From the NCBI GenBank assembly GCA_016618085.1, contig JABLTG010000083.1, positions 21,770 to 85,769 of the forward strand: a stretch of DNA of 64,000 nucleotides, read 5' to 3'. Below, in pieces: positions 1-64,000 of the stretch (position 1 is its first letter; each line of letters begins with the position of its first letter). The notes below the pieces were generated by a model that searched no databases, was not told where the DNA came from, and was given only the letters and a program-made list of their open reading frames with translations. The translations under genes were made by a program, and so were the position numbers. This DNA is from Neovahlkampfia damariscottae. Taxonomy: Eukaryota; Heterolobosea; Selenaionea; Neovahlkampfiida; Neovahlkampfiidae.

Positions 1-1613
1 TTCCGTGCCACACACCCCAGTAATGCACATCTCCCTGAGTTATATCCCCAGCATTTCCCCATTTATAAAGTCCATTTGAAGGTGATGATGGCCAAAATGG
101 TCTGGAATCATCTTGTTTTTTGAAAGTTTCATAGATAGTGTCATAAAACAATTTGTGATAATCTATCAGTAACCTAGGTTTATTTTGATCATTAATTTCC
201 TCCCATGAAGAAAAAGCTTCTTCATTTTCATTATTTCCTGCATATACTACAATTGATGGATTGTTGTATAATCTATCAACTTGGTACACAATTTCTTGTT
301 GAACATTTTGAAGAAAATTTTCATTTGAGGGATACAAAGAACAAGCAAAGCAAAAATCTTGCCAAATCATAATACTATTTTGAAAATTAAAATCCACAAT
401 AGAAATACCCCAGTTCATTGCATTTTTGATAGAAGTGATCATCTTCATAAATTCCGCCACCCCAAATTCTCAACATGTTCATATTTGCATCTTTAGCACT
501 GGATAAAAGATTATTTATTTTTCCTTTATCTAAAATATGATAAGAGTCATATGGAATCCAATCTAAAAAATTTTAACTGGATTTCGATTATTCTTACTAG
601 CTCCTTTACAAATGACATTGATTTTGTTTATGATAAAACGAAATCTACTTCCATATTCATCTTTGGAAGTGTCTAATTCCACTTGTCGTATTCCTAAAAT
701 GGTAGATTTTTCAGAAGAAAATTCATTTGTTTCTAACATCAATTTTGGAAAATATAAATATTGCTCTCCGTATCCCAAAGGGAACCAGAGTTTAGGGTTT
801 TGTATATATTCTTCTATTTCAACCCATTGAATCCCTTTTTTCAATGTTACTTGTTTTGTATTTTCAGTTGAAGGGAATTGCAATTTCAAATTTGATTCGA
901 TTTCAATTGGTGAATAAACAGAAACTTTGAAGATCAATTTTACATTTTTAGCTTCATTTTCATCATTCCAATCAATATTTTGTTCTATTTTGATTGTTTT
1001 CAAAAGAGGAAATGATGTAGTTAATAAATGAACAGATTTGTAAATGCCTATGCTGGAAATACAAGGACCCCAATCCCATGCAAAATCAGATCCACATTTT
1101 CTGATAAAATTCCGATGTTTTTCTCCATAGACATAATTTGGGCATGGTATCTCATAATCTGACTCTTTGGATTTGTCGAGCGCATATTCAATAGGTGATT
1201 TTAACTCGATTCTCAATTTATTTGATTCTTTAAGAATATATTTAACATTAAATTCATATGCTTTGAACATATTATCAGTTTTTCCAATTAATTTTTCATT
1301 CAAATAGACATCACCTTGTTTGTTAATTTTGTTAAATTTTACTGATTGTGTCAATTCCTTCAAAAATTAAAGTTTGATGTAAATCTTTTAATTTTGATTT
1401 TTCAACTTGGAAGTTACATGAATAAGTCCAATTTGATTTTCCAATCCATCTTTGTTGAAGTTCATTCTGTTTTACATATGGATCTTCAATTATTTTATAT
1501 TTTAGCAAATCCAAATGGACACAAGTTGGTATGGTTGTTTTTAGGTTTTTTATTTTGCTATTTTCAATATTTTGATCCAAAAACCATTCTTGATTGTTTA
1601 GTGGTTGGGTCAT
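1..1613 (-). CDS. Beta-mannosidase (GH2), 3' part cut by window edge
   Basis: Glycoside hydrolase family 2 enzyme that removes terminal beta-mannose from N-glycan oligosaccharides, normally in lysosomes. The N-terminal sugar-binding and Ig-like domains are readable (FEGIDT, GKTDNMF, AWDWGP). The catalytic (alpha/beta)8 domain follows with KGANWIPYD, RIWGGG, MIWQDF and the acid/base motif GNNENE. The nucleophile Glu would lie beyond the window edge. Three short introns restore the frame: 28 nt at 1315-1342, 35 nt just upstream of WIPYD (about 535-570), and 34 nt before MIWQDF (about 380-415). The start Met at 1611-1613 is the first in frame, with a CCAAT element about 30 bases upstream. No signal peptide is obvious, so secretion is not shown. 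Family call is firm; the C-terminal half is not visible. Confidence 0.93.
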
Positions 1614-1763
1614 GAAAAAAAAGTTAAAAAAAACAAATGATTGGACAACACCAAAGAAAAATCAACAGTTTTCAAAACAAATGTTCAAGCCATTTAACAC
1701 TTTTTTTAAACTCTTTTCTATTATTTTTTTATCCAATCATTTTTTTTTGCTTTTAATAGTTGA

Positions 1764-2090
1764 ATGAGTGAACCATCCAATTTTCAAGATGCAGTTGACT
1801 ATGTAACAAAAGTTCAAACAACATACAAAGATAATCCAGAAATATATCGGCAGTTTCTGAAACTTCTTGGATTCTTTCAAACGAAAAAGTAAGAGAATAC
1901 AAAAAATACTCAAAAAATTAGAACAGACCACAAAGGAGTAATAATTGAAATCCAAGAATTGTTCAAAGGAAATGATGAATTAATTCAAGGTTCATTTTTT
2001 GTTTATTGATTTTTTTCAGGTTTTAATGCTTTTTTGCCACCAGACCAACAAATTCAAACAATTGCAGATATGGACCTGACAGATATGTGA
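1764..2090 (+). CDS. Solo PAH (Sin3-type paired amphipathic helix) protein
   Basis: Three exons, joined across introns at 1889-1921 (33 nt) and 1990-2019 (30 nt), give a protein of about 88 residues. It is almost entirely one PAH repeat: DAVDYVTKVQ, then IYRQFLKLLGFF, then GVIIEIQELF and the diagnostic GFNAFLP. In Sin3 corepressors, three or four such repeats bind short helices of transcription repressors. Here there is a single repeat and no HDAC-interaction or Sin3-A domain, so the protein may act as a stand-alone adaptor or decoy. That role is inference. The start ATG at 1764 is the only one in frame. A CCAAT pentamer lies about 30 bases upstream. Solo-PAH proteins are known in plants. Confidence 0.82.
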
Positions 2091-2391
2091 AACACAGTGA
2101 TCTGTGGAACGAAAAAGAAAAAATAGAATTTACATGTTCAAAATGTTATAATGTATCATTATTATTTCAATTTTGAGATTGCCACATTTGAGGATATTTT
2201 AGCTGTTTTTTATTATTTTTTTGAATCTGAAATTTTCATCTGATAAAAATAAATTCAAAGAACCAATCAAAAGAATCGATTTTACTTTTGCAGTTTTTGG
2301 AAGAAACGAAGAGCATGTGATTGGTTCAATTATCAATAAAAGGCGAAAAATTCGCGGAAAAACACACCTCATTCCTTGAAAAACTAACAAC

Positions 2392-2886
2392 ATGACAATC
2401 CAACATCAAATTGAATCTGCTGAAAATCAAACTGCTACTGTTGCTTTAGATGCTCCTGCAAAAGAACTAGAAACTCCTTCCACTAATCCTGCTGATGAAA
2501 TAGCACCAGAAGCTCTTAAAGTTGATACTACTATCACTGAAGTAAAAGGCGACGAAAAAATTGACGAAAAAGTCGGAAATCCTGAACAAGTTGCTCCAAA
2601 AGATGAAAAAACGGCGATAATTGAATCAAGTAATGCATCTGGAGCACCAATTCAAGAAATAGTCTCTGCTGACGAAAAAATTGAAAAAAATTTCGCGCAA
2701 GATACAAAAGAAGAATCTGAAGCTGCTTTGGTAGTTCCTAAAATCAAAGAAGATTCAAAAGAAAAGATGGAAGAATCGGCTCCAAAATCATCAGAAGACA
2801 AAAAACGTCCTTTAGAAGATGAAAAAGAAGAATCACCAACAAAAAAGACAAAAAGAGATTCTCCAGAACAACAAACAGTTGCTTAA
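2392..2886 (+). CDS. Acidic Lys/Glu/Ser-rich protein, probably nuclear
   Basis: Intronless ORF of 164 residues with no recognisable fold. It is rich in Glu, Lys, Ala and Ser, and it repeats DEK/EK dipeptides. Basic clusters near the C-terminus (KKRPL, KKTKR) look like nuclear localisation signals. The composition resembles disordered chromatin-associated or histone-chaperone-like proteins, but I do not recognise a family. The 5' flank holds a GATTGG element about 70 bases upstream and a GC-containing palindromic stretch (GGCGAAAAATTCGCGG) that could be an E2F-like site. The ORF is supported by its codon pattern and by clear start and stop codons. Confidence 0.6.
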   Translation: MTIQHQIESAENQTATVALDAPAKELETPSTNPADEIAPEALKVDTTITEVKGDEKIDEKVGNPEQVAPKDEKTAIIESSNASGAPIQEIVSADEKIEKNFAQDTKEESEAALVVPKIKEDSKEKMEESAPKSSEDKKRPLEDEKEESPTKKTKRDSPEQQTVA

Positions 2887-2961
2887 TACTTTGTAAATAA
2901 AAACTTTGTTTTTGATTTCGTTTCAAAAACTCAATTCATCCAAAATCAACAATCAAAATTT

Positions 2962-3618
2962 TTATTCCTCTTCATAAGGTAATTTATTATGATAACAAGC
3001 ATCCCATACCTTTTCAACAAATTCTTCTGCTTTTTTGCTACAATTTGGATTTGTTTGAACTGACAAAATTGCTCTTCTTTTTACACAATTTTTCACATAA
3101 CCAATTAAACCAAAATGACCTCTTGAAATTTCTTGACCAAGTGTACATTCACCACTTAATTTAGATGCTCTGATTTCAGAACAAGCATGATGTAAACAAT
3201 TCGTCCTTTTTGAATATTAAAAAAAAAAAAACAATAAAAAATACCAATCTAAATTTGTTGTACAATCATCAAATGCATGTATAAGTTCATGTTTTAAAAC
3301 TTTTTTCATTGATTTTTGATTCAATTTTGACTCACATAAAATGATTGATTTTTCAATTTTTTCACCTGTTTTTTCATCAATATAACTTGGTTTGTAGCCA
3401 CCATTTATGTCATTTATATCAATACATGGATCACATTTTATCATACCAGGTGGCAATTCACAATCAAATTTTTCCAACTTTTCCAGTAGTAACTTTGTTT
3501 TGTCATCTTTATTCAAAATTTTTTCTAAATTTTTTTGACAGAAATTTGCTTGCATTTCTTGTCTTTTTTTTTGTGATTCAAGTTTTTTTCTTTTTTCTGT
3601 TTGAGTTTCATCACTCAT
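2962..3618 (-). CDS. ATP23: Mitochondrial inner membrane protease Atp23 (peptidase M76)
   Basis: Metalloprotease of the mitochondrial intermembrane space. In yeast it processes Atp6 and assists F1Fo-ATP synthase assembly. Two exons (one 39-nt intron just upstream of about 3210) encode about 205 residues. Family signatures are the zinc-binding HELIHAFD, the upstream CDP motif, and the Cys-rich tail with HACSEIRAS, SGEC and NCVKRRA. The conserved cysteines fit import by the Mia40 disulfide relay, which agrees with the absence of a cleavable presequence. The start Met at 3616-3618 was chosen because the stretch upstream is not protein-like; an upstream in-frame alternative at 3657 exists. Length matches family members (about 200-250). 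Confidence 0.93.
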
Positions 3619-3680
3619 TTTCTTCAACAAAAAAAAACACCTTTTCAAACAAACCAATGAAAATCATCAAAATTTTATTT

Positions 3681-6600
3681 TTAATACCACATTTTTAACA
3701 CACCATCTCTTGAGGATGACACTAATATTGAAGATTGAGCTGAATTTATAACTTTAATATCTGTAATAGTATCTAAATGAGCCACAGGAACAGAAGAAGA
3801 AAATCCAGTTTTTTTTGATTGCCTATCAGTTTTTGTTTCTTCAATTGCAACTGAATCATTGATTTTATCAGACATTTTTTTGGTATACAAAAATTTCTCA
3901 TCTGGAAATTGTTTTACAATTGAATATGAATTTTCAGGTGATTCAACATTCCAATAACGAATTCGACGATCTGAACCTCCAGACAAGAAATTACCTGTGA
4001 TTGGACAAACATAAATTGATTTAGTTGAATCATTTTCTTTAGAATTTAATGATTTCAATTCTTCCAATCCATATGGATCTGTATTTTCTTTGGTCAACAA
4101 AGTTGAACTTTCTTCTCCTAAATTGAATGTTTTGATAATTTTTCTTGCTTCTAAATTCCAAAGAGAAATGGTTTTTGAATCATTTCCAATACACAAAGAA
4201 GGTGAATTATATTCAGTAGAGAAAGTTGGTATAACACCAATTGAATTGATTGACGAAGTTCCGATTCTCCAATCATCAACAGCTAATTTAAATCTTAAAT
4301 CCCATAATGTCATGAATCCTCTTTTCGTTCCAGTTACCATATAATTGTCTTCACATAAAATTGATGTGATTGGTCCATATTCAATTGAATTTTCCCAACA
4401 AAAGATTGGTTTGTTGAATCTAGGGTCTAATCCATGAATAATTCCATTTTGATTTCCAGTTATCAATACTTTGCTTTGATTGATATTACAAGATCTTAAA
4501 ACATTCAATGAATTCTTATTGGATAATTTTTTGTTTTCCGATTCATTCAAGAATGAAACTTGTTTGTCATCAATATTGATTGTGTTCAATGTGGAACCTA
4601 ATTCAGAGTCAAATACATGAATCCATCCTTTGTCTGTTGAACAACATGAATTATTGGAAGAGACAGTGACTGATAAAATTCTACCAAATGAATCATCCAA
4701 TGTATAAGTCAATTTTGATTTCAAACTAAAATCACCATCTAATTTTGAATTCCAAACTTTAACAGATTTATCAACTCCACCTGAAATAAACCATTGTTTT
4801 GATTGGTGTACAGCTAATTCATTAATACTACCTTTGTGTTCATGTGATTGAGCCAATAATTGACCTAAAGGTCTGAATTTATCATTCTTATTATTCAATG
4901 GAATATTTCCTGATGAACGTGAAATTTGAAGTTTTCGAATTGAAACTTTGATTGATTCTGGAGAATTAAACATTGCATTCCATTCTGTTTGATACTGAGC
5001 AGGATTTGACGATTTACGTGAACTTGGACTTTTGTTTTGCTTTGTTGATTTCTCTAAAGGAACTCTATGAGTTCTCACAAGATTTGGATCTAATTTTAAC
5101 GAGTCCATTGATTGGTTGTTTTCTGTTGTAGTATCCCAGTTTTTTGCTTGAATCGTTTTGGCTACTTGCATTAAATATATTTTCATTATATTCAATATTT
5201 TAGTTTCTTCATCTGTAATCTTTCCTAAATTTCCTTGCCAATCATTTAATAACTCTTTAAAGTTTCCTTTGAATTTTAAAATTCTTTCAAATAAAAATCT
5301 TGAAAGAGGTTCTTTTATAGATTCCAATAAACTTTCTTCATCAATTACCAAAATCTCATGATTTAAATGTGGTTGAAGAATTTGAGTTAAATAACAAGCT
5401 GTATCAACAAGACCCAATTGTTTTGAAGAAACTGCAAAAAATGCTACTGCTGAGTAACGAATCCAAGTATTTGGATGGTGTAATAATGGTGAAAGCGTTA
5501 TTGAAACTTTGATGATGTCATTTTTTTTGAACATTCCAACTTCTGTGACTGCAACTAAAGTTTTTAATGATTCAACAATAACAAATTCTTCTACATCATG
5601 TAACGCTTGTAATAAACATGGTAATATAAATTCCTTCAATGCAGTTGGTCCAACAAAAATGGAAATCCCTGAAATTTGTTCAAAGAAGGAATGTCTCAAT
5701 AACCATTCTCTTGAATTTAAGAATGTGATAATCATTGGGAGAACAAGATCATTTGTTTTTCTTCTTCCATAAAATAAGCATAATTTCATTATATTTCTCA
5801 TTAAACCTCTTTTAACGAATGAACTCACATCCATTGAAATTTGCAAGAGCAATGAAGCAAATTCATCTTGTAAATTTGAAAATTCAGAATCAAAATTTGA
5901 ATTTCCTTCATTGGATGAACCCATTTGTGATAATTCCAACAATCTCTTTGATTCAAAAGCAAAGATTGGTAAATTTTCAGCAAATGAGATTTTTACTAGC
6001 TCTGAAGCATCAGATGATAAAGTTCTTAAAATTGGGAGTATGTAATCCGAAAACATGTTCACTTCACCAACTTGATGAGTTTGGATTTGTTGTAAAACAA
6101 ATGCTAAAGTTCTAATCGCAAGATTTCTGACCAATGAGCTTGAATCTGATAAAAGAACACATGTATAAGGAACTAATCTTTGATATTTAGTGATATCATT
6201 TGAATATATTGATAATTGTTGAATCAAGTGTAATCCTTTCATTCTAATAGAAACACTTTTTGAGTTACGAACATTCGAACATAATACTGCAGAAATGAAA
6301 TCAATTCCAATTTCACATGGCTCCATATTCATATTTTCTACAGTTTGCGCGTTTTTTGTAACTGTATCTTTTGAATTTGAGTTTCCAGATTGATATTTTT
6401 TGTTTTTCAGAAAATCTTCTGTGGATTTCTTAAGATTTTTCAAATTACTTTCTTGTTGTTTTTTTTGTGTATTTAATTCTTCATCCAACAGTTGAGTTTC
6501 TGTTTTTTCACTTTTAAAAAGTTTTGGTTGTAATAGTGCATCTATCAATTCTTGTGAAATTTCTAATTTATCTTTTCCTTCTGATTTATCAATAATTTTC

Positions 6601-7704
6601 AAGAAATCATCAAAATGTGAATATATTATTGATACTCTTTTATCAGAATCATTATTTAATAATTTCTTCAAAAAAGAATGAAACGTAGGGAAGTAAGAAG
6701 GAAAAATAGTTCCTTTGTAATTTGACAAATAATCTTCGGCTGATAGTCTCTTCTGTGGGTTTATATCAAGCATACTTCTTATCATCTCCCTCATATCTTC
6801 ATCATCAATTCTTTTCAAAATTGCATTTAAATGATTGACATCACCTTTTTTATAAGCCAATAACTGACTTAAGTCAAACAATGGCACTCCATCCAAGTAT
6901 AATTGAGCTAGTACACAACCAAGTGAGAAAATATCTGATGATTTGTTTTTTACATTTTGTAAATCTTCTTCTTCTTTTTGTTTAATTTGAACAAATCTTT
7001 CTGGAGCTACCAAACAGATTCTACGTTCTGCTGTGTCAAAAAAATATGAAAAATCTGATGGATCATCAATAGGTAAATGATATTTCTTGAAAGGAGCAAT
7101 ATCTGTCAAAAAGATCCAATCCCAACCGGTCATAACCTATATTGAAAAATTTGTAAAATAATTTTTTTTTTGTACAATATTTTCTGTTTTTAAATCACCA
7201 TGGATAATATCAACTTCATGTAATTGTCTTACTCCTTCAATTATTTGATATGCTATCCATTTTTTTCCTAGTTTTGTAAAGAAAGGTCTTGTGTTAATTC
7301 GATCACATAAATTTGAATAAAAATATTGTCTGACGAGATATCCAGCTGTTTTTTTAGATTTTTTGATTATTTACCTTTATCTGTTTCAACCATTCGATGG
7401 TAAAATAAAACATTTGGTTGTTTGGAAATTGATAATTGTTCCGAGTAAGAATTCAAAACTTTATGGTATGTTGCAAGTGCATACTGTAAGTCATCCGGTC
7501 TTTTTAAATATACTTTTACAACTACTGGCATTCCTTAAAAAATTAATTTTTTTTTTTTTTTTTTTTTCAACCTTCTTCTGTCCAACATTGAACAGATTTC
7601 AATAGTCTTCCAGGTCCAAGAATTTTATCTTGAGCAAGACCATCTCCTAAATCTTGGAGATGTAGCTCTTGTAAAGAACCACGAACTGATAATTGATTAC
7701 CCAT
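3681..7704 (-). CDS. VPS15: Vps15 / PIK3R4 regulatory kinase of the class III PI3-kinase complex
   Basis: Four exons encode about 1,305 residues, close to the usual size. The protein starts MGNQ, giving the N-myristoylation glycine typical of Vps15. The kinase domain (about 25-310) has VVVKVYLK, HGDLKTEN in place of HRD, and APERFV. HEAT repeats follow (about 400-800), then a C-terminal WD40 propeller with HKGSINELAV, WFISGGVDKSVKVW and SSRDGVLKMWY. Vps15 holds Vps34 and Beclin/Vps30 on membranes for autophagy and endosomal sorting. Introns are short: about 37 nt with a long A tract in exon 1's downstream gap (around 7540-7575), 29 nt near 7350-7370, and 39 nt at about 7140-7180. A CCAAT pentamer lies about 36 bases upstream of the ATG. 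Confidence 0.95.
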
Positions 7705-7865
7705 ATTTCCAGTTAATCTTCTTCTCAAGTAAAGTTATCCAATGAAAATTTAGAAACCAGAAAAAGGTATAATAACGTTGTAGCTTCGCTTTAATAATAA
7801 ATTAAAAAGAAAAGAAAACGTCTAATTTTAGATCAATCGTTTTATTAGAAGGTTGAATTAACTGT

Positions 7866-7884
7866 TGATTGGACAACCGACTTG
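7866..7884 (+). promoter_or_regulatory. GATTGGACAAC start-proximal element
   Basis: GATTGGACAACC lies about 13 bases before the ATG at 7885. The paralogue at 13205 has GATTGGCCAAC at the same distance, so the element was kept after duplication although the surrounding sequence diverged. It belongs to a window-wide set of ATTGG/CCAAT pentamers close to start codons. A core-promoter or initiator role is inference. Confidence 0.5.
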
Positions 7885-8565
7885 ATGAGACTTTTTGCGT
7901 TAACACTCTTAATCGTTTTCACTTTCTGTCTTGCAGACAACTGGAGAGTAATAAGACGTACAGTAGATGTTAATGGAAATAATGGATATGGATCTGTTGA
8001 CTATTCAACAAATGCAAAACAAATCAAAGGACATGTAGGATGTTCTGATAGATGTGACATTTACTTAGTGACAAGAGCTGAATACCAAAAGTTAATTGCG
8101 GGAAATGCGTTTCAATATATTTATGGACAAAAAGCTACAACTACATATGACTTTAGACTTATTACAGACCAAAGTGTCATCAAAAGACATCTTTATGCTG
8201 TTGCTGTCAATACAAATGGATTTGTAATTAGAGCAACATTTACACTAGAACAAGATGTTGAACCAGCAAGTTTTTTAGAAACTATTTTGATTGTCATCGT
8301 TATTGCACCAATTGTATGTTGTTGTTGCCTTATTTTTATCGTTTGTGGTATTATTGGAGCTTTAAGAAACATGATTTTAGATATGTTAGGAATCAGAAGA
8401 TATGGAGGTGGTTATCAACAATTTGGTGGCAGTAGCAGTTATGGCAGCAGTTCATCTGGTGGAAATACATATTCAGGTACTATTGGAGGTGGATCATCTG
8501 GTGGTTATTCAGGTGGTTATGGAAATTCATCATCTGGTGGAAACACTTATTCAGGCAGTATCTAA
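7885..8565 (+). CDS. Secreted/type I membrane protein with Gly/Ser-rich tail (paralogue A)
   Basis: Protein of 226 residues. An N-terminal signal peptide (MRLFALTLLIVFTFCLA) precedes an ectodomain of about 110 residues that contains two close cysteines (GCSDRCD). One strong membrane segment follows (about 132-162, with a CCCC run), then a cytoplasmic tail. The tail ends in repeats of SSGGNTYSG and GGYSGG. The copy at 13205 shares signal, ectodomain and the GIIGALRN segment after the membrane but lacks the Gly/Ser tail. Each copy ends next to a convergent seven-helix RGS receptor gene, so the pair may work together at the surface; that is inference. No known family recognised. I chose the ATG at 7885 over the preceding TTG codon. 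Confidence 0.85.
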   Translation: MRLFALTLLIVFTFCLADNWRVIRRTVDVNGNNGYGSVDYSTNAKQIKGHVGCSDRCDIYLVTRAEYQKLIAGNAFQYIYGQKATTTYDFRLITDQSVIKRHLYAVAVNTNGFVIRATFTLEQDVEPASFLETILIVIVIAPIVCCCCLIFIVCGIIGALRNMILDMLGIRRYGGGYQQFGGSSSYGSSSSGGNTYSGTIGGGSSGGYSGGYGNSSSGGNTYSGSI

Positions 8566-8572
8566 AATAAAA

Positions 8573-10460
8573 TTAAATGTTTTTATTGGATGAAATCAAA
8601 TTAGTATTTTCTTCAATAATATCTCTTTTTGTGGTATAATTTTGATATTCTCGAGTAAGAATAAATCTTGAATAAGAATCTGATAAATTCTCTTTTGTGC
8701 ACAACAAAACAGGGTCAAATAGATCATCATCAAATAGATCATTATGTATTGATTTTGAAACAAAATTGATAACAGCACCGGGTATATTAGCTTCTAACTC
8801 AGACATTTGACCGTTTAAATATTTTGAAAAAATTTCATTTCCAAACTCTTTTCTCTCATCAAATGAATCCAAATTTTCATATTTTTTTATATCTTCATAA
8901 AGGAACATGTTTTCAGTTGAATACTCTGATGTAATGAATTCTTTGAATAATTGATATTTTTCAATATTTCTGAAAATATCATCGATTGTATCAAAATATT
9001 CTTGTTTTGAGTTTTTATTGTGATTTCTTGTTTTTATCCAATCAATAAATTTAGCAATCAAAGTATAGAATAATATAAATCCTGATAAATAAAATATTAA
9101 AGTAGCTCTTCTTAATGTGCTTAAAAATATCGAAGAGTCTTCAATTTGATGTGATAAACATTGCAAGACAGAATTCCCACGAATATTTTGGTAAAGACCA
9201 AGCATGTAATAGGGACCTTCAAATAAGAGGAACATTATAAATGAAAATTGTTGTAATCGGAATCTAAATGGATCTGTGGTTAACCAAAACTTCTTCCAAT
9301 TACAGAAGAAGTGATCGATATTCATCAAGAAATCTAAAACTGTGATAATTGAAACACCAAGCACAAAAATGATAATAGATAAATTTAAATACCATGCTAT
9401 TATACCCCATGCTCGAATATTTGGCCCTAATTCTTGATCAAATGAACCAACTGTTAAAATCACCAATAAAAAAGCAAGAGAATGAAGCAAAAATAAAGTG
9501 ACACCAAAAACAACAGCACCAGTGTTTGAAGTTAAATTTTTCATAAATCTAATCAAGAGTACATTCAATGTTGACAATTGATTCTTGTGCAAAGAATCTA
9601 AGTTTCTTTGAATATACAAAACTAATCCCATTCTCAGGAAATTCTGAAAAATTAAAATTCTGTTTAAATGATATTACAATTAAGATTAAAATATAAACAG
9701 TAATTTGAAGAGGTGTTGATATTATCATTGTTAAACTATTCTCAAATCTATATGCAAATTGAACAGTAGCAACATAAGGAATAATATCAAACAAACCTCG
9801 AATAAATTCAATCATCAAACTACCAATAAGTAAGATACCACGAGATTTACTCGGTTGCCATTTAATTGAAAGCAAGCTTAATATGATTAAAATTAACAAA
9901 CCAAGTTGGTCAATGAAATAATAAAATAAATAAACACTACCCAAGTGTTTTGAACAAGTGAAAGGGTTACAATATTTTAAATTCTCCATTTGAAAATGAT
10001 ATAATTCAGTTGGTCTTAAATAGTCATTCGAAAAATTTGTCATTTTATCATGACATTTTACAATGACATAATCAGAGGTATTGATAATTCCACTTGGAAT
10101 TTTAATTTTAATACTTGTTAAATCCCAATTTCCTCTTGAGAACCCATAAACTAACTCTTGTTCACCATAGCAGTGGTTTTGTTCATTTGGAGTTGGTATA
10201 CGCTTTTTTGAGTGGAAAATATATTCACAGTATGTTTGATTGATATAAGGTGTTTTTGAAAAAGAAAATGATGTGTATCCATGATTAGTATATCCATCAC
10301 CACATAATGAAGTTGTAATTGAAGTCAAATTTGTTTTTGGTTCAGGAGCTATTTCAAAAAAATTGTTGTCAAATACAGTGCAGGTACTTTGTGGTTTTAT
10401 GTGATGGAAAGAAATGAATAAAAAAAAAATGAAAAATTTGTTGGTGTGTCTTGACATCAT
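8573..10460 (-). CDS. Seven-helix membrane receptor with C-terminal RGS domain (copy A)
   Basis: About 617 residues in two exons; the 34-nt intron (about 9643-9676) joins ...LILI to NFLRMG. Order: signal peptide, ectodomain of about 170 residues with several Cys and N-glycosylation sites, seven hydrophobic helices (about 175-460), then an RGS domain (about 470-600) with LFKEFITSEYS, ENMFLYEDI, DDLFDPV and SYSRFI. RGS domains speed GTP hydrolysis by G-alpha, so this is a receptor-like protein that would switch off G-protein signalling, as AtRGS1 does. The large ectodomain suggests a secreted ligand or substrate. It converges on the small membrane protein at 7885 with a few bases between stop codons. 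The copy at 14441-16294 keeps the same intron position. GATTGG lies about 27 bases upstream. Confidence 0.9.
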
Positions 10461-10523
10461 CAAAACAACAAAAATTGTGATGAATTGATTGGTTGTTTTT
10501 TCAAGCTTGAAAAATGAAGAAAT

Positions 10524-12076
10524 TTAAATTTTATTGAAATGAATTGTTTTTTCAATAGGTTTGATTACAAATGAACCAACTTGATCAAGTTCAACTTCTT
10601 GTTTTCCATCCATTTTGATTGTGTAATTTCTCAATAAATTAGCAACAAAAATCTTTTGTTCAAGAAGAGCAAAATTATTACCAATGCAAATTCTACTTCC
10701 AAGAGCAAATGGTGCATACGCAGAATGTGGTATTTTTCTTTTTTTTTGTTCTTCTTCAGTCCATCTTTCTGGACGAAAATTTTCAGGATCACCATAGATT
10801 TCTTTATTTTCATGAACCGCTTGAATATGCACAAGAATATTTGTACCTGCTTTGATTTTGATATCACCCAAAGTAGTATCTGTAGAAGTAACTCTTTGAA
10901 TGAATGGAGCAATGGAATATTTTCTTAATGTTTCTTTCAAGACCAAAGGTAGATATACAAATTTGTTTGCCAACTCTCTTGTGATTTCTCCATCTTTTCC
11001 GCATACATCAATTACTTCCTTTCTTGCTTTTTCTTGAATTTCTGGATGAATAGCAAGTAATTGAAGTAAAAAAGTTAAAGTTGTAGCTGTGGTTTCATGA
11101 CCAGCCAAAAAGAATACCCAAGTATTAATTTCCAATTCTTCTTGTGTAATTTCTTCGTCTTCAATCAATGCTCTGCTCATAAAATCCAATAAACAAGTTG
11201 CTTCTCCTTTTTCAAGTACTTTCTTTTTTGAAGTTTCAACTAATTGACGAATATGTCCAAGAAATACAGAAGCAGCTTTTTGAACTTTGTTAACTTTTGG
11301 ATGAAATCCAGCAATTGGCAAATATGAATTCAAAAATACCAAAGAAATGACTAAATAATCATTCAATAAAGATTCAACAATCGTATTATAAGATTGATAA
11401 ATCTCTTGATCTCCTTGATTTTCAACAGACTTAAAATCATGTTCAAATATCGTAATTCCTTTCAGAGTACTGAGAAATTAGTTTTCTTCTTACCTAAAAT
11501 ATCTAATGTCATTTTCTTCATCAACGATCCAATATTTTCAATTTTTCCATTTTTTTCAAAGTATTCCATCATTGATTGAGATTTTTTAAAGAAACATTTT
11601 TCATAAATTGATAAATCATAAAATCCAGGATCCATGCCTTTTAAAATGAATGAAATGCATTTTTACTTACTTTTACGTTGACTTTTCCACATATCACCAC
11701 TTGCTTGTGTTACATTTTTTGGTGAAAATAGAATTGCTAAATCTCCTCCAATTTTGATTTCTTCACTAAACTTTGGAAAGTGTTTAACATCAACCATTGA
11801 TTTCTTAGCCATTTCAGGTTCTGAAACAACAACATGAAACATTCCAAAAACATAACTTCCATAAGTTTGTCCATAAGTTTTGTGTTTTTTCAATAGAGCT
11901 GAGGTGAGGTTTTCTTTTCTAAAAACTGACCAAATAAATTGAAGAAAAGTATCTCCTGGGATGGTTTTGCATGTTTTTGTATCTTTAACTCTCGAGTAGT
12001 ATCTATAATCTAAATACTTGAACAATAAAAATAATGAAGTGATGATGACACAAACACCGGTGAGAATCAAGTTCAT
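10524..12076 (-). CDS. Microsomal cytochrome P450
   Basis: About 494 residues in three exons (introns of 33 nt near 11640-11675 and 35 nt near 11460-11495). An N-terminal membrane anchor (residues about 3-22) is followed by the P450 fold: the I-helix AGHETTATT, the K-helix KETLRKYS (ExxR), FRPERW, and the heme-binding loop FALGSRICIG with the Cys ligand. This is a class II monooxygenase of the endoplasmic reticulum that needs a P450 reductase. The overall pattern is nearest to the CYP4/CYP3-like clans, but substrate cannot be inferred. It implies an aerobic organism. It sits between the two copies of the membrane protein/RGS receptor module. GATTGG lies about 24 bases upstream of the start. 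Confidence 0.94.
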
Positions 12077-12155
12077 TTTTTTTTTTCAAAATGATTTGAT
12101 TGGTCAAGCTAACAGGCTTTATCAATTGGTCATTCTACTTTAGACAAAAAGAAAT

Positions 12156-13066
12156 TTATACTCTATTTCTTAATTGATCTTCCAAATTGTGCTGGTTTTC
12201 ATCTATCCAATCATGTAACGATTTCTTTGAGAATGGAATGCCATGTCCAGAATAAAACATTTCACATGATTTTTCATTCAATAATTTCTTAATAGTACTC
12301 CTCAAATCCAAGTAATTTTCATAAACTGACAAAAAATGCAATGTTGGAGAGTTGGCTGTAAATAATGATCCAACCATAGCGTCACCAATGAAGCAATCAC
12401 CAGAAGAAGTAACCAAACTAATACTTCCATTGGTATGTCCTTAAATATTAAATTTTTCAAAAATCAATTTCCAAACCTGGTGTATATAGTACTTTCATTC
12501 CTTCATAATCTTTTAACACTTCTCCTCCTTCAAAAGTGTATTTCACATCAACTTTTGGCAATAAAACTCGAGGTCTTATTTTCATGATCAAATTAACAAA
12601 CTTATTATAAGACCATGGATTTGGAAGAGACACAGAACCGGTGTAGTATTTTTCATCAATTTTTGAAACAGCAAATGGAGATTTTGTGGCATAAGCCATC
12701 GATTCTAAACCACCTAAACAATTAAAAAACTTTTTTTTTGATTTACCTGTATGGTCTTGGTGATAATGGGTGACAAAAATTAACTCAATGTCAGTTGGTT
12801 GTATACCTCTGGATTTCATTTCATCTAAAATTACTTTTTCACTTGTGGAACCAATCAATGTGTCTATTAAGATATATTTTGAATTTGGTTGGATAAAGGT
12901 AACAATTTGCAATATATTTGAATGTGAGCAGTATTGGTTTTCTTGTACCAATTTTTTTCATTTCTTTTTTATATTTTGTGTTTTTGATTTGTGCCAAAAG
13001 TCCTAATGGTATTGCTATTAAAACTATAATAATTGTGATGGCAGTGATAATCGTTTTGTTGCACAT
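12156..13066 (-). CDS. Membrane-anchored metallo-beta-lactamase-fold hydrolase (frame broken at an A tract)
   Basis: A hydrophobic N-terminal anchor (about residues 4-25) leads into a metallo-beta-lactamase fold with FVTHYHQDHTG (HxHxDH), a later GHTNGS, GDCFIGDAM and YSGHGIP, so the zinc ligands are complete. Introns of 33 nt (inside the HTG motif, about 12715-12748) and 38 nt (before HTNGS, about 12440-12478) restore the frame. The junction between the anchor exon and the enzyme is out of frame at an A7 run near 12955; one base fewer would join KKEMKK to LVQENQYC. This may be a sequencing or assembly indel, or early decay. Likely a thiolesterase or lactonase-type hydrolase; substrate unknown. 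About 280 residues if joined. Confidence 0.82.
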
Positions 13067-13189
13067 TGTAGAGTATTATTGACCAATCGGATTTTTTCCG
13101 ATTCTTCATCAAATTTATCAACTTTGTTTTTATTTTCTGTGAATATTCAGAATTTGGTTTCGAATGTTTTTAGAAGGATTGTTGAACTT

Positions 13190-13204
13190 CTGATTGGCCA
13201 ACTT
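13190..13204 (+). promoter_or_regulatory. GATTGGCCAAC start-proximal element
   Basis: The counterpart of the element before the ATG at 7885, here 5-13 bases before the ATG at 13205. The core is the same and one base differs (C for A). Confidence 0.45.
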
Positions 13205-13789
13205 ATGAGGCTATTTGCATTTGCATTTGTTGTTTGTTTTTCACTCTGTTTTGCTCAAAACTGGATTAAGAAAAAGCATACAGTTGATGTTAAAGGAGAT
13301 AATGGATTTTCTGCAGTTGATTATGACCCAGCAGCAAAGCAAATCAAAGGACATGTTGAATGCTCATCACAATGCGATATTTTTTTAATGACAATAGAAG
13401 AGTATCATAAACTTAATTCAAGTAAAGCATTTGAAGAAATTGATGGAAAAACAAGAACAGGTTCATATGAGTTTAAACCTATCACAGATCAAAATATTAT
13501 AAAACAACACCTTCATGCTGTTGTTGTGAATCAAAATGCTCCTACAATTGAAGCAACATTTATACTTGACCAAGATATAGAATCTGGAAGAGTTAATGGT
13601 TTTATTTGGTTGTTGATCTTTATTGCACCAATCTGCTGTTTTTGTTGTAGTATTTTTATTGTTTGTGGTATTATTGGAGCTTTAAGAAATACCGTTTTGG
13701 ATGCGTTAGGAATGAGAAGTAAAAGTGACTATGAAGAATTTGGTGAAAGTATCAGTTTTATTCCAAATTCATCTGATCATATTTTGTAA
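13205..13789 (+). CDS. Secreted/type I membrane protein (paralogue B)
   Basis: Protein of 194 residues, clearly homologous to the one at 7885. It has a signal peptide (MRLFAFAFVVCFSLCFA), matching ectodomain motifs (AAKQIKGHVECSSQCDI, ITDQNIIKQHLHAV), and a membrane segment ending FIVCGIIGALRN. The C-terminal Gly/Ser repeats of copy A are replaced by a short unrelated tail. The reading frame is open further upstream without an ATG, but the methionine at 13205 matches the paralogue's start and begins the signal peptide. Together with the convergent RGS receptor downstream it repeats the arrangement at 7.9-10.5 kb. Confidence 0.85.
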   Translation: MRLFAFAFVVCFSLCFAQNWIKKKHTVDVKGDNGFSAVDYDPAAKQIKGHVECSSQCDIFLMTIEEYHKLNSSKAFEEIDGKTRTGSYEFKPITDQNIIKQHLHAVVVNQNAPTIEATFILDQDIESGRVNGFIWLLIFIAPICCFCCSIFIVCGIIGALRNTVLDALGMRSKSDYEEFGESISFIPNSSDHIL

Positions 13790-13857
13790 TTTCTTTGACA
13801 GAGTCGTAAACAGGTATTCAAATAAAAATTAAATTTTTTTCAAAAGAACCTTAAATG

Positions 13858-14430
13858 AAAGTTTTATTTGATTTCCATCATGTACCATTATCAATTAATT
13901 CCAACATGCACAAGATCGATCAGTTGTCGTTCAATTCATTCATGGTATATTTTAAGTCTAAACAAACAGGTAAAGTTTATTTATTACAAGACAATCGCAT
14001 CTAAGCAGAATTATCCTGAGGACTTACCATATCAAAGTTTTGAAATAAGGATAAAACTGGACTGCAACTGATATCCATATCAAGCATCAGCAAATTTTAA
14101 AGACAAAATACTCTTCCCAATAGGTTGTGGAGAAAAATATCAATTTATAAAGTGTTTGAACTTCCAAACCACGTTTTCTTTTTAGATTTTAAAAAAAATA
14201 TTGACTTTGATTCAAATGATCCTGTTGATTTTTCTGAACTTTTCAATATGATAAAATTACAAAACTTACCAATAGCTATTGCTAGAATGTTTGTATTGTC
14301 TAATGTCTGGATTGTCACAACATTTCGTCGCAGAAATCGAAACTGCTTATCATTGGTAGAAATCAATGATTTATTGAAAGAAGAAATTGATTTATTTGAC
14401 AATGTCTTCAAAAATCTATTATGGATATAA
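13858..14430 (+). pseudogene. Degenerate coding stretch of unknown origin
   Basis: This interval carries protein-like stretches in different frames. One (about 13855-14071) includes KFIYYKTIASKQNYPEDLPY and could be joined by a 25-nt intron. Another (14125-14430) includes FFLDFKKNIDF and FSELFNMIKLQNLP. Between them no GT-AG intron restores one frame. It could be a decayed gene or one with an exon structure I cannot resolve. No family recognised. Confidence 0.3.
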
Positions 14431-14440
14431 ATTTTAAGTT

Positions 14441-16294
14441 TTAATGAATTTGAATGAGACCAGTATTTTCTCCAATCAAATCATTTTTCAATTGAAATCG
14501 ATAATATCTTGAAGAGGTGATAAACCGAGAATAGGTATCTGATAAATTATCCTTCACACAAGATAATACACCGTCAAATAAATTTGGTTCGAAATGATCA
14601 ACGTACATCTCATTTTGAACTTCTTTGATGATGGATCCAGAAATATTGGCTTCCAACTCTGATGCTTGACCATTCAAATATTTCTTAAAGATATCTCTTC
14701 CCAACTCTCTTCGATCATCCTCATCATCCATAATTTGATACCTTTTAATATCTTCGAATAAAAACACATTTTCAAATGAGAATTCACTCTTCACAAAATC
14801 GTTGAAAAGTTTCAATTTTTCTTCATTTGAAAAAATTTCTTCGATCGTGTCTAAATCCATTTTGTTATGTTTACGGCAGCATGATAAACAAACCATAATT
14901 TTTTTGATCAATGTGTATGATAGAATAAATCCAGTAAAGTAAAAAACATAAGAAGCATTTGTCAATGTTTCAATCACAATTTCTAAGGAATGAAAATCTG
15001 TTGAGAGACATTGAAGCATTGAATAATCTGTAGATTGAGCTCTCATTATTTCTCTGTATACGTATTTTATACAAACACAAGCTAATAATAAAATCAAAGT
15101 GAATTGTTGCATTCTAAATCTGAAAGGATCAGTTTTGATCCAATATTTCCTACAATTGCAAAAGAAATCTCGAAAATTCATTGAAAAATCAAACAATACA
15201 AATGCTAAAATGGAAACTATCAAAAATGCATCATAAAATCGGTTGTACTGTGCCCAAATAAACATTGGAATGAAATTATCGCCCGCAGATTGATCAAATG
15301 AGCCTAATCCCCAAATAATCAATACAAATACAAGTGAATGACCAAGAAATAATATCAATCCAAAAACTAAAGCTCCAATTCCTGAACTTGCATATTTCAA
15401 GAATCTAATAAATTTAATAGACCAAGGAGATATCGTATTTTCATGAAGTGCATCCATATTTTTGTGAATAAACAATATCAAAAACATTCTCAAAAAATTC
15501 TACAAAATAATTAAAAAGCATCAAAATTGAGTTACAATTTGAATCAATAAAAAAGCAGCCATTTTCAATGGAACTGTAACAGTCAAAAAAATGTTATTTT
15601 CGTATTTATATGCTGTTTCAACTGTTGAAACATAAGGCAATATATCAACAAATCCAGCAAGAAACTCTGTACAAATTCCCATGGTCATAATTACACCACG
15701 AGAAGTAAATGGTTGCCATGATCTCCAAAGTGCAATTATTGAAAAAAGAACAAAGAAACCAAACAATGTTTGTTCAAAAATATAATAATATAAGTTGATA
15801 CTTCCAAATGTTTTTGAACAATAAAATGGATTACATGGAGCAAAACTTTTTTCAATGTTTAAAGTAGTGAATATTTTTGTGAAATTATTTATGTCCTCAT
15901 CACACCTGAAAATGATAAAATTTGAAGAATTTATAATCTGCTGTGGTATCTTTATAGAAACTACTGTGATGTCCCAACTTCCTCGAATGTAATTAAAAGC
16001 GGTTTCGTCATATTCATCAGAACAGTTTTTTGTCATACTTCCAAAGTATCTTTTACTCTTGTGATAAAAATAATCACATGTAATATCTTTAGGATTTGCA
16101 GACTTTGAGAAAGAGAAAGCAGAAAATCCTTGTGTATTTGATTCACAAAAAGATGTAGTTACTTGTACTAAATCACAATTTTCAACATCTGTCAAGTCCA
16201 TGAAATTATTTCTATACACAGAACATCTGCCAGTGTATTGTGTTTTTGTCTGGGTAAACCATAAATAAAAAAGCACAAATAACAGTTGCTTCAT
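14441..16294 (-). CDS. Seven-helix membrane receptor with C-terminal RGS domain (copy B)
   Basis: About 605 residues, a paralogue of the gene at 8573-10460. Signal peptide, Cys-containing ectodomain (CDLVQVTTSFC, FSAFSFSKSA), seven membrane helices, then an RGS domain (LFNDFVKSEFS, ENVFLFEDIKRY, HFEPNLFDGV, TYSRFITS). A 36-nt intron (about 15492-15527) falls at the same codon as in copy A, between a run of hydrophobic residues and NFLRM, which shows the duplication came after intron gain. Expected to accelerate G-alpha GTP hydrolysis under control of an outside signal; that control is inferred from architecture. GATTGG lies about 18 bases upstream. Confidence 0.9.
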
Positions 16295-16343
16295 CCTGGT
16301 GATGTTTTTGATTGGTGAAAAAAAAAATGTGTGAAGATGTTTT

Positions 16344-17120
16344 TTATTTCATAAGTTTTTTCACAGAAAAATCGTATTCTTTTTGTGATAAAACACCCTT
16401 TTCAAGGAGTCCATTTAATTTATCAAGTTTTGCTTGTTTTTCACTGTCCAATCCAGAAACTTCTGTTGTTTTGACATTTGAAGCTTTAGGTGTTTCTTTT
16501 TTTTCTGTAGCAACAGGTGAAGCATTATTTGTATTTTTTGATGTTGGTGGTGCGGAACCAGTTATTTTTGATACAGAATGATCATATTCTTCTTGTGACA
16601 AAATTCCTCTCTCAAGTAAGTTTTGTAATTTATCAAGTTTAGCTTGATCTTCATCTGATAAATTGCTTGAAGAATTTTTTGGAGTTGTTTCAGATTTTGA
16701 TATTTCTTTTGGTGTTTGATTTGATTGTGGTAAAATTCCTATGATTTTGGATACAGAATGATCATATTCCTCTTGTGAGAGTATACCTTTATCAAGAAAA
16801 CTCTTTAATTTTCCAAGTTTTGCTTCATCTTCTTCTGATAAACCATCTTTGGAAGTTGGTTTTGAAGAAACTTTGACTTCTAATTTTTGTTGTTCTTTTG
16901 GTGGATTTTTTACAATTTTTAACATTGATTTATCATATTCTTCTTGTGTCAAAATACCCATTTTCAAAAAGTTTTGGAATTTGTCATAAGAGTCTTGATA
17001 TTTTTCGTTTATCAATTTCATTTTTGCTCCGTATTCATAATCAGTTACTATACCCTTTCCATTTAAATTTTTTAGTTTATTGATTAAAATTTGATCATCG
17101 TTGTCATAGTTCCACTCCAT
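16344..17120 (-). CDS. SHOCT-like repeat protein (five repeats)
   Basis: 258 residues built from five copies of a 22-24 residue helical unit with the pattern KLxxLLxxGILSQEEYDxSVxKI, at about residues 10, 45, 95, 150 and 225. Variable linkers rich in Lys, Ser, Thr and Pro separate them. The unit resembles the SHOCT (short C-terminal) domain, which is usually a single copy at the end of bacterial membrane or oligomerising proteins. A tandem array in a eukaryote is unusual. No signal peptide or membrane segment is seen. Start Met at 17118-17120; an upstream Met is in frame but its stretch looks non-coding. A GACCAATC element lies about 34 bases upstream. Function unknown; oligomerisation is a guess. 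Confidence 0.75.
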   Translation of the reverse strand: MEWNYDNDDQILINKLKNLNGKGIVTDYEYGAKMKLINEKYQDSYDKFQNFLKMGILTQEEYDKSMLKIVKNPPKEQQKLEVKVSSKPTSKDGLSEEDEAKLGKLKSFLDKGILSQEEYDHSVSKIIGILPQSNQTPKEISKSETTPKNSSSNLSDEDQAKLDKLQNLLERGILSQEEYDHSVSKITGSAPPTSKNTNNASPVATEKKETPKASNVKTTEVSGLDSEKQAKLDKLNGLLEKGVLSQKEYDFSVKKLMK

Positions 17121-17336
17121 TTTCTTTTGTGAAAAAAATCTGGTTTCTGTTGACCAATCATTGATCAATATCACCAAGTTTAGAAAAAAAAGAAAATTTA
17201 TCAAATTTTGAAAAAGAAAATGCAGACAACTTGTTGTCAAATTTCCACCAATTGTTTTACCAACGGTTATAAATAACAACCAATAAAATCATTTTGTAAC
17301 AGTAAACTCCAAAAAAAACCCACAAAAACAGAAAAA

Positions 17337-18231
17337 ATGAAATATGAATTAAACGTCCACATTATTGATGCAAGAGATGTCCCAGGTATGGACCTCAATG
17401 GAAAATCAGATTTATTCGTTGAAATCAAAGTAGATCAAAAATTTAAAAGAACAAAAACAATTAAAAAAACAAGTAACTTTTTGAACCTGAAAAACTAACT
17501 TTTAAAGACTTTCCAATCTGGGATGAAATGTTTATTCTTCCTTTTGATGGATTCAACCAAAACTGTCAAATTGCATTATACGGTAAATTCAGAAATACCT
17601 GTCTGACTTTTTTTAGATTGGGATTCAATCTCAAATAATGGTAGAAATTCATTGTTTTATTTATTTTTTTAGATTTAATTGGAAAACTTCAAGTACCAAT
17701 CGGACAATTACTTCCTGGAAAAAATGATTTATTTTTAAAGATGGAAGTCAAAGGAAAAACTGTTTTTGTTCACACAGTAATGTTTGTTCATCCAGTTCTT
17801 CAAGTTGCTCTTTGTGAAGGAAAAGATTTGTAAGTGAAAAAAAAAAATTAATTTTTTTTTTCTTCAAAGACCAGCTATGGATTTAAATGGAAAAGCAGAT
17901 CCTTTTGCATTACTTAAAGTTGGAAAGAAAGAATTCAAATCAAAAACAATCAAAAAAACTTTAAACCCAAATTGGAATGAAAATTTTGAATGGAAACTTG
18001 ACGCTCATTTAGATGAATTACTCTATGTTAGCGTATTTGATTGGGATATGTTATCAAGCAATGGTAAGAAAAAGAAAAAATTAGTTTGTTAATTTTTTAA
18101 TAGATTTAATTGGAAGATGTGTTGTTACAATGTCTTCATTAAAATGTGGTACAAATGATCTTTGGCTTTCATTAGAAAGAGGTGGAATGGTTCACTTAAA
18201 AATCACATGTATTGGATTTGGACTCAGATAA
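17337..18231 (+). CDS. Tandem C2-domain protein
   Basis: Six exons joined by five introns of 33-41 nt encode about 235 residues consisting of two C2 domains. Each starts with xVxIxxARDVPGMDLNGK-type sequence (second copy CEGKDLPAMDLNGK), followed by KTIKKT, W(D/N)E and VFDWD/LYDWD, then DLIG(K/R). The Asp residues of both calcium-binding loops are present (MDLNGKSD, DWD), so calcium-dependent phospholipid binding is likely. There is no membrane anchor. Such small double-C2 proteins are common in amoebae and are linked to membrane traffic. Introns fall at equivalent places in both domains (after the KT, before DWD-type and DLIG motifs), a sign of internal duplication of an already split gene. 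ACCAAT lies about 55 bases upstream. Confidence 0.9.
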
Positions 18232-18360
18232 ACTACTAATAAACATATAAAAACTTTTTCCTTGAATTCATTTGCTTTCCATCTTTGTTATAAAAACTTC
18301 TCTTTCAGTTGTTTTCAGTTTTTGGTTGGTTAAAATTTTCTGTTCAAACTTATTTTGTTT

Positions 18361-19679
18361 ATGGAGCTGAATAGTCTTGTTTTTGAAAGAATGATATCAC
18401 AACTATATGAACTGATAAACAGCACCAAATCTGAAAAACAGTTGGAAGCAACAACAAAAGTGAGAATTCTCCTTTCAGGTTTGGAAAAATAAAAAAAAAA
18501 GTTAAAAAAAAAAACAATAGAAGAATCATCTCCTCCAATTTCCAGAGTAATAGAATATGGTTTTATACCAATTTTTGTAAAATTTTTAAACGACACAACA
18601 AATCCAAAATTACAATTTGAAGCTGCTTGGTGTTTGACAAATATAGTCTCTTCTGAATCGGAACATGTTCAAGCAGTCCTGAAATCAGATGCTGTATCAA
18701 CTTTCATCAAAATTTTAAACGAATCTAATCACGTTGAACTCATAGATCTATGCATTTGGGCACTAGGAAATATAGCAGGTGATTCTGTCGAATTTAGAGA
18801 TAATCTATTACAAGAAGATGTTTTTTTGTCTGTTTTAAGTCGAATGATATCACCTCCTAGTCCAGTGATATTAGAGTAACTTTGAAAAATGAATTTTTAA
18901 TTTTTAAACCTAGAAACGCGACTTGGACATTATCCAATCTAGTAAGAGGATCTCCATTGCCACCTTTATCAAAATTTGAATCAGCTATTCCTGTTTTGAC
19001 CAATTTATTAGAAGCCAAAACTGAGACTGACATTTTAATTAATATCTGTTGGTTTTTTAATTATATTTCTCAAGAGAATGTTCAAATAATTATTGAGCAT
19101 GATGTTCTTTCAAAATTGATTAAAATATTAAATCATAAATGTGGAGTAGTTGTTCAAGTGGCCACCAGGACTTTAGGAATATTCTCTGAAAATGATCATC
19201 ATATTAAAGTGTTAATTCAATCAAATGGATTGATACCAATGAAGAAACTGATACGACATCATTATGGAGCAATTAAAAAAAGTGTAATTTGGAGTCTTTC
19301 AAATATGGCAACTTGTTACTGGCAAAATGATTCGTTGATTTCTGCAGGAATTTTCCAAGAATTATTGGAAATTTCTTATTCTGAAAAATCTGAAATTTTG
19401 AAAGAAATTTTATATGTTTTTTCGAATGCTGTTGAAAGTGCTTCCAAAAAACAAATTGATTATTTAATTTCAATTGGAATGATTGAAATGTTTCTTCATG
19501 TCCTCAGCACAAGAAAGAATTACAAAAAGATTTATATCATTATTTTCGAAGCCATTGAAATTATATTGGAATATGAAGATTTATTGACGATTTTTGAAAA
19601 TGCAGGAGGAATAATCGTTTTGAGAAAAACAAAGTATATCAGATCAAAGAATATTTTAAATCGGTTTTTTGATGAGTAA
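18361..19679 (+). CDS. Importin-alpha-like ARM-repeat protein without IBB domain (copy 1)
   Basis: Three exons, about 411 residues. Armadillo repeats carry the importin-alpha signature: FEAAWCLTNI, CIWALGNIAGDS, ATWTLSNLVRG, VIWSLSNMA. Intron 1 (18479-18520, 42 nt) restores SPPISRVIEYGF; a second of about 42 nt falls at 18876-18917. Importin-alpha recognises nuclear localisation signals through the W/N pairs of these repeats. The N-terminal basic importin-beta-binding segment (about 60 residues) is absent: the protein starts at the first ARM repeat. Several later repeats have lost the Trp/Asn pair (ICWFFNYI). It may be a divergent receptor or have another peptide-binding role. A homologue lies at 31389. 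Confidence 0.85.
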
Positions 19680-19779
19680 AATGTATCCATTGAAAGTAAT
19701 CATATTGTCATTTTGTGAATAAATTTCATTTTTGAAGTCCAATTGATTTCGTCCAATCAAAATTTAGTCTTCTTCCAAA

Positions 19780-21009
19780 ATGACCTCACAACCGAATTTG
19801 GAGAGAATGAATGAAATTGTAAATAATCGAGTACAGACTCAAATTTCACATGAAAAATTAACTTTCTACTTTGAAGCTAAAACAACTTTACCGAAAGACC
19901 AGAATTTTAAATTACAAGACACAACAAAACTGCTGAATTATTACACACAAATACTTTACCAAAGTCAAAACGAAAAAGAATTATCTAAAAATTACCATTT
20001 ACGAGGCTCAATTTATTTTGATTCTTTTGACTACTATTTAGCTTTAAATGATTTTTTAGAAGCTGAAAAATTTGACAAAGAAAACTCTGTTTTATATTAT
20101 GACATTGCATGTGTTCATGTATCTTTAGATGATAAAGAAAAATATTTGTCTTATTTACTTAAATCACTTGAAATTGATCCAGACTTTGTTTATGGTAAAA
20201 TTGAAAAAAAATTAAAACCAATGAATTTAGCAAATGAAAATTTATCTTATTATTACCATATGAAAGAAGATTATGATAAAGCATTATATTATCTGGAGAA
20301 GTGTATCAAAAAAGATCCATATTATTTATCCGGTTACAAATCAATAGCTTTTGTTTATTCTGAACTGGATAACAAACAAAAACAAAAAGAATACTATCAA
20401 AAAATCATTGATATACATGAAAATAAGAAATCAGAAGACCATATGACAGCTTCAATTGCTTATCATGAATACGCAAATATACTCTATTATGATGAAGAAA
20501 ATACAGAAAAAGCATTTCTTTATTATGATAAATCGATTTCAATTTTCCCACGTAAGAGTTAAAAATGACTAAAAAAACATCATAGATTTTTCATTGAATT
20601 GGTTTTCTAGAGGAGTTTTGCATGTGGAAAAGGAACAATACACCGAAGCAATTTATGACTTTACAAAATGCATTGAATTTAAAAAATCAAATGCATACGA
20701 GTATAGAGCACATTGCTATGAAAAATTAGAGAGATATGAACTTGCATTGGAGGATATGTCCACGTAAGCTTATAAAGAAAATTGATTAACAAATTTAGAT
20801 ATTTGGAATTATCATCAGACATTTGGTGTTATATGAAAATTGGTGAATTATATTTCTTAATGAAACAATTTGATATGGCTTTAATTCATTTTGATACATT
20901 TCATCAAAACAGTCCAACTACAGACAATCAATTTTTGAAACTTTTAATAGAAGACTGTTTGGATGAATTGAGTCAAGAAGAAGAAGATGAAGCTTCAGAT
21001 GAATACTAA
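19780..21009 (+). CDS. TPR-repeat protein
   Basis: About 386 residues in three exons (introns of 34-35 nt at about 20552-20585 and 20765-20799). The protein is a series of tetratricopeptide repeats: YHLRGSIYFD, YYDIACVHVS, YYHMKEDYDKALYYLEKC, YKSIAFVYSE, EYTEAIYDF and MKIGELYFLMKQFDMALIHF. TPR arrays make helical scaffolds for protein partners. The C-terminus is acidic (SQEEEDEASDEY), a feature often seen in chaperone-linked or complex-assembly TPR proteins, but partner and role are unknown. TCCAATC lies about 12-15 bases before the region just upstream of the ATG. Confidence 0.85.
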
Positions 21010-21093
21010 TTAAAATGCTTGATATAAAAAATTTTCTTCAATTATTTTCAACCAATCAAAAATTTAACCGATTTAACTTCTTTTCAAACAAAA

Positions 21094-22733
21094 ATGATTC
21101 TGTTGAAGATTTGTTTGGTTCTTATGCTGATACAGAGTTCAATATCTATTTGGACATTATATCCGAATGTTCCATCGCTGACTTCACCTTCAAGTTTCAG
21201 TTCAAAAAGATTATCAAAAATTAAAGTGGAATATCCAATTTTTACAGTAGAAAATCTTTATAAAAACCACTAAAATATTGTTTAGAGTCATTATAGTTTT
21301 CATTCTATTATTAGATTATTCGGAAATGATGAATGGACAACTTATGGGCCTGTTGAAGACATGCAAGAAAATCAATTAATTAATTTATGTACTCATTCAC
21401 TTGATTTTATTCAAAAAAATTATTCACAGGCTTGGAATTCAAACAGATTTTGTGAAGAGATGTTTTGTTCATCCAATAGAAATATATCATTCTTTGAAAG
21501 GGAAATAGGTGATAGTTTCTTGTATAATAGTATATTTACATTTTGTCATTTATGTGATAACAGTTTAAATCAAGTGGATTTCATCAACCGAGTATCCAAT
21601 GGGACTTGTCCAACTTCAAGTAGGATTTTGAAGAATTTTGAGAAATGTTTTGATTCAAATTCAGTTAATTTGAAAATAATACCATATTTTGATTTTAATT
21701 TTGGTCAAAATGATGATACTTGGTGTTTGTCCATTCCAAAAAATAAGTTCTTCTTTAGAGACGATATCAATAACTTAGTTTTGTTGCCATTTGATTTATT
21801 TTTTCATTGTATATTTGTTGCTTGTTGTTATTCACTATTGATGTTTTGTTTATTATTTTTTTTGATAGCACCGGAGATTTTTCAATTGGTTAGAAAAATC
21901 AAAAAGAAAGAACATAAATGCACATTATTGACAACATTTTCATTGAGAAATCAATTGATTCTAAATTTATTGATTGCAACTGGATTTCCTATTTTTATGT
22001 CTGTTTTGGATTTTTTCATTTTTTTTGCTTCAAATTATTTTGTTTTGTACGCTTATGGATTGATGATTTCATATTTGACTCTTTCATTTGCTTATGTACA
22101 AACAATAACTTTATGGGCTCATTATGTATCGAGATCCTCAAATTTAGCAAAGAATACATTGACAAGAAAACATCAGTAACTCATATTTGATTGGTTTTTA
22201 AAATTCCATTTTTTATTAGAATCATCTATATCATCACTATTTCATTTATCATTTTATATTGTATCCCATTTGTACCTATAGTCGCTTTTATCGGTTGGGA
22301 AACATTAGATTTCAAAATATCAATTGGAATATACTTCGTTTTGATTTTTGTTATCACTTCATTCATAGCAGGATTCATGATGACTTTCTCACTGATGATG
22401 TTTAGAATACTATCAAAAATAGAAAAAGATAGCCTCGAAAAAGCGAAATATTTTGTCAAATTAAAATTCACCAAATTATCATTCGCCTTGGTATTCATTT
22501 TAGTTTTCACTTCAATTTCATTGTTGCTGTTTTATTTTTATTGGAATGGAATTGTTGTAAATTGGACAATTCATTTTATGATTCCAGTATTGCTTTATGT
22601 ATGTCCAGCGTTGTTTGTTTTCATTTTATTTTTGGGAATTACAAATTGGACTTTATTCAAAGAATTCTTCTTGTTTGCGATTACATGTGGAAAATATCAA
22701 ATTGAAGATGAAGCTATTATTACAATTGAATAA
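21094..22733 (+). CDS. Seven-helix surface protein, GPCR-like, no RGS domain
   Basis: Three exons joined across introns of 39 nt (about 21250-21288) and 44 nt (about 22177-22220) give about 518 residues. A signal peptide (MILLKICLVLMLIQSSISIW) starts the protein. A Cys-rich ectodomain of about 210 residues (CEEMFCSS, FCHLCDNS) follows, then seven hydrophobic helices (about 240-510) and a very short C-terminus. Layout matches the RGS receptors nearby but the sequence is different and no RGS domain is present. The core (LWAHYVSRSSN) is loosely like TOM1/THH1-type seven-helix proteins; this is uncertain. The ATG was chosen because it opens the signal peptide. CCAATC lies about 45 bases upstream. 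Confidence 0.78.
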
Positions 22734-22971
22734 AGCTTCTGATTTGACAAAGGAAAAATAATTGAATGTCGGTCTTAATTTCCTTTATGAATATTCTTAT
22801 GTTCATTTCAACTTGTTTTTATTTTGTTTTTCGATTTATGAACGTGCAAAAGGGGGTGAATTTCGTTGGTCAAAAAAAATGTTGCATTTAAAAAACAATG
22901 AAATTTTAGTGAAACATTAAGAACATCCAATGTACAAACAAAAAAAAATCCTTCTTTGTGCACAAAAATGA

Positions 22972-23043
22972 TACTCATGGAGGGACTCGAACCCTCAACC
23001 GTCAGCTCATAAGACTAACGCACTACCATTGTGCTACACGAGT
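22972..23043 (-). tRNA. tRNA-Ile (anticodon UAU)
   Basis: A 72-nt cloverleaf read on the minus strand: 7-bp acceptor stem (ACTCGTG/CATGAGT, one G-T pair), 4-bp D stem with a short GG-containing loop, anticodon stem with loop CTTATGA (U33, anticodon TAT), 5-nt variable region, and a T arm GAGGG-TTCGAGT-CCCTC. Internal A and B boxes are present. No intron. A1-U72 and G37 are unusual for tRNA-Ile, whose codons starting with A normally need A37. Confidence 0.88.
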
Positions 23044-23112
23044 TATTGGTGGAATGGGAAAATTGTTTGAGTCTAGATTAAAGTTGTTTTTGATGGAAGT
23101 TTTGTAATTTCT

Positions 23113-24672
23113 TTATTGTATTGTTTTTTTTGGTGATGATGCATCAGTATCTGAATCTAAACTTGAATCTGAATCTGAATCTTCTGAGCTTGAATCTGAG
23201 CTTGAATCTGAGCTTGAATCTGAGCTTGAATCTGAGCTTGAATCATCTGAGCTTGAACCGAAAGAGAATGTATTCGACGAATTATATTTTGGTGCACTGT
23301 TGTCAAACGATTTGTTTTGGTTGTACCCTTTTTCAAATAATTTTGATTTTTTCTTCGCTCCCTCTTGTTGTGGCAATTTTCTTTTTCTAAATGAATAATG
23401 TGATTCCACATTACTTTTAACTGATCTAAGAAAACTGTCATCTTGTGAATCATTGAAATCATCCAATTCATTCATTTCTCCTTCATCAAACATTTGACTA
23501 TCTAAAGGTGCCTCATCTGATCTCAATATTGGATCCAAAATATTATGATAATCTTCTTTTGTAATTGCTGAATTTTTCACAAAATTTTCTCTTAACATTT
23601 TAATAATTTCATTTTTCCCAGCTACTTTCTCAATATATTTCTGGAGAATTGATTTTTGAACATCCAATGGAGCCATCATGCATAATTCTTTTTGCATTTT
23701 TCTGAAATTAGTTTTATAATTCTTTAAATAGTCATAAAAAGTTTGAAGAAAACAAGGAGCAGAAATATGATTTCTAATCAATCCTATCAATGAGTGGGAC
23801 AAGAATACTTTTTCATAATTGAATCCACTAAAAAATAGTGAATTTCAAATTCAATATTCATACTATTTCATGAATAAGAATTTCAATTTTAATTCTCTTT
23901 TGTTCATTTCTAATATATTTGTATCGATTTCTGATTCAATATTTGACACATCTGGATGTTGAGATTTGGTGAATCTTTCAAGAACAAACCCATCATTTTC
24001 TTTCAATTTTTCTTCTATATTATCTTCAATTTTATCTTCTTCTTTTAGTTTGAAGTCCATTTGATTTAGTTTTTTCTTTATTTTTTCTAATTTTTTATTT
24101 CGTATTTCTTCTCGATTTGGCAATAAATCTAATTCAACTTTCCAAAATATACCATTGATATTGTTGATTTTTGAAAGGTCTTTGGGTTCATTATTAATTT
24201 TTTTGCCTTACCCTTTGTACGTATGAAATAATCACATTTTTCCAAACTACTTTGTGAAATGAAATCTTCAAAAGCACAACGATCACAGAAAGAAGTCATG
24301 AAAGAATCATATTGTTGACGGTAATCCGTTTTCAAACATGAAATGCATTTTTTTGACTGAGCCATTGAACAAATTGAAATAACTTCTAAAGTTGAAAAAA
24401 GTTGTGATAGCACTATTTAGAAATCAGTACACGAAAATTATGTATTTACTGCTTGGTTTTAATCTCTTTGTTGATTCAAAATTGTTTTTCATACTTTCAA
24501 GGTGTTCTTTTGACAACAAAATACTTTGAAAAAGTATAAAAAAAAAGGGAGGTTACTTGTTGAGGTCTTTGTTTACAGATATACATCTGAAAGAGTATTT
24601 TGGTTCCAAGAAGTAAAATATTTCTTGAATTACCTCTGGACTTAAATCTAACAAGCTCAGTTCTTGGTTCAT
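23113..24672 (-). CDS. F-box plus Cys4 zinc-finger protein with Ser/Asp-rich tail (paralogue 1)
   Basis: Five exons (introns of 32-37 nt) give about 473 residues. The order is: an F-box (LSPEVIQEIFYFLEP, residues about 8-40); a linker; a Cys4 finger CISC-x18-CDRC followed by KCDYFIRTKDL and a W-x-ELDLLP motif; a charged helical region ending MKYGFNYEKVFL; an acidic domain; a nuclear-type basic stretch (RKRKLPQQ, AKKKSK); and a long SSDSSSDSSS tail. F-boxes recruit targets to SCF ubiquitin ligases through Skp1. Finger and following motif look like the XPA zinc-finger/C-domain arrangement; that is a tentative reading. The gene at 24757-26056 is a tandem copy in the same orientation. Exon joins rest on splice sites plus agreement with the copy. 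Confidence 0.75.
23157..23262. repeat. 12-base coding repeat (Ser/Asp tail)
   Basis: About five tandem copies of GAGCTTGAATCT (plus-strand reading), some shortened, encode the SSDSSSDS tail of the F-box protein. Plus-strand open frames rich in Leu/Asn here are shadows of this repeat. Such a repeat is prone to length change. Confidence 0.85.
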
Positions 24673-24756
24673 TTTTTTTTTGAAGACTGAAAATGATTGG
24701 GCAACAAGAAACAGTGATTTATGGAATTTTTTTGGTTTCAAAAAAACTTGAAAAGT

Positions 24757-26056
24757 TTATTCTTCAGAATCTTCAGAGTCTTCAATTTTTCTTCGTTTTT
24801 CAGTTTTTTCATTTTCTTGGGATAATTTTCTTTTTCTCAATGAATAAGCTGATTCAACTTTAATGTCAACATTGGTATGAAAATCTTGATCATCTTTATC
24901 TTCAAAATCTTCCATTTCATCATCTGAAATGTCATCATTAAAAGGAACATCAGACATAAAAATAGGATCAATCATACAATGAAAGTCATTATCTCTTAAG
25001 TTTTTAACAGCAAGCAAACACATTTCTTTCAAATTTCCTGCGATTGAATCAATGTACTTGTGAAGAAATTCTTTTTGAGCATCCGAAGAAGCAGTTGAAA
25101 TCATTTTTTTCTTCGTCTTTTTGGAATGATGATTTGAATATACTTCAATAAATTTACCTACTTTATCCAGCACGAAAGTTGAAGAATACTCATACTTGAT
25201 GCAATCTTCAATATTGAAAGACAGTGGTAGTTTATCATAATTAAATCCACTTTTGGAAAAAAGTCAAAACAGATGAAAATAGTACTATTTCAAAAATAAC
25301 TTTTTCAGATTCATTTCTCTTTCGTGCATTTTCAATGCTTCAGGATCAATTTCTGATTTAATTTTTGAAGCATTTGGAAAAATAGTTCTTGTGTATCTCC
25401 CAAGAATAAATTCATCTTCATCTACTTTTTTTTCTTTAATATCAACTTGTGCTTGGAATTGAAAATTGCTTTTTATTCTGTGCAACTTCTTTTTGATTTG
25501 TTGAATTTTTTTGATTTTTCTAGTTTCGGAATTTGGAAGTAAATCTAATTCTTCTTTCCAACAGTATGATCCAAAGTGACTTATTTCAAATAAATCTTTT
25601 TCGTCAATGAAATAATCAAACTTTTCCAAATCTGCAAGTAAAATAAGATTTGACGAACTAGATCGACATTTAAAACAAAAAAATGGATGCCAAAAAAGTT
25701 TCGTAGATGATGGATAATCATTTTTGAACCCTTTGAAACACCCCACACATTTTTTTGAGTGAGCCAAAGAACAAGTTTGGATTTTTTTTTTTAAAGGTAG
25801 TTTTGGATGGAGTGCTGAAGAATAAAAATTTGATTCAATTTACCCTTTGGAATGATTTTTTCATTTTTTGTGTCTAATATATTTTTCAATGATTCAAAAA
25901 ATTCTTCTGAATTCAAAATTCTTTTTTTTTTTTTTAAAATAAAAAAGAATACTGTTGGAGTTCTTTGTTTACTCTTTGACAAAGGAATGTATATTCAGCT
26001 GGAAGAAATTGAAATATTTCATAAATTAGGTCAGAGTATAAATCCATCAACAACAT
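24757..26056 (-). CDS. F-box plus Cys4 zinc-finger protein (paralogue 2)
   Basis: About 400 residues in four exons, a tandem head-to-tail copy of the gene at 23113-24672. A short F-box (DLIYEIFQFLPAEY) opens the protein. A linker exon and the Cys4 finger CVGC...CFKC follow, then KFDYFIDEKDLF, WKEELDLLP, a helical region ending LKKLFLKYGFNYDKL, and an acidic C-terminus with SAYSLRKRKL. It lacks the Ser/Asp repeat tail and lacks one intron (before the W-x-ELDLLP motif). Zinc ligands and the F-box core are kept in both, but the rest has diverged strongly, as often seen in fast-evolving F-box families. Start Met at 26054-26056; GATTGGTGAA lies about 25 bases upstream. Confidence 0.72.
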
Positions 26057-26129
26057 GTTTTTTTTTTGTAAGTTGTTTTTGATTGGTGAAAAATCGGATT
26101 GAATCAATTTAAAGCTAAAAATTTAAGTG

Positions 26130-26945
26130 GGTACAACGAATCTAATGTATACCAAAAAAATCTCCGCTGACTGAAAAGAAAGATTTAGATGATGTTAAAC
26201 ATTTATCTGATATATTAAGTAAATATTTAAAGATATCGTTTAAAAATATAACAAATTTATTAAAATTTCGAAAAGAAATATTACCATTAAACAAGTTTTC
26301 TGGATCAACCAAAGGTTGCTCATCAAACTATGTGTTCATCCATCTTATTTTTTTTGAAAATACATAAATGATTGGTTTTGAGAAAATCTGTTGTTTTGTT
26401 TTCTTTGTTAAAAAAGGTCGATTCAATTGAATTCATTGGTGGAAAATTAAAACGCCAATGCAAAATTCTCCTGTTATCCAAATCGCTATCAGCAATGAAG
26501 TTCACATTCTGATTCTAAGCTTCAAATACTACAGATATTGAGATGTATTATTTTTTCCAAATCGGGGGGTTTGCAATTTAAATTTAACTTTTTGGACATT
26601 TGTTGACCACAAAACACCCGGAAAATTTGTTGACCAACCACGTTTCTACCAAAAAAAAAAGAAAATTATTATTTTTTTTTGAAAATATTTATTGATCTGA
26701 GGTATAAGTTGGTTTGGTATTCTTCCAGTTGGTTTGAATCGGAATTGAGAGAAATTTTTTGGAAGCGTATTGTTTTTGATGATGATAAATTAGAACCAAT
26801 ATTATTTTGTAAAATTCTCATGCATTTGCTTGAGCAAAAACATTGAAACTCGTGTATTCTATTTCTCTTTGAATGAAGATTGTTTTGAAGCATTGTCTGA
26901 ACAAAGTGGTGTCAAGAAAAAAGCTGTATTGAATTTGATCACATA
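26130..26945 (+). pseudogene. Decayed coding stretch(es), origin unknown
   Basis: Between the F-box gene and the gene at 27185, short protein-like runs occur in shifting frames. Examples are a run with SPLTEKKDLDDVKHLSD near 26160 and one from about 26685 with ELREIFWKRIVFDDDK and LFCKILMHLLEQ. The second continues as ETRVFYFSLNEDCFEAL and QSGVKKKAVLNLIT if one base is dropped from an A5 run near 26845. No start codon or family is recognised. Either a relic or a gene hit by a homopolymer error. Confidence 0.3.
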
Positions 26946-27184
26946 AATTTGCCGTCATATGACCAGAAAAATTCAATTTCTTCTTTCAATAATTCAGTAA
27001 TATTTATTTATTCTTACTCTAAATTATCATTTTGCAAAACTTCTTTCAATAGAATTGGAACCTTCCAAATGTTTTTTGAAAGAATTTGAATTGGTTGGTC
27101 AATCACTAATCGAAGGTTCAAAAGACAGGTTTATAAATCTTTGATGATTGGACAACCAGATTGTCGAACAAAAAAGAAAAGAAA

Positions 27185-27863
27185 ATGCATTTATCAACTT
27201 GTTTAATCATATTATTTTTAACAATGTCAACTCAAGCTGGATACAGCACACAATTCTTCTTGCATCCAAATTGTGTGGGTGAAGCTTCAGGGTTGGGCAG
27301 AGCGAACATTCCAACAGACGGAAAATGCTATCAGAACAAATTTACTGGAAAGAATGAAAAAACATTCTGTAACTCAACACACATTGTTTCAAGAGCTTAC
27401 ACAAATTCCAATTGTACCTCATCATTCAAAGAATCATCTAGTGGTAAGGAAAAGTAATATTCATTGTTTTGTAGTTCTCGGTTGTAACAAAGGTACGTTA
27501 ACAAAATGCGAAGATACACCAGTTTGGAACGACGCTGTTAGTTTACAATACTCAACCAATTGCTCTTCCAATGCTGATATAATCGCTGAATATGCATACA
27601 GAGCAGAAAAATGCATTTCAGCTGGAGCTTTGTCATCAAAAATTACGTGTACTTCATCCACATGGAAAACAAGCACATACTTATCATCGGATTGCACTGG
27701 AAAACTCTACCAAAACAGTTCTATCCCTATACCCCCATGTACTTCTGTAGGATTCATCTCTGTAGGGTATAAATGCCTTAAAGGCGCTACTGGTGGCACT
27801 GGGACAACTGTTCTATCTTTCTCGATAATTATTGTTTCACTTTTATTCAATTTGGTCCTATAA
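27185..27863 (+). CDS. Cys-rich GPI-anchored (predicted) cell-surface protein
   Basis: About 215 residues in two exons (intron about 31 nt at 27446-27476). A signal peptide (MHLSTCLIILFLTMSTQA) is followed by a Cys-rich ectodomain with about a dozen Cys and many N-x-S/T sites (CNST, NCTSS, NCSS). The C-terminus is small residues (GATGGTGTT) followed by a hydrophobic run to the last residue, the pattern of a GPI-attachment signal. In the ectodomain a C-x-n-CTSS-type unit appears at least twice, suggesting a repeated domain. No family recognised. A surface coat or adhesion role is only inferred from the topology. GATTGGACAACC lies about 30 bases upstream, as in the gene at 7885. Confidence 0.78.
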
Positions 27864-27962
27864 TAAAGCTATTAAATACAAAAGTCAAATTTTGCTCGTC
27901 TTGTTTCTGGTTTTGGACATTCTATTTTGAACTAAAACAGCTTCACATTCTATCAAAATTCT

Positions 27963-28919
27963 TCAGCTCATCTTTGGGATTGTTTCATTTTCTACATATT
28001 TTGCACAAAGATTTATTTCTTTTTCTTTTTGTTTCTTTAATTTTTCTTTTTCTAATTTTTCAACTTTTGCTCTTTTTTCTGCATTCCTTTTCTCTTTTTC
28101 TTCTTTTTGTTTTTTTTCAATTTCTTTGAATCTTTCTATCTTTTCTTCTTCTGTTAAATTTTTGAATTTCTTTTTTTTTAATTGATGAGTATGTACATGT
28201 ATTTCATCTTCTTCAACTAAATCATTCATTTTATCAAATGCTTCAACTCTGATGTAATAACCAGTATCTGGTTTGGTTTCTTTAATACTACAAGAAGTTT
28301 CTTTTCCTTCATAAACTAATTCTTCTTCATCATTTATTTCACATTCAAGATAAACTCTATAATGATGATAACCTGTTTTCCAAGTGATGTCAAATGAAAC
28401 AGCAGATAAATTTGGTGTTTTAATTTTTAATACATTTTCGTCTTCATAATAATAGTCATCATCATAATCATCATAAAAATGCTGATGATGGTGAAAACCA
28501 CCTCCTCCAAAGCCGCCAAAACCACCAAACCCAAAATCATCATCATCATCATCAAAGAATCCATGACCCATTTTTTGTTTCATCATTTCTTGGAAGAACA
28601 TCATTTTGATAAAATCATTAAAACCACCTCCACCTCCAAATTCAAATGGAAAATTAAAATCGTCATCTTCATCAAAGTCTTGTTGTTTATCCTTTTGTTT
28701 CTTAAAATTTTAATTTTACGATAGTTTTACGTTGGAAAGTATTTCATAAGCGTCTGAAATTTCTTGAAATTTTTTCGTAGCTTCTTCTTTGTTTTCAGGG
28801 TTCAAATCTGGGTGATATTCTCTTGCCAATTTATAATAAGTCTTTTTTATTTCTTCTTGTGTTGCTGTAGTTTCGATTCCAAGAATACAACAGAGTTCAG
28901 TTTTTCTCTTCGTGTTCAT
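27963..28919 (-). CDS. J-domain (Hsp40) protein with FN3-like domain
   Basis: About 309 residues in two exons (intron about 28 nt near 28703-28730). The J domain (about 8-70) has [22 protein letters not shown] (the HPD motif that stimulates Hsp70) and [11 protein letters not shown] Gly/Phe-rich and His/Asp-rich linker follows, then a fibronectin-III-like domain (about 150-235; [27 protein letters not shown]), then a Lys/Glu-rich coiled coil. J domain plus FN3 is not a standard co-chaperone layout; the FN3 part may bind clients. No signal peptide, so cytosolic or nuclear. The ATG at 28917-28919 was chosen; the reading frame upstream lacks ATG. ACCAATC lies about 22 bases upstream. Confidence 0.85.
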
Positions 28920-29264
28920 CCCTGTGACTGAAGTAACCAATCATTTCACACAAAATTCCTTTCATTCTTAACGCTTTTTTTTCACTGCAGTTTATCTCCA
29001 ATTTGGTTTGAAAAATTGAACGTTTTAAAAAATCCAACGTTCACCATCCAATTCAGGCAATGCATTTCCTGTTGGTCAGAAATACGATCATTCATTGGTT
29101 TAGATCTTAGAAGGTTCAATGATTTGCAATTGGAAAAACGTGTTTTTATATTTTTTTCAAATGAAAAAGCAAAATAACTAAAAATCAAATCTAAAAAATA
29201 AAAAGGAAAATTGGACCAATAAAAATAATCTGCTAAAAGTGAAAACTACAGTTCTCAAAAACTA
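28920..29264. other. Intergenic region between divergent genes
   Basis: Divergent promoter space of 345 bases between the J-domain gene (minus) and the Myb gene (plus). ACCAATC near 28938 and GGACCAAT near 29213 face the two genes. Nothing protein-like that I can support. Confidence 0.5.
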
Positions 29265-31264
29265 ATGTCAGAGCTGGACAGTGAACTGCCTCAATCACCA
29301 ACTTCTAATCCAGACATCACCATTGAGACTTCTGAACCAATGTCTGAAGAAGATGAACCACCACAAGCGGTAACAACAATGGAGAAGAAAAATGAACGAA
29401 GGACAGGACCTGTACGTCGATCAAAAAAAGGTGGATGGACAACTGAAGAAGATTCTATCTTGACAAAAGCCGTTCAAAAATTTGGAGGAAAGAGTTGGAA
29501 GAAAATTTCTGAGTGTTTAGAAGGTAAAAGAAAAAGATTGAGATTTAAAATTTGACAGGAAGAAAAGGTGTTCAGTGCCTTCATCGTTGGCAAAAAGTTT
29601 TAAATCCTGACCTTGTAAAAGGGCCATGGACAAAAGAAGAAGTGAGAAATTTTGTGATTTTTAATTTTAAAGGATGAAAAAATTGTTAGCTTGGTTAAAA
29701 TTTATGGCGCTAAAAATTGGACTCAAATTGCTTCTAATATTGATGGAAGGATAGGTAAACAATGTAGAGAAAGGTAAAACAAAAAAAAAACTTAAAATTA
29801 TTCCATCAAAGGTGGTTCAATCATTTGTCACCTGATATAAAAAAAACTGCATGGACTGAAGAAGAAGAAGATATTCTTTTGGATCAACAAGAACTAATTG
29901 GAAACAAATGGGCTGAAATAGCAAAAATGTTACCTGGAAGAACTGACAATTCTGTAAAAAATCATTATATATCCTTAATGGGAAGAAATAAAAAATTAAA
30001 CACAAAAAGACAAAGAAAACTTTCAAGAACAACTTCTATTCAAGTTGAATCTATACAAAATAGACATCAAAGAAGTTTAAGTGATAGTATTTTTTATCAT
30101 GGTAACTACACTGACCAACCACAACCCCATGAATATTATGAAAGTACTCAAAGTGCTCCTATACAATCACCTTCTGAAGTTCAATTACAGAAACAATTTG
30201 TAAAGCAAATTAATCAACCTTTTCAACCGGACATTCAAATTACTTCACCTTCACAAAATACATTTCATTCACCAATTCAACAACATCCTGGAACTTCACC
30301 TAATACTTTACCAATTTTTCAAAAACCAAATCAATTATATGGAAATTCAAAATCACCAACTTTATTACCTTATTATGGTGCTCCAACTACCAAAGGTGAA
30401 AAACCAACGAATGCAATGCACTCAAGATCCAAATCTGTTTCAAATTCAACTGTACCTAATATCAACCATCAACAACAACTTCAACAACAACAACAACAAT
30501 TTCAACAACAATTCCAACAACAACAGTTGCAGTTTCAAGCTCAACTTCAACAACAAAAATTACAAGCAGCACAACTTCAACAACAGATTCTTCAACAACA
30601 ACAACAACTTCAACAACAGCAGAATGAAAAATCATCAACTTTAAAAGGATCAAAATTTAAACATTTACATAATTTAGAACCTCTTCATGGAAGATCTCAA
30701 AGTTTAGATTTTAGTCATCCTGATATTCCAAACCAATTAAAATCAACAAATTTTCAAGTTCAACAAACTACTGGAATTAAAAAAGAAATTTTATTTTCAC
30801 CTGATGAAATTCCTTTTGATGATAGTTTCACTTATTTTAGGAATCAAACTGAACCTTCAATTTCATCAACGAATTCAAATTCATATCATCCAAATGTGGA
30901 TAATTTGTTTAGTAATTACGATGAAGGTCTTTCAAATTTTGAAGATTTTGTTGATACAACTTTGGAAGATGCTTACAAAGAATTTAATATTGATGATGTT
31001 TTAGTTGGTGATTTAATGTTAAAAAAGGAATTGGAATTAGACGAATTGGATGAACTTGATGTTTTAGATAATGATAGTACTATTCATGATCGACCGTCAG
31101 AATTTACTTTTTGGCATAATAATTTATCTCATCCTCAACAACCTTCAACTTATCAATTCAAACAAGAAGATCAACAACAAAATCAAAAATCAAAGAATGA
31201 TTCATTTCATAAAAGAACCATCAGTTATGATGTTTCAAACAAAAATGATTTTAAATTCTTTTAA
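29265..31264 (+). CDS. Three-repeat (R1R2R3) Myb transcription factor
   Basis: Four exons with introns of 31-38 nt, about 631 residues. Three Myb/SANT repeats (about 55-210) carry the Trp triads: GGWTTEEDSIL...SWKKIS, GPWTKEEDEKIV...NWTQIA, and TAWTEEEEDILL...KWAEIAKMLPGRTDNSVKNHY. The last matches the DNA-recognition helix of animal c-Myb, so binding to AACNG-type sites is expected. The rest is low-complexity, with a long polyQ region and acidic C-terminal segments (DELDELDVL) that could activate transcription. Three-repeat Myb proteins usually act in cell-cycle or developmental gene control. The start is the first ATG; GGACCAAT lies about 50 bases upstream. Confidence 0.93.
30469..30632 (+). 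repeat. CAA-rich polyglutamine tract
   Basis: Imperfect CAACAA repeat encoding Gln runs of up to about seven, broken by Phe and Leu, inside the Myb gene. Asn-rich and Val-rich open frames in the other phases are shadows of it. Confidence 0.9.
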
Positions 31265-31388
31265 AAACTTGTATATCTAAAAAAAACACAAAATAAATTT
31301 TTTTAAATTTTTTTCCGCCAAATAAAAATTTGATTTCATTGGTTTACTTCTTCGGAAACTTCGAAAAAAAAGTTACAATTAACAAACA

Positions 31389-32721
31389 ATGACTGAAAGA
31401 ACTGAACTTGATTTCACTCAGAAAAAAACACACATATTAATTTCTGGGTATGTAAACACATTGAAAGAATCCACAGACCCTGATGAAGTTCTTCAAGTGA
31501 TTCGTGATATCAGAAATATTCTTTCCACAGGTAAAACAAACAATTGAAAATAATTTTAAGTAGAAGTACCTCCTATAAGTGATTTTATAGATCTTGGATG
31601 TGTACCTCTTTTAGTTCAGGCTTTGAAGCATTCAAATCCGAAAATTCAATTTGAAGCAGCATGGGCACTTTCAAATATTTGTTCAGGAGACACAGAAGAA
31701 ACAGAATTTATTGTTAATTCAGGTTGTATCAGTGGAATGATACAATTACTTTCCAATTCTTCAGATAATGATGCTTTAGAACAATGCATTTGGTGTCTCG
31801 GAAATATAGCTATAGACTCAATCAAATTTAGAAATGATACTTTAGAAGCAAATATAATAGATCCTTTGGTCAATATTTTACAGTCAACAAAAAAAATTTC
31901 ACTGATAAAGTGAGTGAAATTTATGTTTATTTTTAATTTTTCAAACAAGAAATGCAATTTGGTGTTTATCAAACACAGTCAAGGGAGAACCACAACCACC
32001 TTTTTATTTGGTCAAAAATGCTGTTCCTGTTTTATGTTCTTTGTTGTCAATGTCTGATCAAGATATTTTGAAAGATGCTTGTTGGAGTCTGTCAAATATC
32101 ACTGAAGTATCAAGTGGATGTGACAATGAAAAACTCACTTGTCTTATTAAAAATCTTCCTATGGATCGATTGGTTACTTTATTGTCCAATAGTCATGAGG
32201 AAATTGTTAAACCGGCTTTACGAATTGTAGGAAACATTTTAACTGGAGATGAAAGTCAAACAGATAATTTTTTATATGCCAAAGGATTACCAGTACTAGG
32301 ATCACTATTAAAACATCAAGCTAAATCCATTAGAAGAGATGCATCTTGGTCAATGTCCAACATTACTGCTGGTTCTAAGAATCATATTCAACAGGTAATT
32401 GACGCACAATTATTTCCTGTGATGATATCAATGCTTTCAAATGATGACCCTGATGTATGTTTTGAAATCACTTGGGCATTATGCAATGCAACAGCAGGAA
32501 CAAGTGAACAAATTTCTTATCTTGTTTCAATTGGAATTTTGGAGACTTTTGTGGAAATGATTTCATTGAATGACAGAAAAAAAACAGTTATTTTAGCTGT
32601 TCTCAATGTCATTTTTGAGACTGATAAGAGATTTGAAGCTGAATTCAATTCATTGGCGAAAATCAAAAATTTGGATGATGAAACAATGGAAGAAATAAAA
32701 AAATCTAAATTACAGTATTAA
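31389..32721 (+). CDS. Importin-alpha-like ARM-repeat protein without IBB domain (copy 2)
   Basis: Three exons (introns 33 nt at about 31531-31563 and about 41 nt at 31910-31950), about 419 residues. Armadillo repeats: FEAAWALSNICSG, CIWCLGNIAIDS, AIWCLSNTVKG, ACWSLSNIT, ALRIVGNILTGD, ASWSMSNITAGS, ITWALCNATAG. The Trp and Asn residues that hold nuclear localisation signals are better kept here than in the copy at 18361, so this is the more likely working cargo receptor. As there, the N-terminal importin-beta-binding segment is missing: only about 40 acidic/neutral residues precede the first repeat. ATTGGTT lies about 50 bases upstream of the ATG. Confidence 0.9.
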
Positions 32722-32780
32722 AAGAAACTGGTAAATCTTTATGTTTATTTTCTTGTTGATTGTTGTGAAATTTTTCACCA

Positions 32781-34266
32781 ATGAAATTCATTTTTGTTTT
32801 TGTTCTGTTGTTGTTCACTGGGTCAACTTTTTCTCAAATAGTCGACCACACAGTGGAATATGAACTTGAAAAAAGAAATTACATTGATGTACTTGTTCTC
32901 TTCAAAGAGCAATTAAATTTTTCAAAATTAAAAAATTTCAAAACCTCAGATGAAAAAGCAGAACATATTTTTGAAGAATTAAAAAGCATCTCAAAAGAAT
33001 CACAAAGAATTACAAAACAATATTTAACTTCAAATTCTTTCAAATTTAAAGGTTTTTATTCACCAAATTGTGTGTTAATTTATAACTTACAAAAAAAACA
33101 TTTACAAGACTTAAAAAAACAAAAAAACATTCAACTGATAACATTAGATAAAACTATCAAAATACCATTAGAAAATGATCAAAAACCAGTCAAAAAAACA
33201 AACGACAAAATTGAATGGAATATTAAATGGATTCAAGCGGATAAATTATGGGAAAAAGGTTTCAAAGGAAAAGGTATCATTGTATCAAATGCTGGTAAGA
33301 AAAATAACACATCTAACAATTAAAGACACCGGAATTAAATTTGATCATCCAGGATTGATCAATTCATATCGTGGAAATAAATCACCTGAAATAAAACATG
33401 ATTATTCATGGTATGATGCAATTCATGATAAAATAGATAGACAACCAAATGTATGTGGTTATAATCTTACCAAACCATGTGATGATTATGGTCATGGAAG
33501 TCACGTTATTGGTACAGTTGTTGGTGAAATTCCTGACAAATCATTTGGAATCGCTCCTAAAGCAAAATGGATGGGATGCAGAAACATGGATCATGGATTA
33601 GGGAAATTATCAACTTTTTTGGAATGTCTACAATATTATTTAGCACCTACTGATGTCAAAGGTAAAAATCCAAAATCTAAAAAAAGACCACATGTCATTG
33701 TGAATAGTTATGGATGCGGTACTTCCATGTGTAAAATTGAATTCTTCCATCCTGCAGTAAAAGCTTTAGTAGAAGCTGGTATTGCTGTTGTAGCATCTGC
33801 AGGGAATGATGGAAGATGTGGTGGTGTTAAGGGTGTTCCTGCAATATTTGAAGAAACAATTACAGTCGGTGCAACAAAAAGAGACTCCAATTCAATCATT
33901 TCTTTTTCAAGTAAAGGTCCAGTTGTTGCTGATAGATCAAATAGAATGAAACCAAATTTAATGGCTCCTGGTGATAACATCTTTTCATCAATTCATTGTT
34001 GTGGACTGTATTCAAGAAAACAAGGGACTTCCATGGCAGCTCCACATGTTGCAGGTGCTATTGCATTGTTATGGAATGCCTTACCTAAATTGGAAAGAAA
34101 CGTAAAATTGACAAAAGAGATTTTAGAAAAAACTGCTTTACATCAACAATCAAGAGATTGTTCAAGTTCTCAAAATAGTCCTAACAATGTTTATGGATTT
34201 GGATCCATCAATGTATTGAAAGCATATGAAATTGGTCAAAAGATTCTCCAAGAATCAAAAAAATAA
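32781..34266 (+). CDS. Secreted subtilisin-like serine protease (S8)
   Basis: About 484 residues in two exons (31-nt intron at about 33295-33325, lying right at the catalytic Asp). A signal peptide (MKFIFVFVLLLFTGSTFS) and an inhibitor_I9-like propeptide of about 115 residues precede the catalytic domain. Its triad is readable: Asp in NADTGIKFDHPG, His in YGHGSHVIGT, Ser in GTSMAAPHVAGA, with the oxyanion Asn in ASAGNDG. Cysteines scattered through the domain suggest disulfides and secretion to vacuoles or medium. Likely digestive or surface-shedding protease of a phagotroph; this role is inferred. The ATG overlaps a CCAATG sequence. Confidence 0.93.
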
Positions 34267-34619
34267 AAGCTTGTTTCTTTTCTGCCACGGGATTGCATCT
34301 CTCATTTCTTTTGAAGGTTCATTTGCAAACAGTGGTACAAACAAAATGTTGTCCAATTGTCCAAAGAAGTCTGTAAATAATTGCAATCAGATAATTTACC
34401 AGAAAATTCTTCTGTGTTTTTCCTTTATTTTCTTCATTTTTCAGATCCGCTAGGAAGGCAAACAAACAGTTGTTAGAAACAAGAAGGTAAAATTTTAAAA
34501 ATAGAAAAAAGATGAACAAAAACAAGAAAATAAAAGTATACTGGGTCTTTAAGCCACTTCATAATCAATGTGAGTGTATTGTATTATCCAATCATTTTTT
34601 TTTCCAATTTGCATCTACA
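34267..34619. other. Intergenic region
   Basis: About 350 bases between two plus-strand genes. It holds a CCAATC pentamer about 30 bases before the ATG at 34620. I see no gene or RNA in it. Confidence 0.5.
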
Positions 34620-35651
34620 ATGAAACCACATAGAAAATCAAAAGAACATGGAACTGTTCTTAAAATGAAAGAATCCCTGAGGTCTTCAGAATTTAAATAT
34701 TTAAATACAACACATGTTGATGATGAAAACGGAATTTCTTGTTTAGCCTATGACAAAATAACAAAAGAAATATATTACGGAAACTACAATGGAAGTATAA
34801 ATATTTTAAACAAAAACACTAGTTTCAAGTTAAAAAATGAAAAAAATTCAGGGTTACTTGTTTTACCAGATGGTAATTTAATATCTCATGGAAAAAATCA
34901 ATTTGTGATATGGAAAAATCAAAAACCAATTTTAAATTTCTTACCAAACAAAGGATGGGTGAGAAGTGTTACTACATTCAGAAATGGCTCAATAATTTTA
35001 ACAGCTGGAAATGAATCTGATGGTATCAAGACTTTCCACATCAAAGAATTATATAAAAATAACATTGAACCAATATCAACTTTAAGTTTGACAAATACAT
35101 GGATTTATTCAATTTCAAACATAAAAGATGAGTATTATGGATATTCAATGGGAACTCATGTTTATTATATCAGAAAATTGAATAATGATAAATTGGTCAG
35201 AGAATATTCTCAATCATCTTTTAAAACAAATTTATGTTATGTTTATTCAGAGAAATTAAATTATTTGATACTTGGAAACTATGATGGAAAATTGTTTATT
35301 TTTGATGTCTCAAGTGATGAACCAGATGATTGGGAAATCATCAAATGTGTTGAATTACAAAAATCAATTCCATCAATGATACTTTTACCAGAGGATAGGT
35401 TGGCTGCTTCACATTATGCGGGTGATATTTCAATCGTGAATTTAGTAACTTTTGAAATCATCACTGAACTTCAATTAAATGATAAAAAATCAGACACAGA
35501 TGATTTAATACTTGTTGAAGATAAATATATTTATAGTTGTACGGATGATGGAAATATCCACATTTGGAAAATCCCAGATATTATTCCAAAATCTATTTTA
35601 GAACAGCTGTCCAAGAAAAAAACTTTTGACATCAATTTTTCGTTTAAGTAA
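34620..35651 (+). CDS. WD40-like beta-propeller protein
   Basis: Intronless, 343 residues. Degenerate WD-type repeats: ISCLAYDKITKEIYYGNYNGSINI, GLLVLPDGNLISHGKNQFVIW, WIYSISN, LNYLILGNYDGKLFIF, RLAASHYAGDISIV and YIYSCTDDGNIHIWKIP. Seven blades are plausible. No other domain is present, so a scaffold role is the only reasonable inference; partner unknown. The frame is open for about 36 codons upstream, but the ATG at 34620 starts the conserved protein and has CCAATC about 30 bases before it. The short basic N-terminus is not a signal peptide. Confidence 0.78.
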   Translation: MKPHRKSKEHGTVLKMKESLRSSEFKYLNTTHVDDENGISCLAYDKITKEIYYGNYNGSINILNKNTSFKLKNEKNSGLLVLPDGNLISHGKNQFVIWKNQKPILNFLPNKGWVRSVTTFRNGSIILTAGNESDGIKTFHIKELYKNNIEPISTLSLTNTWIYSISNIKDEYYGYSMGTHVYYIRKLNNDKLVREYSQSSFKTNLCYVYSEKLNYLILGNYDGKLFIFDVSSDEPDDWEIIKCVELQKSIPSMILLPEDRLAASHYAGDISIVNLVTFEIITELQLNDKKSDTDDLILVEDKYIYSCTDDGNIHIWKIPDIIPKSILEQLSKKKTFDINFSFK

Positions 35652-35719
35652 TGTATTCGCAATGAATTTACATTTGGTTTCTTGATTTATTGAAACAAGA
35701 ATGTTCACCAATAAAATTT

Positions 35720-36589
35720 TTATTCCAAAGATTTTTTTTCACTTCGAAAAAAATAATAAAGATAGAAAATCGAAAATGAAGTGATAGTATGCCATAAGGC
35801 ATGAAATTGAACTGGTGAATCAGGAAAACAATAAATACCAAAAATATCCAACAACCAAAACCCAAAGCCAATGATAAAGGTTAAACAACACAAAATCAAA
35901 TAATACAACTGAACAGACTTTGAATTCCAATAATAAAACCATGCAACAAATACTAAATCCAAAAGAATTATGGTGGTTAATTGTTGAGCACTTGTGAAAA
36001 TTCCCTTTGTTATGAGAAACAATACCCCAAAAAGACAATGAATCAAAATGTAGATCCAGTGAGTTGATTTTTGACTTTTGAAGAAATTGAATGAATCAAA
36101 TTGATGATAAACAACATAGAAAATTGGAAATGAAACCACTCCGAACATCATTCCAGCATCATATCGATTTAACTCAGAACAGGTGCAAGCATGAAATGAA
36201 AAAGACCCCACAGCATGAAAAATGTTATGTATCCCATACATGATTGTAATACTTGGATATTTTATAATGTTTGAAGTGGTGGCTGTGATTTCTCCAAAAA
36301 AGTGATCATACACTCCTATTGCTGTTATCAACAAGCCAACAAAGTAGTATGCAAAGTCACTGTAAGAGTTGCTTTTTTCTCTTATAAAATCTTTCATTAT
36401 TATTCTTTCGCATATTTTCATCGGTTTGAAATGCCAATCTTTCCAAGGATCTTTCCCTTCATATTGTTCATCAATTTCAATGATCATGTAAAGAGATTGT
36501 GTAAAAATAAACAGAATAAATAACAGCAGAGCTATTTGAGCAATCAATGATTTCGGAAGTGTACTGTCAGTTTGAGGTTCGTTGGTCAT
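35720..36589 (-). CDS. Ceramidase-like seven-helix membrane hydrolase (CREST superfamily)
   Basis: Intronless, 289 residues, with seven membrane helices. The conserved metal-site motifs of the alkaline ceramidase/PAQR/Per1 (CREST) superfamily are visible: CERII...SNSYSDFAYY in the first loop and helix 2, HAVGSFSFHACTCSELNRYD around helix 3-4 (His and Asp), and FHALWHTITS near the C-terminus (HxxxH). These ligands hold a catalytic zinc in alkaline ceramidases, which cut ceramide to sphingosine and fatty acid in ER or Golgi. Substrate here could also be another lipid amide or a GPI-linked lipid. Codons and length fit an intact gene. GATTGG lies about 35 bases upstream. Confidence 0.82.
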   Translation of the reverse strand: MTNEPQTDSTLPKSLIAQIALLLFILFIFTQSLYMIIEIDEQYEGKDPWKDWHFKPMKICERIIMKDFIREKSNSYSDFAYYFVGLLITAIGVYDHFFGEITATTSNIIKYPSITIMYGIHNIFHAVGSFSFHACTCSELNRYDAGMMFGVVSFPIFYVVYHQFDSFNFFKSQKSTHWIYILIHCLFGVLFLITKGIFTSAQQLTTIILLDLVFVAWFYYWNSKSVQLYYLILCCLTFIIGFGFWLLDIFGIYCFPDSPVQFHALWHTITSFSIFYLYYFFRSEKKSLE

Positions 36590-36942
36590 GTCAGTACCAA
36601 AATTGAAGAAATTTGATTGGATAAAACTGTTAAACTAACAAAAAAGAAGGGAGGGCAAGGAAACTATAATGTAAATGATTAATATCAGGAAGGAAGGAAG
36701 TCTCCTCGAAAATGCCCTTCTGTCAGTTTAAAACAAATTGATCTTATTAAACCAGTTTTCCGAAGAAGACAAAAATTATGGTGAAATTGAAACTTCAAAA
36801 AAAAAATCAGTCAAAAGAACTTAATCATGAAATCATTCAGCCTCTGTTCGTAATTGTTCATCATCAAATTCCATAAATATAAATTTCCAAATAAAATAAA
36901 AAATTCAAAAAAAAAAAAGATTAAGGTTCTCTTAACGCTATT
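36590..36942. other. Intergenic region
   Basis: About 350 bases with the promoter of the ceramidase-like gene at its left end (GATTGG near 36624). AT-rich, with a purine run GGAAGGAAGGAAG near 36690. No gene recognised. Confidence 0.5.
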
Positions 36943-38056
36943 TTATTTTTCAAAATTTTCAAGGTGTTTCATCAAGCATTGCTAAATTTACAAATAAGAA
37001 AAGAAAAAGAAAAATCTTACCATGTACTCTTTTCTCTTGACTGAATCAAGTTTCATAATTTTTTCTTGAACTTCTGAGAACTTTGTATTGAATTCTTTGA
37101 GTGCTGTGAGTATTTCTTTTTCTTCATTTTCTTGTTCTTCTTCATCTTCAGTTTGTCCATCTCTTTTTCTTTTCTTGGTTGTTTGTTGATTCGGTTTTCT
37201 TGCCAAAACCAAAAAATTAGGTGAAATCAAAGTTAAAACCGGTTTTTTTAAGTCGTCATTCAAAAAATATGAAACTTTAAAGGCAAAATTTTTCTTATTG
37301 TGATGATAACTAACATCATTAAATTGTAGTTTCAAACAAGTTGTGAAAAAGTTTTTTGAATCAACCACGGATGAAGAAATACCAGTTTCTGTTATACCTG
37401 AAATAATAGGTGTTTTGTTTTGTTTTAAAATCTCATCCTTGGAATTTCCATCAACGCAAGTTAGTCTGTGTTAATTTTTTTTTTAATTTTTTTTTTTAAT
37501 TTTACTTTACATACAAAAATTTCAAATTTGAAGGTACATTTTTTAATTCACAATTCAGTTCATATTTAATTGAAGAATATAATCTTTCAGGTAGAACATC
37601 AGTTTCTTTTTCTTTTCTTGAGCGGAGTATTAATTGTGATTGTGAATTTTTAAAAGTCTCTTCAACTTGATTTATGTTCCATTTTCTTTTGAGACTTTGC
37701 TGTAATTGTCTTTCATTTTTAATTTTTTTGTTTAAAATTTTGTCTGGTAATTTCAGTTGAGGAACAGGTCTTTGACTTGAATAATCTGTAATTTGTTGTG
37801 GAGCGATTCTAGGTTCTAATTTTGGTACAATAGGAATATAACTTTGTGATAAACTTAATGGTGATGGCATTACAGAATTTGGAAGAGCTGAAGGTAAACT
37901 GAAAGTACTTAAAGGTGAAGGAAAAAGTGAGTACAGAGGATTCGTAGCACTTGCATCTTGAAACAGATTTGAAAGTGATGAAGATGGTGTATTGTTACCA
38001 GTATGTTGGTTTTTTGGTGCTGTCATAGGGTTTGGAGAGGAATTTGAGCCTTCCAT
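36943..38056 (-). CDS. Candidate transcription factor with Ig-like DNA-binding core
   Basis: Three exons (introns about 58 nt or less near 37445-37505 and 39 nt near 36980-37018) encode about 340 residues. The N-terminal third is Ser/Pro/Asn-rich and disordered. A central domain of about 150 residues includes LILRSRKEKE, FLYVKLTCVDG, LKLQFNDVSYHHNKKNFAF and LISPNFLVLARK. It is followed by a nuclear-type basic stretch (TKKRKRDG) and a coiled coil. The beta-rich core with alternating strands and the placing of the basic residues recall Ig-fold factors (Rel/STAT-like) and Dictyostelium CudA-type proteins. This assignment is from pattern only and needs a profile search. GATTGGTT lies about 50 bases upstream of the ATG. 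Confidence 0.6.
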
Positions 38057-38182
38057 TGTAACTTTTCCTCCAAGCCGTTAATTTTAAACTTGAACAGAGA
38101 CTGATGTGATTGGTTGAATATCCCTCATCAAAAAATTAACAGTTTTTGGATAAAAGTGTAGAATTAAAGAACAACTATTGAT

Positions 38183-38696
38183 ATGGATAACCAATTCATT
38201 GAAGATTTACAACTTTCAATTTATAATAATTTTCTTGATGGAGTGAAAGAGTTACACTTGAAAGTTGATTGTAACAAACAATACTCTTTGTTAGGTGTAA
38301 GTTTTGATCAAAATACTTAATATAAAAAAGTGTTCTGCTTCTGGTCGTGGTTATAAAATTAATGCTGGCCATAAAAGGAAATTAAATTTTTATTACCTGG
38401 AAGACGAGGATTTTTCATTAGGTTCTAGTATACCATGGACACCAATTCAATATGCATCAGCACTCAATCGTTCTCAAATTTTAACTTTTTTTTTGAATCA
38501 AGGTTACAATCACCAAACAAAAGATTCTTCAAATAAAACAGCTCTTGAAATAACAAAACAATTGAATAAACAAACAACTTTTGAGATACTAAGTTCATTT
38601 GAAAGAGAGTTTGAATTCAAAAAAAATTTGTTAACAACATTTCAGTTTCCAGTGGAAGGAGATTGTTTGATTCATTGTACAAAAAAGAAAAAATGA
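38183..38696 (+). CDS. Small ankyrin-repeat protein
   Basis: Two exons (34-nt intron at about 38296-38329), 159 residues. The central part fits ankyrin repeats: WTPIQYASALNRSQILTFFLNQG, YNHQTKDSSNKTALEITK. Residues before it (SGRGYKINAGHKRKLN) are basic. No other domain, so it is probably an adaptor. It converges on the RGS-sirtuin gene, the stop codons being about 25 bases apart. The gene is close to its upstream neighbour: the divergent starts at 38056 and 38183 share a 126-base promoter containing GATTGG. Confidence 0.7.
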
Positions 38697-38719
38697 AACT
38701 TAAATAAATAGTCAATTTT

Positions 38720-40377
38720 TTAGATTTCTAATTTATATTCTTCCATTAAAAAAATCAAAAAATCATCTGAAAACACGTGTAAATGAGCATTCGTCGATTT
38801 TTGTGAACTTAATTTTTTTTGAATATCTGAATGTACATTATAAGGTGAACTAACAATAACTTTTACATCATTATTTACTGTGTGTAACATTGAAAAAGGT
38901 CTAAATTCAAAAATTATTCTATTTTTTTTTTTTACCTAGAATTACATTTTGAATCAAGGATTATTATCAAATCTGCTTTTTTGATTTGTGAAATAACCCT
39001 CTCCATAGTGGTATCATCAACAGGTGCATAATTTTCAGTTACTGTTGAAGACAACATTCCTTGACATACTTCACAAAAACTAATTAATTGCATTCCTTGT
39101 GAAGACAAATTCTTTCCACCACTATCATATGATTTTTTACATTTTGAACAATCTTTTTAAAAAAGTTCAATATGAATCTAAAATTTACATTCTGTACATT
39201 TATTGCCATATAATTCAGTCAAACAGTCTTCTTTAATTCCAGCAGATTTAAGAGTCCCTTCAGTACTTGATGAAATAACGTGTTTTATGACATCTTTTTC
39301 AACAAGTTTATTAATCATCAAATGTGTTAAATTTACACCTTTCTTATCAGAGATTGAGAGACAATTCGTTTTTAATCTTTTAATAACATTTAATTGGACA
39401 GCTATTCTTTGATTTTTAAACTTCATGTTTAATTTGATAACTTCTTCATAATGTTTATCATATTTCGTTGTTTTTATATTTTCAAATAAATTGGAAGTTT
39501 TGTAATTTTGAAAATCATCATGCAGCAAAACAACATATTTTGAAGTGGACAAAAATTTTCTGATTTTTATCATTTTTGTTTCATAAGTTTCAGGTGTATC
39601 TAATATACCTTTAACTTCAAATTCTTGATCAACTCTTTGACTTCCTTCTGGAAAATAAAAGTCACTTGAACTTTTTCTTTTAAAAGGTTTTTCACTTCTT
39701 TTTCGCATAGTTTGAAGTGAATGTTTTCTTGGAACAATATTATTGTGATAATCTGCCACCATATCTTCATCAGGATCAAAAATTGAATCTGAATGTATAT
39801 CCGCTGCTGCTGATCGAGCTTGAAGGAATTCAACTAAAGTTTGATTTTTAGAGACACCTATATTTTGAGTTAAATCACCAACAGAAATAGATCTTCTAAT
39901 TTTTCTCATGAATTGTTGAAATGGACCTTCTTCTTTTGGTGGACTTTTTACAAAGTCAGTGTACTTTGAACTGTGTCTGAACATGTCAACTTCGTGTGAT
40001 AATTCATTAGTTAAACTGTTCATTAACTCATCTATAATCTCTTTTTTAACTATTTTATCCTGTAGGTCTTTTTGTAGTTGTTTTATAATTTTTTCGTCAA
40101 AAAGTTTTTCTTCGTGAACTTTATATAAATCAAAAAAAGTTGACAAGTAGGAATGCTTTTGTTTGAATCTAGAACACCTCCTACATTGATTCAATTGAAA
40201 AAGAAGTTGACATTGACCAGCAGAACTGAAAAGTTATTTTTTTGTTTTTTTGACTCACTTTTTGGTATTTTCACAATGCTCATAGAAGAGATCATACAGT
40301 TCTTTGTTTTGGAAAATTTCGGGCAGAGTTAGTTTTGGACCATCTTGTTGAGACAAGCCCAGAACTTTTTTCTTCAT
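38720..40377 (-). CDS. RGS domain fused to a sirtuin-like (catalytically dead) domain
   Basis: Four exons (introns about 33-36 nt near 40226-40260, 39145-39182 and 38902-38938), about 517 residues. Residues 1-150 resemble an RGS domain: LTLPEIFQNKELYDLFYEH, LLFQLNQCRRCSRF, ELSHEVDMFRHSSKYTDFV. A Ser/Arg-rich linker follows, then a sirtuin fold. It begins KYVVLLHDDFQNYK in place of GAGIS, runs through NLTHLMINKLVEKDVIKHVIS, TEGTLKSAGI in place of NxDGLHxxAG (catalytic His lost), LTELYGNKC, a Cys4 zinc site, and ends KKADLIIILDSKCNSRPF and VKVIVSSPYN. NAD binding and deacetylation are unlikely, so it may be a scaffold. It shares a 71-base promoter with the PhyH gene. Confidence 0.75.
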
Positions 40378-40448
40378 CTTTTTTTTTTATTGTGATATGA
40401 TTGGTGGAAGTTTCAAATCCAATCAAAATCGTTTTCCTTTTGTAAACG
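40378..40448. promoter_or_regulatory. Compact bidirectional promoter with paired CCAATC elements
   Basis: Only 71 bases separate the divergent starts at 40377 (minus) and 40449 (plus). The spacer holds GATTGG at 40399-40404 and CCAATC at 40419-40424, an inverted pair. Each reads CCAATC toward its own gene, 21-25 bases from the ATG. This is the cleanest example of the start-proximal element. Confidence 0.6.
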
Positions 40449-41353
40449 ATGATGAAAGCAAAATTGAACATTTTAGGAAAAAATTTCAAATTTTATTCAA
40501 AATTGAAATTAAATTCCTTGGAGGAATTCAAAAATAGGGGTTATATTCAAAGCTCTGTTTTCTTTTCCCAACAAGAAAAAGAAAACTTGATTAATTGGAC
40601 AAAGGAAATACAAAACTGGAAAGAAGTGAAAGGAAAATATTTAATTTATCATGAAAAACATCAAGGGAAGGATTTACTTTGCAGAATTGAAAATTTCATA
40701 CCATATCATGAAGAATTGTCTAAATTGGTACTAGGAAAATTAACTGATGCTTGTTCTCTATTATTAGAAGAAAAAGCTATATTATATAAAGATAAAATCA
40801 ATTTCAAATTACCAAATGGAAGTAAGAATTTTCGTCATTTTTTTTTTAAATTTTTGTTAAATAGAAGGTTCTTTTAAGAAAAAACTGAAATTAAAAAGGT
40901 TATGCACCTCATCAAGATGCTCCTGCTTTCCATCATTTAGCTAAAAAAAAACAACTTTCTGTTATGATTGCAGTTGATGAAGCCACTACAGAATCAGGTT
41001 GTTTAGAATTTGTTCCTGGAGAAAATAAACAACTATTTCCAAACATAGATGGTGTTTTAACAGAAGAAATTGTCAAACAATGGGAAAAGGAAAACAAATG
41101 GAAACCTGTTTTTGCGAAACCTGGTGACGTCATTTTTTTTGATTCATTTGTGCCTCATAGATCAGGCCAGAATACAAGTTCAAATCCAAGAAGGAATTAT
41201 TATTTAACATATAATGTTGCATCAGAAGGTGATCTGAGAGAAGCTTATTATAAAGATAAGAGAATTAATTTTCCTCCAACTTTTGAAAGAGAAGAAGGAA
41301 AAGATTATGCAGCAGGAAAGAAAATTTATAATGTTGCAAATCCCATTGAATAG
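40449..41353 (+). CDS. Phytanoyl-CoA dioxygenase (PhyH) family oxygenase
   Basis: About 276 residues. Fe(II)/2-oxoglutarate oxygenase fold. The HxD iron ligands are in GYAPHQDAPAF, the distal His and Arg are in DSFVPHRSGQN, and FAKPGDVIFFDSF is the strand before the last His. Such enzymes hydroxylate fatty acyl-CoA or other small molecules. Between LPNG and YAPHQD the DNA has two possible readings: one 77-nt intron, or two introns of 43 and 31 nt around a 3-nt exon AAG at 40865-40867, which gives the family-like NGKGYAPHQD. N-terminus is basic and amphipathic and may be a mitochondrial or peroxisomal presequence (inferred). CCAATC lies 25 bases upstream. Confidence 0.9.
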
Positions 41354-41576
41354 AAATTAGAAACGTTAAAGTTTATTTTTTTTCGAAATTTCAAAAAAGT
41401 ATTTTGTTTTTCTTTTTCTTTTTTAATTTTACAAGCTTCCAATTGGATCATTTTGATGAAAATGAAGAAATTTGATTGGTGTTCTGAATTTTTTAATTCT
41501 CCGAACTTTACCAGTCATTATAAAACGGTTATGAAGTTGTAATCAAAATTTAAAAAGAAAATTAGAACAACAAGAA

Positions 41577-42122
41577 ATGTCACAGAATAATTCATTTAAT
41601 TTTCCAATTTTGAAGCCGTTACATGAATGTACTACACCACAAGAACTAAAACAACGAGAAATGGATGAAAAAAATTTTATTCTTCACACTTATTATCTTG
41701 AAAATACACAAAATGAAAAAAAACCAGAAGAAAACTTTGAAATTCACAATTTTAGCGCCATCTTTGATAGTATCGACATTCACTCACCAACAATTACTTT
41801 AGCACAACATCACAAAGCAATTGAAGCAACAAAACAAAATGAACAATATTTAATCTCAAAAAAAAGACACTACAAAAAAAACCGTTTACGAACTAATTTA
41901 GTAAAAAGATGCTCAAATTCTGATTGTGATCAATATTATGAAACTATAGAAGTTGCTCAAAACAAAAGATTGGAATTTCAAACACAACGTTTCAAAAGTA
42001 CTCATTGTTTTCGATGTGGTAATTCAATTCGATATTATTTTATGGGTAAATGGCAATCAAGTGCTTTGGTCTCAAAAAATATTCAAATTTTAAAGTTAAA
42101 CAATAAAAATGAGGAGAAATGA
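41577..42122 (+). CDS. Zinc-ribbon protein of unknown function
   Basis: Intronless, 181 residues. The C-terminal half has basic stretches (KKRHYKKNRLRTNLVKR) and a four-Cys zinc ribbon: CSNSDC, then about 24 residues later CFRCGN. Layout (variable N-terminus, basic helix, ribbon) suggests nucleic acid or protein binding in the nucleus. I do not recognise the family. GATTGG lies about 75 bases upstream. Its small size and compact spacing to the CwfJ gene (72 bases) are like neighbouring intact genes. Confidence 0.65.
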   Translation: MSQNNSFNFPILKPLHECTTPQELKQREMDEKNFILHTYYLENTQNEKKPEENFEIHNFSAIFDSIDIHSPTITLAQHHKAIEATKQNEQYLISKKRHYKKNRLRTNLVKRCSNSDCDQYYETIEVAQNKRLEFQTQRFKSTHCFRCGNSIRYYFMGKWQSSALVSKNIQILKLNNKNEEK

Positions 42123-42194
42123 AATAAAAAATAAATAAAAAACGTTATTGAGAATTATCCAATCATTTGTCCTTCCACTTCATCCAATTTAAAA

Positions 42195-43856
42195 ATGTTA
42201 AAAGGATTAGTAATTGTTCCTTCCTACGAAATTTTAAATCATAAAAGAGAAAAAAAAGAAACAATAGAACAAGAAGAAAAAGAAGAAATTTCTACTGTTG
42301 AACGTGAGTCATGGATGACAACACCAAGAGAAGAAGAAAAAATTGAAAAAGAAATTCAACAAGAAGAAACTTCAATAGGACCTTCTTTAGATGTATTTAA
42401 ACCAAAGGAAGTTGAAGTTAAACCAGGCATTTCCAAAATAGACGTCAGTTGGAGATTGAAATCTTTGGAAAGAGCCAGAGAAAGAGCTAAAGAAGAAGGA
42501 ACCTCTGTTGATGAGATTTTATTAAAAACATGGGGTAAAACAGAAGCTCAAATGGTTGAATTAATCGAAGAACAAAAAAATCCAAACAGAAAAAAAAATT
42601 CTTCATCAAATTCTTATTCATTCACTCAGACAATGAGAAAACCTGAAGAATCAATGGACTTGAAATGGAAACAAGAAAATATATCAGAAAAACAAAAAAC
42701 AGAAGAAAAATTAGAAAATGTTAAAACTCCGCAACAACAAAATCAACAAACATCCACAACCATTAACATGTCTGAAGACTTAAATAAACTTTCAGCAAAG
42801 GCATTAAAAGCTCAATTAATGGGTGACATGGATACTTATAATGAATTAAACAAAAAAATAGAACAAATTAGATCACTTGTGAAAAAAGGATTTGATGAAG
42901 TAGTTGTACTTCCTGAATTTGATGCTAAAGGAAACAAAATTACAAAGAAATTAGGTGATTCTGCCAACTTGGATGATTTAGTTTTAGAAATGAGACAAAA
43001 TTCAAATTCACATGAAAACGTGATGTACAAAAGTTATGGTGAAATGGATACAGATGAACAATATGATACCATTGGAACAGAAACATCACAAAACAAAAAA
43101 AGAAAGAGAAATCAAGAAGATTCAAAATTGAGAAAGAAACAGATAAATGAATACAATAAAATGAAACAAATAGGAGAAACGTGTACTCTTTGTTATAACA
43201 GTCCAAAGATGAAGAAATATTTGATTATAGCATTAGGCGAAAAAACATTTTTGGCAATACCACCTTTTGGATCCTTGTTAAAAGGTCATTGTATTATTTC
43301 AACATTTGAACATCGTTTGGCTTTGAATCAATGTGATGAAGATGAATGGAATGAAATTCAAAAATTCAGAACAAGTTTAAAAAAAATGTTTGTATCAATG
43401 GGTAAAGATGTTGTATTTATAGAAACTGTAACATCATATAATATGAAAAAACAACTTCATTCATTCATGGAATGCATTCCTTTATCACAAGAAGATTTTG
43501 AAGTTGCACCAGGATATTTTAAAAAAGCGATTATGGATTCTGACTCTGAATGGTCACAAAATAAGAAATTGATTGATACTAGAGGTAGAGGAATAACTAA
43601 AAGTGTCCCAAAAGATTTTCCATACTTTCATGTTGAATTTACGCTCTCTGGTGGATTTGCTCATGTTATTGAAGATTGGACAAAATTTCCATATTTTTTT
43701 GGAAGAGAAATTATCGCTGGAATGTTGGACTTACCTTTAAACCTTATAAAAGAACGAGAAGAAGATGAAGAAATTGAAAAGAAAAATGTTTTGGAGTTTG
43801 TGAAAAATTATGAAAAATTCGATTGGACAATTGAACTAGATGGAGGTGAATATTAA
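42195..43856 (+). CDS. CWF19L2: CWF19-like (CwfJ family) splicing factor
   Basis: Intronless, 553 residues. The N-terminal half is charged and disordered. The C-terminal half contains both CwfJ domains: CTLCYNSPKMKKYLIIALGEK, PPFGSLLKGHCIIS, HRLALNQCDEDEW, then the second domain with KDFPYFHVEFTLSGGFAHVIED and FPYFFGREIIAGMLDLP. This protein is part of late/intron-lariat spliceosomes and works with the debranching enzyme. A Cys (CTLC) pair and the His residues of a HIT-like metal site are kept. Splicing is clearly heavily used in this genome, which has very short introns, and this factor acts on the released lariat. CCAATC lies about 45 bases upstream. Confidence 0.93.
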   Translation: MLKGLVIVPSYEILNHKREKKETIEQEEKEEISTVERESWMTTPREEEKIEKEIQQEETSIGPSLDVFKPKEVEVKPGISKIDVSWRLKSLERARERAKEEGTSVDEILLKTWGKTEAQMVELIEEQKNPNRKKNSSSNSYSFTQTMRKPEESMDLKWKQENISEKQKTEEKLENVKTPQQQNQQTSTTINMSEDLNKLSAKALKAQLMGDMDTYNELNKKIEQIRSLVKKGFDEVVVLPEFDAKGNKITKKLGDSANLDDLVLEMRQNSNSHENVMYKSYGEMDTDEQYDTIGTETSQNKKRKRNQEDSKLRKKQINEYNKMKQIGETCTLCYNSPKMKKYLIIALGEKTFLAIPPFGSLLKGHCIISTFEHRLALNQCDEDEWNEIQKFRTSLKKMFVSMGKDVVFIETVTSYNMKKQLHSFMECIPLSQEDFEVAPGYFKKAIMDSDSEWSQNKKLIDTRGRGITKSVPKDFPYFHVEFTLSGGFAHVIEDWTKFPYFFGREIIAGMLDLPLNLIKEREEDEEIEKKNVLEFVKNYEKFDWTIELDGGEY

Positions 43857-43940
43857 TGAAATGTGAATATCAATAGATTAGAATAAATAGAAAAAAAGAA
43901 AAAAACGAACATTTGAAATTGAATAAATTTTTCAACTTTC

Positions 43941-44653
43941 TTATTTTTTTGATGGCAATTGATGTTTAAAATGATCAGCAGAAATACCTTTTTTGACACT
44001 ATCTGACAACCATTCATAATACTTTTCAATAAATGTTTTAACTTCATCATATTTAACAAATAAATCAAAATCTAAAAGAGTCAATACTTGTGCTTCATAT
44101 CTATTCCATTCACTTAAATCAATAATTTCATTATCATCAAATAAATCAATTGAATTAAAATCACTCAAATAAGTCTTATTACTACAATAAGAATCTTCAT
44201 ACATTTTGGATCCTAACATTATACAAATCGCTAAATAAATTCTATAGTTATAAAAATCTATATCAAGGTCAGTTTGTGTTTTTAATTTTTCAAAATAAAT
44301 GACACCAACAACAGTACAAATTGGATGATAAAATATCTTGGAAAATGCATAACCTATGAATTCTTTTATATTTTTATAATGACTATCGCCTTTTCTTGTT
44401 TCATAACCTTCTGGGTCTTCTGTGTGACATAAAATGGCATAACAAGTTTGACTGAGGAATTTTCTAACAATAGCTCTTTGAATCAAAGCTGTTTGACTCA
44501 TTGAAAGTGTTTTTTTTGTGCTTTCCGAAACTACATCCTCTTTTGTAAAAATTGAATTTAATTTTTTGTTTTTTTAATTTTACCTGAGTCTAGAATCATT
44601 TGGTCGATCCAACTGTGAGGTCTTGCAAAACTGGCGTGTATTCTTTGGGTCAT
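43941..44653 (-). CDS. Cyclin (PHO80/cyclin-P type), copy 1
   Basis: Two exons (44-nt intron at about 44540-44583), 222 residues. Cyclin box motifs: FYHPICTVVGVIYFEKL, YLAICIMLGSKMYEDSYCSN, DLSEWNRYEAQVLTLLDFDLFV. The pattern SKMYEDxxxxN and the single-box size fit Pcl/Pho80-like cyclins of the U/P type, partners of Pho85/CDK5-like kinases in nutrient or polarity control. Exon 1 encodes ARPHSWIDQMI, and its join is supported by the matching N-terminus in copy 2 (AKLPWITNSL). ORF and PLP decarboxylase neighbour are duplicated downstream. Confidence 0.8.
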
Positions 44654-44867
44654 TTTTCACCTCCTTTCAAAACTTTTTGTAAATCGCAACTAGAAACTCT
44701 GTTAACCAATCGTTTCATTGGAATATTAGCTATTTATAGTTTTTGTCAACGGAAACTAATTTTGATAAAATCAAGTTTGAAAAATAAATTACTTTTTTCA
44801 TTTTTCTACTTCCAATACTGTTGATTGGTCAAATAATAATTCAACCGATTCCAAATTTTTCATCACC

Positions 44868-46126
44868 ATGAGCAAGAAAACAAACAAAAAATCAGAATTA
44901 TTTCATTTTAAAGTGAATCCTTTTTTAGGAACAAATGAAGTTTTGGATGAATATGAAGAACATTTACAAGAAAGATCTGAAAAGCATATGGGCATGCCTT
45001 ATAATTTAAAATTAAAACATGAAGAACTTTCACCATTTCTTGAATTCTCTATTAACAATTTAGGTGATCCATTTGTACAAAGTAATGTAAGAAAAATATC
45101 ACATCTTATACCCAAAATAGTATGGAGTTCATTCAAGAGCATTTGAAGTTCAAGTTTTACAATACTTTGCTCATTTATGGAAGATTCCTTTAAAAAAGTA
45201 TTGGGGTTATGTTACAATGTGCGGAAGTGTAAGAATAATATAAAAAAGTTAATGTTAAATTTTTAACACAGGAAGGTAATTTGTATGCCATGATTCTTGG
45301 AAGAGAAATTTTTCCAGATGCAATTTTATACACTTCTGAAGAATCACATTTATCAATATTTAAAGCTTCTTTGTTGTTCAAAATTCCTTTACAAACCATC
45401 AAAACATTAGAAAATGGAGAATTAGATTATGACGACTTTGAAAAAAAACTATCAGCAAATAAAGATAAACCAGCTATTATTAACTTAAATATTGGTACTA
45501 CAGTCACTGGTTCAGTTGATAATGTTGATAATGTTTTGAACATTTTGGAAAAATACAACTTTAAAAATAGGTATTACCTTCATTGTGATGGTGACTTATT
45601 GTCAATGCTTTTGAATCAAGTGGATGATAGAATTGTTATTCCAAGCTTTGAGAAAGATATTCACAGCATTTCAATTTCAGGTCACAAATTTTTAGGATGT
45701 CCAATGCCTTGCGGAGTTTTATTGACATATAATCATTTGGTCAAACATTTAGAACAACATATTCAATATTTAAATTCAGTTGATACTACTATTACAGGAT
45801 CAAGAAATGGACAAGCTGCTCTTTCTATTTGGTATACTCTCAGAGAAAAAGGCAGAAAAGTTTTCATCAAAGAAGTTAGTCAATGCTTGGAAAATGCTGA
45901 ATATTTATCAAAGAAATTGAGTGATATCAAGATAGATTCCAATGTCAGCAACAATATTGTCATGTTTTCCACTCCAAAAAACCCACATTTCATCAAAAAA
46001 TGGCAATTATTGACCCACAAAAAACAAGCAGTCGTTTCAATAATGCCAAACATTACCAAACAAAGAATTGATGAATTTGTGAACGATTTATTAGAATTAG
46101 AGACGTTGTTGCAAAGTAAATTATAA
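44868..46126 (+). CDS. PLP-dependent (histidine/serine-type) decarboxylase, intein-free copy
   Basis: About 393 residues in three exons (introns 45087-45120 and 45229-45271). Group II amino-acid decarboxylase most like bacterial/plant histidine or serine decarboxylases. Motifs: [67 protein letters not shown] and [13 protein letters not shown] with the PLP-binding Lys. It makes histamine or ethanolamine-type amines; substrate cannot be decided from sequence. The motif CGSEGN is uninterrupted in protein, but an intron sits between its CGS and EGN codons. It lies 1.7 kb from a homologue with an intein just before this Cys. One Asp-to-Gly-like change (HCDGD, usually HxDGA/HADAA) is worth checking for activity. 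Confidence 0.9.
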
Positions 46127-46179
46127 TTAAATTTTTATATACATTTTTTTTATGACTAAGCATTTCTCTTGCTTTCTCC

Positions 46180-46852
46180 TTATGAAATAGCATTGATTTT
46201 GACTTCTTTTTGATGGTATTTAATGTTGACGAAAAAATCTTCAACTTGTTTTTCATTTGCATAAATATTACAGTCTAAGAGGCTCCAAGTCTCGACCTCC
46301 ATTGATTTAACAGTTTCAAAATCAATATTCCATTTGTTCAATTGGAGACCATCATGAAATCCTTTTGTTGTTACATAATCATCTTCATACATTTTTGAAG
46401 CTAGTATGAGACATCCGAGTACATATTTGTGAAAATCTACAAAAGAAACTTCTTTTTCTTTTCTCAATAATTTATCAAAGAGATACATTGCTGTAATGAC
46501 AGCAAGAGGATTTAAAAAGTGTGTGTTATATACATCCATTACAAAAGAGACTGAGTGGTCCATATGTTCAACAAATAAGTCTTCTTCTTCCAGTTGTGAA
46601 TCTTCAATGATGAGAGATTCTCTATCAATATAATTGTTGAAGGATCTTTTGATAAATTGAGTTATCCATTTGGAAAGGAATGAATTTTGAAAGTAAGCAA
46701 TTTTAGCTGTTTCATTTTCTGTGACGGTAAAAAATTGTGTTTTAACTTTGTTTTTGTTCAAGGAGTTTGTTATCCAAGGTCTAGAAGTGGTTAGGAGGTT
46801 TGTTTAAAACTTACAATTTCGCAGAAAGTGTTGAGTGTGTGATGAACTTCAT
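46180..46852 (-). CDS. Cyclin (PHO80/cyclin-P type), copy 2
   Basis: Two exons (34-nt intron at about 46778-46811), about 212 residues. Homologous to the cyclin at 43941: FLNPLAVITAMYLFDKLL, FHKYVLGCLILASKMYEDDYVTTKG, MEVETWSLLDCNIYA. Cyclin fold complete. It lies convergent to the intein-free decarboxylase with about 55 bases between stops. Together, cyclin copy 1, decarboxylase 1, cyclin copy 2 and decarboxylase 2 look like an old tandem duplication of a two-gene block, since the copies differ at many positions. Confidence 0.8.
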
Positions 46853-47312
46853 GTTTTGTAAGAGATTTGTTTCAAACAACCAATGTAATTTCCTCCTTCT
46901 TATTTCTAATTTCGCCTTCCCAATTAGGTATAACTCCGGGTCTTTTTTGCCCATTTTCAGTATTATAAATTACCAGATATGAATCTTTCTGTTTTTATAG
47001 CTTTGAATGTTCAACAAAAAAGGAAACTCGGGAAGATTGATCCATTTTGTACTTTCCAAAGATGTAGATTTGAATAACTTTTGACAGATTTGAATCCATT
47101 CTAGGTTAAATAAACAGGCAAAAAGTTGTATGTTGTGTAAAACGAATAGAGGAGCAATTATGTCAATCAAAAAGAACATGGAGCTTCTTGAACAAATTTT
47201 AGCTATTTTGTGTCACAATACTTTAACTTCTTATGATATTTAATTGTTGAAAAGAAATGAAAAAAAGAACGATTTGATTGGAAGAATAAACAAGAACTTT
47301 TCTGGTGGAAAC
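46853..47312. other. Intergenic region with a possible relic frame
   Basis: A minus-strand frame (about 46970-47179) is open for 69 codons, with no family match and no start context, so I do not call it a gene. GATTGG lies about 40 bases before the ATG at 47313. Confidence 0.4.
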
Positions 47313-47630
47313 ATGACAACTTTGAGAAAAGACATCCTCGGAAAATGGAAATGCTGGTGGTCTGATGTACAAGAAGTATTCACAATAGACTGCAAAAATG
47401 GACAGTACACCGTTGATGTTGATGGAAAACCAGCTGTCAATGTACAATTGAATCATGATGTCTTAACATTCCATACATTAAAAAGTTATGGAGGACATGA
47501 AAGTTATAACATAGATTGGAGCTTAAAAGAACCAAGAATGGATTTAGAAGATGTTGACGCAAATGGTGAAGTCTATAACACAGAATGGGGATATGTAGTT
47601 CCTTTTAATGAATGTTTTAAACCTCATTGA
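47313..47630 (+). CDS. Small hypothetical protein
   Basis: Intronless, 105 residues. Sequence is beta-rich with conserved-looking aromatic spacing: GKWKCWWSDVQEVFTID, GQYTVDVDGKPAV, WSLKEPRMDL, EWGYVVPF. It resembles a small calycin-like or lipocalin-like barrel, but I cannot assign a family. Cytosolic, as no signal peptide is seen. The ATG at 47313 was chosen because the upstream part of the open frame begins with a non-ATG codon. GATTGG lies about 40 bases upstream. Confidence 0.6.
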   Translation: MTTLRKDILGKWKCWWSDVQEVFTIDCKNGQYTVDVDGKPAVNVQLNHDVLTFHTLKSYGGHESYNIDWSLKEPRMDLEDVDANGEVYNTEWGYVVPFNECFKPH

Positions 47631-47850
47631 ATAAAATCATCAAATCCCACCAAAATCTGAACTATTTTTTTTCTTGTTTTTTTTTTGTATTAGAAAAAAA
47701 CAGAAACAAGAAAAAATATAATGTATAAGCTTACTTTTTTTCATTTTCATCGTTTAATACCCAATTTTTATTTTTGTTTAACTTTCCAAAACATTTCTAT
47801 TGGTTTAATTTTTTTTCGGTTCTGTTTGGAAGGTATTACACACCGGATAA

Positions 47851-50800
47851 ATGAGTTCAGAAGAAAAAACAACACAACATAATTTCCAAATAAATCCATT
47901 TCATGGAGTTAAAGACGTCTTAAAAGAATACCAAAAACATTTAATAGAGAGGACAGAACATCATTTAGGATATCCTTATAACTTAAATTTACAACATCAA
48001 GAATTAGGAAAATTTTTGAAATATTCAATTAACAACTTGGGTGATCCATTTAGTAGATCTTCATACGGAGTTCATTCAAGAGCATTTGAAATTCAAGTTT
48101 TACAGTATTTTGCTCACCTTTGGAAAATGCCAATCAAAGATCATTGGTAAACTTTTTTATTTTGTATTAAAAATATCTCAATCAAGGGGTTATATTACAT
48201 CATGTTTTGAAAAAGGTACTGAAATACGTATGGCAGATGGTTCAACAAAAAAAATTGAACAAATTAAAGTTGGTGAAGATGTTTTAGGTCCTGATTCAAA
48301 ACCAAGAAAAGTTGTTAGAGATTCAAGTGAAATTAATGGAAAAAGTGAAATGTTTAAGATCACAGAAAATACACAAAACGTAAAAGAAGATGAATGTTTT
48401 GGTAGAATAGAATATGTATGCACTTCAGATCATATTTTAGTTTTAAGAACACCTATAAACGTTTATTATGGAGGTAAAGATTCAAAAGAAACAAAATCCA
48501 ATGGTAAATATGAAATTGTCAGTTGGTTTGAAAAAGTTGGTGATAAAGTTCAAAAAAGAACGAAAACATTTTATCACAATAATGAAATTCAAAAAAAAAA
48601 AGAAGCAAAAGAAAAAGCTTTGGAGTTTTATAGAAAAAAGTTAAATGAATTTGAAAGTATAAAAAATTTTGATTGGCAAATTAGTGCAAAAGAATTTGTA
48701 AAATGTGACAAAAATGTCATAAAAGCAACAAAACAAATAATTGCACCAATATTAGTTGAAAACAAATATTTTGAAAAGAAATGTGAAGAAGTTGGAATTG
48801 ATAAATCAAATAAATTTAAAGCTGCTTGGTTACTTGGTGTATGGATCGGAGATGGCAGTTCAGCAGAACCATCAATTGCAGTTAATATTGAAGATAAACA
48901 AGAAATTGAAAGAATTAAAGAATATTCAAAAGAATTAGGATTAAATTCAAAATATTTAGAACAATCTAACTTTGATAAGAAACACAAAAAAGGTGACATT
49001 TTCATTCGTTCTGGTGAAGAAAATATTAAAAAAAATGGTGAAATTTCAAAATATCAAAATTTTAGAAAAAGAAATCCTTTATGGGATATAATTAAATCAT
49101 GTGGAGATCACGGAAAACCAAAATTTAAAACAATAGTTAACGATTTTGAAAAAGATGAATTGGAAGTTAGAAAGTGGCTAATGTGTGGTTTAATTGATTC
49201 TGATGGTCATTTATCTGAGAACATGAATAATGGAAAAATATACCAAAGAATTAAATTTGTGACAGTTTATGAAGGTGTCAGAGATGGCTTTGTTAAATTA
49301 GCAAGATCACTTGGTATTAAAATTTCAACTCACATTGAACATCAACACATTGATAAAAGAGGAACAAGTCACCAAACAGCTTATGTAATTTTTCTTACAA
49401 TGTGTTCAGCTTTAAAAGATATTTTAAATAAATCATCAATGAAAAGAGACAATATCGACAAAAATGGTTCCAGAAATAAATTCACCGAATTTGATTCAAA
49501 TGACATTAAATACGAAGAAATTGAATTTCATTTTACATGCAAACCAATTCAAAAAAGAATTAGATGTGATAAACAATTAACAATTGAAGACTTAAAAAAT
49601 TTGAATGATGAACATATTAAAAACCTTATTTTAAAGAATTTTGGTAAAAAATGGAAAGAATTGTCACAAAATAAATTAAATGTAAATGGGATTTCAATTG
49701 ATAGAATTAAATATCAAGTTAGACATTCAAATGAATTATCATCAGAAATTAAAAATTATTTTGTTTCATTATTACAAGAAAATATTCAAGAAATTCAAGG
49801 ATATGATATTATTGAAGATTCAACACATAAATCAAAATATTATGGTATTCAAACTGATAAAGATCATTTATATTTACTTGCAAATGGCTGTGTTGTACAC
49901 AATTGTGGTACTGAAGGTAATTTATATGGTATGTTACTTGGTCGTGAAGCTCATCCAAATGGTGTTTTGTATTCAAGTTTAGAAACTCATTATTCAGTAT
50001 TTAAAGCAGCAAGATTTTATAAAATGGATTGTGAAGGGATACCAACTCTTTTCAGTGGTGAAATTAATTATGAAGAATTCGAAAAAGCTTTACAAAAGAA
50101 TTTAGACAGACCTGCAATTGTTAATGTGAACATTGGAACAACAGTCAAAGGAGCTATTGATGATTTAGACAAAATTTTGAAAATTTTGAAAAGAAATGGA
50201 TTTGAAGATGATAGTAAATTCTATATTCATTGTGATGGAGCTTTGTTTGCTCTTATTTTGCCTTTTTTGGATAACAAATTTGTTGATGTTTCATTTAAGA
50301 AACCAATTCACAGTATTTCAGTTTCAGGACATAAATTTTTGGGTTGTCCAATGCCTTCAGGTATTGTTATTACTTACAAAAAATTCATGCAAAATATTGG
50401 TAAACAATTGATGGAAGGATTTAATGGTAATGATGCAACTATTTTAGGATCAAGAAATGGACAAGCAGCAATAGCTTTATGGTATTCATTGAGAGAAAAA
50501 GGAACTGATGAATTAGTCAAAGAAGCCAGAATTTGTATTGAAAATTCCGAATATTTAATGAGCCTTTTGAAAGAAAGAGGAATTTCTTGTTTTAAAAATG
50601 ATTTGTCAAATACTGTTGTTTTAGAAAAACCACAAGATATGAACTTTGTTTTAAAGTGGCAATTAGCTTGTAAAGACACAATTTGTCATGTTGTTGTCAT
50701 GCAAAGTACAACAAAAGAAGTCTTATTCAAATTTGTTGAAGAGTTGGTTCAAGTAAGAATAGACACAAACTCTGTTGGAAAGGTATGTATCTATGATAGT

Positions 50801-50869
50801 GTTGGACCATGTTGCATTTGTGAAAAATGTAAAAAATCAAAAGAAAAAACAACAAAAAGTAGATTATAA
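47851..50869 (+). CDS. PLP-dependent (histidine/serine-type) decarboxylase interrupted by an intein
   Basis: The precursor is read from two exons (40-nt intron 48147-48186) without any stop. N-extein (104 residues) ends KDHWGYITS. A 567-residue intein follows, then the C-extein (321 residues) starts CGTEGNLYGM and contains NIGTTVKGAIDDLD, HCDGALFALILPF and [13 protein letters not shown] with the PLP Lys. Spliced enzyme would be about 425 residues, like the copy at 44868 but with a C-terminal Cys/Lys tail (CCICEKCKK). Motif HCDGA is the usual form, so this copy is likely the working decarboxylase. Without splicing the active site would be disrupted, so activity should depend on the intein. The start ATG is at 47851; ATTGGTT lies about 50 bases before it. 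Confidence 0.93.
48203..49903 (+). mobile_element. Full-length intein with LAGLIDADG homing endonuclease
   Basis: 1,701 nt, 567 residues, in frame with the host. Splicing motifs: block A starts with Cys1 (CFEKGTEIRMADGS...IKVGEDVLG); block B CTSDHILVL (T-x-x-H, about 73-81); block F YGIQTDKDHLYLLANG; block G CVVHN with the terminal Asn, followed by +1 Cys of the host. All class-1 splicing residues are present. Between the blocks lie two LAGLIDADG motifs: LLGVWIGDG (about 209-218) and LMCGLIDSDGH (about 324-335), about 115 residues apart as in monomeric endonucleases, with both acidic residues kept. It therefore looks capable of homing. A Lys-rich segment of about 70 residues (about 455-525) precedes block F. 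Codon use is as AT-rich as the host. Confidence 0.95.
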
Positions 50870-50935
50870 AATTTTCACTTTCTTGTTATATTTTTAAATG
50901 GATATTCAAACAAAATCTGAAATAACCATTAATTG

Positions 50936-51247
50936 TTCTTCATTTCATGTTTAACAAATTTGAGAACAATAATAACTCCAAAAGAACATTATACCAGTTG
51001 TACATGTGGATCATGTGGAAAAATAGATTGGAAACTTGGAAAAAAAGATCATTTCAATTGTAAATATTGTAATTTTTCTCTTCCAAGAGATTATAATGGA
51101 GCAAGAAATATATTTCTGATGAATATACAAAATTTTATTGGAAATCCAAAAACAGCCAGTACTGCTGGCGACGGTCCTATCCCGAAAGAAACTTTGATTT
51201 TAATGTCTGGTCTGATTAATCAGAATGAACGGAAAAGTCAGTTTTAA
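50936..51247 (+). mobile_element. TnpB/Fanzor C-terminal relic (zinc ribbon and RuvC-III)
   Basis: A 104-codon open frame with no ATG-started gene around it. It encodes the very end of a TnpB/Fanzor-type RNA-guided nuclease: YTSCTCGSCGKI, FNCKYC (four-Cys ribbon), then RDYNGARNIFL, which carries the RuvC-III Asp and the family-typical D-x-NGARN, then the usual short variable tail. The guide-binding, RuvC-I and RuvC-II parts are missing: upstream lies the end of the decarboxylase gene, with no room. So it is a truncated fragment, not a working nuclease. Whether it is eukaryotic Fanzor or recent bacterial/viral TnpB cannot be told from this stretch. No terminal repeats or target duplication seen. 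Confidence 0.8.
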
Positions 51248-51385
51248 GATAGCGGTTCAGTGAACACAATCCAAGAAATGAAAAACTGATAAATTTTTTC
51301 TTGAAATAATAAAGAAATTGCGTGAGGTATAAATAATGATTAGCTTTTTGAAATTGAATCAAACCCAATTGATTCAAAATCATCA

Positions 51386-51817
51386 TCAACTTTGCAACCC
51401 ACAAACAACAGCAAGCAATTCCTCTAAAAAATCACCGAAAAACAATTGAATTTGAAGTAAGAAGTTGAATTTTTTCTTTTGTCTCTTCATTGGTATCGGA
51501 TTACCTTGTTGAAAATTCTGGGTTTGTGAAAAATGGTTTGTTTCTTTTTTAGCTAATTTTATAATATTTTCAAATCCATAGAACTTAATTTCTTGTTCTA
51601 ATTGTTTCTTTGATATTTCTTTGATTGAGTTTTCATTCAATTCAAGTACATTAGAACGTATACAATTCAAAATAATTTCAAAAGGTTTTGAAGGACGATC
51701 AATAAAAATCATGTCATTTTCATTTTTCAGAACATTTGTATCTTGAATTTGATATGAAAATATTGTCCGTAAAAAGGTGTATTGGCAAAATATAAAACAA
51801 TTTGGAACAATTTCCAA
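51386..51817 (-). pseudogene. BTB/T1-like (KCTD-type) domain, probably fragment or decayed
   Basis: Residues with NENDMIFIDRPSKPFEIILNCIRSN and EIKFYGFENI fit the T1-type BTB fold of KCTD proteins, which bind Cullin-3 or form pentamers. The N-terminal strand (usual LNVGG) cannot be found in frame: an ATG about 70 bases upstream leads into another frame and no good GT-AG intron repairs it. The C-terminus also runs into unlikely sequence. Probably a decayed or wrongly split gene; a sequencing indel is an alternative. Its upstream flank is a divergent promoter for the large gene at 52022. Confidence 0.45.
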
Positions 51818-52021
51818 AGAAAATACAACTCAATAGGATTTACTGTCTCAAAAGAATTAATCATCTTATTTTTTTCACTCATGATTTGACGTCAAGCAAA
51901 AAAAACCGTTGTCATTTGGTTGTGCATCGCAGCTTTCCTAATTAACTCCATATTTCTTAATCTGACGAAGTTGATTGGAAATAATTAAACTCCAATTGGT
52001 CAATTCATCATAAAAAAAAAA

Positions 52022-55000
52022 ATGGAAAATCTACCGTTAGATTTCAAGCTGAGAAACAATGGGATCATTCATACGACTGAAAATAGTCATGTGTACTTAG
52101 GAGAATACAACAATGAAAATGTTGTTTTAAAAATGTTTCCAAGTAAATTTCCTCCAGAAGATGTTGTTCGGTCTTATCAAAAAGATTACCAAATCAACGC
52201 TTTGTTATACTCCAAACATCCAGACGATTTCAGTAAACCTATCAAATTCAAAAACGAAGAAAATCAACTTTACTCAGTAAAATCGGAACTTGGTGTTTCT
52301 CTTCAACAATATCAAGAGCATACAAATCAATTTAATGTCAAAGAGTTCTTACAACTTGCAATCAAGATTTGTCAAAGCCTTCACTACATCCATCAAGAAA
52401 ATGTTCTTCATTGTGACGTCAAACCTCAAAATATACTTTACGAGAAAGAAACCGATAGATGTTCTATTATTGATTTTGAATCAAGTTTCTTGGTTTCATT
52501 AAAAAATCCTTCAATTTCAAAAAATGAAAGAGGTTTGAAAACAAAATTTTTTAATACATTTTGACAGGGACTGTACATTATATGAGTCCAGAACAAACTG
52601 GAAGAACTACCAAAGAAATCAACAAAACAAGTGACATTTACTCTTTAGGTGTTTCATTCTTCGAAATGATCACTGGAGAAGTTCCTTTCAAGGGAGAAAT
52701 TACAGAAGTGGTTTATGCTCATATTGCCAAACAACCACCTTTATTATCAAAGTTTAGAGATGATATTCCTAAACCTATTGAAGATATCATTCAAAAAATG
52801 ATGATGAAAAATCAACATGAAAGATATTACTCTGTTTCTGGAATCAAAAAAGAACTTGAATTCATTTTAAAAAATTTAGAAAATCCAATTGAACTAGGAA
52901 AATTTAAAGCTGGAATTTTTGATATTAAAGATACTTTTGCATTTGAAAACAAAATTTATGGAAGAGAAAAAGAAATCCAAATGTTTAAAGAAAAAATCAA
53001 AAATATTGAAATGACAGGAAAAACTGAATTAATTATGATTTCTGGAGTATCAGGGATTGGAAAATCAGTAAGTTGACAACTTTTTAATTCACTTTTTTTT
53101 AGAGTTTAGTTAATGAAATTCTTTCCATTAAAAAAGACAATATGATATTAAAAGGAAAATTTGATCAATTTCTTCAATCACCATTTTTTTCATTTATTCA
53201 GTAATTTCAATTCATTTTAACAAGTAGAATTTTAAAAAAATATTTTCAAATTTTATCATCTAAATCAAAAGAACATTTAAAAATTCAAAGAACAAGAATT
53301 TTAAGAGTTCTAGAAAATAATGGAAAAATTATAACAGAATTAATACCACAAAGTGAATTTATTTTAGGTGAACAAGAAGAATTACAAAAATTACCAAGTG
53401 AATCAGAAGAACAAAAAAGATTCATCAAAACTCTCGTTCAATTTTTTTCAATGATTGCGGAAGACAGTTTATTATGTTTATTTCTTGATGATTTACAATG
53501 GGCAGATGTTGCATCATTAGAATTAATTGAAGCTTTAATTAAACAAAAAAATTCAAATATTTTAATAATTGGTGCATATCGAGATAATGAAGTATCACCA
53601 ACTCATCCAATGATTGCAATTCTTGAACCAATCATAAAAGAGAATAATTATGATACGATTCATTTAGATATTTTAAATATTGAATATATTGAAAAAATGT
53701 TGAGTGATTCATTAAATTCAAATAATGTCAAAGAGTTAACAAATTTAATTTATCAAAAGACCAATGGAAATCCATTCTTTATTAAAGAGTTTGTATTCAA
53801 TCTTTATGATAAAAAATTGATTAAATTTAATTATTCAAATGAAAATTGGGAATGGAATTTAAATGAAATCGCAAAAAGTAAATTTAGTGAAAATGTCGTT
53901 GAATTCATGATTGAGAAAATTCATGAATTTTCAAATGAAACCAAAAAAATTTTAAATTTAGCATCTTGTATTGGAAATGAATTTAAATTAAATTTACTTT
54001 CTTCATTGCATAAAAAATCACAAGAAGAAGTTTATAGTGTTCTTTTAGAAGCTGTTTCAACTGGTTGGTTGTTCGAAATTGAAAATTCATTTAAATTTGT
54101 TCATGATCGTTTACAACAAGCTGCTTATGAAATTTATGAAGATAAAAAGAAAATTCATTATGAAATTGGTTTATTATTCTTAGAAAATGCAGAAAAAAAT
54201 GATGAAATGGAAACATACATGTTTGATATTGTCAATCATTTAAATTCATCTGGTAATTATTTCAAAGATAAAAAGAAATTGATCAAGTTAAATTTAGAAG
54301 CATCTCAATTAGCTCTCAAAAGTCATGCATTTGATCCTGCATTGAATTATTCAAATTTTGCGAAGTCATTATTAACAGAAGATTCTTGGACCACAGATCA
54401 TGAATTGACTTTTCAAGTCACATCAATTGTTGCTTCAAATTTGTACATTAGCAGAAAAATGGATGAATCATCAAAAATTTATGAAGAATTACTTTCAAAT
54501 GGAAACACAAAAACTGAGTTATTAAAGACAACAATTCCATACATTAATCTGTTGTTACTTTGTCAAAACTTTCCAAGAGCAATTGAAATAAGTTTGAAGA
54601 TGATATCGCATTATGAAGTTACAAAAGATATACCAACATTCGATCTAGAATCATTGGAGAAATGGACAAAGAATGTCTACAATGAAGTGAATGATTTCAT
54701 GAAGGACAAAAATACAACAGAAGAATTTCTTTCATCAATACCAAAACAATCAAATGAAGAAATGAGTTTATTTTGTGCATTTTTGTTCACTGCTAGTATT
54801 CCATTTTATCAAACAATGCAATTTCAAAAGTGCTTAGCTACTTCAGTACTTGGTGTGAAAACTTGTATCAAAGAAGGTTTCAATGATTTTGTACCTGCTC
54901 TTTTGAGCTCTGGAGCTTTATTTTCTCATGCATATTATGAAAGTTCAACACCAAAAAAATGGATATTATTCGCTTCCGATTTGGTGAAATTAATCAAAGA

Positions 55001-57431
55001 TCCAAACTTAGTTCTTTATTCAATATTTTACATTTCTACTGGAAACATGTTCTCAGGAACAATGGAGAAAGCTATTTCAACCTCTAACTATGGATATACT
55101 TTCGCCTTGAGTGTAGGTGAATACACCTACGGATCATATTGCAATGTCACAGCTGCTGAGTTGAAGGTTGCAAATGGATGTAATTACAAAACTCTTCATA
55201 ATCATTTGGATTCATCAAAACAAATTATTTACAGCACGGGAAACTATTTCATTGGTGATATGGCAGAATTGACAAGAACAAAATGTGCTATCATGTCTGG
55301 GAAATCACAATCATTCGAACCCAAATTAGTTGTACCTGGATTTGAAACTTATCCATTTTCAAGAGCTCTATATTATCGTTTGAAGGTGTTTGCATTATAT
55401 TTATTGAAAGATTTTGATGGAGCGAAAGAAGCAATTGACAAGATGAAAAATTTTAGTCATCTTGAAACTATTGGAAGTTGTCAACATTATGAAGCTCCTA
55501 TTCATGAAATACTTGTTTACTTTGCACTTTCACCAAAGAATTATCTCAACAATATTAAAGAAAACGTCAATTTTTTGAAAAAACATTATGAAATCAATCC
55601 TGATTATTTTGGACCAAAGTATGCTTTTGTTGATGCACTTCAAGAATCAATTATTAATAATGATGAAATTCAAATATTCAGAAAGTTTCAAAATGCAATC
55701 AAAGCAACTGATTCATCTGATTTCATGTCAGCTTTGACTCATGAATACTTTGGGGAGTTTTGTAAGAATATTCCAGAATTCTTCAATTATGGAAAATATC
55801 TTGAAAATGAAGCATTCAATAAATACAAAAGAATGGGTGCAGTTTGCAAATACAGACATCTGGAAAGAAGATCATCCACAGTTTCTGATCATGGATCTTC
55901 ATCATCGCCTTCAACTTCAACATTGACAAAAAGTGGAACAACAACATCTGATGGAGGCTCAATTGATCTTCAAACTATTATCAAATCATCATCAACTATT
56001 TCTGAAGGACTGGACAAAGAAAAGCTTTTAAAAAAATTGAATGAAGTGATTGTACAAAATGCAGGTGCTGAAAAGGGATATATTATTTTAAAGAAATCAA
56101 ACAAATATATCATTAAAAGTGCATTTTCAAATGAAAATTCATTTAAAGGAGAGGAAATAAATGAAAATTGTAAAATAATTTCGATGCAAATATTCAATCA
56201 ATGTTTAAATCAAAGAGATATTGTTATTCTGAAAAATGCAAAATCTGAAATGAAAAATGATATTTACATTCAAGAAAACAAAGTTAAATCAGTATTATGT
56301 GCACCAATTATTAAAGGAAAAACAGTTTTTGGTGTTTTATATTTGGAAAATAATTCAATGGAAGGAACATTCAATTCAAGTCGTAAATTCATATTTCAAC
56401 ATGTCTTATCACAAGTAGCAATTGCTATTGAAAATATTTCATTATTTGAAGATGTTAAAACTATCAATACAGCATATGCAAGATTCTTACCATCTGAATT
56501 TTTGAATCAATTATCAAAAAAAGATGTTAGAAATATTCAACCATCTGAATCAGTTGAAAAGAAAATGACAGTTATGTTTTCAGATATTAGAAATTTTACA
56601 TCGATTACAGATAAAATGAATGCAAAAGAATCATTTGAATTTGTAAATGAAATTTTAAAAAAATTGGCACCCTCTATTTCATCCAATCATGGTTTTGTTG
56701 ATAAATTTATTGGTGATTGTGTCATGGCAATATTTCCAACATCACCATTAAATGGTGTTAAAGCAGGTATTCAAATGTTAAAACAGTTAAATGAATTAAA
56801 TAAAAAAAAAGAATTTCCAATTCATATTGGTGTTGGATTGGCATTTGGAAACGTAATGCTAGGCACTTTGGGATTTGAAAAACGTTTAGATGCTACTGTT
56901 ATATCAAATACAGTAAATACAGCATCAAGAATGGAATCATTAACAAAAACATTTGGAGTGAATATGATTATCACTGAAGATATTTATGATGAAATTAAAT
57001 TTGATTCTGAAATTAAATGCATCTTTTTAGGATCATTTTATTTAAAAGGTCAATTTGATGCAAAAAAATTATTTGAAATTTGTTTATCAGAAAATGATGT
57101 TGATGATGAAATATTTCAAAAAGGGATTAAATTGTTTTCAGAAAAGAGGTTTGATGAATCCATTGAAACGTTTAAATTAATTAAAAATCAAAACAAAATG
57201 TGTTCTTATTATATCAATGTTTGTGAATTATATCAATTGATTGAATTACCAGAACACTGGAAAGGTGAAATTAAAATTTCAAAAGACGGAGATGCACAAC
57301 CATTTTCAAATGACCAATCTAAAACAACCAAAGATCATATGATTTTAATTCATGAATTAATGGGAAATCCTGAAAAATTACAATATCTCTATGAAGCAGC
57401 AAAGAAAATCAATGCTAATATTGATCAATAA
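52022..57431 (+). CDS. Protein kinase - AAA/NTPase - TPR-like - GAF - class III nucleotidyl cyclase
   Basis: Four exons (introns 52533-52567, 53068-53102 and 53201-53227 of 35, 35 and 27 nt), about 1,770 residues. Kinase domain first (about 1-290): VVLKMFPSKF, HCDVKPQN in place of HRD, DFES in place of DFG, GTVHYMSPEQ. Then a STAND/AAA_16 NTPase (about 310-560): GVSGIGKSSLV (P-loop), CLFLDDLQWAD (Walker B). A long alpha-helical region (about 600-1250) follows, then a GAF domain (about 1290-1430), then a cyclase (about 1470-1640) with VMFSDIRNFTS, GDCVMAIF (both metal Asp) and NTVNTASRMES (catalytic Asn and Arg). Bacterial homologues have a histidine kinase at the end; here a cyclase takes its place. 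Predicted to turn a sensed signal into cAMP or cGMP. Confidence 0.9.
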
Positions 57432-57439
57432 ATGTATTT

Positions 57440-58047
57440 TTATTCTAATGTCATGCAAAGCTCTGTTAAATGATGTTCTTCTTCTGACTCGTATTTTTCA
57501 TTCACATAATATATTTCATATGCAATCTTACCTGTACAAGGTTTTCCAAGTGATAAAATGTATTCATGAAGAATCATCCAAGAATCATTTCTATTGTAAA
57601 GAGATCCTTGATGCATGATATGCGCTGCTTTGATATCAGCATCAACAACAAATACTTCTAAATTTGAATCTTCTTTTTGCATTGCATCAATTAATTTTGT
57701 ATCCCTAATGAAAAAACCAATGTATCTTTTTCCATCCGAATAATCATTTGATATATTATAATTGCTTCCAAATCTGCACAAAAATGAAAAAAAAAACAAT
57801 TTTTTTACTCTGCAAGGATGATAGGTAGAGGTTGTTCTTCAATTGTGATTTTTGTTTTTTCAAGTGTTTCATACAAAATAGTTTCAACTTTTTCTAAATA
57901 ATTTTTACAAAGTTTATGAAGTTTGTCTTCGTTTTGTTCAATGGAATCAGAGAATGGTTTGATACAGTAACATACTTTATGATATTAGTGAGTTTTTTGT
58001 TTACCAATGATTTTTTGTTCTGTTGTTAAACATTGAGGTTTAGACAT
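57440..58047 (-). CDS. Hypothetical protein, three exons
   Basis: About 180 residues. Exons: MSKPQCLTTEQKIIG, then a helical part (NEDKLHKLCKNYLEKVETILYE), then a beta-rich part (DYSDGKRYIGFFIRDT, VFVVDADIKAAHIM, WMILHEYILSLG). Introns of about 29 and 35 nt restore one frame. No family recognised. It converges on the large cyclase gene with only 8 bases between the stops, so both are surely packed at this limit. ATTGG lies about 17 bases upstream of the ATG. Confidence 0.6.
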
Positions 58048-58194
58048 GGTGAGAGATTATTGGACAAAAAACAAAAGGATATTTAGAGAGAAAAAATCTT
58101 TCAGATCAATCTAGAGTGATGTCATTCAACTGGTAAAAAGATTGTTTTCCAAGATGATTTTTAATGAATCATTTTGTAGTGAAAATCTCTTTAT

Positions 58195-59454
58195 TCAGTC
58201 AAAATCAAAATCATAGACTGATTTATTTTCATAAATATTTTTTGTTTCTTCATCATATGACCATTCTTTTTTTCCATCTTCTTGAATATGGTCCAATAAG
58301 AATCCAAATTCTTGAATTGAATCTCTGAGGTATGCAAAAGGATGTAACATATGGAGATGCCATACAATATCAATATCTGGTGGTGGATTATATTCCTTCA
58401 CTTTTTTTGAATTTTCACTCAAAAAATCCCAAAAAGCAACATAGCCGAAAATATTTCCTCCATCACTCTGAAACTTCAAATCATTTAAAACATCAGTAAT
58501 TGAAATTGAAAATGGAAATGAATAATCTGGATTTAAGTTAAATGAATGAATTTTTTGAGCATTGAAATTTGGAGTCAAATCCCTGAGGTCTTTTACAATT
58601 GGGTGAAACATGCTTCCCGAGAATGCACCATCAAGTTTTTCTGAGTGTTCAAATTCATCTTCAAAATATGGAATTTTAAATTCTTTCTCCCAAAGCTTCT
58701 TTGTTTCTAAAATGGCTTCTTCTTTGACTGATGTTTCATAATCACTGAGTTTTATTTTGTGATTGATCAATTTCCCGAACTTCTTTTCACAATCTTTCAA
58801 ATATTTAGAAGGTCTGAGTAAATGACAATGCCAAATAATATCAATATCAACAGTTGGAACCAAAAATGAATCTGGATATTTTGATGTGAGTTCAAGAAAT
58901 TTTTCATATCTAAAACATGCTTTTTTGAAATAGATTTCATCTATATTCACCTGTTTGAATAATTCAAAGATTTTCAAATAAACTGTCATCGTTTTTTCGA
59001 ATTCAATTGAAAACTTTGATTGGGTAATGTCAACTAAATGTTTGCTTTTAAAAGCAAGTTTATCATGAACTTGAAAACGATCTGGATGGCATGAAATTCT
59101 TCTGAAATTAGCATTTTTTGATGCTTCTTTTTCATGTTGTTTTTTTAATTTTGATTCTTCCAAAACAATTTGAACATAAGTTTCTTTGTACCCTTTTGAA
59201 TGAAGTTTTGAATGATTTCCTGAACGTTGAAAAAAATGTCTCCAAATAGTTTCAGATTCTTCTACAAGTTTATAATATTGTTGATTTGTTAAAAGCATAC
59301 AAACAATTGAAATAGAATCCAAGAAGATAAAAACATTTTCAATGATTTCAGATGGAAAGACTGAAATGAGGTTTGGAAATCTATCTTCTGTGGATTTATC
59401 ATGAGGTATTTTTTTTGAAACTGTTTCACTTTTGAAGGATAAAAATTGTTTCAT
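58195..59454 (-). CDS. F-box protein with two GRDP (DUF1399)-like repeats
   Basis: Intronless, 419 residues. An F-box (FPSEIIENVFIFLD, about 35-70) is followed by two copies of the GRDP/DUF1399 unit: VDIDIIWHCHLLRPSKYLKDC and PDIDIVWHLHMLHPFAYLRDS. Such units with D(I/V)xWHxHxLxPxxY are found in plant glycine-rich domain proteins and in many amoebae and fungi. The F-box predicts an SCF ubiquitin-ligase receptor; substrate binding would be through the repeats. The stop lies about 150 bases from the neighbour's start. ATTGG lies about 40 bases upstream. Confidence 0.85.
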   Translation of the reverse strand: MKQFLSFKSETVSKKIPHDKSTEDRFPNLISVFPSEIIENVFIFLDSISIVCMLLTNQQYYKLVEESETIWRHFFQRSGNHSKLHSKGYKETYVQIVLEESKLKKQHEKEASKNANFRRISCHPDRFQVHDKLAFKSKHLVDITQSKFSIEFEKTMTVYLKIFELFKQVNIDEIYFKKACFRYEKFLELTSKYPDSFLVPTVDIDIIWHCHLLRPSKYLKDCEKKFGKLINHKIKLSDYETSVKEEAILETKKLWEKEFKIPYFEDEFEHSEKLDGAFSGSMFHPIVKDLRDLTPNFNAQKIHSFNLNPDYSFPFSISITDVLNDLKFQSDGGNIFGYVAFWDFLSENSKKVKEYNPPPDIDIVWHLHMLHPFAYLRDSIQEFGFLLDHIQEDGKKEWSYDEETKNIYENKSVYDFDFD

Positions 59455-59765
59455 TGTTTATTCTGTTGTAAAAAAAGAGATGCAAGATTATTGGTGGAAA
59501 ATTGGGTTTTTTTTTTTTTTTATCAATATTTTAATAGTTTAATTTTGTCAAATAGTACTGACAGATTTTTCTTTTAGCTGAACCCGAAATTCCCAATTGT
59601 GGTTCTTTCATGTGTTCTCATTTTCTCAATGTTAGCAACAGTTCTTTCTCTTTCACTCTATGTTGCTTTTTTTTCAGTTTACTGTTATAAAAAATAGTAT
59701 TCATTGAAAAAGACTAACAATTAATTTTAGCTATTGTTAATTGGATGTTTTTCATCCGATCAAAA
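59455..59765. other. Intergenic region
   Basis: Divergent promoter space between two genes. It has a T15 run near 59507, and ATTGG about 20 bases before the ATG at 59766. Nothing else supported. Confidence 0.45.
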
Positions 59766-60818
59766 ATGAAAAGAAAACTCATAGAAAGAGGTCTACTTGA
59801 GATATTGAGTATTAACAAGAATATTGAAGATGGTGAAAATATTGTCATTCAAGAAAGTAAGATGATTTGGTTTCTTTCAAACTTATAGATAAACCTCAAA
59901 AATATTTCAAACCACTCCAACCATATGACATACAAGTAGAAACTCCAGCATACTTTTCAACTTTTCTTGATGTAAAATGTGATGTGGTGATTTTAGTTTA
60001 TCCGAAAAATAGTATGCCGGAATTAAATGCACAAATTAAAACTATGCTACCATTTGACCATAAAAATATTGCTAAATGTCTGGTATGTTTTGACACTGAA
60101 AAAGAATTTTGAGTTGTTTTTGAGATTTCAACTTAGAGAATCATTTATTTCAAAAATTGAAAAGAAATCTTTGCCTGAAGAAGAAATTGCATGGATTGCT
60201 TTTAGACTTTTACAAGCACTTTCTTATCTAAAAACCAAGTCTTTAATACATAGAGATATAAAATGTGAAAATATCTGCATAAACAAAGATAGTACAAAAC
60301 TCTTAATTTTTGATATTTTTTAGATGAACCCATTTTGTATAATTTTCAGACATCAGCAATTATATCAACTAAAACAAGAAGAACTTCTTTTATAGGTTCA
60401 CCTGTAATCAATTTTCTATGTTTTTAATGTATTTCTAGTATTGGATGGCTCCTGAACGCATCAAGTTAAAACCACAATCATTTGGAGTGGATATTTGGTC
60501 TTTGGGTATCAGTTGCATTGAAATGGCTGAAAAAAACCTCCAATGTCAGGTATAGATCCTCTAAAAGCTATATTTGGTGTTCCAAATAATCCCTCTCCCA
60601 CTCTGAAAAATCCCAAAAATTGGAGTGATGACTTCAATGATTTCTTAAGTTGCTGTTTGAAAGTAGATGAAAAAGATAGATCTTCATGTGATGAATTATT
60701 AAAATATCCTTTTTTATGTCAGAGAATCATCTTTATAAATAGAAAAACTTTTCAAAAAGAATTGATGAAAATGTCTGAGTTAAAAAAATATGAATCAATC
60801 AAATTTAGATTTAAATGA
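59766..60818 (+). pseudogene. STE20/MST-like protein kinase with broken frame
   Basis: Recognisable kinase: [58 protein letters not shown], typical of the STE20/GCK group. Three introns (31-36 nt) restore most of it. Two breaks remain. The frame is lost at a T6 run after LLIFDIF (about 60317; one extra T restores DEPILYNFQ), and the DFG motif reads DIF. A second break falls at an A7 run after EMAEK (about 60530), where one extra A restores KPPMSGIDP. The N-terminal lobe is also divergent, with no clear P-loop. It may be a decaying pseudokinase, or the sequence may have homopolymer errors. Confidence 0.7.
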
Positions 60819-60903
60819 AACAAAATAAGAAAAATTTACTCTGAAAACAATAAATTTTCGAATTTGTCGTTCTACAGTTTCATTGGTTGTTTCCACATAA
60901 AGA

Positions 60904-61899
60904 ATGAAGAAAGTGTTGTTGTTCAGCAAAATAAAAAAAATTTCAGAACATTTGTTAGAATATTCTGAAATGAAAAATTATGATTTTGTTCACTCAAAAA
61001 CAGAGGAAGACTTTTTGAAAAATTTACCATCTGCAGAAATATTATTAACAGACATGACTCCATTTTTAGCTTTGAACCTTCACAAAGGAAAATCTTTAAA
61101 ATGGATACAGTCAACGTATGCAGGAGTAGATGGTCTTTTTAAAACAAAATTTCCTGAAGAACCACCAAATTGTATTTTAACAAAGTTTGGAGGAAAATTT
61201 GGTAAAATTATGACTCAATATTGTTTACAACATATTTTAAACCATGAAAGACATTATAAAGAAACTTCAACTGCTCAAAAAGAGCATGACTGGAACTCTA
61301 GAAACTTGTTAAATGGTTTTCTTTTTTTTTGTATTAACATTAAAGAATATCGAAAATTAGACGAATTATCAGTTGGATTGATTGGATATGGTGATATAGC
61401 AAAGGAAATAGCACGGACATGCAAATTTTTCAACATGAAAGTGTTTGCAACAAAGAGAAATATGAATGGAAAAGATGAGAACTTGGATGGATTATTTCCA
61501 ATAGATGAGGTTGAAAAAATGATGTCAAAAGTTGATTATTTGATAAGTATTGTTCCTTCTACTTCAAAAACGAAACATATTCTGTCAGGTGAAAAATTAA
61601 AACATTGCAAAAATGGATGTGTCTTTATTAACATTGGTCGTGGAGATGTGATTGATGAAAGATCATTGTTAAATGCTTTGGAATCAAAATGGATTGAAAA
61701 GGCTGTTTTGGATGTGTTTGAGTTTGAACCACTTCCAAAAGACAGCAAATTATGGGATCATGAAAGAGTAGTGATTACCCCACATATTTCAGGAGTGACT
61801 TTTCCAAACGATATTTCTGAGTTATTTATGGAAAATTTGAACTTATACAACAAAGGAGATCCATTGAAATTTGTTGTTGATTGGAAAGAAAAATATTAA
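60904..61899 (+). CDS. D-2-hydroxyacid dehydrogenase (NAD(P)-dependent)
   Basis: About 321 residues with a 30-nt in-frame intron (61316-61345) that would otherwise add an odd hydrophobic insert. Rossmann motif VGLIGYGDIAKEIARTCKFF. The three catalytic residues are in INIGRGD (Arg), DVFEFEP (Glu) and TPHISG (His). It reduces or oxidises 2-hydroxy/2-keto acids such as glyoxylate, hydroxypyruvate or D-lactate. The specific substrate is uncertain. No targeting signal, so cytosolic. ATTGG lies about 25 bases upstream. Confidence 0.92.
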   Translation: MKKVLLFSKIKKISEHLLEYSEMKNYDFVHSKTEEDFLKNLPSAEILLTDMTPFLALNLHKGKSLKWIQSTYAGVDGLFKTKFPEEPPNCILTKFGGKFGKIMTQYCLQHILNHERHYKETSTAQKEHDWNSRNLLNGFLFFCINIKEYRKLDELSVGLIGYGDIAKEIARTCKFFNMKVFATKRNMNGKDENLDGLFPIDEVEKMMSKVDYLISIVPSTSKTKHILSGEKLKHCKNGCVFINIGRGDVIDERSLLNALESKWIEKAVLDVFEFEPLPKDSKLWDHERVVITPHISGVTFPNDISELFMENLNLYNKGDPLKFVVDWKEKY

Positions 61900-62210
61900 A
61901 TGATTTTTGTTTTTTCAAAGCAAATATCATTTTTTGTTACAATGTTACAGTTAAATCCATTACAAACACTGTGAGAAAAGAATTTGTATTCATGAAAGGA
62001 ACTAACGCATTGAAGTAAACATCTCTTGGTAACATCCATTGAGTCATTTTCAGCGATCGGCTTTGGTAATTTCCAGAACATGTAAATTTTTCTATGAATT
62101 GTTTCAAGACCAGAACTCTGGAAATTTTGTTTTTTACACTTTAAAATCCAAACTAACGAGAATTTTAAACAACGTGTTACATTTAGATTGCTCAAAATAT
62201 TGAATTCCAA
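61900..62210 (-). pseudogene. Possible relic of a Cys-rich (PAN/WSC-like) secreted protein
   Basis: The minus strand reads KIYMFWKLPKPI, then CLLQCVSSFHEYKFFSHSV and CNGFNCNIV, the spacing of Cys and aromatic residues seen in PAN/apple or WSC domains. There is no signal peptide or clear start, and it converges on the dehydrogenase. Probably the end of a decayed gene. Confidence 0.3.
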
Positions 62211-62214
62211 AAAA

Positions 62215-62575
62215 AATTGACAATATTGAAAGAGGAGATAAAGATAAACAACAAGCGTTATTGTCCGAAAAACCTGACTGGAATGTCACCAAAGTATTTC
62301 CAATACACTGGACAGATGATACAAGGCCTAGACAAGGTACTTTCAAAACTGATGTCAGGACTATGGCAATATCTGGTGATTATGTTATCATTGGAGGATT
62401 CTATTTTCACAATTTTGGCGTTTGGGTCAATTTTCCAATTGGATACTCAAATCATCAAAATTGGGGGATGAGATTTGGTGTAATGAATCATTTAGGTAAA
62501 TCACCGATTGCCACTGGTTTAAATGGAGGAACAAACCAAGTTTTTTACTCTCTCTTGCTTCGCATAGTTATGTGA
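62215..62575 (+). pseudogene. Possible relic of a secreted or lectin-like protein
   Basis: Plus-strand open frame with a protein-like composition: FPIHWTDDTRPRQGTFKTDV, SGDYVIIGGFYFHNFGVWV, FGVMNHLGKSPIATGLNGG. No start codon in frame and no signal peptide. I cannot assign a family. Either a relic or the 3' exon of a gene whose start I cannot place. Confidence 0.3.
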
Positions 62576-62577
62576 TG

Positions 62578-62667
62578 TTTGATCCTGCTAGTAGTAGAAG
62601 CGGAAGGTCCCCGAGACACCCAGAGCAATTTTCATGCCCTCTTACGCCTCAACTCGGTGGTTTTTTG
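62578..62667 (+). ncRNA. GC-rich island, candidate structured non-coding RNA
   Basis: About 90 bases far richer in G+C than anything around. A stem pairs 62609-62615 (CCCCGAG) with 62653-62660 (CTCGGTGG), 7 pairs with one mismatch. A run of six T at 62661-62666 follows directly, like a Pol III terminator. The 5' part contains TTGATCCTGCTAGTAGT (62579-62595), which equals the conserved 5' end of SSU rRNA with one change. GGAAGGTCCCCGAGAC recalls the CR-I region of RNase P/MRP RNA. Neither resemblance is proof. Confidence 0.35.
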
Positions 62668-63140
62668 TCATTTGAAAATTTTAGTTACCTTCTTACTTTT
62701 TGTTATCCATAATTTTTCATTTTTGTTCTTGTAAATTTGTTGGTCGTTTTATTGCTTTTTGGTTGGTCCAATTTTATGGGTAATAAAAACTACGAGTTTG
62801 TAAATCCATAATTTTGGAAGATTTGAATCCTTTCTAATTGGAAGATTGAAGCGTTTTGATTGGCTTAATCGTTTGTTTTGGGAGGATTTGAATACTTTTT
62901 TTATTACAATTTGGGTTTGAAGAATAAAAAAATACAATTGCGAATGTGGTTCAAAGTTTTTGAGAAAATATTTGCCAAAACATAAAGAAGTAAAAAACAT
63001 TTGGAGTATTTAAATTCTTTATCAATTTAATATTGTTTAATAAAATAATATTAATTACCAAATAAAATTTATCCTAAACAAATGGGTAAAAAAATTTAAA
63101 AATGTTTGGTTGAAATTGATCAATTATTTATTGGACCAAA
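62668..63140. other. Intergenic region
   Basis: About 470 bases, AT-rich. The ATTGGACCAAAATG at its right end is the start-proximal element of the gene at 63141. A minus-strand frame (62749-63000) is open but has no protein-like features. Nothing else supported. Confidence 0.5.
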
Positions 63141-64000
63141 ATGTTGAAGTTGATAAAAAACTTCAAAGGAAAAAGATTACCTTTTTCTTCTTCAATCAGA
63201 ACTTATGAGACTTCATACCAAAGAAACAAAAGATTACTTGAGGAAAGTAAGAAACAAATCAAAGAATTAAAAGAAAAAATGAAAAGTTCTTCCAAGGATA
63301 CTGCAGAATACAAAAAACTTGAAGAAGAATTCAAAAATATTCAAGAAGATATGAAAGAAAAGGAGAAAGAAATCAAAAATTGGAATTTATGGACAAAACT
63401 CGGAATTATTGCCTCAATTCTTCTTTCAATTGGAACTTTATGGTATTTTGAAGAGACCAGAAAAAAAGAAGAAGCAGAAGAAAGAAGAAGGAAAGAAGAA
63501 CATCGAAAGAAATATCCAAAAATTGATGTAGAACTTGCTCAACAACTTTTTGAAGAAAAGTATCTTCCTTCATCTTCAATGGAAGAAATTACAAATAAAG
63601 ATATTGAAGATACAATGAAAAAAGTTGTTGATTTAGCAAAAAAAGAAAATGCTATTTATTTAGTTTATGGTGAAAATGGAATTGGAAAATCCACGGCACT
63701 AAAGAAAATACTCTCAAAAACACCTAATTTGCATTATCTTTATATTGAAAATGGAATTGAAGAACTTATAGAAAAACTTGTGCCAAATTATGATTCAACC
63801 ACAAGTCATTATAGAATTGAAAAAGTTATTGGTAATAGTTTAACTGAATATGGAAATTATAGAAGAGAAATGAAACAAAAAGATTCAGAAAAATTTAAAG
63901 AAAATGCAATTATTGTCTTTGATAATACAAATAAAATCAAAGATGAAAAATTTCTTTCCGAATTCAAAGATATTATCAAAATTTCACTTGTTGATGGACA
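63141..64000 (+). CDS. Membrane-anchored P-loop ATPase, likely mitochondrial, cut by window end
   Basis: First about 287 residues. N-terminus is basic and hydroxylated (KLIKNFKGKRLPFSSSIRTY), like a mitochondrial presequence. A coiled coil (about 35-85) and one membrane segment (GIIASILLSIGTLWYF, about 95-112) follow, then a second charged coil, then a P-loop NTPase with Walker A GENGIGKST and Walker B IIVFDNTN. Resembles AAA+/STAND ATPases tethered to membranes. Function unknown. ATTGGACC ends 3-5 bases before the ATG. The C-terminal part lies outside the window. Confidence 0.75.
   Translation, partial: MLKLIKNFKGKRLPFSSSIRTYETSYQRNKRLLEESKKQIKELKEKMKSSSKDTAEYKKLEEEFKNIQEDMKEKEKEIKNWNLWTKLGIIASILLSIGTLWYFEETRKKEEAEERRRKEEHRKKYPKIDVELAQQLFEEKYLPSSSMEEITNKDIEDTMKKVVDLAKKENAIYLVYGENGIGKSTALKKILSKTPNLHYLYIENGIEELIEKLVPNYDSTTSHYRIEKVIGNSLTEYGNYRREMKQKDSEKFKENAIIVFDNTNKIKDEKFLSEFKDIIKISLVDG

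Follow-up and report, generated by a model that had tools for sequence, protein, structure and literature searches.

The closest described counterpart of the element reported here is PI-SceI (VDE), the VMA1 intein of Saccharomyces cerevisiae, with which it shares a Hint splicing domain joined to a two-motif LAGLIDADG nuclease, Cys at position 1, a His-Asn terminus followed by Cys+1, and the predicted fold. Seven nuclear hosts of inteins have been tabulated, namely Prp8, VMA1, RNA polymerases, ThrRS, GLT, CHS and IF2/eIF5B, and where more than one intein per nuclear genome is discussed in the same source the highest number named is three, in Fusarium fujikuroi (Green 2018, PMC5784728). Ectopic movement has been raised for pairs such as Cre RPB2 and ThrRS, in a text that calls it 'likely to be a very rare event' and in which flank similarity is not obvious between the related non-allelic pairs considered (Goodwin 2006, PMC1635734).

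The stretch of DNA analysed here (the window; 64,000 nucleotides of a Neovahlkampfia damariscottae contig) carries a VMA1-type intein in a gene for a serine decarboxylase, with a tandem paralogue that is intein-free. Nine related intein copies, this one included, are found in the genome. The features of the locus are given below in window positions.

44868..46126 (+): tandem intein-free paralogue; predicted exons 44868-45086, 45121-45228 and 45272-46126
47851..48146 (+): exon 1, encoding residues 1 to 98, and part of residue 99, of the N-extein; an open frame in another phase, the joined protein aligning with the paralogue
48147..48186 (+): predicted spliceosomal intron of 40 nt, GT..AG, with 16 nt between its end and the intein (sequence-inferred)
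48187..48202 (+): start of exon 2, last N-extein codons (..GYITS), in agreement with WGYITNCGTEGN of serine decarboxylase 8jg7, which matches the ligated host protein at the insertion point
48203..49903 (+): VMA1/PI-SceI-type intein, 567 aa, before the extein Cys; assigned from PF05203, PF05204, the PI-SceI alignment and the predicted fold
48203..48748 (+): N-terminal part of Hint (splicing), which includes block B T74-x-x-H77; from profiles, with an approximate boundary chosen for the analysis
48785..49447 (+): homing-endonuclease domain, approximate limits, from PF05204 / PF14528 and the predicted model
48821..48856 (+): LAGLIDADG motif 1 (AAWLLGVWIGDG); Asp217 aligned with PI-SceI Asp218, Asp in 9/9 copies
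49175..49207 (+): LAGLIDADG motif 2 (WLMCGLIDSDG); Asp334 aligned with PI-SceI Asp326, Asp in 9/9 copies
49574..49780 (+): extra helical module between the endonuclease and the C-terminal Hint; no counterpart in PI-SceI, found in 6/9 copies
49835..49903 (+): blocks F/G of the C-terminal Hint, with VVHN as last residues; TIGR01443 above cut-off, PI-SceI alignment
49904..50869 (+): C-extein (CGTEGN...) of 321 aa and a stop codon; in the ligated protein the PF00282 match runs through the junction

The insert at 48203-49903 translates as 567 stop-free codons, from Cys to His-Asn, with a Cys codon immediately behind. Its two other forward frames hold 32 and 90 stops, and the residues typical of inteins are present as C1, T74-S-D-H77 (block B T-x-x-H), H566-N567 and the +1 Cys. 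Pfam profiles match it well above their cut-offs, with Hom_end_hint (PF05203) at E 2.9e-43 and 148.9 bits (cut-off 32.1) and Hom_end (PF05204) at E 1.3e-25 and 90.1 bits (cut-off 21.1); LAGLIDADG_3 (PF14528) also matches, as does the NCBIfam model intein_Cterm (TIGR01443), above its cut-off, and the Pfam scan of the insert gave no zinc finger match. Alignment with PI-SceI (E 1.1e-51) covers residues 1-412, the C-terminus aligning weakly, and a profile of the family matches PI-SceI from end to end (E 6.8e-117). An AlphaFold2 model built with nine sequences as input has a mean pLDDT of 77.1 and a pTM of 0.69, and every one of the first 12 Foldseek matches to it is a structure of PI-SceI/VMA1 (4.8e-31 and TM by target 0.80 for the best). 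Since profiles, alignment and predicted fold all agree, the insert is by sequence and model a full-length VMA1/PI-SceI-type intein. An earlier note, made from the letters alone, had proposed an in-frame 567-residue intein at these positions with two LAGLIDADG motifs and the intein blocks intact, using the Cys of the host's conserved CGTEGN motif as the +1 nucleophile. All of this stands: the catalytic Asp and block residues are present, the Cys codon directly follows His-Asn, and Hint and LAGLIDADG profiles, a check that the note suggested, match the insert.

Readings in which the insert is not an intein at all, but an intron for the spliceosome, a product of chimeric assembly or a dead insertion that has put the gene out of action, are extremely improbable. 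A predicted intron does lie 16 nt upstream, and the intein-free paralogue could compensate for lost function. The insert, however, begins with TGTTTTG and closes with CACAAT rather than having GT..AG ends, and its 1,701 nt compare with 34-43 nt for the three predicted introns of the two decarboxylase genes. It contains no stop where 2,000 shuffles of the same composition have a mean of 57.7 in frame (minimum 32), its block residues are intact, ten further inteins lie on nine other contigs, and in the single pair of copies tested (NAR1/ZZ, below) the endonuclease is under purifying selection.

The decarboxylase gene has its ATG at 47851 in exon 1, which is in a different frame from the intein, and the intein exon carries just five N-extein residues (GYITS) and one base of the preceding codon. 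The frame had earlier been described as unbroken from N-extein to C-extein; it is open from the insert into the C-extein, and exon 1 is to be joined across the predicted 40-nt intron. The predicted precursor has 992 aa, and removal of intron and intein leaves a predicted ligated extein of 425 aa, in line with the length of about 425 residues first anticipated. Pyridoxal_deC (PF00282) matches residues 50-330 of this ligated protein, across the junction, and in phmmer comparisons with solved structures it finds serine decarboxylase 8jg7 at E 1.4e-138 and histidine decarboxylase at 3.6e-68. The original assignment to a histidine/serine-type decarboxylase is thereby kept as to the PLP decarboxylase and refined to the serine side, to which the host protein is closer by sequence. 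Serine decarboxylase is a plant-type enzyme. The ligated protein aligns through the junction with serine decarboxylase, PF00282 and the paralogue, as predicted for a host that is intact once the insert is removed.

The paralogue ends ~1.7 kb upstream of the intein-bearing gene; with the ligated extein it shares 195 of 391 aligned residues. Its counterpart of the insertion site is empty and reads YVTM-CGSEGN. Two introns are predicted in it, of 34 and 43 nt, the longer splitting the CGSEGN motif exactly behind CGS, where it would disrupt any DNA target spanning the motif. The paralogue is thus a natural empty site at the level of the predicted protein; the DNA sequence differs.

Downstream, a 104-aa open reading frame at 50933-51247 (+) starts 63 nt beyond the stop of the decarboxylase gene, which lies directly in front of it; it matches a Cas12f1-like TNB domain (PF07282, 1.7e-10), which corresponds to the C-terminal part of a TnpB/Fanzor-like protein. 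There are at least 99 PF07282 matches in the genome at E <= 0.01, of which 33 of 99 start <1 kb from a contig start (contig starts being those counted), and several share identical contig offsets (56-253, 143-340, 18-80, 9-68), as if an amplified element had broken the assembly or sat near chromosome ends. Elsewhere in the window, at 16344-17279 (-), SHOCT-domain matches (PF09851, 4.3e-22) occur on what is a eukaryotic contig; the SHOCT domain is best known from bacteria.

A search of the 20.4-Mb assembly (307 contigs, window included) with the window intein returned nine places, all at E <= 9.6e-61, and a genome scan with PF05203 gave the same nine loci above cut-off and none besides. These are nine VMA-type inteins in eight genes, UPF1 having two, and each is stop-free and placed just before an extein Cys. 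Two further inteins, in RPB2 and in an EF-Tu-type GTPase, belong to a second lineage (PF14890); they are 51% identical, and the search for that lineage returned just these two. Scans of the genome with PF14890, PF14528, TIGR01445 and PF01079 gave no intein beyond the resulting eleven, which occupy ten genes on ten contigs, all with Cys at +1 and all ending in His-Asn. By sequence the genome therefore holds at least eleven inteins, a lower bound in that the profile scan scored best candidates and that intron-broken frames or highly divergent inteins could escape it. The exteins belong to ordinary genes of the host. The hosts and insertion sites are listed below; their domains come from profile matches, and the gene names beyond domain level are presumed.

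Serine decarboxylase: YITS/CGTEGN, (+), VMA-type, the window copy
UPF1-type helicase, two inteins: QILV/CAPSN and IILT/CVRSN, in one 1,799-codon frame, VMA-type
Acyl-CoA oxidase: HKMG/CNGVDN, VMA-type
NAR1-type Fe-hydrogenase-like protein: ELSD/CLACSGC, VMA-type
ATE_C + ZZ + UBX domain protein: NRYH/CLDCPD, VMA-type
NFX1-type zinc-finger protein: HPGV/CPECPA, VMA-type
TBC-domain protein: DLGY/CQGMGD, VMA-type
Dihydropyrimidine-dehydrogenase-like protein: CYMT/CNDTGY, VMA-type
RPB2 (RPB2 domains by profile): MERD/CMISHG, second lineage, PF14890
EF-Tu-type GTPase, which we take to be GTPBP1-like: PVIH/CMCVRQ, second lineage, PF14890

The inteins of the UPF1-type helicase frame (L012 4194-9590 (-), contig C38) differ from one another and are 487 and 553 aa long, so that two protein-splicing events would be needed per protein. 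The ZZ-finger host (L018 4518-7325 (+), contig C1) is a single open reading frame that combines an arginyltransferase C-terminus (ATE_C), the intein-interrupted ZZ finger and UBX, a fusion of which no other example is known to us. A weak PF05203 match at C290:22034 was excluded from the intein count. It was read as a vWA-type protein with a C-terminal Vint-like Hint (L048 70-2016 (+), contig C290), a non-intein Hint relative identified by reading. The host's own VMA1 gene is uninterrupted at YVG-CGERGN, between which parts we take the VMA1 intein site to lie; with that site empty and the window insert in a serine decarboxylase, the latter is not an allelic VMA1 intein (VDE proper).

The nine VMA-type inteins range from 443 to 567 aa. 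Among the alignment columns examined, C1, T6, H77, D217, K309, D334, H566 and N567 are identical in 9/9 copies, and position 74 is N in place of T in 7/9, as in PI-SceI. D217, K309 and D334 are presumably the counterparts of the PI-SceI catalytic residues D218, K301 and D326; what we take to be the fourth, K403, falls where the family alignment varies. The endonuclease is accordingly intact-looking by sequence in all nine copies. Pairwise identity is 34-44% in 35 of the 36 pairs, the exception being NAR1/ZZ at 57%. For this pair, the only one of the 36 for which dN/dS was calculated, and by a simple method (NG86) in an AT-rich genome, dN/dS is 0.27/0.79 for the endonuclease part and 0.37/0.89 for Hint. 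By these values, selection has preserved the NAR1/ZZ endonuclease no less strictly than the splicing domain, which is what continued homing would lead one to expect.

The extra helical module measures 66-73 residues in six of the nine copies and 0-35 in the other three. In the window copy it is helical in the AlphaFold2 model, with pLDDT of 50-82 over the block. Four of the six module segments were scanned, and three gave matches to HTH families (HTH_3; YlxM-like/HTH_36/HTH_11/MarR_2; GerE), all below cut-off; the segment of the window copy gave no HTH-family match, and for one segment non-HTH families scored equal or higher. The module is perhaps HTH-like and DNA-binding.

The genome-wide set bears on how the window intein arrived. 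A recent horizontal arrival, as first suggested, is not supported. The window intein has a GC content of 0.256, close to the 0.282 of its flanks, and is 34-40% identical to the eight relatives in the same genome, which makes it neither foreign in composition nor newly copied. Across all eleven inteins GC is 0.24-0.29, and 0.245-0.307 in their flanks.

The explanation that we consider probable is that these are selfish homing VMA-type inteins that moved repeatedly between unrelated genes, with splicing and homing inferred from the residues present. In the translated precursor the Hint domain would excise itself by Cys1, C-terminal Asn and Cys+1 chemistry, joining the exteins into a serine decarboxylase of 425 residues. 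The freed intein would then cut intein-less alleles of the same gene, and repair would copy the intein in (homing). Less certainly, the nine copies would mainly represent ancient, repeated moves of one VMA-type lineage from gene to gene in the ancestors of this organism by rare ectopic homing, each copy being retained afterwards through homing in populations, and the second lineage, in RPB2 and the EF-Tu-type GTPase, may have behaved in the same way on a smaller scale. Insertion before Cys in apparently conserved motifs would follow because a Cys+1 nucleophile is needed and because an intein is expected to survive only at sites where losing it imprecisely would kill or burden the host; the motif was compared here for the decarboxylase, and for the other sites its conservation is presumed.

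If enzyme activity were controlled as well, that would be a secondary effect. The earlier note had raised post-translational control of amine synthesis, and a fuller form of that idea makes the inteins domesticated regulators whose conditional splicing (redox, metal, temperature) governs amine synthesis and the other hosts. The junction Cys is redox-sensitive in principle, and 4 of the 11 sites (ZZ, NFX1 and two Fe-S sites) have what we take to be a probable metal-ligand Cys. An intein in DnaB of Mycobacterium smegmatis is also reported as an oxidative-stress sensor (PMC6195587). The catalytic residues examined are nevertheless kept in 9/9 copies, as they should be in a homing element, no common pathway was recognised among the hosts, and the decarboxylase has a paralogue without an intein. 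Control of amine synthesis finds no support here, and relatives in functionally unrelated proteins suit a selfish element better; domestication in general seems to us very improbable.

The origin of the nine copies was examined with a family profile against viral and prokaryotic loci (the best 80 of 224 viral and the best 80 of 175 prokaryotic). It gave 162 matches including PI-SceI, which scored 391 bits against 170 for the best of the 161 viral and prokaryotic ORFs from the loci examined, and 11 of these 161 entered a tree of 21 sequences. The nine inteins and PI-SceI are split from the 11 others by a branch with 100/100 support. Within the family NAR1+ZZ is the sole supported pair (98/99), the remainder is nearly a star, and the tree does not put PI-SceI outside the nine.

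A star-shaped tree also allows several separate arrivals, and nine acquisitions from viruses, prey or other protists, in each of which a VMA-type intein out of an unsampled pool homed into its own allelic site, form a rival account that we judge unlikely, though not negligible. It would suit the star-like tree, in which PI-SceI is not set apart from the nine, and the low identity in all pairs except one, and an intein is described as being, as a rule, closer to its allelic counterparts than to non-allelic inteins of the same species (Goodwin 2006, PMC1635734). The nearest viral and prokaryotic relatives in the loci examined are, on the other hand, much weaker than PI-SceI, and the NAR1+ZZ node joins inteins in unrelated genes, with RPB2/GTPase as a second such pair. 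Both pairs make some gene-to-gene movement likely, and with the copy number and the lack of closer relatives in the loci examined they are the reason for favouring spread within the lineage.

As a possible route for that spread, look-alike target sites were examined. CGTEGN of the decarboxylase resembles CGERGN of the VMA1 site in the same register, the UPF1 pair share C-x-x-S-N, and C-x-x-C occurs at NAR1, ZZ and NFX1. Intein identity is not significantly related to site identity (Mantel p 0.078-0.60 over eight site windows), and the mutual similarity of the nine insertion sites gave p 0.043-0.76 over six windows. As close a resemblance to the VMA1 site of the host as that of the decarboxylase site is reached by 6.0-61.1% of 604 background Cys codons over five windows, the worst values coming when the upstream side was included, and for five site pairs chosen post hoc, with three windows each, the fractions were 0.006-0.50, uncorrected. 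As these tests were mostly negative, look-alike target sites are not claimed as the route. We tentatively picture an intein lineage close to a transposon in its habits, which gained an extra module, helical and perhaps able to bind DNA, and spread into Cys motifs of eight or more unrelated genes with its endonuclease intact-looking throughout.

With at least eleven inteins in 20 Mb, this nuclear genome would be a system for asking how homing endonucleases acquire new targets. The same set bears on why inteins occupy highly conserved motifs and on how nine homing cycles persist, and protein engineering would gain new nucleases and new splicing domains from it. A literature search, its reach excluding most subscription journals and bioRxiv preprints, returned no account of a comparable intein-rich nuclear genome, and among the ten host genes here RPB2 alone is on the host list of Green 2018 (PMC5784728).

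Compared with PI-SceI, which has 454 aa and resides in VMA1, the window intein has 567 aa, resides in a serine decarboxylase, includes the extra helical module, and is one of nine non-allelic copies in a genome whose VMA1 is empty. The HO endonuclease and WHO elements of yeasts are also VMA-intein relatives that reached new genes with an added module, but they are described as having no exteins, no motif G and a zinc finger (PMC7282813), whereas the window insert has exteins on both sides, a His-Asn terminus and intact splicing residues, with no zinc finger match. The GLT1/CHS2 inteins of fungi offer a proposed case of nuclear intragenomic transfer between two unrelated exteins (PMC5784728), similar to what is proposed here; that case concerns one host-gene pair, compared with eight host genes for one lineage and two for another in this genome. 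As with the nuclear RNA polymerase inteins (RPA2, RPB2, RPC2), there is an intein in RPB2, at ERD-CMISHG, although it belongs to the second lineage and not to that of the window intein, and has its relative in the GTPase. Judged by sequence, the window intein is a new member of the VMA-type family and the genome-wide set is new in its behaviour, with eight hosts and an added module in six copies, and the movement of inteins from gene to gene here looks to be far beyond what is thought usual in the nucleus.
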